IMG/VR virus record: IMGVR_UViG_3300037294_000436
Location: 1 to 35,349 of that record
DNA from: a virus
Strand: one strand, 5' to 3'
DNA: 35,349 nucleotides
Shown: positions 1 to 35,349 of the stretch, in pieces
How positions within the stretch are numbered: the first letter of the stretch is position 1
Layout of the letters: each line of letters begins with the position of its first letter
Made by a program: the position numbers and the translations under genes
The notes under the pieces: model-generated
What the model saw: only the letters and a program-made list of their open reading frames with translations
Told to the model about the DNA's origin: nothing
The model's database searches: none

Positions 1-2
1 GG

Positions 3-113
3 GCTGCACATTCTGCCAGAGGCATGATCTCGGGCGGGTTAAAAAAGAAGCTCGGCTTTGAGGTCTCCACGACTTCTGACGAGCTGCGCGGTCGAGTTTA
101 TCACATCCGGTAA
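3..113 (+). CDS. DUF3489 protein, C-terminal part only
   Basis: The open frame runs in from the left edge and stops with TAA at 111-113. Its 36 residues contain RGMISGGLKKKLGF followed by RGRVYHI, which is the conserved end of DUF3489 domain proteins (small winged-helix-like proteins common in alphaproteobacterial mobile DNA). The first complete codon is Ala; the partial codon before it fits the Trp of the usual GW-x-x-H-S-x-RG block. The N-terminal half is missing here, but a DUF3489 N-terminus lies at the other end of the window (35184 onward) on the same strand, so both are probably parts of one gene. Function is unknown; DNA binding is a guess from the fold. Family assignment is fairly sure from the motif alone. 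Confidence 0.7.
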   Translation, partial: AAHSARGMISGGLKKKLGFEVSTTSDELRGRVYHIR

Positions 114-260
114 TCAATATGATGGGCTTAACAGGCCGCTCCTGTCGATATGTTGATGCAGTCTTGCAAATCGAAAACTGACAGCGGATAAAAGTCGAGG
201 GGTTATCGCCTGTTAACCTTCCTAAGTTGCGGCCTGCTCGCCGCAATTTTTCCCAACTCT

Positions 261-287
261 GGACCAGCTTAGGCTGGTCCTTTTTTT
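261..287 (+). terminator. Intrinsic terminator after the DUF3489 gene
   Basis: A perfect 8-bp stem (GGACCAGC / GCTGGTCC) with a TTAG loop is followed by seven T. It acts for plus-strand transcription, i.e. the small-gene/DUF3489 operon. The T run touches the stop codon of the converging DUF7220 gene. The minus-strand side of the hairpin has no T run, so it is one-directional. Confidence 0.85.
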
Positions 288-498
288 ATTGGCGATCGAT
301 CCCAGCGAACAGCCTGCGCAGGGCATAGCCACGGATTAACGATATTGAGGTGAAAACCAAACCCAGGGCAAGATTGTCATCAAGGCTTGGGTGCAAGCCG
401 AACCATGGGAACACAATGATCTGCGTGACGATGGCCAGCACATAGCCCACCGCGACATTGGTGATGGCCTCTATCAGTGATCGGCGGCGAGACTGCAT
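286..498 (-). CDS. DUF7220 family small membrane protein
   Basis: This 70-residue protein begins MQSRRRSLIEAITNVAVGY and has two hydrophobic segments (about residues 13-30 and 42-58) around a short polar stretch, then a basic end (ALRRLF). The pattern QSRxxSLxEAxxNVxVGY is that of DUF7220, a family seen next to phage methyltransferase or terminase genes; no function is established. I chose the ATG at 498 because it overlaps the stop of the upstream methyltransferase as TGATG, a sign of translational coupling. The longer open frame upstream lies inside the methyltransferase gene and is not protein-like. It may be an inner-membrane accessory of the phage; a holin role is possible but unsupported. 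Confidence 0.75.
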   Translation of the reverse strand: MQSRRRSLIEAITNVAVGYVLAIVTQIIVFPWFGLHPSLDDNLALGLVFTSISLIRGYALRRLFAGIDRQ

Positions 499-1760
499 CA
501 CGCGGTCAGCCGATGCGATTTGAGTGCCCCGAAGGTCTCTCCACTTTCTGCCAAAACAGCCTCTTTGCCAGTAAAGGCCTGCCAGCGCTCGATTGCTACA
601 TCGACATAGGCCGGGTTCAACTCGATCCCGTAACACACCCGCCCTGTGGTCTCGGCCGCAATCAGCGTGGTGCCGGACCCCATGAAGGGTTCAAACACGG
701 CCTGACCGGGGCTTGAGTTGTTCAGGATCGGGCGTCGCATGCATTCCACCGGCTTTTGGGTGCCGTGGACGGTGTCCGCATCCTGATCCTTGTTTGCGAT
801 CTGCCAGAGCGTCGTCTGTTTGCGATCGCCCGCCCAGTGGCCCTTGCCGGTCTTCTTCACTGCATACCAACAAGGTTCATGCTGCCAGTGATAATCGCCA
901 CGGCTCAGCACCAGCCGGTCCTTTGCCCAGATGATCTGCGACCGGATGTTGAAGCCCGACGCCACCAAGCTCTCGGCCACCTCTCCCGCATGTAGTGCAC
1001 CGTGCCAAACATAGGCGACTTCACCAGGGAACAGCGACCAAGCCTCGCGCCAGTCAGCGCGGTCATCATTCAGTACCTTGCCAGTGCGCTTGGTCTTGGC
1101 TGCACCCGCCTGATTGCGCCAAGAGGGATCGTACTCCACGCCATAGGGCGGATCGGTGACCATCAGCAGCGGCTTCACATTACCCAGCAGCCGACCGACC
1201 ACGTCAGCGGACGTGCTGTCGCCGCAGATCAGCCGGTGCGACCCCAGCTTCCACAGATCGCCCGCCACCGATACCGGCGTGACCGGTGGTTCGGGAATGT
1301 CGTCTTCGCCCTCAACTGGCCCGTCGCCGCCCAGCGCATCTGGATCGCGCAGCAGCGCATCCAGATCTTCGTCAGTAATCCCGAGCAGCGACAGGTCGAA
1401 ATCCTCAGCCAGCAGCCCTGCAATCTCGTCGCGCAGGATGGCCTCGTCCCATTCCCCCATCTCGGTTAATTTGTTGTCGGCGATGCGGTAGGCGCGGCGT
1501 TCCGCTTCGTCGAGATGCCCAAGCCGGATCACCGGCACGTCTGTCAGCCCCAGCATCGTGGCAGCTAGTATCCGGCCGTGGCCCGCAATCAACTCACCAT
1601 CGTCCGCCACCATGCAGGGTACGGTCCAGCCGAACTTCGCCATGCTTGCGGCGATCTTGGCCACCTGATCGTCACCGTGGATTTTGGCGTTGTGGGCGTA
1701 GGGCCGCAGCCGATCAATCGGCCACGTCTCGATCTCGCTTGGTGCGAAGACAAGGTCCAT
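498..1760 (-). CDS. ParB-like domain / DNA methyltransferase fusion
   Basis: The product has 420 residues. Residues 10-100 form a ParB/Srx-like nuclease-fold domain (RPYAHNAKIH, then GELIAGHGRILAA, then ADNKLTE). A linker of about 60 acidic and proline-rich residues leads to an S-adenosylmethionine-dependent amino-methyltransferase: catalytic DPPYG at 203-207, HGTQKP near 332-337, and the cofactor loop FMGSGTT at 359-365. Catalytic motif before cofactor motif is the beta-class order of N6-adenine or N4-cytosine methylases. No restriction enzyme lies beside it, so it is an orphan phage methylase, probably guarding phage DNA or marking packaging or replication sites; the target sequence cannot be read from here. 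The ATG at 1760 is chosen because the family begins close to the ETWPIDRLRPY block. An upstream TTG at 1853 would start inside the T tract of a terminator. Confidence 0.9.
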   Translation of the reverse strand: MDLVFAPSEIETWPIDRLRPYAHNAKIHGDDQVAKIAASMAKFGWTVPCMVADDGELIAGHGRILAATMLGLTDVPVIRLGHLDEAERRAYRIADNKLTEMGEWDEAILRDEIAGLLAEDFDLSLLGITDEDLDALLRDPDALGGDGPVEGEDDIPEPPVTPVSVAGDLWKLGSHRLICGDSTSADVVGRLLGNVKPLLMVTDPPYGVEYDPSWRNQAGAAKTKRTGKVLNDDRADWREAWSLFPGEVAYVWHGALHAGEVAESLVASGFNIRSQIIWAKDRLVLSRGDYHWQHEPCWYAVKKTGKGHWAGDRKQTTLWQIANKDQDADTVHGTQKPVECMRRPILNNSSPGQAVFEPFMGSGTTLIAAETTGRVCYGIELNPAYVDVAIERWQAFTGKEAVLAESGETFGALKSHRLTA

Positions 1761-1844
1761 GGGGCGGTTCTCGTTTGGGGCAGAGCGGACATGCCGATAC
1801 ACGCGGGCAACATTGCCAGCGACAGGATCGGGTCCGCGATGTGA

Positions 1845-1882
1845 GAAAAACAAAAACGCCCGCGAGGTATATCCTCCGGGCG
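1845..1882 (-). terminator. Intrinsic terminator upstream of the methyltransferase gene
   Basis: Read on the minus strand, a stem of about ten pairs with one bulged base (CGCCCGGAGG against CCTCGCGGGCG, loop ATATA) is followed by TTTTTGTTTTT. It would stop transcripts arriving from the right (early operon read-through, or antisense through the acyltransferase) about 85 bp before the methyltransferase start. It could also be an attenuator in the methyltransferase leader. Confidence 0.75.
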
Positions 1883-1930
1883 CAAATCTTCGATGATCAA
1901 GGGGTACGTCAAGGGGGCTAGAAAAGTCAA

Positions 1931-2608
1931 TCTGATTTTTGTTTTGAATCAGCGGGTTCTACAAAGCCCAAAACACGCTACCGCTGGGCTGGCTTCCAAC
2001 ACTGGCCAGACTGGCTAGGTTTTGGCCAAGGTGGATTCTTGACTAAACCACTCAAGAATCCACCTTGAGAGCCAGCTTCATACTCCCAAACCTCTGTAAT
2101 ATAATCATTTTAATTTCGCTGCTGGCCAAGGTGGCTTCCAAGTGGATTCCCCGGTGAAAAAGCCACGCGCTAGCGAAATGGCGCGCTGCGCCCCCCCGTA
2201 TACGAATAGAGCCCGGGAGGAACCATGGGAGGGGGGAGTATGCTCCTCTCCGTTTCAAGGGCGTGACGGCTGCATGCCATGACCGAACGTGACCATCCTA
2301 TCGCTCGCGACTATCTGGGCTACAAGAGCCGGTCGCGAAGCCAATCAGCCAGTTCTGTTTCAGAGGGGCTTGAGGCTGCTCTTGTACGCAAGACGCGCTG
2401 AACACCGCGACCGAGGATTTTTGATAGGGAGAAGGACGCAAAGCTGATCGCTCTGGCATGCTCTCAACCTCCCGAAGGCTATGCGCGCTTCCACCCGTCT
2501 GCGCGACCAAAGACACCGCTCAGGGCGAAAAACACTTGATCAATTGGCCCAGTCAAGCTTTGTTGCCGACAAACCGAATGCCGCTTGGGAAATGTCGGAT
2601 TAGACAAA
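1931..2608. other. Gene-free region with repeats and G/C-runs
   Basis: I see no convincing gene in these 678 bases. They hold the 15-bp inverted repeat at 2028-2066, two copies of GGCCAAGGTGG exactly 100 bp apart (2024 and 2124), an imperfect dyad around 2229-2253 (a G-rich run facing CTCCTCTCC), and a run of seven C near 2190 followed by the palindrome GTATAC. A 40-codon plus-strand frame (ATG 2279 to TGA 2401) has no clear ribosome site and no recognisable product. The region lies between the early operon and the methyltransferase-terminase block, where packaging or replication control sites would be reasonable, but nothing here proves that. Confidence 0.4.
2028..2066. repeat. 15-bp perfect inverted repeat
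   Basis: AAGGTGGATTCTTGA at 2028-2042 is matched by its exact complement at 2052-2066, with a 9-base spacer. Neither side is followed by a T run, so it is not a standard terminator. The left arm overlaps the GGCCAAGGTGG repeat that recurs 100 bp downstream. It could be a protein-binding dyad or a structured DNA site. Confidence 0.8.
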
Positions 2609-2623
2609 ACTACGTTACGTAGT
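2609..2623. promoter_or_regulatory. Dyad upstream of the acyltransferase gene
   Basis: ACTACGT-T-ACGTAGT is a perfect palindrome with 7-bp arms and one central base, ending 26 bp before the acyltransferase ATG. Position and symmetry fit an operator controlling this cargo gene. No regulator can be assigned. Confidence 0.45.
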
Positions 2624-3203
2624 CGATGCTGTCACAGCAGGGGTAATAAATGATAAATACGCTCCAAGCTGGACGCTTTCTGGCTGCTATGGCGGTCGTG
2701 TTCCACCATGCTGTCATCAGCGTAACTGCCTTCGTAGAAACGCCACCAAAACTTGCGCAGGCCGTGCTGGAATACGGATATCTTGGAGTTGACTTCTTTT
2801 TTGTTTTATCAGGATTCATAATCCATTTCACAATGAATCTAAAACCGAGGCCAGCGACGCAGTTTGCGATTGATCGCCTTGGCAGAATACTTTTGCCTTA
2901 CTGGCCAATTGGTGTTGCCCTCGCGTTGGCTTACACTTTGCTTCCGTCTTTAAGCGATAGTGGCCGGGAGTGGAGTTGGGTTTCCACACTTACGTTGTTT
3001 CCAACGGAGCTGCCACCCGCACTCAGTGTGGCATGGACCTTACAACATGAACTTGTTTTTTATCTTTTGTATGCAGTACTCTTCTTCTCGAACAAAATTG
3101 TGATTGGACTGTTATTATGGGCCTTGGGGATCGTCGCCTTTTATATTTTTGGGGCGCCGGAATTTCCACTGCTGAGGATGGTGTTTGCTCCAATAAATTT
3201 TGA

Positions 3204-3219
3204 GGAACGTCTGAAAAAC
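3204..3219 (+). repeat. Left terminal inverted repeat of the IS5-family element
   Basis: GGAACGTCTGAAAAAC directly follows target duplication TTGA (3200-3203). It matches the inward-reading right end at 14 of 16 positions. Confidence 0.9.
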
Positions 3220-3275
3220 CTCCCGATTTTCTCCTGATCTGATAGACTTCGGCAATGCAACGAGGAGCCCTTCCG

Positions 3276-4232
3276 ATGCCGAAACAGCCCGCCTTTCCCG
3301 GTCTTCGCGATGCGATGAAGAAGAAGGTTACGCGGCGGGAGCGGTTCCTGGCGGAGATGGATGCGGCGGTGCCCTGGGGTCGTCTGCTAGCGCTGATCAC
3401 GCCACATTACCCGAAGACCGGGCTGAAGGGAGGGCGCCCGCCGATGCCGCTGGAGACTATGCTGCGGGTGTATTTCCTCCAGAACTGGTATGCGCTGAGC
3501 GACCCGATGGCCGAAGAGACGCTCTATGACAGCGAGGCGATGCGACGGTTCGCGGGGATCGAACTGGGCGACGACCGCATCCCCGACGAGACCACGATCC
3601 TCAACTTCCGCCACCTGCTGGAGCGTCATGGCCTGACCGAGGCGATCTTCGCGGACGTGAACGCGCACCTTGCCGACAAGGGGATCACCCTGCGCTCGGG
3701 GACCTTGGTCGATGCGACCATCATCGACGCGCCGTCCTCGACGAAGAACAAGGCCAGGGCGCGCGATCCCGAGATGTCATCCACGAAGAAGGGCAACGAC
3801 TGGTATTTCGGCATGAAAGCACACATCGGCGTGGATGTGGACAGCGGCGTGACCCACAGCCTCGAGACCTCGACGGCGAAGCTGCACGACAGCCAGGTAT
3901 GGGACGAACTGCTGCATGGTGATGAAACCTCTGTCTGGGCGGACAAGGGCTATGTCAGCGCCGAGCGCGAAGAAGCGTTCAAGGCGCCGGGCAAGATCTG
4001 GGGTGTCATGCGCAAGGCGCCGAAGGGTAGCCCACTGCATCCCCTCGACGCGCGCATCAACCGGACCATCGCGATGGTTAGGGCTAAGGTTGAGCATCCG
4101 TTCCGGGTGATCAAGCGTCAGTTTGGCCATGTTAAGACCCGCTACCGCGGCTTGGCCAAAAACCGCGCCCAACTCTTCACGCTGTTCGCACTCGGCAACC
4201 TGTTCCTGGTGCGAAGGAGGCTGATGGCATGA
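3276..4232 (+). CDS. IS5-family transposase
   Basis: This 318-residue DDE transposase mobilises the surrounding element. The catalytic triad is visible: D146 in GTLVDATII, D223 in VWADKGY, and E273 in VRAKVEHPF, followed by RVIKRQFG and KTRYRGL as in the IS5 group. The block KKGNDWYFGMKAHIGVD (172-188) is also typical. Length and all motifs are those of an intact enzyme. I chose the ATG at 3276 because GAGGAG lies nine bases upstream; an ATG seven codons earlier overlaps that ribosome site. The T-K-N-K and D-P-E-M-S-S-T-K-K-G blocks place it close to IS5 itself rather than the IS1031 or IS427 groups. Confidence 0.95.
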   Translation: MPKQPAFPGLRDAMKKKVTRRERFLAEMDAAVPWGRLLALITPHYPKTGLKGGRPPMPLETMLRVYFLQNWYALSDPMAEETLYDSEAMRRFAGIELGDDRIPDETTILNFRHLLERHGLTEAIFADVNAHLADKGITLRSGTLVDATIIDAPSSTKNKARARDPEMSSTKKGNDWYFGMKAHIGVDVDSGVTHSLETSTAKLHDSQVWDELLHGDETSVWADKGYVSAEREEAFKAPGKIWGVMRKAPKGSPLHPLDARINRTIAMVRAKVEHPFRVIKRQFGHVKTRYRGLAKNRAQLFTLFALGNLFLVRRRLMA

Positions 4233-4358
4233 GGACGAGTCTGCCCGAAAACCGCCAGACCTCCTCAACGGCGGGCCTGAAAGCACCAGACCAGCCACAA
4301 AAAGCCCGTCTCGCGGCGGCCGAGCCGATCAGGCAACCATCTTGGCGCAGCCGAAGCC

Positions 4359-4374
4359 GTTAATCAGACGTTCC
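4359..4374 (-). repeat. Right terminal inverted repeat of the IS5-family element
   Basis: Read on the minus strand it is GGAACGTCTGATTAAC. It is followed on the plus strand by the second TTGA target copy at 4375-4378. Confidence 0.9.
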
Positions 4375-4823
4375 TTGAGTTCATAGCAGGTGTCGCTGCT
4401 GCGTCTCTCTTTTTATCTAATCGCTCAATCCCAGCAGCTTGGTCGATCATTGTGGCAACTGCGTTTCTCTTGAGTTTCTTACTGCTGGGTGCCAATCGAA
4501 GTGAAAGCTGGTTAATTGGCTTTTCTATTGCATCATTATTGCCATTTCTATGTAAACTTGAAGTGGCAGGTTTTTTTGTTGTTCCTCGTTGGCTTGTGTT
4601 TGGTGGGGCAGCATCTTACGCGATTTATCTCACCCATAATCCCCTTCTGTCGTTTACGTCACGCATCTTGGGCTCCACTGACTTGGGTTGGATAATCGCT
4701 CTTGCGCTTTCGGCGATTTTATGTGGCGCATTTGGCGTTGCATATTACATGCTGTTAGAAAGACCAATCATGCGTTTTTACAAGCAACGGCAAGAAAAAT
4801 TAGCTTCAGCAAAGCCTATTTAA

Positions 4824-5120
4824 TCTATCTTCCAGTACTATTCCTTAAGTACGTACTGGGATTGACGTTTGAAGTGGCAGTGAGGATTTTGCGCATTTCA
4901 ACAAGGCAGATTACAAATCGTGACCGTTTGGCGAAGTAAATCCGGTCTAGAGCGACTTGCTCTTTTGTTCCCCCCAGTCATTCCCCGCCATGAAGCACAA
5001 ATCGTGCAGGCTGGTTGGTATTCCGCTGCTGACTTCGCTCTGTCAAGGCTCGCTTCGAAGGCGTCGCGGTCATTCAAGATCATGCAGTACCCCGTCAATC
5101 CCATAAAAGCTGAGGTTTAA
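4824..5120. other. Gene-free spacer between acyltransferase and early operon
   Basis: These 297 bases lie between two converging genes. A 66-codon plus-strand frame (4920-5120) and a 68-codon minus-strand frame (4898-5104) overlap here, but neither has a ribosome site, recognisable motif or phage-like composition. I see no T-tailed hairpin closing either flanking gene. Confidence 0.4.
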
Positions 5121-5849
5121 TCAAGGATCGCGTCGGCGATCGGCCAGCTGTACCCAAGGCAGGGCTTTTGGCATCGTTTCAGTCACCTTTACCTCCCGCA
5201 GCATCCCGCCCGTCACCAAGCCATCCCGCACCCAATTCAGCGCGACCCACCAATCCTCATAGCCGCATCGAGCGGAGGCTATCTGTTCCGGATGGGGCCG
5301 CCAGGTCACAGGACAGGCCCGAATGTCGACCGTCCGCCATTTCCCTTTGACCAGAATGCGCTCGGTTCCAACAACAACGCTGACAGCGCGATCACCATGC
5401 CGGTTCCGCTTTATGTCGACCGGCACACAGCGCGGCACAGCGCCTGGCATCCAGTCCGGGGTCAGCCCAGCGCGCGCGAGCTCTGCGACGCGGATCGCCA
5501 TGCGGATCCCGCCAAGGCTGTCAGGCATGCCTGCCACTGTGGCAGCGATCACCTCAGCATCCTCGTGGGTGCAGCTGCCGATCTTGTGCTGTCCACCGTC
5601 TACTTTGCAGCCCAGCGCCGCGCGTTGCATCAGGACGTATTCGAGACCAAAGCCAACCCCTTGCCCACGCTCGGGGTCCGGTGGCTCTGGAAGCTCCAGT
5701 TGCGCCTGTTCCTTGCCGAAGGCCCATTCCAGCGCCTGCTGCACGCTCATCACGCGCTTGGCTCGGCCCTGCTTGGCGTGCGATTGCTGTCCTGTTTCGG
5801 GAGCGCGCCTGCTTGTCTGCCCATGGAGCCTGCGATCAAACCTACTCAT
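5121..5849 (-). CDS. Conserved phage protein of unknown function, last gene of the early operon
   Basis: The product is a soluble protein of 242 residues with no signal peptide or membrane segment. After a basic N-terminus it has an acidic/proline stretch (ELPEPPDPE), a central block (THEDAEVIAATVAGMPDSLGG, then RVAELARAGLTPDWMPG) and a C-terminal block rich in Trp and Arg (ACPVTWRPHP, then YEDWWVALNWVRDGL). I recall similar proteins from Rhodobacteraceae prophages, annotated only as hypothetical. The ATG at 5849 overlaps the stop of the initiator gene as ATGA; the longer frame upstream is a shadow of that gene. Being last in the early operon, just before the late region in the circular order, it could regulate late transcription. 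That is inference from position, not from any motif. Confidence 0.75.
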   Translation of the reverse strand: MSRFDRRLHGQTSRRAPETGQQSHAKQGRAKRVMSVQQALEWAFGKEQAQLELPEPPDPERGQGVGFGLEYVLMQRAALGCKVDGGQHKIGSCTHEDAEVIAATVAGMPDSLGGIRMAIRVAELARAGLTPDWMPGAVPRCVPVDIKRNRHGDRAVSVVVGTERILVKGKWRTVDIRACPVTWRPHPEQIASARCGYEDWWVALNWVRDGLVTGGMLREVKVTETMPKALPWVQLADRRRDP

Positions 5850-6868
5850 AGCGCGCCTCGGGCGCGCAGCCGCTCGGTGGTCACCAGCCCCCGCTCCAGC
5901 ATGGCTGCGCACATGGCGTTGCTGATCATGCTGGCGGGCAGATATTCGTCGGAGTTGACCTTGGCAGCATAAAACGTGGCCAGCTCATCCGGGTTAGGCG
6001 GTGGCTTTCCTTGGCCCTTGCGGCTGCGCTTGGCTTTCTGCGTCCGGCCAGCTGCCGCCATCTGGGCATCGCGCTGGGCTGCGCGTTCCATGAACCGATC
6101 CAGCGCCTTGGGCCCATCTGGTGGGACAGGATGATCCTGCCTCGTCTCAGCTGCGATCTGGATGATCCGATCCTCGGACAATCCGAGGTCCTCGCTCCAG
6201 CGACGAATGTGCAACCGCGCGGGCTCGCCCTGCCACCAGGCCGGAAGGCTGGCATCGGCAGCAAAGCCCAGCGCCCCGAGCAGTTTGCCAAAGAAAATCT
6301 CAAAACTTGAATCTCGCGTCTGCGCGTCCTCCTCCTCCTTTACTGGTTTACTTAAAGGTTCCCTTACAAGGTTAGTGTCCGGATTCCGGACACGGCTTTG
6401 GTCATTTTCCGGACACGGGTCGGGGCAAAATCCGGACACGGCTTCCGCATCAATTCCGTGTCCGAATTCTGGACACGGCTCACCCGAAATGGGAACATCG
6501 GGGTCTATTCTAGCGGCCATTTCTGCGTCAAAGCCGATGGGCGCATTCCCGTGTCCGGTTTCCGGACATGGAGCCACATCAGCAGGTGTGAAGCCCGGCT
6601 CGAACCCCAAGATGTAGCGGGTTTGCATCTGGCGTTTGGTCACCGGGTCAATGCGGGGGACACGGCGCAACAAGCCTGTGGCCTCCAGCTGTCCGAGATG
6701 TTCATTCAAAGTTGATCGGCTGATCTCGCAATCATCGGCCAGCCGCACCTGTGAGGGAAAGCAGCCATAATCCGGATTGAATCGATCGCAGAGATGCCAG
6801 AGCACGATTTTGGTGGTCGGTTTTAAACCGCGCTGCTTGATTGCCCAATTGGTGGCTTCATGGCTCAT
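5846..6868 (-). CDS. Phage replication initiator-like protein with winged-helix N-terminus
   Basis: The 340-residue product starts SHEATNWAIKQRGLKPTTK, a typical opening of phage O-like or plasmid replication proteins with a helix-turn-helix domain. Residues 16-70 form the winged helix (KIVLWHLCDRFNPDYGCFPSQ, then CEISRSTLNEHLGQLEATGLL). The middle (about 100-190) is low-complexity and contains CPETGHG/CPEFGHG-type repeats, because this part of the gene carries iteron-like DNA repeats. The C-terminal third has an acidic and then a basic region. By analogy with lambda O it would bind the repeats and recruit host helicase, but no helicase domain is present. It overlaps the nuclease gene upstream and the next gene downstream by ATGA. 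Confidence 0.8.
   Translation of the reverse strand: MSHEATNWAIKQRGLKPTTKIVLWHLCDRFNPDYGCFPSQVRLADDCEISRSTLNEHLGQLEATGLLRRVPRIDPVTKRQMQTRYILGFEPGFTPADVAPCPETGHGNAPIGFDAEMAARIDPDVPISGEPCPEFGHGIDAEAVSGFCPDPCPENDQSRVRNPDTNLVREPLSKPVKEEEDAQTRDSSFEIFFGKLLGALGFAADASLPAWWQGEPARLHIRRWSEDLGLSEDRIIQIAAETRQDHPVPPDGPKALDRFMERAAQRDAQMAAAGRTQKAKRSRKGQGKPPPNPDELATFYAAKVNSDEYLPASMISNAMCAAMLERGLVTTERLRARGAL
6375..6569. repeat. Iteron-like array inside the initiator gene, putative replication origin
   Basis: The 9-bp unit TCCGGACAC or its complement occurs eight times, some with one mismatch. It forms three 19-bp dyads (6375-6393 perfect; 6458-6476 and 6551-6569 with one mismatch) and two single copies (6408-6416 and 6431-6439). 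The dyads share the same geometry, 9 + 1 + 9. The array sits in the middle of the initiator coding region, as the lambda origin sits inside gene O. The encoded peptide repeats (CPExGHG) look like a by-product of conserved DNA. AT-rich sequence follows at 6330-6375 (cttaaaggttcccttacaag), a possible melting region. Confidence 0.7.
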
Positions 6869-7260
6869 GGTGCTGCCCTCCCAACATGGGCAGCGATGCG
6901 CGAAGTGAACCCATGATCGGCCAGCGCGCCCAGCGCGTTATCAAGCGAGCGTACCAAGGCCCAACCAAAGCCCTGCGCCAGCACAGCGTCGCGAAACGCC
7001 TCCTGCGCTGGGCTAAGCTTGCCCTTGAGCGATTTCAGCTCCAAAAACAGCACGCGCCCGTCACAAAGGATCACCAGATCGGCAAAGCCGGGATGAACGC
7101 CCATGCCGACTAGAATCGCTTGGCGCTTGGCACCGCGCGGGCCTGCTTCGGTGACCTCATTGACGCAGTGTTGGATTATCGCACCTTTGGGCAAAGCGAA
7201 GCGCAAAGCCACGACGACAGCGCGCTGCAGATCAGCCTCGGGAGTACCACGCCGCTTCAT
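6865..7260 (-). CDS. VRR-NUC domain nuclease
   Basis: This 131-residue stand-alone VRR-NUC protein is of the PD-(D/E)XK endonuclease superfamily. Visible motifs are an N-terminal Glu in GTPEADLQ (E8), the block GVHPGFADLVIL with D61, LFLELKS with E74 and K76, and LSPAQ with Q86. This is the complete active-site set, and the length is normal for phage members. Such proteins cut branched or otherwise structured DNA and are frequent in phage replication modules. It is embedded in the early operon, overlapping the genes on both sides by ATGA, which fits a role in processing replication or recombination intermediates. The exact substrate is unknown. Confidence 0.9.
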   Translation of the reverse strand: MKRRGTPEADLQRAVVVALRFALPKGAIIQHCVNEVTEAGPRGAKRQAILVGMGVHPGFADLVILCDGRVLFLELKSLKGKLSPAQEAFRDAVLAQGFGWALVRSLDNALGALADHGFTSRIAAHVGRAAP

Positions 7261-7535
7261 CGACGGTCCTCCGGTTCTGGCCGGAGGCGCTCGTCACGAC
7301 CGGGCGCTTTGGCATCAACGATCAAGAGCAGGATGCGCGCGTCCTCGCGCTCCTCTGGCGTCTCTCCGTGCTGGACCAAAACCTTGCACGCCATGCGCAG
7401 CAAGTGGTCGGAATGATGCACGACGTCGGCCACAACAATTCGGGCTTCGCGCCGACGCTCATCGATCCAGTCCTGGCGGGCTTCATCGCGTTCAGCGCGC
7501 TGGCTGCGCTTGCGAAAAGGGTGGGGCACGCTCAT
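7257..7535 (-). CDS. Small charged protein of the early operon, unknown function
   Basis: The 92-residue protein starts MSVPHPFRKRSQRAERDEAR. It is rich in Arg, Glu and Asp, mostly helical in appearance, with no membrane segment or known motif. The ATG at 7535 is chosen because it overlaps the stop of the excisionase-like gene as ATGA; the longer frame upstream lies within that gene and has shadow composition. Gene order suggests a role in early replication or regulation. Confidence 0.7.
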   Translation of the reverse strand: MSVPHPFRKRSQRAERDEARQDWIDERRREARIVVADVVHHSDHLLRMACKVLVQHGETPEEREDARILLLIVDAKAPGRDERLRPEPEDRR

Positions 7536-7807
7536 CGCCGCCCCCGAGGGTTTTTTCCTGCGCACCGGGATGAGGCATTGCGATCCTGCTCCTGCGCCAG
7601 AAGCCAAGCACGCACGGTGTCGCGTCGGTAGAGCACCTTGCGCCCGACTTGGGTCGGCGCAGGGCCAATGCGCCGGGCGGTCCAGCGACAAAGTGTTTCT
7701 GGGGTCAGGTCCAGTTCAGCGGCGAGTTCCGCGCGGCTCATCCATTCCGACAGCATGGGCCGGGTGCCAACACCGCCCATTGTGCTGTCCAATTCGAGGT
7801 CAGACAT
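7532..7807 (-). CDS. Excisionase/AlpA-like helix-turn-helix DNA-binding protein
   Basis: The 91-residue protein has a MerR/HTH_17-type fold at about residues 23-72: MSRAELAAELDLTPETLCRW, then a Lys-x-Leu-Tyr-Arg-Arg-x-x-Val-xx-Trp-Leu wing (KVLYRRDTVRAWL). This is the usual layout of phage excisionases and AlpA-type activators. I chose the ATG at 7807 because AAGGAG lies six bases upstream; the in-frame ATG two codons earlier would touch that site. It is the first gene of the five-gene early operon, just downstream of operator-like repeats, so it may act both as directionality factor for the integrase and as early regulator. Confidence 0.8.
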   Translation of the reverse strand: MSDLELDSTMGGVGTRPMLSEWMSRAELAAELDLTPETLCRWTARRIGPAPTQVGRKVLYRRDTVRAWLLAQEQDRNASSRCAGKNPRGRR

Positions 7808-7871
7808 GTGCATCTCCTTGCAACATCCGAGGACAGCCCCCGGACGCCGCGAAGAAAGCAGACGCGTCCCA

Positions 7872-7924
7872 CCGGAATTTAGGAATAAACCGGAATAAAT
7901 ACGCCGGGACTTATTCCGGTTATT
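7872..7924. promoter_or_regulatory. Operator-like repeats in front of the early operon
   Basis: A 22-bp element at 7872-7893, starting CCGGAATTTAGG and ending AATAAACCGG, recurs with one mismatch at 10360-10381 in front of int. It is followed by GGAATAAA (7892-7899) and by an inverted copy, TTATTCCGGTTATT (7911-7924). The repeats lie 65-117 bp upstream of the first early gene and include TTGATT-like promoter sequence on the minus strand at their distal edge. This is the expected place for a repressor to block the early promoter. Confidence 0.65.
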
Positions 7925-8378
7925 GAGAATCAATGACTTACATAGCTTTTAGGGTGCTACAGCGACGGCTCATTTGACCTGAGTAGGCAGAATCAATCCC
8001 TGGACACAGTTAAACCGACAGGTCGGCACGGGCCTTATGTTGCCTGAGGCGTGTGTCCTTGCTGTGCGCCGTTGGGCATTGCGGTCAGCCCGTTGTGCAC
8101 ATTGGTTTGGATTTTGCCGCTATTTTGAATGACCACCAGTGATAGAGCAAACGTCAGTCGTGATTTTCTCGCGCGGGAACAGATGGTTGGGGTTCGATCC
8201 GGAAATATTATTAGGGACTTCACGCACTTCCCAAAGGGTCACTGACCGCAGGGCCGTGCCGCTGTGCCCGACGGCTTCCGGCATCGGGCCGGAGCCGCAT
8301 TCTGCGATCCGGCACGCTGATACCGCAGTGGCCGGAATTGCCGAGCGCACCGGCGTTGCGGAGAAAAAGGAAACTGAC
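7925..8378. other. Intergenic region between divergent early genes
   Basis: These 454 bases separate the minus-strand early operon from the plus-strand 8379-9005 gene. The open frame continues upstream of 8379 to 8139, but its translation lacks a ribosome site and has random-looking composition. Several short CCGGAA and CCGGCA elements occur (8198, 8310, 8331), related to the operator core. I cannot define a promoter with confidence. Confidence 0.4.
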
Positions 8379-9005
8379 ATGCCAAAGATTTCGAGGGCAT
8401 TTTTCTATTTGACCGAGTTGCCGATTCGTTGGGGGCGCAGCCTGCCCGAGATTACGGGCTGGGCGCTCGCAGGGCGGCTTAACCTCATGGTCCCGATCGC
8501 GCCCGTGCAATGCGGGATTGAGCGCGCGAGTGGGATTGTCCGCGTGCGGGCGGAGGACGTGGCCCGGCTGTTTCACCCGGATCATCCAATACACTTGTCT
8601 TGTGCGGTCATTCGCATCCTGCCGACGGGTGCGTTGGACCCGGTGTATGTGACGGACCCCGCAGGCGGAATCGAGGTCCGGCTGCGTGATCTGATGCTGG
8701 ACGCTGAAGAAGTCAGCGATTTTGAGCAGGTCAATGACTTACTGGGCATCGGCACGCGATCCACCCGGAAAAAGACCGGTGGGAATTCTGGCCAGGGGCG
8801 CCCTGCAGCATACGAATGGGAAACCATGCTGGTGGATGTAATGATCGATATTTCCGAAAACGGTTTACCGGACAAGCAGGACGACTTCTTGAAGCTGATC
8901 CTCGATTGGTTCACCGTGAACAGCGCTGATGGCATGGTGCCGGAGGTCAGCACGGTTCGGAAGCGCTACGCGCCGATTTGGTGGCGGCTGCACGACCGGC
9001 TCTGA
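8379..9005 (+). CDS. Unknown protein between integrase and early operon, candidate lysogeny regulator
   Basis: The 208-residue protein starts MPKISRAFFYLTELPIRWGR. The ATG at 8379 is preceded by AAGGAA at seven bases. The N-terminal block continues LPEITGWALAGRL, which could be a degenerate DNA-binding or sensor helix pair. The middle is beta-rich (VRVRAEDVARLFHP, then VRLRDLMLDAEEVSDFE). A Gly/Lys linker leads to a helical C-terminal block (YEWETMLVDVMIDISENGLP, then FTVNSADGMVPEVSTVRKRY, then APIWWRL). I recall relatives only as hypothetical proteins beside integrases in alphaproteobacteria. It is the one gene transcribed against the early operon and int, and its flanks carry the shared operator-like sites. 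By position it is the best candidate for the immunity repressor or lysis-lysogeny switch; no canonical CI-like motif is seen. Confidence 0.8.
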   Translation: MPKISRAFFYLTELPIRWGRSLPEITGWALAGRLNLMVPIAPVQCGIERASGIVRVRAEDVARLFHPDHPIHLSCAVIRILPTGALDPVYVTDPAGGIEVRLRDLMLDAEEVSDFEQVNDLLGIGTRSTRKKTGGNSGQGRPAAYEWETMLVDVMIDISENGLPDKQDDFLKLILDWFTVNSADGMVPEVSTVRKRYAPIWWRLHDRL

Positions 9006-9042
9006 AAAATGAAACCGAGGGCTGCGATCACGCAGTCCTCGG
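9006..9042. terminator. Shared terminator hairpin between converging genes
   Basis: A stem CCGAGG-(bulge)-CTGCG with loop ATCA pairs across 9015-9042. On the minus strand it is followed by TTTCATTTTTC, so it ends integrase transcription; it overlaps the last codons of int. On the plus strand the T run is weak. Confidence 0.65.
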
Positions 9043-10287
9043 CGTCTTATCGCTTGAATGCACAAGTTTTGGGCGCGCGCTAAAGATACTTGCCACCGCA
9101 TTGACGCCCTCTCTCAGTGGGGTGTCCATCAGATGGGCATAGCGCTGCGTGGTGGTCATCTGCGTGTGCCCAAGTAGTCGACCAATCATTTCAAGCGACG
9201 CCCCGCCGCTCACGAGGAGCGAGGCAAACGTGTGGCGCAGGTCGTGGATGCGGACGCCCTCGATTTGCGCCTCCTTCTGCATCCTGATCCAGAAACGGCG
9301 GATTTCCTGCACTGGCTGGCCCGGTGTGTCTCCGGGAAATAGCCATGGGCAGCCCTTGGGCACGATCAGGCGCTGTTGCCGGACCAACTTGGCTGCATCG
9401 TTAGAAATCGGGATGCGGTGAATTTTGCGCTGCTTGGTAGTCGCCGCAGGTTTGGACCAGCTGCCAAACTCGAGGTTAAAATCCTCAAACCGCGCTGTGC
9501 GCACCTCGCCGACGCGCGAACCCGTCAACATGCACATGCGAATGATCGCAGAGCCCCGTTGATCTTCGGCACAATCCAGCGCAGCTGCAAGGCGTTCGAT
9601 CTCCTCTAAGCTCAAAAAGCGTTCTCGACTGTTTTCTGTGCGTTGATGGAATTTCTGCGCCGGATTATCCCTTCGCCATTCCCATTCGATCGCAAGGTTG
9701 AACATCTTGCGCAAGACTTGCCCCAAACGATTGGCGCGGATCGGTGTGGGCTTTGCGCCCTGCAACTTGCGCGCACGATTGTTTGGTTTTTTCTTGTGCG
9801 GCCGCGCACGGCCCTTGGCCACCTCGTCGAGTAGAAGCGCGACATCGCGCTTGGAAATTTCTGTCACCAGCCGCGTTCCCCAAGCCGGTTCGACCATCTT
9901 GCGCATCATCGAGATCTGGTCTGCCTGTGAGCGCGGTGCCAAGCGTGGCAAATGCTCTTCGATGTAGCGATCAACCATGTCGCTCACCGTGGGGGCCGTG
10001 CGCTGCTGATCCCGTGCACTGTGGGGGTCTATATCTGCATCAATCTGGCGGCGCAGCTCTTTGGCGCGTTCACGAGCCGCGGCAACTGTCCATTCCGGCC
10101 ACGGCCCAATCCGGTATCGGCGCTGCCGTCCGTTGATGCGGTAGTCCATAGTGAACGCGCGACTGCCAGAACGATAGATCCTGATCGCGAAGCCCGCGAT
10201 GTCGCTGTCGAATATCTGATAGTCGCGCCCCACTTTTGGCGTCGCGCCGCGAACTAGTTTTTCGTTTATTTTCAATTTTGTAGGCAT
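9028..10287 (-). CDS. int: Tyrosine-recombinase integrase (DUF4102/P4-type)
   Basis: The enzyme has 419 residues and recombines phage and host attachment sites. The N-terminal arm-binding domain (1-95) has the DUF4102 pattern (DSDIAGFAIRIYRSGSRAF, then RYRIGPWPEWTVAAAR). A core-binding helical domain spans about 96-215. The catalytic domain has R258 in LTGSRVGEVR, a Lys near 285-288, HDLRH with H348 and R351, LLGH with H374, and nucleophile Y383 in TQRYAHL; all key residues are present. The ATG at 10287 has GGGAG six bases upstream. The gene reads away from an att site built from the 3' half of tRNA-fMet at 10715-10762, which it presumably uses. An operator-like copy 73 bp upstream suggests co-regulation with the early operon. 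Confidence 0.97.
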   Translation of the reverse strand: MPTKLKINEKLVRGATPKVGRDYQIFDSDIAGFAIRIYRSGSRAFTMDYRINGRQRRYRIGPWPEWTVAAARERAKELRRQIDADIDPHSARDQQRTAPTVSDMVDRYIEEHLPRLAPRSQADQISMMRKMVEPAWGTRLVTEISKRDVALLLDEVAKGRARPHKKKPNNRARKLQGAKPTPIRANRLGQVLRKMFNLAIEWEWRRDNPAQKFHQRTENSRERFLSLEEIERLAAALDCAEDQRGSAIIRMCMLTGSRVGEVRTARFEDFNLEFGSWSKPAATTKQRKIHRIPISNDAAKLVRQQRLIVPKGCPWLFPGDTPGQPVQEIRRFWIRMQKEAQIEGVRIHDLRHTFASLLVSGGASLEMIGRLLGHTQMTTTQRYAHLMDTPLREGVNAVASIFSARPKLVHSSDKTPRTA

Positions 10288-10359
10288 CTGAACTCCCTTG
10301 TTGAAGTTGCTAACAGGCGTAGATTCGCGCCTCTATCAAGTTCAACCACGCCCAGTGCG

Positions 10360-10381
10360 CCGGAATTCAGGAATAAACCGG
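10360..10381. promoter_or_regulatory. Operator-like site in front of int
   Basis: These 22 bp, starting CCGGAATTCAGG and ending AATAAACCGG, match the 7872-7893 site at 21 of 22 positions. A related TTATTCCG follows at 10399-10406. It lies 73 bp upstream of the int start, where a regulator could control integrase expression. Confidence 0.65.
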
Positions 10382-10714
10382 CGAAAGAAGGGATGGGATT
10401 ATTCCGCAAGGCGCGCCCCCGCGATGAAAGAGTGCCCTTTGGCCAGCGAACTTACTCACGGCTGACAGGCCTTCTTTATCCGTGCACTTTGGAAAGCGCT
10501 CTGCGGTTTTTGGCTTGTTCGGAAGCGATTATTGCGATTATGATCGTCGCAATCCACGTCAACAATACGTCAACCAACTGATCACATGCCGGAGCCTGCT
10601 TACGCTGTTTCAACGCACTCAAGCGCAATCAAGATCAAGAGCCAAAGTTGCGAGATATCAAACGGTTGCCGGTAAATAATTGAAAAATAAAGATTGTTTA
10701 AAAACAAGGAGTTA
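10382..10714. other. Spacer between int promoter region and att site
   Basis: A 62-codon plus-strand frame (10393-10581) ends with a hydrophobic stretch (FLACSEAIIAIMIVAIHV), but its ribosome site is poor and I do not recognise it. The last 60 bases are very A+T-rich, as is common on the phage side of an attachment core. Confidence 0.35.
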
Positions 10715-10762
10715 GGGCTCATAACCTGAAGGTCGTAGGTTCAAATCCTACTCCCGCAACCA
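10715..10762 (+). other. Attachment-site core: 3' half of a tRNA-fMet gene
   Basis: The 48 bases run from the anticodon arm (GGGCTCATAACC, anticodon CAT) through the T arm (GGTTCAAATCC) and acceptor strand (ACTCCCGCAACCA) of an initiator tRNA. No 5' half is present upstream, so this is a tRNA fragment carried by the phage, not a working tRNA gene. Integrases that use tRNA genes carry such a fragment to restore the tRNA on insertion. It sits between int and the late-operon terminator, the normal attP position. Confidence 0.85.
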
Positions 10763-10783
10763 AAATACTACACGATATCAAAG

Positions 10784-10825
10784 ACTTAAAGCCCGACTTA
10801 ATCAGTCGGGCTTTAAGTGTTTTTG
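10784..10825 (+). terminator. Strong hairpin terminator after the att core
   Basis: A 15-bp perfect stem (ACTTAAAGCCCGACT and complement) with a 5-base loop is followed by GTTTTT. It would terminate plus-strand transcripts, including a tRNA restored at this site. Confidence 0.85.
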
Positions 10826-10826
10826 T

Positions 10827-10846
10827 CTGACTCAACGCTGACTCAA
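10827..10846 (+). repeat. Two direct repeats beside att, possible integrase arm sites
   Basis: CTGACTCAA occurs at 10827-10835 and again at 10838-10846, an 11-bp period that puts both on one face of the helix. Direct repeats of this size near the core are typical of integrase arm-type sites. I found no clear copy on the int side of the core. Confidence 0.5.
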
Positions 10847-10894
10847 TATTTTTGCCGAACAGCGCACGCAAACCCAAGACGCCTTGATTCCAAA

Positions 10895-10926
10895 CGAAAA
10901 AAGCCCCCGGGATTAACCGAGGGGCT
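10895..10926 (-). terminator. Late-operon terminator
   Basis: On the minus strand AGCCCCTCGG pairs with CCCGGGGGCT (ten pairs, one G-T wobble, loop TTAAT) and is followed by six T. It lies 234 bp beyond the last late gene and just before the att core, closing the long leftward late transcript. Confidence 0.85.
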
Positions 10927-10937
10927 GTGGAAGACGA

Positions 10938-11117
10938 ATGGATGCTGAGTTGCTCAAAGAACTTTGCGTGCAAATTCCTCTAAAGTACGCACCGTTGGCG
11001 CATAGAACTTCGCATAAGCACCTTTTTTGCGATCCCGCAGCTGCCGTTAGAATTGCAGCTGACGAGGCAATTCGTCGATTGCATACATTCTCGACCAACT
11101 TGACCGCACAATCGTGA
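10938..11117 (+). CDS. Possible 59-residue protein, doubtful
   Basis: The frame starts ATG 10938 (MDAELLKELCVQIPLKYAPL) and ends TGA 11115-11117. The opening is protein-like, but the ribosome site is weak and the frame lies antisense to the end of the late transcript. I recognise no family. It fills most of the 233 bases between the late terminator and the last late gene. Confidence 0.2.
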   Translation: MDAELLKELCVQIPLKYAPLAHRTSHKHLFCDPAAAVRIAADEAIRRLHTFSTNLTAQS

Positions 11118-11159
11118 AGCTCTGGCCGTCCTAGGATGCTACGACAATCGGAGCAGCCG

Positions 11160-11555
11160 TCACCGTGAACATCGCCGGGCCACCAGCGCGCCAGCGTCGC
11201 CGAGGATCACTGCAGGAATTAGAATCGCCGCGATATCCCAGAAGCGGGAGGGAATGTCGTCGATGGTGAGCGTCCAGCCGAAAAGCGGATTCAGGATCGA
11301 GACTGCGAAGACGGCGGTCCACCAGACGCCGAAGGGCACCACGATCAGCAGCCGCCCGATGCGGGTGGCGCTCCACCGATCCGACTGCTCTGCCACCGCG
11401 ATATCCCGCGCCACCTCGAGGCTGGCGATCTGCTTCTCGGCCGTCAGGCGCTCGCTGTCGTTCTGGGCGGCCAGTCGCAGGCGGTGCGCCTCGAGGAGGG
11501 GTTCGGTGAACTTCTCAACGATGCCTCCGGTGAGAAGGCGTAGGATCCAGCTCAC
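11160..11555 (-). CDS. Small membrane protein of the lysis cassette
   Basis: The 131-residue product starts (V/M)SWILRLLTGGIVEKFTEPL. Residues 15-65 form an amphipathic or coiled helix rich in Glu, Arg and Ala. Two hydrophobic segments follow (about 72-92 and 102-122, IGRLLIVVPFGVWWTAVFAV and FWDIAAILIPAVILG), then a basic end. The GTG at 11555 is chosen because it overlaps the stop of the holin-like gene as GTGA; a GTG eleven codons earlier is possible. It is last in the late operon after endolysin and holin. A second holin, pinholin or lysis regulator would fit, but no family is certain. Confidence 0.75.
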   Translation of the reverse strand: MSWILRLLTGGIVEKFTEPLLEAHRLRLAAQNDSERLTAEKQIASLEVARDIAVAEQSDRWSATRIGRLLIVVPFGVWWTAVFAVSILNPLFGWTLTIDDIPSRFWDIAAILIPAVILGDAGALVARRCSR

Positions 11556-11761
11556 GTCGTCCACCGCATACGCTTGGCGATCCGCCACCAGACCAGTCCG
11601 ACCAGGGCGACCAATCCTGCCGCCGCCTGGCCGATCAAATCGATCATGCCGGGATCATTGCTGATCAAGTGGACAAGTTCGGGGGGCAAGCCTGCCTTTG
11701 CCAAATAGCCTGCTCCGATATAAAGAGCGATCCGGATTAACGGTTGCAGTTCACTCATCAT
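11552..11761 (-). CDS. Holin-like two-helix membrane protein
   Basis: This 69-residue protein has two hydrophobic helices (about residues 8-25, LIRIALYIGAGYLAKAG, and 42-60, LIGQAAAGLVALVGLVWW) joined by a short loop and ending in a basic tail (RIAKRMRWTT). Size, topology, position directly after the endolysin and the ATG-TGA overlap with it all indicate a holin that permeabilises the inner membrane. The sequence resembles small putative holins of the Pam3-gp28 type, but the exact class is not certain. Confidence 0.8.
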   Translation of the reverse strand: MMSELQPLIRIALYIGAGYLAKAGLPPELVHLISNDPGMIDLIGQAAAGLVALVGLVWWRIAKRMRWTT

Positions 11762-12534
11762 GGTTTGGCCTCCTCTGCGACCTGCTGCATTGCCGCCGCC
11801 CGCGCCAGATCGTGGCGCCTGCGGCCGATCATGTTGATGATTGCGAGGGCCAGCAGGATCCCGCCTCCGATCAGGGCCCACTCCGGAATGTCGGCGAAGG
11901 TGATGCCACCGCCGCCTGCCGCCGCAGTTCCACTGGCGGTTTGGGCTTCGCGCTTCGCCTGCTGGGTGGCGCGGTCCTTTTCCTCAATCAGGACAGGACG
12001 TGCCTGCGCCCCGATACTTTCCGCAGTCATTCGCAGCGCCACAGCCTCGACGCGCGCCACCCGTGCAGACCAGCCGCGCCCGAAGGTGCTCCAGGTGCGC
12101 AGGCCGCGCAGGAAGCCCATGCGGACCGCGCAGGCGCGCTTGATGGCGTCGACAGGCGTGGCGTCGTTAGCGGCCGCCAGCGTCGCCGGTCCCATCTTGC
12201 CGTCGGCGGTGGCGCCCACCGCGCGCTGCAGCCATTGAACGCCGCGCCTGACGCCGCTGTTCACGGCGGGATCGAGGGCGACAAGATCGACGCCTTGGCG
12301 GAGGTCGTCGCCGCGCACAGGGTTCCAATAGCGCGCGCGGTAGATCGTCTCCGCTTCCCGCTTGGTCAGGCTCCGGACGTCGTCCTTGGTCACCGGCCCG
12401 CCGCGCCAGTCGCGCAGCGTCCCGATGGTGATGCCCATGTTCGTGGCACCGCCCGGGTCCTTCGGGTGATCGACGTAGCCGCCCTCGTGGGCGAAGATTT
12501 CCGCCATGCAGGCGGTGAAGTTGTCTCGGGCCAT
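11758..12534 (-). CDS. GH108 family endolysin with C-terminal membrane segment
   Basis: The 258-residue muramidase cuts the glycan strands of peptidoglycan. The GH108 catalytic Glu is E17 in HEGGYVDHPKDPGGATNMG, and the blocks LTKREAETIYRARYW and WLQRAVGATADGKMGPAT (a peptidoglycan-binding-like end) follow. After about residue 180 there is an unusual tail: a charged Ala/Gln stretch, then a membrane helix at 218-236 (EWALIGGGILLALAIINMIG), then RRRHD and a short cytoplasmic-type end. No N-terminal signal is present. The ATG at 12534 has GGAAGGAG upstream. It lies just behind an intrinsic terminator and is followed by the holin-like gene with overlap. Confidence 0.93.
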   Translation of the reverse strand: MARDNFTACMAEIFAHEGGYVDHPKDPGGATNMGITIGTLRDWRGGPVTKDDVRSLTKREAETIYRARYWNPVRGDDLRQGVDLVALDPAVNSGVRRGVQWLQRAVGATADGKMGPATLAAANDATPVDAIKRACAVRMGFLRGLRTWSTFGRGWSARVARVEAVALRMTAESIGAQARPVLIEEKDRATQQAKREAQTASGTAAAGGGGITFADIPEWALIGGGILLALAIINMIGRRRHDLARAAAMQQVAEEAKP

Positions 12535-12553
12535 GGCTGGCTCCTTCCGGGCA

Positions 12554-12580
12554 TAAAAAAACCCGCCTGCGAGGGCGGGT
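12554..12580 (-). terminator. Intrinsic terminator just upstream of the endolysin gene
   Basis: On the minus strand ACCCGCC pairs with GGCGGGT (loop about six bases) and is followed by seven T. The T run ends about 20 bases before the endolysin start, inside the late operon. It can limit lysis-gene transcription unless transcription is antiterminated. Confidence 0.85.
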
Positions 12581-12623
12581 GGTGACTTTCTTGATCGGGT
12601 CTTGATCGTGCGCTGATGCACAG

Positions 12624-12887
12624 TCAGCGGTCGGTCAACTTCCGGTCGAGGCGCTCGAGGGTCCTGCCGATGCCGAGCAGGCTTTCCTCGATGCGACCCA
12701 GCTGCACGGCTTGCTGTGCTGCCGAGGCGGCCTGCGCCTCGACCTTCACCTCGAGCTTGGCGATCTCGCGCTCGTTCTGTTTGCTCTGCGCGGAGGCCTT
12801 CGAGAGAGCCACTTCAATTCTCGCCCACAGACCGGCCAAGCCCAGGAGCAGTGGCCAGACCGCCTGTATCGTTTCCCAATTCGGCAT
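12624..12887 (-). CDS. Small membrane-anchored coiled-coil protein, spanin-like position
   Basis: The 87-residue protein has one N-terminal hydrophobic helix (about 8-26, AVWPLLLGLAGLWARIEVAL) and then a long charged helix with heptad-like spacing (QSKQNEREIAKLEVKVEAQ and onward), predicted to be a coiled coil. The ATG at 12887 has GGAG nine bases upstream. A membrane anchor plus coiled coil in a lysis cassette is the layout of an inner-membrane spanin (Rz-like), but no partner lipoprotein is visible and homology is not proven. Confidence 0.7.
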   Translation of the reverse strand: MPNWETIQAVWPLLLGLAGLWARIEVALSKASAQSKQNEREIAKLEVKVEAQAASAAQQAVQLGRIEESLLGIGRTLERLDRKLTDR

Positions 12888-12935
12888 ATTTGCCTGCTCC
12901 TTTTTTCTGCTCTTCAATTTGGGTTTCCCCGCGCA

Positions 12936-13679
12936 TCAGTTTGGCACTCCCAGCGTAAGGTAATGGATGGCAATGCGGACCGAGCCTCCCGTGAAATTAC
13001 CACCCTGCGCGGTGAGCACGATGGGCGTGTCGGCATAGAACGCCTGCGGTCCGACCACGCCAACGTTCGTGCTTGCAGCAGCGACGCCGAGCGAGCCGCC
13101 GAACTTGTTCGTCTCGCCTGAAATCCCGCAGTCGTAGGAGGTCGCGCCGGTGATGGTGGTCACGGTCCGCGTCGAGACGCCGAGCGCGATGGATCGGTCC
13201 GGGATTTTAATAGTGGAGGTCACCGAGGCACCGGAAAGGCTGGAGAGGGTCTGCTCGAGGACCGCCATGCCGGTGGTGCCGCCCAGCGCGCCCAGCGCGA
13301 CGTCGACGCTGCCTGCCTGGGCAAGAAGGCCCATGGCCTCGTCCAGCGGCGTCCAAGTGGCACCAATCCGCACGACCACGCGCGCCTCATCCTGCACCCA
13401 GACCACCCAGCCGGTGCGGGCTGGCAGGCGCACCCATGCGCCGTCGGACCGCAGCGCGATGTCGCCGGTCCAGCCCGACCACGCACCGGTCGCGCCGGTG
13501 GCCACGATGTAGCGCGCGCCCTCGGCTGGTGAGCCGGGCGGGGTCGCGAGGTTGCGGTCGAGGACCGATATCTGGATGAGCCCGTCGAGCAACCGAAGCG
13601 CTTCGTTGTGGGTGACATGCTTCTGGGCCTGCGCCGCCAGGATGAATGGCAGCAGCAGGTTCGTGGATGTGTCGGCCAT
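12936..13679 (-). CDS. DUF2793 domain protein (tail fibre or receptor-binding accessory)
   Basis: This 247-residue protein has the DUF2793 domain in the first ~100 residues (LLLPFILAAQAQKHVTHNEA, then LDGLIQISVLD and GARYIVATGATGAWSGWTG). A beta-rich C-terminal region of about 110 residues (VTSTIKIPDRSIALGVSTRT onward) probably forms a trimeric knob. In Rhodobacter capsulatus GTA the DUF2793 head spike takes part in capsule binding, which suggests cell-surface recognition here too. It is the last structural gene after the megatron gene, ten bases away, before the lysis genes. Confidence 0.85.
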   Translation of the reverse strand: MADTSTNLLLPFILAAQAQKHVTHNEALRLLDGLIQISVLDRNLATPPGSPAEGARYIVATGATGAWSGWTGDIALRSDGAWVRLPARTGWVVWVQDEARVVVRIGATWTPLDEAMGLLAQAGSVDVALGALGGTTGMAVLEQTLSSLSGASVTSTIKIPDRSIALGVSTRTVTTITGATSYDCGISGETNKFGGSLGVAAASTNVGVVGPQAFYADTPIVLTAQGGNFTGGSVRIAIHYLTLGVPN

Positions 13680-13689
13680 GGGGTGTCCT

Positions 13690-16600
13690 TTAGAAGTTCA
13701 GAGTTACCGTCCGTGTGGCACCGCGCCCGACGAGCGAGGAAAGCTGCGCGATGCGAACATCAAGGGTGTCGCCGGGCCCCAGCGTGGATCCCCAATCCGC
13801 CGTCTGCTGGGCAGCTGTGTAGACCGCGCTCGTGGTGGCAACGGTCAAGGTTCGCTTGACGGTTGCCCCGTCGAGGATGTCGACCTCATAGGCCTCGCTT
13901 GACTCGGATATGGGCACCTCGACGGCTGCCCAGCTGTCGCTGACAAGAGATCGGTCGCGGCGTGTCCAGCGGATGGTCAGATCGCCCGGCGTCCGCCCGC
14001 GCAGCCAAGGCTGCTCGACATGCCCGACCGAGAAAGGGCGCAGGCCGACGCCTGTGGGTGTGAATGCCGCCGCGACGTAGCTGTCGTCCGTAAACGGCAG
14101 CGAGGCCGGGCCGATGCGCCAGTTCCATGGCAGGCCGAGGTCCGCCTGAGCAAGCGGCATCCGGGCCAGTGCTTCGTCCAGAACGACGACACGCGCGCCG
14201 GTGGCCACGTTGGCCGCGACTGCGTGCTCTGTGCCGCGCTGCCCGCGCAGGAGGCGGGTGAGGCGATAGCGGCCTGTTGCCACCAACTCCGCGCTGCTGG
14301 CCTGCACGATTTCCCAGACGCCAGGCGCGCTCTCGACAGCGAGCGCGTTCGCGCCGCCGAACAGGGCGAGGTCTGTCACGCTCTCGAGGCTGCCAATCCG
14401 AAGATCGACCACCAGCGCGTTTGCCATGTCAAAGCGCGAGGTGGGCCCAGCCGCGAGGTCCGCGACGAGTGTTCCGAGACGCGCGCGGGTTCCGAAGGTC
14501 TGGAAGACCTCGAAGCCCTCGACCGAGTAGCTGCGCCACACAGCGACGTTCCCCGGCCAGGGACGAGCGAAGGCTGCGATCAAAGGCTGGTGGTCGGTCT
14601 CCTGCTCGCTCAGCTGCGGCACGTCGAGGAACACCACCTCCGTCCCGCCGAAGACGACGGGACGCGACAGGGAGGTGGCGCGCGGTTGGCCGGGCGGCAG
14701 ATCGTAGACGACGCGGTCCTGAAAGAGCGTCTCCATTGCACGCGAGTCGCTATCGGCCACCGAGACGACGCGCAGCTCGATCAGGCGATTGTCGTGATCC
14801 AGCCGCAGGACGTCGCCGGGATCGATGGCCAGTCGTGACGGAGGAAGGCGGAAGGCGGCGCTCTCGCGGCCCACCCATGCCTCCATCAGCGCGCGACGGC
14901 AGCGTCGCTCCGCCTCTTCTGGTGGCAAAGCCATCGGGAACGCCTCCGCGCTCACGCGGGACGCCTCCACCGTGATCCTGCGCGCCTCGACCAGTGCCGA
15001 GTCATAGTCCTCGTCCGAACGCGCCATCTGCCATTTCAGGGCTTGCGGCAGCTCGGTCTCTTGCCCTCGGGTCAGTTCAAGGACCTCTCCGTTATCGCTC
15101 TGCGCCGCCACCATGTCGTCAGGGGAGATCGTCACGACTGGCGCGCGCCCGCGCATCAGGAAACGGATCATGCCCTCGCTCTCGATCGCGTCGAAGCCGA
15201 AGTGCCGGGCAAGCGTCGTGATTGAGGTTCGGGGCGATTCCAGCGCGCTGATCACATAGCCCTCGACCGCGCCCCAGAGACCGCTGACGTCGATGCGTTC
15301 CTCGGGCATTCCAGCGCGCAGGCAGAGGGCGCGCACCAGCGCCTGCAGCGAGACAGCACCCAGCCGCCCCGTCAGCCAGTGACCGAGGCGCCAGTTGGCC
15401 CCATCGGTCCAGACGTCCTGCAGCTCCGGAAAGAACGGATAGGGGCGCGCGTCCCAGGTCCAAGCTGCGCATTCCCGGATCCGGATCATGCGGCCGCCGT
15501 AAACGCTCGACACCGGGTTGTTCGCAGGCTTGCCCCAATGCTGGAGCGTCGCCTCGAGGTAGGCGCGCTGGATGGAATCGTCGCGCCAGCCGCGTGAGAA
15601 ATGCGGCACACGGCTTTCGGAGAATTTGGGATCGAAGAACACGTTGGGCTGGTTGGTGCCGCGATCGACGGCGGGGCATCCGAACTCGGTGAACCAGAAG
15701 GGTTTGGATTGCGGCACCCACGCGGTGGGCGTGCCGCTCTCGACGCCGCCCGGCCGGTTGAAGTGCTGGTTGCTCCACCAGCTCCGCAGGTCCTTGTTGC
15801 GGAAGACCCACGGCTTGCCCGCCGCGCCGTCAGTGATCGCGGTGCGGTCCTGCTCGGCCCGGTCGGCGGTGCTGGCATAGAACCAGTCGAAGCCCTCGCC
15901 GCCCTCGATGTTCGACTGCAGGTAGCCGCGATCATAGATCACCGGCCAGTCCCGGGCGTCTAGGTGCTCAAAACCGTCGCGCCAGTCAGACAGCGGCATG
16001 TAATTGTCGATGCCGACGAAGTTGATGTTCGCGTCCGCCCAGAGCGGATCGAGGTGGAAATACACATCGCCACTGCCATCGTCCGGATGGTGGCCGAAAT
16101 ACTCCGACCAGTCGGCGGCGTAGCTGATCTTCGTGCCAGCGCCCAGGATCGAACGGACGTCGGCCGCAATGTCGCGCAATTGCTGGACGCTCGGATAGGT
16201 CCCGGCTGCTGAGCGGACCTGCGTCAGGCCGCGCATCTCCGAGCCGATGATGAAGGCGTCGACGCCACCGGCCGCCGCGCAGAGGTGTGCGTAGTGCAGG
16301 ATCATCCGCCGCAGGCTCCATTCGCTGGCCGATCCGGTGAACGTGACCGTGGTGCCCGAGACCGAGAAGTTGGCGGGTGTGGCCGTGCCGAAGAGCGCCG
16401 CCACCTGTGACGCCGCTGTGGCGGTCTTGTCGACCGTCCCTGCGAAGCCCGCAGCCGGGCTGCAGGTGATCCGGCCGCGCCAAGGGAACGCCGGTTGCCC
16501 AGCGCTCGCGGCGTTGTTGCTATAGGGGTTCGGCAGCGTGTTGCCTGAGGGCACGTCCATCAGGATGAAGGGATAGAATGTGACGCGCAGCCCGCGCGCC

Positions 16601-17658
16601 TTCACCTCCTGAATGGACTGCACCACCGAAAGGTCGCTCGGCGTGCCGCCGTAGACAGGGCGGTTCTCGCTGTCCCGGCTCACAAGGTAGGCGCTCGCAC
16701 GGGCCACGCCGTTGACCGACCAGGCGGGCGTCGTGCTCTTGCTGGCCACCTCGACGCCTGGGCGCACCTTGCAGCTTCCGGCGCGCAGGTCGTCCCCAAA
16801 CCATGCGACGACGAGGGAAGCGCTCTCGACTGCTGGTGCCTGCGCCTGAAGGCGATCCATCGCGACCACGAAGTCCGCCGTGTTGGCCAGAGCGTTCGCG
16901 TTCTCCGCCGTGGTGGTCGAGCCCTCGCTTTTCCGGACGATCTGCGTCGCGTAGCTGAACTCGCCCGAAGCCGGGATGATCGTCACCGCCTTCGTGAGGC
17001 CCTCGGCAGTGTCGGGATCCGCGAGCGGACGGAACACCTCGAACGAGAGCTGCGGCAGGCGGTTGCCGAACTTCTCGAGCGCAAGTTCCTCGAACACAAC
17101 GTAGGCGGTGCCGCGATAGGCTGGCGTTGCGGCCGCGCCCATCTTGGCGTTGATGAAGGTGTCGGGCAGTTGATCCTCGTCGCCTGCGTACCAGCGCCAG
17201 ACCACGCCCTCCATGTCCATGGGCTTGCCATCAGCCCAGATGCGACCGATTCCGCTGATCGGGCCTTCGCAGATCGCGACCGCAAAGCTGGCGAAGTAAA
17301 GATACTCCGTCGTGGTGACCTTTCCGCCGCCGCCGCCCTTTCCGCCACCTTGGCTGGTCGTGCGGGTTTCCTCGCGAAAATCGGTGGCCCAGATCACGTT
17401 TCCGCCCATCCGCATGCGCCCATAAAGCCGCGGCAGGATCGCGCCCTCCGTCGAGGACGTAATCCGCAGGCTGTCCAGCCGCGCGCCCTCCATCCGCTGC
17501 CCTGGCATCAGCGACGACACGATCCAGCTGTCCACCACCGAGCCGATCGAGGAACCGATAAGCCCGCCGATGGCGGCACCGGTCAGCCCGAGGAAGGAGC
17601 CGGAAATGAAGGCGCCGCCGAGGGCGGTGCCCACAGCGCCAAGGACAAGAGTGGCCAT
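13690..17658 (-). CDS. Baseplate multidomain protein (megatron, GTA-type tail tip)
   Basis: The protein has 1322 residues, the usual size for GTA-type megatrons. The N-terminus has Gly/Ala-rich hydrophobic stretches (residues 5-50), then a conserved region with ILPRLYGRMRMGGNVIWATD. A long TIM-barrel-like glycoside-hydrolase-related domain (about 430-740) includes GSEMRGLTQVRS, AADWSEYFGHHP, FVGIDNYMPLSDWRDG and WFTEFGCPAVDRG. A phage-tail domain follows (about 790-1000, LGAVSLQALVRALCLRAGMP), then a beta-rich C-terminal region. In RcGTA the equivalent protein forms the tail tip that penetrates the envelope. Start and stop are tightly packed between the NlpC/P60 gene (3 bp) and the DUF2793 gene. 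Confidence 0.93.
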   Translation of the reverse strand: MATLVLGAVGTALGGAFISGSFLGLTGAAIGGLIGSSIGSVVDSWIVSSLMPGQRMEGARLDSLRITSSTEGAILPRLYGRMRMGGNVIWATDFREETRTTSQGGGKGGGGGKVTTTEYLYFASFAVAICEGPISGIGRIWADGKPMDMEGVVWRWYAGDEDQLPDTFINAKMGAAATPAYRGTAYVVFEELALEKFGNRLPQLSFEVFRPLADPDTAEGLTKAVTIIPASGEFSYATQIVRKSEGSTTTAENANALANTADFVVAMDRLQAQAPAVESASLVVAWFGDDLRAGSCKVRPGVEVASKSTTPAWSVNGVARASAYLVSRDSENRPVYGGTPSDLSVVQSIQEVKARGLRVTFYPFILMDVPSGNTLPNPYSNNAASAGQPAFPWRGRITCSPAAGFAGTVDKTATAASQVAALFGTATPANFSVSGTTVTFTGSASEWSLRRMILHYAHLCAAAGGVDAFIIGSEMRGLTQVRSAAGTYPSVQQLRDIAADVRSILGAGTKISYAADWSEYFGHHPDDGSGDVYFHLDPLWADANINFVGIDNYMPLSDWRDGFEHLDARDWPVIYDRGYLQSNIEGGEGFDWFYASTADRAEQDRTAITDGAAGKPWVFRNKDLRSWWSNQHFNRPGGVESGTPTAWVPQSKPFWFTEFGCPAVDRGTNQPNVFFDPKFSESRVPHFSRGWRDDSIQRAYLEATLQHWGKPANNPVSSVYGGRMIRIRECAAWTWDARPYPFFPELQDVWTDGANWRLGHWLTGRLGAVSLQALVRALCLRAGMPEERIDVSGLWGAVEGYVISALESPRTSITTLARHFGFDAIESEGMIRFLMRGRAPVVTISPDDMVAAQSDNGEVLELTRGQETELPQALKWQMARSDEDYDSALVEARRITVEASRVSAEAFPMALPPEEAERRCRRALMEAWVGRESAAFRLPPSRLAIDPGDVLRLDHDNRLIELRVVSVADSDSRAMETLFQDRVVYDLPPGQPRATSLSRPVVFGGTEVVFLDVPQLSEQETDHQPLIAAFARPWPGNVAVWRSYSVEGFEVFQTFGTRARLGTLVADLAAGPTSRFDMANALVVDLRIGSLESVTDLALFGGANALAVESAPGVWEIVQASSAELVATGRYRLTRLLRGQRGTEHAVAANVATGARVVVLDEALARMPLAQADLGLPWNWRIGPASLPFTDDSYVAAAFTPTGVGLRPFSVGHVEQPWLRGRTPGDLTIRWTRRDRSLVSDSWAAVEVPISESSEAYEVDILDGATVKRTLTVATTSAVYTAAQQTADWGSTLGPGDTLDVRIAQLSSLVGRGATRTVTLNF

Positions 17659-17661
17659 GCT

Positions 17662-18147
17662 TTAGGGATTCTTTCTGCGGACGCGCTTCGGGCGCGGAAA
17701 ACGGAAGGCGAAGGCGATCCGCCTCCGCCACGCATCGGTGAGCGGTTCCTCGATCACGCCGAGGCGGTCGTAGGAGTGCAGAAAGCGGTCAGGCTCGGTG
17801 AGGATCCCGACATGTTTTACGATCGCGCCGCGTCGCATCCGGAAAAGGATCATGTCGCCAGGCCCGGCGCTTTCGACCGGGATCCGGATCATGGCTTGCG
17901 CCGCGCCTTCGAAAAGCACCTCGCGTCGCCCGGTCTCGCCCCAGTCGCGGCTGTAAGGCGGCACCGGCACCGGCTCCGCGCCCACCACTTCGCGCCAGAC
18001 GCCCCGCGCGAGACCGAGGCAATCGCAGCCCACGCCCTTCAGGCTCGCCTGGTCGTGATAGGGCGTGCCAAGCCATGCGCGCGCGGCCGCCACCACCGCG
18101 TCCGGATCAGCCGGGCGCGGTGCGCTGCGTCGAGTTGAGGTGGTCAT
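17662..18147 (-). CDS. NlpC/P60 family cell-wall peptidase of the tail tip
   Basis: The protein has 161 residues. The catalytic Cys is in GVGCDCLGL (C43 the likely nucleophile), H112 lies in VKHVGIL, and H124 in FLHSYD completes the papain-like triad. The family cuts peptide cross-links of peptidoglycan; in GTA-type tails it is the orf14-type peptidase that opens the wall for DNA delivery. The ATG at 18147 overlaps the DUF2163 stop as ATGA; the longer frame upstream is a shadow of DUF2163. Confidence 0.93.
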   Translation of the reverse strand: MTTSTRRSAPRPADPDAVVAAARAWLGTPYHDQASLKGVGCDCLGLARGVWREVVGAEPVPVPPYSRDWGETGRREVLFEGAAQAMIRIPVESAGPGDMILFRMRRGAIVKHVGILTEPDRFLHSYDRLGVIEEPLTDAWRRRIAFAFRFPRPKRVRRKNP

Positions 18148-19028
18148 AGAACGTTGCCCTCGTGCCCACCGTCCTTGGTGGCATAGCGGATGATGGCGTC
18201 TTGGCCGGGGATGTGCGGGAAGCCGCGGAAGTTCACCATGTTGGCAAACTTGGTCCGGCAGGTCTCCGCGCGCTTGTCGCAGCCCGCGCGGATCACGAAG
18301 GCGTCGTCCGCAGCGATCGACCGCACCGGTGCCTCGAGCAAAGTCACGGTCACGATGCCGCTCGACACCTCGTGCAGCATGATCTCCGCCAGACGTCCAT
18401 CGTTCGCTCCGGACGTCCACTCGACCGTGCCGCTCGAGAACCAGCCGTCGGCGAAGGAGCCGATGCCGGAGGCGAGGAACGCGCGGTCGCGCAGCAGGTC
18501 CGTCACCGATCCGGTGCCCTTGAAGGTTGGGGACTCAAGATTGATTCCGCAGCGCGCGTCGCCCAGCGCTGCGTCGCAGGTCGCCTGGAAAGTGCGCCCG
18601 ACCGTCTGGCCGAGCACATGCGCCATGCTGCGGACCTCGGCCACGAACGCCAGCCGCCCGCGCCTGATCTGCCCGATGGCCCCGCGCCGCATCAGCACGC
18701 GCTGCGATGTGTCCTGCCAGTTCACGCGCCAGACCTCGACGACCGCGTTGTCCCAGCGGCCGTCAAGGATATCGGTTTCGGTGATCCGGTCGGAGGACAG
18801 CACGCCCTCAGCATCCTGCGCGTCTACCGACAGGTCCGAGCCGGAGCGCACCTCGGATGCGACAAGGCCGCTTTCCGGCTCAAAGGTCGTGCCATCGAAG
18901 GTGAGCTGGCGGTCGTGGTCGGTAAAACCGTAGACGTCACCGTCGGCGCGACTGATGCGCCAGCACCAAGCGAGCGTCGTCGTGCCGTCAAGAAGTTCCG
19001 CCTGCAGCACGCTATTGATAGTTTTCAC
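18144..19028 (-). CDS. DUF2163 family tail hub protein
   Basis: This 294-residue protein matches the phage/GTA DUF2163 family (BR0599-like C-terminal region): WCWRISRADGDVYGFTDHD near the start, and the C-terminal block FRGFPHIPGQD. Four Cys are placed as C151, C160, C250 and C257. In the RcGTA hub protein such cysteines hold an iron-sulphur cluster, so the same is likely here. The start is GTG at 19028, with GGGG about nine bases upstream. It is the orf13-type member of the GTA tail module, separated from the DUF2460 gene by the tailspike gene. Confidence 0.9.
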   Translation of the reverse strand: MKTINSVLQAELLDGTTTLAWCWRISRADGDVYGFTDHDRQLTFDGTTFEPESGLVASEVRSGSDLSVDAQDAEGVLSSDRITETDILDGRWDNAVVEVWRVNWQDTSQRVLMRRGAIGQIRRGRLAFVAEVRSMAHVLGQTVGRTFQATCDAALGDARCGINLESPTFKGTGSVTDLLRDRAFLASGIGSFADGWFSSGTVEWTSGANDGRLAEIMLHEVSSGIVTVTLLEAPVRSIAADDAFVIRAGCDKRAETCRTKFANMVNFRGFPHIPGQDAIIRYATKDGGHEGNVL

Positions 19029-19057
19029 TATGATGCCCCTATACTTTTAAGCCTGTG

Positions 19058-21733
19058 TTAATTCGCGGTCATCAATTTAATTCGCAGATTGGTCTCCGCC
19101 AAATCGACTGCCGCTCCAGTGTTATTGGTCAGAGTGACCCTGACGCCGTTATTGTACGCGCTGGCCGAGGCAGCGAGACCGACGGTGTTGTTCTCAAGAG
19201 ACGCGACGACGAAATCACCTGGGCGAACACCCGTAAATGCGAACGGCTGCGTGATGCTGGCCCCGTTCGCAATTGACGTAGGATTCCAAGCCGTCAGCAA
19301 TTCCCCATAAAAGGTTCCGTCCCACATGATGCTGTCGATCACGCGGTTCTTCGTGCCGCTGTTAATGATGCTGTTCGCGTTGCTGTTTCCGGCCCCCTTG
19401 CACCGTGCGTTCTGCACAATGCAGCGCGATGTGGTGCTGGTCAGAAACAAACCGTTAATGCAGGGGAAGGCGTCGTCGTTCCTGATGATCGGAGACAGGA
19501 ACATCTGTGATCCGGCATCCACTTGCATCGCCGTATTGAAGACGTAGCCGCAGTTAATGACCTCGTCGTCCGCACATATCGCATTCGATCCGCTTATGCG
19601 GAATCCGTCGCCAGAAAAGCCGACCATGCGGTTTTTTCTGGTTTCGACTTCTGAGCATACGCCGATGGTCATAGCTCTGTAGGATACTACCTGCCGCGCC
19701 TTCGCCTCGATGCGGTTCCGGAAAACCTGAACGCCCTTTCCGTATGAAATGCCAACGCCAGCTTCGTCTGCGATGATCCAGTTCGCCATAATCCGCCAAT
19801 TCACACCCTGTGCCAATTTCAGTTGCGTGACGGCCGCAGGCGCGACAAGCGCATTGTCGTAGAGTTTGTTTCGGCTGATCGTGACGTTCGAGTTGTTGCC
19901 CTCCCGATAGACATAACAGTGCAGCCCGGAGACGAGAGGATCTTTGCTTAGTGTTCCCGAACCAGCTGACGAAAAAGTGGTCAGGGTCCCATAAAGGTAA
20001 GCAGGACCAATGCGGAACGAGAACTGATCCGCCGAAATCTCATTGATGATCCAGTAATTCGTGGTAATTTCCGTTGGCCAAGACGATCCCGCCCGTGTCA
20101 GGCTACGAATAACAGTGCCGACCTCAATGCCGAGGTCATCAGTCAATTTGTTGATGTCCTCGACGGTGATCCACCCCGTGGCCGGATCAATCGAGATCAC
20201 CCCGAGGCGATCACCAGTGCGGAACACGCTGTCGTCAAATTGAGTGCCGCCCGCCGCCGAACCAATGCCGTCACCGTCATTGCCGTAGACTTCATTTTCT
20301 TCAATCAGCACGTCATCGAAGAATACTAGCACGATGCCGCTCTTGTTGCTGTGGATGCGGTTGCGGCGGATGATCCCACGCTTCACTGCGGACGTGCCGT
20401 CTGCCATATAAAGGTTGGCTTCAAGATCGATGCCTGCGCCGACTGAGCCAAACGCGTTCCAGAACTCGCAGCCTTCGATCAGGTAGCTGTCACACGCCAC
20501 GACTGACACGATGTTGCGCGTACCTGCGCCAATGCCCTCGCCCTTGCAGTCGATGATCGCGATGTTTTGCGAAAGGATGTTGTTCGCCGGATCGCCGCCG
20601 ATGTAGAAACAGTCATCTCCGCTGTTACCGGAGCCAGTGACATGAAGGCCCCGCACCGAGCAGTCGCGCGCGATGTTCGTCCCGCCCGAGTTGAAATAGA
20701 CGCCGTGGCTGTTCTGGCTTCCATCCATTTTGATCTGTGCGCCGTAGCCCCAAACGTGGATGTTGGCCTGCTGGATTTGTATCGCCCGGGTCCCGCCAGT
20801 CTTGACGTTGTAGATTACGCCCGGTTCGAAAATAACCGTGGTGTTCGCCGCAGGGATGATCCGATCACCGATCAATTCAGCGCCGCCTTTGGAGATGACA
20901 AGCGTTCTGCCTGCCGCAGCGAGGACCGCCTTGTCGAAGATCGCGCTTTCGTCGGTTCCGCCAACCGAGCCGAAGGCTCTGGTGTGATAGGCTCCATCCG
21001 AGGCAGGCATTACATACAGCTTCACTCCGCCCACAGTAGCGACGTGGTGATCCGTGGCCCCAGATGCAGCGACTTGATAAGAGAACCCGTCTGCCCGCGT
21101 GCGCACAATGTCAACAGCCGTGACCGTACCTGGCTGACCAGCGGCATAGGTCAGCGTGGTGTCGGCCAGCAGCGCGGCCACATCGCGGCGCAGGCGGTCG
21201 GGCAGAACGCCCTGCGCGTCGTCGCGCGCGACTTCTGCGCGATTGGCTTCGCTGTTTGCAAGCCCCGCGCTCGACGCGGACGCGCCTGCGCTCGCGGCCG
21301 ATTTCGTCGCGTGGTGCTTCGCCGAAAACTGATCCGGATCGATCAGGACTGGATCGTCTTCAGGATTTTCCGCCCATGCGCGCGCCAAGATCGCCAAGTC
21401 CTGCAGCGTCATGAACACACCGCCACTTACCTCGGTAATGGTCAGTAGATCGCCGATCAGGAACGGGCCAGAGGTATCCGGGACTGCGAACTGGAAGTAG
21501 CGATCCGCATCGCTTAGGCGCACCTGCCCCAGATACTTGCCCGGCAGCAGCGCCATGCTTACCTCGCCGCCCGGACCAGTCTGGGTGGTGAGAACCTGGT
21601 CCACGACGATCGCGCCTCCTTGGCCTACCGCTGCGCGGGGATCGCGAAAGATCGTCAGCGAGACATTGGCAAAAGGCACAGCATCGGGACGCAGAAGAAC
21701 ACCGCTGATCTGGCGGGTGGTGGTGGCGGGCAT
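19058..21733 (-). CDS. Tailspike with right-handed beta-helix
   Basis: The product has 891 residues. The N-terminal ~100 residues are a beta-sandwich adaptor (SGVLLRPDAVPFANVSLTIF, then LLPGKYLGQVRLSDADRYFQ), followed by an Ala/Ser-rich helical linker (KSAASAGASASSAGLANSEA). Residues 280-760 show repeating turns of a parallel beta-helix, with many N-x-I or G-I ladder positions (SGIVLVFFDDVLIEENEVYG, RNRIHSNKSG, NVTISRNKLYDN). The last ~60 residues form a beta-rich cap. Such proteins bind and often cleave surface polysaccharide. No catalytic triad can be assigned by eye. The ATG at 21733 has AGGAG nearby. Base composition is lower in G+C than the flanking tail genes, and the gene interrupts the usual DUF2460-DUF2163 pair, suggesting exchange by transfer. 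Confidence 0.85.
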   Translation of the reverse strand: MPATTTRQISGVLLRPDAVPFANVSLTIFRDPRAAVGQGGAIVVDQVLTTQTGPGGEVSMALLPGKYLGQVRLSDADRYFQFAVPDTSGPFLIGDLLTITEVSGGVFMTLQDLAILARAWAENPEDDPVLIDPDQFSAKHHATKSAASAGASASSAGLANSEANRAEVARDDAQGVLPDRLRRDVAALLADTTLTYAAGQPGTVTAVDIVRTRADGFSYQVAASGATDHHVATVGGVKLYVMPASDGAYHTRAFGSVGGTDESAIFDKAVLAAAGRTLVISKGGAELIGDRIIPAANTTVIFEPGVIYNVKTGGTRAIQIQQANIHVWGYGAQIKMDGSQNSHGVYFNSGGTNIARDCSVRGLHVTGSGNSGDDCFYIGGDPANNILSQNIAIIDCKGEGIGAGTRNIVSVVACDSYLIEGCEFWNAFGSVGAGIDLEANLYMADGTSAVKRGIIRRNRIHSNKSGIVLVFFDDVLIEENEVYGNDGDGIGSAAGGTQFDDSVFRTGDRLGVISIDPATGWITVEDINKLTDDLGIEVGTVIRSLTRAGSSWPTEITTNYWIINEISADQFSFRIGPAYLYGTLTTFSSAGSGTLSKDPLVSGLHCYVYREGNNSNVTISRNKLYDNALVAPAAVTQLKLAQGVNWRIMANWIIADEAGVGISYGKGVQVFRNRIEAKARQVVSYRAMTIGVCSEVETRKNRMVGFSGDGFRISGSNAICADDEVINCGYVFNTAMQVDAGSQMFLSPIIRNDDAFPCINGLFLTSTTSRCIVQNARCKGAGNSNANSIINSGTKNRVIDSIMWDGTFYGELLTAWNPTSIANGASITQPFAFTGVRPGDFVVASLENNTVGLAASASAYNNGVRVTLTNNTGAAVDLAETNLRIKLMTAN

Positions 21734-21746
21734 CGGGATACTCCTG

Positions 21747-22397
21747 TCAGGAAATGGGGAACGGCGCGTCGGGCTTGCGCAGTTCAATGAGGGGGATGGA
21801 GGTGATCGATCCGAGGCGCTCGATATCCAGTGTGACGTCCATCAGGTCGCTGTCGAAGCGAACCGGCACGTCGAATTCGAAACCTGCGCAAACGGCAGCG
21901 CCGACATCCGGGGCAGTTTCAAAGCTGAGAATTCCGGTGGCGGCGTCGACCGACCATCCGGAAAATTGCTCGACCTCGCTCAGCGCGACGCGCACCGTTC
22001 CGGCCACCGGCTTTCTGATCGCGCGCCACCAGCCCAGCGCGTCCGTTCCGTACCACTTTCGGAGCCGGAAGTGTCGCTGGGAGCCGTCACCTGTCCCGAG
22101 CAACTGATCGCGTGCGTCCGGTGCTCGGGAAGGCAGACCGCTCTTATAGTCGGCCCAGTCCTTGAAGCGGAACCCGTAGAGCCTCCCGAGACGCGCCTCA
22201 AAGAACTCGACCACGGCGTGCAGATCGTCAGCGCGGCGAATGCCGTAGGAGACATCGTAGCGGCGACGAGAGTCGGCCCAAGAGGCGTTCCGCTCTTCGC
22301 GCCCGGACGCCAGCTCCACGATCTGCGTGCGCCGCTGCGGCCCGCCCCGAGCGCCCCGGCTGATGTTATCCGGAAACCGAACCTCATGAAACGCCAT
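21747..22397 (-). CDS. DUF2460 distal tail protein
   Basis: The 216-residue protein belongs to the DUF2460/TIGR02217 family (GTA orf12 type): FHEVRFPDNISRGARGGP at the start, then RRYDVSYGIRRADDL, FEARLGRLYGFRFKDWADYK and QLLGTGDGSQRHFRLRK. It forms the ring between tail tube and tip. The ATG overlaps the tape-measure stop as TAATG. Length and all blocks are complete. Confidence 0.93.
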   Translation of the reverse strand: MAFHEVRFPDNISRGARGGPQRRTQIVELASGREERNASWADSRRRYDVSYGIRRADDLHAVVEFFEARLGRLYGFRFKDWADYKSGLPSRAPDARDQLLGTGDGSQRHFRLRKWYGTDALGWWRAIRKPVAGTVRVALSEVEQFSGWSVDAATGILSFETAPDVGAAVCAGFEFDVPVRFDSDLMDVTLDIERLGSITSIPLIELRKPDAPFPIS

Positions 22398-24835
22398 TAC
22401 ATGCCCCTCCGGCCCATGGAGACCGCGCGGGCGATATCGGCCGCGACCTGTGTGCGGCTCTGACGGAAGCTCTCGACGTCGCGCGCGTTGATGTTGACCG
22501 TGACGCCACCGCCACCGCCGCCGCCGTAGCCCCGTGCCTCACGCCGGGAGAGCACGCGCTCGCCCCGCTGCAGGATCGCCGGGACCTCGTCCGATTTCAG
22601 GCCGGCCCAGCCACCCTCGTGCATCCGGGGTGCGTTGGCGAAGGCCATCGCAGGAACCATGCGGGAGGAGGCAGCGCCACCGACCATGCCGCCAGAGTGG
22701 AAGATGCCCGCGAAGATGCCGCCGAGCCCGCCTAGCGCGCCGCCGAGGGCGTTGGCGATGGGCCCGAGGATGAATTTGCGCGCGCCCAGCTTCGCGAGAT
22801 CAGCCAGCAGCGAGGTGACCAGATCAAGGAAGTCGAGCTTGCCGGTTTTCACGAAGTTGCCGATGGCGTCCTCGGCGCTCTGGAAAGCGCCCACCAAGGC
22901 GTTGCCGATATCCCCAGCAATATCGCGGGAGCGCTCGTAGTATTCCGCCAGCGTGTCCGCGACCTTCTGCCAGCCGGTGGCGGCAGTCTCGGCACCCTCA
23001 GCCGCATCTGCGCCCGCCTGCTTTGCTGCTCCACCCGCGCGGCCTGCCTGTTCCTCGGTGTCCTCAAGCGCGCCGTTGAAGCGGTCGGCGGAGTCCGCGG
23101 CGCTTTCGAGCGCGTCAGCACCTTCCTCGCCAGTGTTGGAGACCGCGTCCTTGAGCGCCTGCCACGCGGTCATGGGGCGCGAGGCCGCATCCGACAGCAT
23201 ACCCGCAGCCTCTGAATAGCCGGAGGCCCGCCCGCGCGCGTCATCCGCCATGCCACCGAAGAGGTTCGGCGAGTCGACGTAGGTTCGACCCATTGCGGCG
23301 CTGAAGGCTTCACCAGCTGCATTGCCTGCTGCTGTGGCTGCGCCCGCAAACGGATTTTCAGCCCTGCCGAGCTCAATGGGGTCCAACAGGCCCAGGCTCA
23401 GTCCACCTTCAGGCTGCATCCAGTCTGGCAGCGAGGACAGCGCGCTGTTCAGCCCGCTTAGGAAATTGTTGATCTGGGTCACGACGCCGTTCAGCATCCA
23501 CTCGATCCCACTGATCAGGCTGTTCGCAGCTTGAAAAGCAAAGTCGCCGATTGCAGCGGGCAGACTGCCCCAGATCGCCTTGACCGCGTCAAACGCACCT
23601 TGGAACGTCCCGACCGCGCTGTTGCCCCAGTCCACCACCGCGTCGGTCGCGCCCTGCAGGCCATCGTAGATCACCGCCTGCGCTCCGGCCCATCCGGATT
23701 CTACGCGCGCCCAAGCTGCGCTTGCGCTCAGCGACACACGGTTCCAGACCTCGACCGCCACGTCCTTCAGCAGGCTCATGGCGTTGCCGAAGCCGCCCGC
23801 ACCGGCAACAAGGCGCGTGAACTGATAGACCAGTTCGCCCGCGCCGACGATCAGCGCCCCGATCCCGGTTCGGATCAGCGCGCCGCGCAGAATCACCAGC
23901 GTAGTGGCGAGGCCTTTCACCGACAGCGCCGCAACAGCGAGCCCAGCCACCCAGCGGCCAGCGAGGAAGGCAGCAAATGTGGTGGCGTATGTCGTCAGCC
24001 GACCGAGGTTTGCGAACAGGCCCTGAATGGCCATGCCCAGTGGCCCAGTGGTGCGCGCCATGGCCGCCATGGCCTCCGCGACAGCCTCGAGCGCGGGTGC
24101 CGCAGCCACCGCCAGCTGGTTCGAGATGCCGCGCCAGATCAGACCGAGGCGCGAGATTGCGTCGTTCGTGCGCTCGATCTGGTCGGCGTCCTGCTCCGAG
24201 ACGACGACGCCGAAGTCCCGCACGTCTTGCGTGGCTTGGCGCAGGGTCGCGGTGTCGATCCGCGACATGGCGATCGAGCCTTCCTCGCCGAAGATTTGCC
24301 CTGCCACGGCGGCGCGCTCGGCCTCCGGCACGAACTCCGTCATGGCAGCGGACACCGCCGCGATCCGCTGATCGAGCGGCATGCCCATGAGGGTTTCGGC
24401 CGAGAGGTTCAGCCGGTCTAGCGCGGCCGCAGCGGGCCCACCAGACGCTGCGGCTTGGCTGAGGCGCCGGGTCATGTCCTTGGTGGCCTGCTCGATCCCG
24501 GACATGGAGACGCCAGCAAGCTCGCCCGCGCGCTCGAGGACCTGCAGGCTTTCGACAGTCGTGCCAAGCGACTGCGCCAGCTTCGCCTGCGCATCGACGG
24601 TCTGCAGCCCGGAGCGGACAAGGGCGACACCGGCAGCTGCAACAGCAGCGCCAGCAGCCGCCGCGAAAATGCGCGCGCGGCGGGTGAAGGCCGCAAGGCG
24701 TACGTTGGCTGCGTCGACCTCGGTCGAGAGGCGGCGCATACCACGGCCGCCCGCTTCCCCGACGCCCTGCAGCTCCGCCTTGACCTGTCGTCCGCCCACG
24801 GCCGCGAGCCGCACGAACACGCGCTTTTCACTCAT
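22397..24835 (-). CDS. Tape measure protein
   Basis: The 812-residue protein sets tail length. The N-terminus has a helical region with Ala-rich hydrophobic stretches (55-75). A long helical body follows, with hydrophobic segments around 270-340 (LAGRWVAGLAVAALSVKGLA, then GIGALIVGAG). The C-terminus is lambda gpH-like: FLDLVTSLLADLAKLGARKF, then GGLGGIFAGIFHSGGMVGG, and LQRGERVLSRREA. At the usual 0.15 nm per residue the tail would be roughly 120 nm (inference). The start overlaps the end of the frameshifted chaperone extension by eight bases. Confidence 0.92.
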   Translation of the reverse strand: MSEKRVFVRLAAVGGRQVKAELQGVGEAGGRGMRRLSTEVDAANVRLAAFTRRARIFAAAAGAAVAAAGVALVRSGLQTVDAQAKLAQSLGTTVESLQVLERAGELAGVSMSGIEQATKDMTRRLSQAAASGGPAAAALDRLNLSAETLMGMPLDQRIAAVSAAMTEFVPEAERAAVAGQIFGEEGSIAMSRIDTATLRQATQDVRDFGVVVSEQDADQIERTNDAISRLGLIWRGISNQLAVAAAPALEAVAEAMAAMARTTGPLGMAIQGLFANLGRLTTYATTFAAFLAGRWVAGLAVAALSVKGLATTLVILRGALIRTGIGALIVGAGELVYQFTRLVAGAGGFGNAMSLLKDVAVEVWNRVSLSASAAWARVESGWAGAQAVIYDGLQGATDAVVDWGNSAVGTFQGAFDAVKAIWGSLPAAIGDFAFQAANSLISGIEWMLNGVVTQINNFLSGLNSALSSLPDWMQPEGGLSLGLLDPIELGRAENPFAGAATAAGNAAGEAFSAAMGRTYVDSPNLFGGMADDARGRASGYSEAAGMLSDAASRPMTAWQALKDAVSNTGEEGADALESAADSADRFNGALEDTEEQAGRAGGAAKQAGADAAEGAETAATGWQKVADTLAEYYERSRDIAGDIGNALVGAFQSAEDAIGNFVKTGKLDFLDLVTSLLADLAKLGARKFILGPIANALGGALGGLGGIFAGIFHSGGMVGGAASSRMVPAMAFANAPRMHEGGWAGLKSDEVPAILQRGERVLSRREARGYGGGGGGGVTVNINARDVESFRQSRTQVAADIARAVSMGRRGM

Positions 24836-25148
24836 TCTGCCCTCCGATCCGTTCGTTGACTCGTTTCACCATCACCGCCTCGATTTCGGGCAGCATCTCC
24901 ATCGCCGCGAGGCCGTTCACGCCCAGCGCCCGCGCCATCGCCAGCGCGGCTCCCATGTCCCAGCCGAGGATTGTCTGCTGCGTTGCCCGCAGCTGGCCGC
25001 CGAGGCGCCCGACGAGGTCCCAGACCTGCACGCCCTCGAACGTCCATGGCCTGTTCAATCGCGCCGGGCACTCCGGGCACGGGCCTTGGCAGGCTTCGCA
25101 GTACCGGTCGCCCCCGCTGAAGTGCCAGTCAGCGAGAGCGCGGAGACG
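24828..25148 (-). CDS. Frameshift extension of the tail assembly chaperone (G-T type)
   Basis: This frame has no start codon with protein-like sequence behind it. It is reached by a -1 slip at the AAAAAAC heptamer (25148-25154) within the chaperone gene. The fused product would be 115 residues from 25492-25148 plus 106 from this frame, 221 in total. The extension begins RLRALADWHFSGGDRYCEAC, has a four-Cys knuckle C-x2-C-x3-C-x2-C (CEACQGPCPEC), and ends in a conserved helical block (VWDLVGRLGGQLRATQQTIL, then MEMLPEIEAVMVKRVNERIG). In lambda the equivalent T part binds the tail tube while the G part binds the tape measure. It overlaps the tape measure start by eight bases. Confidence 0.85.
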   Translation of the reverse strand, partial: RLRALADWHFSGGDRYCEACQGPCPECPARLNRPWTFEGVQVWDLVGRLGGQLRATQQTILGWDMGAALAMARALGVNGLAAMEMLPEIEAVMVKRVNERIGGQNE

Positions 25149-25492
25149 TTTTTTTCCTGTTCCAGAATCAACGCCTTTGCGACGTAGCCCTCCTGGAATG
25201 CCTCGAAGATCGGCCAGATATTGAGCAGGGCGTCGATGCCTTCCGGAGAGAGGTCGAGCGTCTCGCCGTCCTCGTCGCCGACGCCTTCCCATTCCAGCAC
25301 GGCGCGCCGCGCCAGAGCCTTGGCGAAGACCAGGGCGCGGTCCTCGTTCGTCGCGCCCTCGGGAAGGGCCTCGATGGTGGGATCGTTTCGGGTCGTCACC
25401 ATCAGTGCAGTGGTGAGCGGGAGCATTCGCACCCGCACGCCAGGGGCGAGATCAAGCCAGCGCGGCGCATTTGAGAGGTCAAGCTTGAGCAT
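25055..25492 (-). CDS. Tail assembly chaperone, short form (G-like)
   Basis: The 145-residue cytoplasmic protein starts MLKLDLSNAPRWLDLAPGV. It has a compact N-terminal beta part and a helical middle (RALVFAKALARRAVLEWEGV, then LSPEGIDALLNIWPIFEAFQ), then a low-complexity basic Ala/Lys/Arg tail that is made only if ribosomes do not slip at 25148-25154. Size and position between tail tube and tape measure are as in other siphophages. The ATG at 25492 is two bases from the tail tube stop. It helps the tape measure and tail tube assemble and is absent from the finished virion in known systems. Confidence 0.88.
   Translation of the reverse strand: MLKLDLSNAPRWLDLAPGVRVRMLPLTTALMVTTRNDPTIEALPEGATNEDRALVFAKALARRAVLEWEGVGDEDGETLDLSPEGIDALLNIWPIFEAFQEGYVAKALILEQEKNVSALSLTGTSAGATGTAKPAKARARSARRD
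25148..25154 (-). promoter_or_regulatory. Slippery heptamer for programmed -1 frameshift
   Basis: On the minus strand the sequence A-AAA-AAC lies exactly in the chaperone frame (GAA AAA AAC, codons 113-115), the classic X-XXY-YYZ slip site. A stem-loop follows about 13 bases downstream (CGCTGA and TCAGCG, loop eight bases). A -1 slip enters the open frame ending at 24828. Confidence 0.88.
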
Positions 25493-25494
25493 GA

Positions 25495-26436
25495 TCAGTA
25501 GTCCGCCACATCGTTGATGAGCTTGACGGTGCACATGCGGCCGATGACCGCGTCCTTTGCCGCCTGCCAGTCGAATGTTGCCTGCACGCCCTGCGGCCCG
25601 CCGATCTCGACGCGCGGGCGCGGCAGATAGACAGAGTGCACGGTGAAAGTCAGGCTTTCGCCGCTCGCGAGGCTGTATGCGAACTCAAGCTCGCAGTCAG
25701 TGCCATCGATCGCTTGGGTCATGAGGGTGGTGTCAGCGAAGCGCACCTCCATGCTGCCGCTGAGCGCCGCCATCGAGGGGTCGGCACCATCGATCTTGCC
25801 GTCCGCCCGGATCGTCTCGATGCGATCAAGGTTGTTGGCATAGGTGATCTGGGTCGAGACCACGTTGCCCAGCGCCACGCCTTCACGCTTGATCGAGCCA
25901 TTGAAGTGCCCGAAGCGCAGCAGGCTGATATCGGCAGGCGTGCCCCCGCCCGTGGTGGTTGCCGGGGTTTCGCCCTGCGCCACGAGGCTCACGGAGGCGG
26001 TCAGCAGGCCAGAGCGCTGCATCTGCCAGGACAGTTGGTCCACCACGCAGCCCGCGTACATCGCGAAGCGCGGCACCTCGGGCATGCCGATCTCGATTGC
26101 GAGGCTCGGAAGGGTCCAGCCGCCCGAGCGGAACTCATGGGTGTAGGGAGCCTCCGCGCCGGTCGTGGTCGGATCACCGAACGCCGCCTTCAGCCAGTAG
26201 CCAAAGCCGTTCGCGTCAATCGGGACGACCACATCGCCATCGGCGGTCAGCGCGTCCTTGATCGGCGCGAGCGGATCCCGGCCATAGCCGAGAAGCTCTG
26301 ACTCGAGCAGTGGTTGCTCCGCGCCAAGCGTCGAGCTGGCGAAGGGCATCTTGAAATAGCCGCTCGCAGGCGGCGTGCCGTAGACGGATTCGTAGGCGAG
26401 CGCCATCTGCGCCCGCGCTCCTTGTGCGCGTGCCAT
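25495..26436 (-). CDS. Phage tail tube protein
   Basis: This 313-residue protein starts MARAQGARAQMALAYESVYG, then FKMPFASSTLGAEQPLLESE: the opening of the Phage tail tube (TTP_4-like) family in alphaproteobacterial phages. The body is beta-rich (VSLVAQGETPATTTGGGTPA, then SMEVRFADTTLMTQAIDG), as expected for a ring-forming tube subunit. It sits between the tail terminator-like gene and the chaperone, the standard place for the major tail protein. Confidence 0.9.
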   Translation of the reverse strand: MARAQGARAQMALAYESVYGTPPASGYFKMPFASSTLGAEQPLLESELLGYGRDPLAPIKDALTADGDVVVPIDANGFGYWLKAAFGDPTTTGAEAPYTHEFRSGGWTLPSLAIEIGMPEVPRFAMYAGCVVDQLSWQMQRSGLLTASVSLVAQGETPATTTGGGTPADISLLRFGHFNGSIKREGVALGNVVSTQITYANNLDRIETIRADGKIDGADPSMAALSGSMEVRFADTTLMTQAIDGTDCELEFAYSLASGESLTFTVHSVYLPRPRVEIGGPQGVQATFDWQAAKDAVIGRMCTVKLINDVADY

Positions 26437-26457
26437 GTCCTGTGTTCCTTTCGTGGT

Positions 26458-26892
26458 TCAGAGAAGGGGATCAGCGGTCCCGTAAGTGAGGACGACCGGA
26501 ATGGTCGCGGCCTTGAAGCCTTCGGCTCCCTCAATGGCCAGATTGATCGGGGCAGGTGCTTCCCCGATGGCGTAGTCGCATAGGCCGCCCAGCGTGCGGT
26601 CCGCATTGATGGCCGCGTGGATGGCCAGCTTCAGAGCGTCGAACGCGGCCTCGCGCGCAGCCTCTTGGCCCTCGACCACCACGTCGACCTCGGCGCGGTG
26701 CTCGTAGACGTAGAGGGGCGGCGACATGAGTGCCTCCGGCGTGCCCGGGTTTCCGTCGCGCAGGACCATCACGCCCGCGGCGGGGATGCGCTCAGGCAGC
26801 ACCGCATTGCGCAGCAGCTTGGCCCCGGTAGGAAGTGTCGCAGCGAGCGCCGCGTTGAGCGCCTGAAGAACGGCTTCGCTCTTGCTGGGCAT
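26458..26892 (-). CDS. Tail terminator-like protein (gpU-type position)
   Basis: The 144-residue protein begins MPSKSEAVLQALNAALAATL, then PERIPAAGVMVLRDGNPG and a strand-rich core (YEHRAEVDVVVEGQ, LKLAIHAAINADRTLGG). Relatives in alphaproteobacterial phages are sometimes labelled acyl-CoA transferase in databases, which this sequence does not support. Size and position fit a tail terminator capping the tail tube. The ATG overlaps the DUF6441 stop as TGATG. Confidence 0.75.
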   Translation of the reverse strand: MPSKSEAVLQALNAALAATLPTGAKLLRNAVLPERIPAAGVMVLRDGNPGTPEALMSPPLYVYEHRAEVDVVVEGQEAAREAAFDALKLAIHAAINADRTLGGLCDYAIGEAPAPINLAIEGAEGFKAATIPVVLTYGTADPLL

Positions 26893-27521
26893 CAGGTGCC
26901 TTCCTTCCAGTTCGAGACGATCAGGCCCGGCAGACGGCTCGCCCAGGATTCGCCATCACGGGCGAGGTCGAGCCGCCTGCGCAGATTGACCTGCGGCACA
27001 AGGATGAAGATCGGAACCGTCGCGACGCCGCGCCCGGTCTTGGACCGGGAGGCCACCGCGCGGCCCTTGGTGTTTAGGCGCGATTCCGCGACCAAGAGGC
27101 TCGGCGCGCCGCGGCGATATACAAACCGCAGCCGCAGGCCGGTCCGCTGTTCCCAGCCGCCCGGCGTGATCCGCTTGTTTCCGACACCCTTGGCACCAGC
27201 CGCGGGCGTGGGGATCGCGAGATAGAAGCCGTTCTTGGACCGGATCAGTGCGCCCCGCTCGAAAGCGCCGATAGGCTCCGGCGCGTTTGTCCAGACCATC
27301 GTCGCCGCGTTCAGCGAGTCCATGCCCTTGGGATAGACCGCCGAGCGGATGGTGCGGGCGAGGCGCGTGCCCAGCCCGGCGCCGAGGATTTGTCCGCGCC
27401 AGTCGTTCTTGAGACCTGTTCCGGCCTCCGCCATGGCGCGGGAAACGGCGCGCTCGCCATCGGCGGTGACCTCGCGCATCTGCTCGGCGATATCGCCGAT
27501 GATGTTGAGGTCCATCCTCAC
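26892..27521 (-). CDS. DUF6441 family tail completion protein
   Basis: The 209-residue protein belongs to DUF6441: long N-terminal helices (IIGDIAEQMREVTADGERAV, then GLKNDWRGQIL), then LGTRLARTIRSAVYP and, near the end, VPQVNLRRRLDL. It takes the place of the lambda gpZ-like neck protein. I used GTG 27521, which overlaps the preceding stop as GTGA; an in-frame ATG at 27515 is equally possible. Confidence 0.85.
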   Translation of the reverse strand: MRMDLNIIGDIAEQMREVTADGERAVSRAMAEAGTGLKNDWRGQILGAGLGTRLARTIRSAVYPKGMDSLNAATMVWTNAPEPIGAFERGALIRSKNGFYLAIPTPAAGAKGVGNKRITPGGWEQRTGLRLRFVYRRGAPSLLVAESRLNTKGRAVASRSKTGRGVATVPIFILVPQVNLRRRLDLARDGESWASRLPGLIVSNWKEGT

Positions 27522-27832
27522 AGTTGGCGCCCCTCGGCCGACCAGACCAGGCGCTCGCGGTCACGTACCGGCTCCGAGCGCACCTCGAAGACCTCGCTGG
27601 CGATCTCGATTGTGTCGCCCTTGGAGAGGCTCGGCACTTCCGAGACGCGCAGGTCGAGGGTCAGTGTATCCGTCACGAACCGGCTGTCGCCGAAGTTGGC
27701 CAGCTGGTCCGGTGCTTTCCGGATCACGCGCACGGGCACGCCGGAGCCTTCGCCGCCCGCCCGGTAGAGAGCGTCGACAGCCATGTTCGGGTCCTCAAAC
27801 AGGAGGTCGATGGAGGCGGCGAAGGCGTTCAT
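27518..27832 (-). CDS. Head-tail joining protein
   Basis: The 104-residue protein starts MNAFAASIDLLFEDPNMAVD; ALYRAGGEGSGVPVRVIRK and the end SEPVRDRERLVWSAEG are typical of small beta-barrel head-tail joining proteins related to lambda gpFII. It lies between the cement protein and the tail genes. Identity rests on pattern and position. Confidence 0.82.
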   Translation of the reverse strand: MNAFAASIDLLFEDPNMAVDALYRAGGEGSGVPVRVIRKAPDQLANFGDSRFVTDTLTLDLRVSEVPSLSKGDTIEIASEVFEVRSEPVRDRERLVWSAEGRQL

Positions 27833-27834
27833 GA

Positions 27835-28173
27835 TCAGGCCGTCACGCCCGCGCCGTTTAGGCGCACGCGACCGGTGGTCTCGCCAGCGCCCGAGCCGAC
27901 AGCAGCCACTGCCACGCCGATCAACTTGTTCGTGCTGGCGGTCGTGGTGCAGGCGGTGCCGGTCCAGTATACCAGCGCGCCCACGGTCCAGGCCTGCGAT
28001 CCTGGCTTGGGCAGATCATAGACACCGGCCAGATTGATGACGCCCTGCGCGCCGTTGGCGATCGCACCGGCCGCCACGCCGAACAGGCTGCCGACGAGGA
28101 CACCGGCGCCCGACGCAATGTCGGCACCGGCAGTGATGGTGAGCGTATCGCCCGCCGCTACAAAGTTCTTCAT
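27835..28173 (-). CDS. DUF2190 family capsid cement/decoration protein
   Basis: The 112-residue protein starts MKNFVAAGDTLTITAGADIA, then GAGVLVGSLFGVAAGAIANG and NLAGVYDLPK: the DUF2190 pattern. Family members decorate and stabilise the outside of the capsid. It directly follows the capsid gene, separated by a GC-rich hairpin, and is probably made in high amounts. Confidence 0.9.
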   Translation of the reverse strand: MKNFVAAGDTLTITAGADIASGAGVLVGSLFGVAAGAIANGAQGVINLAGVYDLPKPGSQAWTVGALVYWTGTACTTTASTNKLIGVAVAAVGSGAGETTGRVRLNGAGVTA

Positions 28174-28203
28174 GGGGTTTCTCCCGCTGAGTGTGAGGTG
28201 GGA

Positions 28204-28227
28204 GCCGGGCCCGGTGGTGGGCCCGGC
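28204..28227 (-). other. GC-rich mRNA hairpin after the capsid gene
   Basis: A 9-bp perfect stem (GCCGGGCCC / GGGCCCGGC, loop of six) lies 12 bases after the capsid stop, with no T run. It may protect the capsid message from 3' decay or adjust expression relative to downstream genes. Confidence 0.6.
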
Positions 28228-28239
28228 GTCAGTTCAGGC

Positions 28240-30297
28240 TCATGCCGGAGCAGCGCCCGCGTTCTTGAACAGGCCGCGCCAGTCGATCGCCTTTGCGGCG
28301 AAGTCGTGCCGCGCCTTGATCTCCATGCCGTCGACCTCGAAGCCCATCCGGGTTTCGGTGAAGACGCCTTCCTGGCCGTCGAGGTACGCGTATTCGACCG
28401 TGTCGATGCGCGACGGATCGGCGGCGAGGAACCATGGGTCCTGACCGGACGCCGGGATGAGGCGCGGTTCCTCGATCACCTGCATGCGGCCCGCGTACGG
28501 GTTCACATCGGCGGTGCTCGAGGGCGTGGTTGCAGTGATCTGCTTGCGGGCCTCGACCGAGCGCTGACCTGGCGGCACGATGATGTACTGCGGCAGGATG
28601 CTGATCTTGCGACCCTCGATCCCAGTCTGCTGCGCGAACTTGCGGTAGGCTTCCGACAGCGAGGTTTCACCGATCACCGAAGCGGTGCCGAGGTTGCCGT
28701 GGTCGGCGTGGAACAGCGCCACCGTGTCAGCCATCGCCGGGTTCTGCATCAGGATCGCATAGACGATGTCCGATTCCAGATCGGCCGCCGAAGCACCGAA
28801 CGCAGCCGGGACGCGGGTGAAGGCGTCCAGGTCGTCGTTGATCAGCGTCTGGCGCGTGATCGAGACGATCCGGCCATAGGTCGCCAGCGCGTAGACCTCT
28901 TTGGCCTCGCCGATGGTCCCGTACTGGAACTCACCGGATTCGAGCACCTTCTCGAGGTCGGGCGCACCGCCCAGCTGCGTGCGCTGCACCGGCTTGAAGT
29001 CGGTGATCGTCGCGCGCCGCGCCCAGGCGCCGAACGTGCGCGGGGTGCCGTCGTAGGCCGCGCGCAGCGTCTTGTTCGCGACGTTCGCGAGGATCGCGGG
29101 GAAGTCGCTGGTCGAGTGGTAGCCGACCGAGGCGCGCGCCTGGAAGGCAAGACCAGCCAGTTCCATCTTTGACATGCCGCGCGTGCTGACACCAGCGCGG
29201 TCGAGGGCGTGGCGAGCCATCTCGATCAGCGACAGGCCACGGAATTCCCGCCCGTTCGCGGTCATCTCGTGCCGACCGGGGTTGTGGCGGTGCATCAGCG
29301 CCTCGGTCATGGCGTCGCGGTACTGCACCTCGCGCTCGCCGGTGCCGCGCGCCTGCGCGGGTGCCAGCTCGGCGGTGCGGCCAGCCGGATCGGTCTCGAC
29401 CAGCTTGTCGAGGATTTGCGAGCGGGCCTGATCGAGCGAAACGCCGTCACGGATCAGCTGATCGCGGAAGGTGGCGTCCAGGCCGTGCCGGGAGCAGAGC
29501 GTGCCGATCTCGGCCGAGCGGGTGCGCTCTTCGGCGCGGATCGCATCGGCGCCGATCACCGGCGCTTGCGCGGCGGCGGGCGACGCGGCGGTTTGGGCGG
29601 CGCGGGTCTGCTGGCCCGTGTCGGTGCGGACGGCCGTCGTTTCATCACCGGCCGCATTGGGGTTGTCTTTGGGCATCACTGCCTCCTTTCCAGAAGCCGC
29701 CTGTGCGGCAAGGGTATCGCGCCGGGTGATGACGCAGGGGTTGCGGGTCTCTCGTCCAGATTGCTCCGAGCGGATTGTCGCGCCGGGATCGGCGGGCATT
29801 GCGACCGCCGAAATCTCAAAGGGTTCCCAATCGACGGCGCGCCACAGCTCGCGGGCGCCGTCCTTCTTGGTGATCTCGTAGCGGTGCACGCGGTAGCCCA
29901 CCGAGACCTTGTTGATGGTGCGCTCGAGGATGCGCTGAATGGCGGGTGCCGCGTCCTCGGCGCTGGTGAGGCGGATTTTCGCGGTGCCTTGGCCGTTCTC
30001 GACGCGCACGGAGCCCGGCACGACCGATCCGAGGACATTGGCCACACCGCCCCAAGTCTGGTGGCTGTCGAGGAAGGGCGCGCCGTCGTTGAGGCGGTCG
30101 AGCCGGATCGAGTTTCCATCGACCAGTAGTTCTTCGTCATACTCGACGCGGTTGTCCCATCCTTCCCAGCGCACGCGCTGGACCATGGCGCCAGTCGTCC
30201 AGATGATATCGATGGTGCGCTCGGCCTCGTTGATGGTGTCGGCGCGCACCGTCGCCTCCCGCCCGATGAGGGGCAGGTCCAAGGTGTCTCTCGGCAT
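28240..30297 (-). CDS. Prohead protease / major capsid protein fusion
   Basis: The fusion has 685 residues. Residues 1-175 form an S78-like prohead protease: H79 in FLDSHQTWGG and S132 in INKVSVGYRV, the block LWRAVDWEPFEISAVAMPAD ending it. A linker of about 100 residues, rich in Ala, Thr and Gln, follows (TTAVRTDTGQQTRAAQTAAS). From about 245 comes a scaffold-like helical part and then the major capsid protein of the Mu gpT-related family: RNPAMADT-type shell region, FHADHGNLGTASVIGETSLS (near 565), IEGRKISILPQYIIVPPG, and the C-terminal DPSRIDTVEYAYLDGQEGVF. Self-cleavage would release mature capsid. Five bases separate it from the portal stop. Confidence 0.93.
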   Translation of the reverse strand: MPRDTLDLPLIGREATVRADTINEAERTIDIIWTTGAMVQRVRWEGWDNRVEYDEELLVDGNSIRLDRLNDGAPFLDSHQTWGGVANVLGSVVPGSVRVENGQGTAKIRLTSAEDAAPAIQRILERTINKVSVGYRVHRYEITKKDGARELWRAVDWEPFEISAVAMPADPGATIRSEQSGRETRNPCVITRRDTLAAQAASGKEAVMPKDNPNAAGDETTAVRTDTGQQTRAAQTAASPAAAQAPVIGADAIRAEERTRSAEIGTLCSRHGLDATFRDQLIRDGVSLDQARSQILDKLVETDPAGRTAELAPAQARGTGEREVQYRDAMTEALMHRHNPGRHEMTANGREFRGLSLIEMARHALDRAGVSTRGMSKMELAGLAFQARASVGYHSTSDFPAILANVANKTLRAAYDGTPRTFGAWARRATITDFKPVQRTQLGGAPDLEKVLESGEFQYGTIGEAKEVYALATYGRIVSITRQTLINDDLDAFTRVPAAFGASAADLESDIVYAILMQNPAMADTVALFHADHGNLGTASVIGETSLSEAYRKFAQQTGIEGRKISILPQYIIVPPGQRSVEARKQITATTPSSTADVNPYAGRMQVIEEPRLIPASGQDPWFLAADPSRIDTVEYAYLDGQEGVFTETRMGFEVDGMEIKARHDFAAKAIDWRGLFKNAGAAPA

Positions 30298-30302
30298 GTG
30301 GG

Positions 30303-31832
30303 TTACTCCGTTGCGGGCTCGCGCGAGGGCGCGGCGTTGGGATCGGCGGTCTGAACGAGACCGGCCTTGGTGACCTTTCGAGGGTCAGCGTCAAAGACGA
30401 GTTCGAGCTCGTCCATCTTCGCGTTGAAGTCGGCGGCTTCCTTCAGAAGCTCTTCCGGATCGTAGCCGCGCCGCGCGATCTGCTGCGGGATCGTGGCGAA
30501 GCCGGAGCGCACCTCGAGCAGGTCCGCCTGCACGTCCTGCAGCGGGTTCACGCTCTCGAAGCGGGTCGGGCCCCACTCTGCGAAGATTTCAGCGCCGCGC
30601 GGCAGCAGGCCCGCGTCCTGGGCATACTCGATGAACCAGCCCCAGATGCGCTCGCAGAACATCGGAATGACGGTCTGCCACTGGATTTGCTCGATCATGC
30701 GGCGGAACTCATTCAGCCCAGCGCGCGTGCTCGAGAAGTTTGCTTGGCTCATGTCGCCGGTCATCAGGGCGTAGGGGACACGAAAGCCCGCCGAAATCAG
30801 ATGCTGCTGGCCGCGCAACCACTCGCCGATGCCGCCCGTCGAGGTGGGCTGGTTGAACTTGATGTCCTTCCCGTTGCGGGCGTAGGCGATCAGGCCCGGC
30901 TCGAACTGCTCGATCCGATGGCCCTCGGCGTCCTCGACCGATGGCGCGATGCCCTGGTCCGCTTCCTCGGCACCGAAGACGATGCCGACGAGGCAGGCTT
31001 CCGTCTTCTTGCGGACCAGCTCGGCAGTCTGCCAATCGTCCAGATCACGGATATGCCGCATGGCGGGCGTGCCCCACGGGACGCCGCGGGACTGGACGCG
31101 CTGGCGCTCGAAGAGGTGTGCCACGCGGTCGGCCGGGATCCGGACCGACTCGAAGCGCCGACCGAAGACCGTGACCGTGCCGCCCGGGTGATCCGGAAAC
31201 AGCCAGTAGGCGGAACGCCTGCCGTTCCGGTCGTACTCAATCCCCTGGTCGATCCGGACGCCATCCGGCCGGTTGTCCATGCGCGCAGCGTCCAGATGAT
31301 CCGCTTCCCGCAGCTCGATCTGCAGCGGCACCACGCCCGACGAGCGCATGGACGTCGGGCGGGCCAGTGCGAAGACCTCGCCGCCTTCGATCATCTCGCG
31401 CACAGCGAGGTTCAGCAGGCCGTGGAAGTCGGTGTGGCCGTGGCGGTCGCAATTGCGCGCCCAGCGATTCCACAGCTCGTCGACACGCTCGTTCAGCGCC
31501 TTATCGCCGGTGGCGGCGCGTGGCCGGATCCCGGTGCCGACGATGTTGTTGACCAGAACCTGCACAGCTTGGGCGGCCATGGGGTTGTTCCGGACCAGAT
31601 CGCGCATGCGGTCGCGCAGGATGGGCCCAGCGCCCGCGATTTCCTTGTCGGCGGAGTTGCCAGAAGCCCGCCAGCCGTCCGTCCCGCGCCCCTTGGATGC
31701 GGATTCGTATCCTCGTTTTCGCTCGATCGCGTCACGAGCGTAGAGCCGTCGCAGCGCCGCTTCGGGCGAAAACACTGCGACGGCTCTGTCGATCAGGCCA
31801 TAACGCAAGGGAGGAGGAATGCGCTTGGCCAT
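30303..31832 (-). CDS. Phage portal protein (lambda gpB family)
   Basis: The 509-residue protein forms the dodecameric ring at one capsid vertex. It matches the lambda-type portal family: RDLVRNNPMAAQAVQVLVNN, then NIVGTGIRPR, MIEGGEVFALARP, IRDLDDWQTAELVRKKTEAC, and the C-terminal PYALMTGDMSQANFSSTRAG and RGYDPEELLKEAADFN. Its start overlaps the gpW-like stop by one base (TGATG). It is full length. Confidence 0.95.
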   Translation of the reverse strand: MAKRIPPPLRYGLIDRAVAVFSPEAALRRLYARDAIERKRGYESASKGRGTDGWRASGNSADKEIAGAGPILRDRMRDLVRNNPMAAQAVQVLVNNIVGTGIRPRAATGDKALNERVDELWNRWARNCDRHGHTDFHGLLNLAVREMIEGGEVFALARPTSMRSSGVVPLQIELREADHLDAARMDNRPDGVRIDQGIEYDRNGRRSAYWLFPDHPGGTVTVFGRRFESVRIPADRVAHLFERQRVQSRGVPWGTPAMRHIRDLDDWQTAELVRKKTEACLVGIVFGAEEADQGIAPSVEDAEGHRIEQFEPGLIAYARNGKDIKFNQPTSTGGIGEWLRGQQHLISAGFRVPYALMTGDMSQANFSSTRAGLNEFRRMIEQIQWQTVIPMFCERIWGWFIEYAQDAGLLPRGAEIFAEWGPTRFESVNPLQDVQADLLEVRSGFATIPQQIARRGYDPEELLKEAADFNAKMDELELVFDADPRKVTKAGLVQTADPNAAPSREPATE

Positions 31833-32038
31833 CAGGACCTCCGGAAGCTGGCAAATCCAGCGATTGGCAGTTTCTTGCCGGACTGAGACGCGAGATCAGC
31901 CTCGATCGTGGCGATGATCTGCCTCATCTCGTTCAGGGACCGGTACTTCGTGGTTTTCCCGTCGTAGCTGACCTCGGTCACGCCGGAGGCGTAGGCCCGC
32001 TTGATCGCGTCGAGTTGTGCCTGCGTGAATCCAGCCAT
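31832..32038 (-). CDS. gpW-like head-tail connector protein
   Basis: The 68-residue protein (FTQAQLDAIKRAYASGVTEV, then SYDGKTTKYRSLNEMRQIIA) has the size and pattern of lambda gpW, which seals the portal after packaging. It sits between large terminase and portal, as in lambda, with a one-base gap to the terminase stop. Confidence 0.9.
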   Translation of the reverse strand: MAGFTQAQLDAIKRAYASGVTEVSYDGKTTKYRSLNEMRQIIATIEADLASQSGKKLPIAGFASFRRS

Positions 32039-32039
32039 T

Positions 32040-34025
32040 TCAGAACCATTTCCTGCCCCGCGAGCCCATCCAGTCGGACGAGCGGCGCGGCTGCTGCTTC
32101 GTTGACGGCCGGTTCGGAACGCCTGCTGTTGCAGCGATATCCACCCGGCCGGTGTTGATCTGTTCTTCGAGCTGTTCCCAGCGTCGATCGTCCCAGCGGT
32201 CGAGCCCCATCAGCCAAGCGGAGGCGCGCGCGTAGACGCGACAGTCCAGCGCCTCGTTGCGGTCCCGCGTCTTCTGCCACTCAAGCTTCTGAAAGCCCTG
32301 GCGGGTCTTGATGGTCATCAGTTGCTCGGCGGTCAGCTGCTTCATCCATTCGGCGGGCGTTCCCTTCGGGATGTGGATATAACCGGTCGGCCACTCTGAT
32401 CCCGCGGCAATGTCCTCTTCAGTCGGCGCGTTCAGGCGCAGGAAGCGATAGGTCTCGCTCTTGAAGACCGCGCCTGCGACCTTCCAGAGTTGAACACCGC
32501 GCCGGAGTTTGCGGCCACCTTCAGTCGTCTCGACATAGGTCGGTCCGTCAACTGGCGTCGATCGGTCAAAGCCCGCCACGCCCTTGACCGCGATCACCTG
32601 GCCGCGCCCAACCGAGCGCACCCAAGAATAGACCGCGTCAGTCGTCACGCCGTCACCGGAGTCGATCGCCATTCGGGCCAGCGCCATGTTCGCGCCGCCC
32701 TCGTGCGGCCAAGTTGTGTTCAAAAACTCCGTCAGCTTGGCCCAGATTTCAGGCCGCGCCGTGTCGCCCTCGATAACGATGTGATCGACCAGCCAAGAGC
32801 GCAGGTTCCGGCCCCAGCCCCAAACGTCGATCTCGATGCGGTCGCGCTGCACGTCCGCACCGCCTGTGAGAACCAGCACGCCTTCCGGTGCCATGCCGAG
32901 CTGCCAGTCCTCGCGGCGATCATAGAGCCGCTGCCAGTCAGGCGCTTCGCCTTTTTCCTGCCAAGTCTCGCCGAGAACTGTGTTCTTCAGCGTCTTCATA
33001 GCGGCATCATTGCCCACCGCCTGCTCCCATCCTCGAGCGATTTCTTCCCAAGAGAGCCAGCCGAGCGGCGAATAAAGCCCGCTGATATGGTATCCGACCA
33101 CCCCAGCCGCCTTCGCGTTCGCGATCGTTTCCGCGTCAGCCGTTGGCATCCAACATGCGCCGCTGGCCTCGTCCATCATCGCGGTCTTGTGCCGCTCAGC
33201 GATGGGCTCTTCGCAGTGTTCGCAGATGTAGCGCGCCGTTTCCGGCTGGCCCTTCTCCCAGCGGAGGCGCTCGAACTGCAGCCATTGCATGCCACCACAA
33301 TGCGGGCAGGGCACGTGGTAACGCTGCTGATCGCTCATCTCGTACTCCCGCTCGATCCTAGACAAGCCCTTGATCGTGGGCGTCGAGGCGAGAAACACCT
33401 TGCTCCTGTGGCCAAAACTGATCGTCCGCGCCTCCGCGAGCGCGATCGGGTCGCCTTCCCCGTCGAGATCGCCCGGATAGGCATCCACCTCGTCCAGGAA
33501 CACCCAGCGCGCTGGCATCGAGCGCAAGCCCACCGCGCTGTTCGCGCCCGTCAGGACCAGCTGTCCGCCTGGGAACCGCTTCCCCAAGATCGTGTTGCCG
33601 CTGTCCCGCGAGCGTGAAGGCATGACCAGCTCGCGCAGCTCCGGGCTTTCCTCGATCAGCGGGTCGATCCGTTGCTGCGACAGGCGCTTTGCCAGATCGA
33701 CTGTCGGCTGCACCGCAAGGAAAGGGCCCGGTGCCCGGTGCATCGCAAAGCCGATCCAGTTGTTTCCGGCCTCTGTCGCCCCGACCTGCGCCGCCTTCAT
33801 GAAGACCACACGCTGCGCCGGGCTCGATGGCGAAAGCGCGTCCATGATCGCCCGCATGAACGGCGTGCGTGCCGTCCTGTAGGGACCGGCTTCGGAAGCC
33901 GCCCGCGAGGACAGGATGCGGTGCCGATCGGCCCACTCTGACACCGTCAGCGCGGGATCCGGAGCGAGCCCGGCCAACCATGCGCGCCGGACTTCCTCCG
34001 CGCCGTCGAAATCAGCGGAGCTCAA
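32040..34025 (-). CDS. terL: Large terminase subunit (GpA family)
   Basis: The 661-residue packaging motor has an ATPase with Walker A-like KAAQVGAT at 77-84, Walker B VFLDE at 175-179 and coupling motif ASTPT near 213-217. A Cys4 zinc-finger-like element (C240, C243, C268, C271) lies within. The C-terminal nuclease has acidic motifs in IDSGDG and NEALDC. This is the lambda GpA family, which cuts at cos sites. It overlaps the small subunit by 14 bases. Confidence 0.96.
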   Translation of the reverse strand: MSSADFDGAEEVRRAWLAGLAPDPALTVSEWADRHRILSSRAASEAGPYRTARTPFMRAIMDALSPSSPAQRVVFMKAAQVGATEAGNNWIGFAMHRAPGPFLAVQPTVDLAKRLSQQRIDPLIEESPELRELVMPSRSRDSGNTILGKRFPGGQLVLTGANSAVGLRSMPARWVFLDEVDAYPGDLDGEGDPIALAEARTISFGHRSKVFLASTPTIKGLSRIEREYEMSDQQRYHVPCPHCGGMQWLQFERLRWEKGQPETARYICEHCEEPIAERHKTAMMDEASGACWMPTADAETIANAKAAGVVGYHISGLYSPLGWLSWEEIARGWEQAVGNDAAMKTLKNTVLGETWQEKGEAPDWQRLYDRREDWQLGMAPEGVLVLTGGADVQRDRIEIDVWGWGRNLRSWLVDHIVIEGDTARPEIWAKLTEFLNTTWPHEGGANMALARMAIDSGDGVTTDAVYSWVRSVGRGQVIAVKGVAGFDRSTPVDGPTYVETTEGGRKLRRGVQLWKVAGAVFKSETYRFLRLNAPTEEDIAAGSEWPTGYIHIPKGTPAEWMKQLTAEQLMTIKTRQGFQKLEWQKTRDRNEALDCRVYARASAWLMGLDRWDDRRWEQLEEQINTGRVDIAATAGVPNRPSTKQQPRRSSDWMGSRGRKWF

Positions 34026-34614
34026 GTTTCACCTCGGCCATATCGGCCAGATGTTTGCGCAGGTATTTATCCAACACCTGCTCCATTTTGTGCGCATCAA
34101 CACCGAGCTCGGCCGCCATATTTGCGGCCACGCGGGGCGGCCAGTTCTGCCAGGCGTCCCGCTCTCGCCGCGCAAGGTCGAAAACCACCGCTGTGGTGCG
34201 CGCTCGGTCGACCAGTTCGCCCTTCATCTTGGCCAGCTTGACCTTGGCGGTCTGGGCCTTGAGCACCTCGTTGGCCATCCGCGCGCGGAGGAACGACACT
34301 TCACCGCCGCCCGCTGTCGGCTCTGGATCAGCGCCAGCTTCGCGCAAAGCTTCGCTGACCGAATCGATCGCAGATCTTGGCACTGCCTTGGTCGTCGCGC
34401 GCGCAGTTCCCGCAGCTGTCGTCGTGCCCATCGCCCTGGAGTTTGACCCGCGTTGCTTCGCCGGGTCCGTCTGAGCGTCCCACTGCTTGTCTGCGTTTGC
34501 CGGGTTGATAGTGCCGTCAGCCTCGAGTGAAATGCGTCCTGTCGCGATCGCCTTGCCCACCGCGGTGTGGCTGACACCTCGGTGCGCGGCGTATTGCCGA
34601 CGCGACATTCCCAT
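34012..34614 (-). CDS. terS: Small terminase subunit (Nu1-like)
   Basis: The 200-residue protein has an N-terminal helix-turn-helix (MSRRQYAAHRGVSHTAVGKA), a low-complexity Ala/Thr linker (about 60-90), a helical oligomerisation region (FLRARMANEVLKAQTAKVKL) and a C-terminal region that would bind the large subunit. This is the Nu1-like/DUF1441 layout. It recognises the packaging site, expected nearby upstream (34615-34772) or in its own gene. The ATG at 34614 has GGGGAG upstream; a second ATG two codons on is possible. Confidence 0.85.
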   Translation of the reverse strand: MGMSRRQYAAHRGVSHTAVGKAIATGRISLEADGTINPANADKQWDAQTDPAKQRGSNSRAMGTTTAAGTARATTKAVPRSAIDSVSEALREAGADPEPTAGGGEVSFLRARMANEVLKAQTAKVKLAKMKGELVDRARTTAVVFDLARRERDAWQNWPPRVAANMAAELGVDAHKMEQVLDKYLRKHLADMAEVKLELR

Positions 34615-34772
34615 TCCGATTGGCTCCCCTTCGGAGATCCCCTTTTAGTTGGGGTTTCTACTTATAAAGCAATGTTATTGCTGCGATTTCTCTACACTGT
34701 AAGCGCCCACAGAGCGATGGTGATTACACAGAGCGACGCACCCCGCGACGCACCAGCCACGGAGACAAAACC
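34615..34772. promoter_or_regulatory. Divergent region between terminase and small-gene operon
   Basis: This 158-base stretch separates the minus-strand late operon from a plus-strand operon, so it should hold two promoters. A dyad AGCAAT-GTT-ATTGCT lies at 34668-34682, and ATCCCC/GGGGT form a small hairpin at 34638-34655. A cos site for the GpA-type terminase could be here, but I cannot identify one. Confidence 0.5.
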
Positions 34773-34955
34773 ATGACGATCGCCGAACGCTACAACGCCG
34801 AAGCCGCCCGCATCATGCCCCACTTGATTGACGACCTGCGGGTCGACGCCGCGATCAACAACGCGAGCCACATCGACGAGATCGTTTTCCGCCGCAACGA
34901 ATTCCTCGGCGGGATGGCCGCCGTGATCCTCGCCCTGATCGCCGACAGCAAGTGA
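34773..34955 (+). CDS. Small conserved protein of unknown function
   Basis: The 60-residue acidic/hydrophobic protein (MTIAERYNAEAARIMPHLID) has no signal peptide and looks mostly helical. GGAG lies eight bases upstream of the ATG. It starts a three-gene operon that ends in a DUF3489 gene. Short proteins of this kind precede DUF3489 genes in Rhodobacteraceae mobile DNA, as far as I recall; no function is known. Confidence 0.65.
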   Translation: MTIAERYNAEAARIMPHLIDDLRVDAAINNASHIDEIVFRRNEFLGGMAAVILALIADSK

Positions 34956-34965
34956 GGGGCCGATC

Positions 34966-35187
34966 ATGAACCGCCGCAAAGACAAAACAGCTGCCCTCGA
35001 CGCTTTCCTCGCTAAGAAAGCCGAGATCGACACCATGCTCGCCCGCCTTCAGGCACTGAGCGACGAGCACTTCGAAGCCAGCCCGGACGAGGTCCATTGG
35101 GGCCACGTCGGCACGCTCGGGTTCTACGCCGAGCAGCTAAAGCGCATCACCGACGCCGCCTTCAAGGAAGGGGAGCACGCCGAATGA
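34966..35187 (+). CDS. Small helical protein of unknown function, upstream of DUF3489
   Basis: The 73-residue protein (MNRRKDKTAALDAFLAKKAE) is charged, with helical heptads and a short middle around DEVHWGHVGTLGFYAEQLKR. AGGGG lies seven bases upstream of the ATG. Its stop overlaps the next start as ATGA, so translation is coupled to the DUF3489 gene. No known domain. Confidence 0.7.
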   Translation: MNRRKDKTAALDAFLAKKAEIDTMLARLQALSDEHFEASPDEVHWGHVGTLGFYAEQLKRITDAAFKEGEHAE

Positions 35188-35273
35188 CAAGCACCCGCAA
35201 GAACACCAAGCAGGCGGCACTGATCGTAAGCGCCGCCCAGGCCCCATTGATTTCGAGGATTTCCGAAGCGTGA
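35184..35273 (+). pseudogene. DUF3489 protein, N-terminal fragment cut by an insertion
   Basis: The frame starts MTSTRKNTKQAALI, the typical opening of DUF3489 proteins, but after about 20 residues (near 35244) it leaves the family pattern and stops at 35273. The missing C-terminal half, beginning about 13 residues later in the family alignment, is present at 3-113 on the same strand. The break point marks either an insertion sequence or a rearrangement. The ATGA overlap with the preceding gene confirms the start. Confidence 0.65.
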
Positions 35274-35349
35274 TGTGTCTGCCACACCGTCTTTGGACAC
35301 AGATGGAGACTGGATATGGCGGACGGTGGAGTTGGGTTTATTGGGCGGT
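35245..35349 (+). mobile_element. Unidentified foreign sequence breaking DUF3489, probable insertion sequence end
   Basis: From about 35245 the sequence no longer matches a DUF3489 gene. It contains a second possible start, ATGGCGGACGGTGGAG (35316), whose frame (MADGGVGFIGR) runs off the window. A start codon about 70 bases from the break fits the left end of an insertion sequence with its transposase. I cannot name the family; inverted repeats are not visible because the other end is missing. Confidence 0.4.

Follow-up and report, generated by a model that had tools for sequence, protein, structure and literature searches.

Which protein reads the two near-identical DNA elements that precede the early operon and the integrase gene (int) of this phage, and what is controlled through them? 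The window, i.e. the whole 35,349-nt stretch of an IMG/VR virus record that was analysed, contains an attP-like tRNA-Met 3' end adjoining a tyrosine integrase gene, with late genes running leftward from about 34.6 to 11.2 kb and early genes running leftward from 7.8 kb (Table 1). It represents a phage of marine bacteria, the near relatives of which lie in genomes of the Rhodobacterales Oceaniglobus and Aliiroseovarius, and no description of this phage family was found in the open-access literature. Oceaniglobus has a complete tRNA-Met gene, part of which is repeated by the attP core. Similar clusters of polysaccharide genes adjoin the phage module in Oceaniglobus (L106-L108) and Aliiroseovarius (L109-L111); in Oceaniglobus the cluster sits between the phage module and the complete tRNA-Met gene. 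Elsewhere in the window, a transposase-like ORF (3255-4232), IS5-like by eye, seems to split an acyltransferase-like gene (2650-4823).

Table 1. Coordinates of the genes, operators and attachment site discussed in the text.
Feature	Position	Strand	Evidence
Replication initiation O-like gene, early operon	5846-6868	-	domain matches and order kept in relatives
VRR-NUC-like gene, early operon	6865-7260	-	domain matches and order kept in relatives
Remainder of conserved early operon after xis	5846..7260	-	VRR-NUC-like and replication O-like genes
Xis-like protein, 91 aa, HTH_17/excisionase family, first early-operon gene	7532..7807	-	Pfam, phrog, profile, co-variation
xis/early-operon operator	7872..7919	-	22-mer match, half-sites, copies in relatives
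xis operator box 1, CCGGAAT, inverted	7919-7913	-	
xis operator box 2, ATTCCGG, tandem	7896-7890	-	
xis operator box 3, ATTCCT, tandem	7887-7881	-	
xis operator box 4, ATTCCGG, tandem	7878-7872	-	
208-aa conserved protein, phrog_13283	8379..9005	+	protein-family searches, structure prediction
Tyrosine integrase, 419 aa: Arm-DNA-bind_3, Phage_int_M, Phage_integrase	9028..10287	-	domain matches
TTGATA of CTTGATA-N11-TCTACGCCT block	10334..10339 (block 10316-10340)	-	conserved between int operator and int
int operator, layout as xis operator	10360..10407	-	22-mer match, 47-nt repeat, relatives
attP core, 3' part of tRNA-Met gene	10715..10764 (about)	+	matches annotated tRNA-Met

The 22-mers at 7872-7893 and 10360-10381 are identical at 21 of 22 bases, with no such match expected by chance, and no other two 22-mers anywhere in the 35-kb window agree to within one mismatch. 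In a first-order Markov control, one of 100 simulated windows had any such pair. The first site lies 64 bp upstream of the ATG of the xis-like gene (7807, minus strand) and the second is 72 bp upstream of the ATG of int (10287, minus strand). Related half-sites flank both of them: TTATTCCGG at 7890-7898 (minus strand) and 7911-7919 (plus strand) on the early-operon side, and TTATTCCTG and TTATTCCGC at 10368-10376 (minus strand) and 10399-10407 (plus strand), respectively, on the int side. The repeat around the 22-mers reaches 47 nt at 74% identity. The initial annotation had described these sites and their flanking half-sites correctly, but its 22-bp unit has to be redrawn, as the true element is not a 22-bp palindrome; it consists of four boxes (about 47 bp), one inverted and three in tandem at 9-bp steps. 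In the direction of transcription (minus strand), the xis operator reads CCGGAAT, about 16 bases, ATTCCGG, TTTATTCCT, and AAATTCCGG, and the int operator has a degenerate box 2 (CCGGCGA on the plus strand) and box 1 (ATTCCGC on the plus strand). The 22-mer of the window has zero exact matches in viral contigs. The CTTGATA-N11-TCTACGCCT block is also present upstream of int in most relatives and is possibly a core promoter element; a scan with the consensus sigma-70 sequence found no promoter above chance.

A profile search with the family of the 208-aa protein, which is encoded between xis and int in the window, identified relatives in 50 of 395 Rhodobacterales genomes, and the phage family is common in this order. 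The module of int, the 208-aa gene, xis, VRR-NUC-like, and replication O-like genes is conserved in 64 loci, in two arrangements (36 vs 28 loci). A search for co-occurring operators beside homologous int-adjacent genes had been proposed with the initial annotation, and the pair was indeed found: in 62 of the 64 loci the best ungapped match of the int-upstream region to the xis-upstream region beats all 600 shuffles (median score 28.8, against 13.4 for the largest of the 600 shuffles). The pair is likewise present in 29 of 29 further viral contigs containing both upstream regions, which brings the paired sites to 91 of 93 related phage loci, although some of these contigs may duplicate prophages already among the genome loci. 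Integrase relatives in viral contigs (L003, L004, and L007) and in genomes (L008 and L009) contain the element, which precedes both int and xis in those of them that include both upstream regions. About 9-13 classes of box sequence can be distinguished, depending on the threshold, including CCGGAAT, GGGTGGC, ACTGCCGG, TTCCACC, TTCCGGTC, and others. The box sequence varies between phages and the architecture persists, with tandem boxes at 9-bp steps in the operators of the window and of its relatives.

Variations on this layout were also observed. A third palindromic site (GGGTGGC...GCCACCC) is present in the xis-int intergenic region of 28 divergent loci (e.g. L005, L048, L052, and L057), midway between the xis and int operators and about 180 bp from each (offsets e.g. 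88/115, 273/298, 453/480/498), and its even placement suggests DNA looping. An extra CCGGAA/TTCCGG pair occurs in several loci of the other arrangement. Four loci (L085, L097, L098, and L099) have xis, the 208-aa gene, and int, but are without the usual adjoining VRR-NUC and replication genes; perhaps they are other kinds of mobile island.

The initial annotation had seen no CI, Cro, or LexA-like gene, and this holds in a wider search: no match to a CI/Cro/S24 or LexA-type repressor was obtained among ten scanned window proteins, and reading through the genes of the complete Aliiroseovarius prophage G002 (about 39 kb), some of which were also scanned against Pfam, revealed no recognisable CI/Cro/LexA-type gene. 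Oceaniglobus L008 was rejected as a complete prophage, since it has the early module and no recognisable structural genes; therefore, G002 was the only complete relative prophage used for this check. The only HTH_3 match in G002 is a HigA-like antitoxin, below the cut-off, and the region that matches the missing end of the window has only small genes without known function. In some loci, a WYL/WCX-domain regulator of about 330 aa is encoded between the 208-aa gene and xis (L054, L055, L059, L061, and L065) or beyond the 208-aa gene (L050 and L051), and it is a candidate repressor in that subset. In L005 (8747-9963), an XRE-type HTH gene followed by an ORF that looks by eye like a reverse transcriptase lies between the 208-aa gene and the att sequence.

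Two phage proteins had been put forward as binders of the operators, the 208-aa protein as first choice and the excisionase-like protein as second. The Xis-like protein matches Pfam HTH_17 (29.7 bits vs a cut-off of 27, E 7.8e-7) and phrog_66, 'excisionase and transcriptional regulator' (E 1.9e-9), and its profile matches the structures of gpNu1, lambda Xis, and RdfS, the last one weakly (E 0.058). Its recognition helix reads PETLCRW in the window, and its gene sits with a tyrosine integrase gene in an integrating element, both in the window and in the relatives. Excision factors of this type usually bind at repeats arranged in tandem, with a spacing of about one helical turn (PMC7498355).

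The 208-aa protein is conserved yet fits no family. It has no Pfam or NCBIfam family match and belongs to phrog_13283, a group without assigned function, which agrees with the earlier description of a product with no recognisable domain; however, HTH_17 is matched in two of its 39 relatives (best E 0.0068), and structure prediction points to a domain. An earlier model from six sequences was poor, and an AlphaFold2 model from 37 sequences is good (mean pLDDT 82). In the latter, the N-terminus (residues ~8-65) is predicted to form, judging by the order of its elements, a MerR/HTH_17-like winged helix (strand-helix-helix-strand-strand-helix), followed by strands in the middle and three C-terminal helices. 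The fold search proposed with the initial annotation gave no match at E<=0.001 in PDB or BFVD for this model, and the sequence as query had no match in viral contigs or the phage collection. Since no other conserved gene runs opposite to the early operon and the 208-aa gene lies beside int/xis in nearly all loci, the 208-aa protein could be an operator-binding repressor, a substitute for CI that keeps int and the early operon silent during lysogeny, and the predicted winged helix would suit this role.

Co-variation across 47 dereplicated loci argues otherwise. Operator distance correlates with Xis distance (rho 0.74), and the partial correlation given the 208-aa protein and Int is 0.50 (permutation p 0.003), as compared with 0.03 (p 0.36) for the 208-aa protein, by shuffles that do not fully remove shared ancestry. 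Because xis and its operator are neighbours on the DNA, co-inheritance alone could yield a correlation, and the int-side operator was therefore tested separately. Its partial correlation is 0.375 with Xis, 0.166 with the adjacent Int, and 0.068 with the 208-aa protein. The operator classes thus diverge together with Xis. When operator class was the target, residue x in TLxRW of Xis ranked 1-3 among about 340 variable columns drawn from the three proteins (Xis, the 208-aa protein, and Int) in 12 of 12 settings, and was first in eight of them. It aligns to Arg22 of lambda Xis. The helix bearing this arginine sits in the major groove, and the arginine makes contacts to Glu19 and to a phosphate (PMC7145599). 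In the remaining four settings, the first rank was taken by residue E in RAEDV of the 208-aa protein, whose power to predict the operator class comes close to that of the Xis residue.

Natural exchanges and losses point in the same direction. Between L078/L080 and L071/L095, the Xis proteins are 96-100% identical and the operators match, and the 208-aa proteins are only about 52-54% identical. In L147, only the final 19 codons of the 208-aa gene are left, which may reflect a recent deletion, and in L149 no part of the gene was found; the operator pair is kept in both, with a modest score (16.8) in L149. L147 and L148 look like decaying prophages. In the divergent loci, operator copies near the promoter of the 208-aa gene itself were not beyond chance. 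Overall, co-variation, the swap, and the loss loci favour Xis over the 208-aa protein, which is still a candidate on account of its one correlating residue. The Xis-like winged-helix protein is most likely the reader of both operators, and a repressor role of the 208-aa protein at these sites appears unlikely.

Both proteins might act at the sites, competing or in a joint complex, to form a bistable switch similar to the mutual repression of XisF4 and Pf4r in Pf4. Both seem to have winged-helix domains, each supplies a top-scoring residue, and their gene neighbourhood is conserved; however, the same swap and loss data count against joint action, as does profile comparison, in which the 208-aa family and Xis have no significant kinship, and such an arrangement is rather improbable. 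Alternatively, the sites may serve recombination instead of transcription, as arm-type sites of the integrase or attachment sites of the excisionase. Int has an arm-binding domain, and the int-side site is between int and attP in the window, about 0.34 kb from attP. The second copy is about 2.8 kb away from attP, both copies are more than 4 kb from the tRNA-Met att sequence in L005/L006, and the int-side operator tracks Int less than Xis, all of which make this very unlikely. A prophage without its own repressor may depend on its host, but reading of the sites by a host regulator such as LexA is hardly credible, as the window has no GTTC-N7-GTTC box and the operator sequence varies among phages of one bacterial order, as expected of phage-encoded specificity.

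The paired operators therefore remain best read as sites through which one phage protein, Xis as the likeliest, probably co-regulates the early (xis-replication) operon and int. In a possible scheme, Xis, the first product of the early operon, would load on the inverted box and on the tandem boxes spaced 9 bp apart. As the analogous cases of RdfS, Apl, and TorI suggest, it would probably limit its own operon and tune int, keeping excision coupled to the onset of lytic growth. A role of the operators in maintaining lysogeny would be a further step, for which the candidates are the 208-aa protein or, in some relatives, the WYL-domain regulator. A counterpoint to the assignment to Xis is that an inverted box, together with the third palindromic site of the divergent loci, is more typical of a repressor that binds as a dimer than of a plain filament of excisionase.

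If extended to the whole family, the comparison may lead to a bolder proposal, tentative and somewhat unlikely as it stands. This large Rhodobacterales temperate phage family would lack a CI-type repressor altogether, the excisionase would be the lysogeny regulator that gives specificity, Xis and the paired operators (triple and evenly spaced in many phages) would define immunity groups, and the 208-aa winged-helix protein would be a new partner or anti-regulator. The usual picture of excision factors is that of helpers with weak sequence specificity, whereas sharply defined, matched operators occur here family-wide. Since the operator classes diverged together with one recognition-helix residue, they offer a natural data set for the DNA-recognition code of winged helices, and they predict which prophages should cross-regulate. 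The locus also draws attention to a widespread set of marine prophages without a recognised lysogeny repressor.

The initial annotation had suggested an undescribed mechanism, which is only partly right, as excisionases that regulate int and their own promoter are already known. RdfS of ICEMlSymR7A from Mesorhizobium binds both its own promoter and attP, which lies upstream of intS; it raises intS expression and lowers that of rdfS (PMC11963761). It is likewise an alphaproteobacterial winged-helix excision factor with sites at int and its own promoter, to which the presumed occupancy of the window sites by Xis would correspond. However, no consensus motif was found for RdfS, whereas the window sites match at 21 of 22 bases and diversify in clear classes, and RdfS is part of an integrative conjugative element that has the activator FseA, no such activator being seen in the window phage. 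Apl of coliphage 186 is an excisionase that also regulates early promoters via direct repeats one helical turn apart (PMC7498355). In contrast, Apl binds at att and in the interval from pR to pL, instead of at a matched set of int and xis sites that includes an inverted box. Coliphage 186 also has a CI repressor. TorI, the excision factor of KplE1, regulates the integrase gene intS (PMC2951348); however, it acts via the attL region overlapping the int promoter, unlike the int operator of the window, about 340 bp from the att core, and those of L005/L006 at >4 kb. In Pf4, the excisionase XisF4 takes part in the lysis-lysogeny decision opposite a second, divergently encoded regulator, Pf4r (PMC7379572). 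Pf4r is repressor c with shown immunity, whereas the 208-aa protein shows no relation by profile, and any immunity function of it would be hypothetical. What appears to be new, judging from the open-access literature, is that operators of defined sequence occur in pairs, that they have split into classes along with Xis throughout a large phage family, and that an unclassified 208-aa partner accompanies them.
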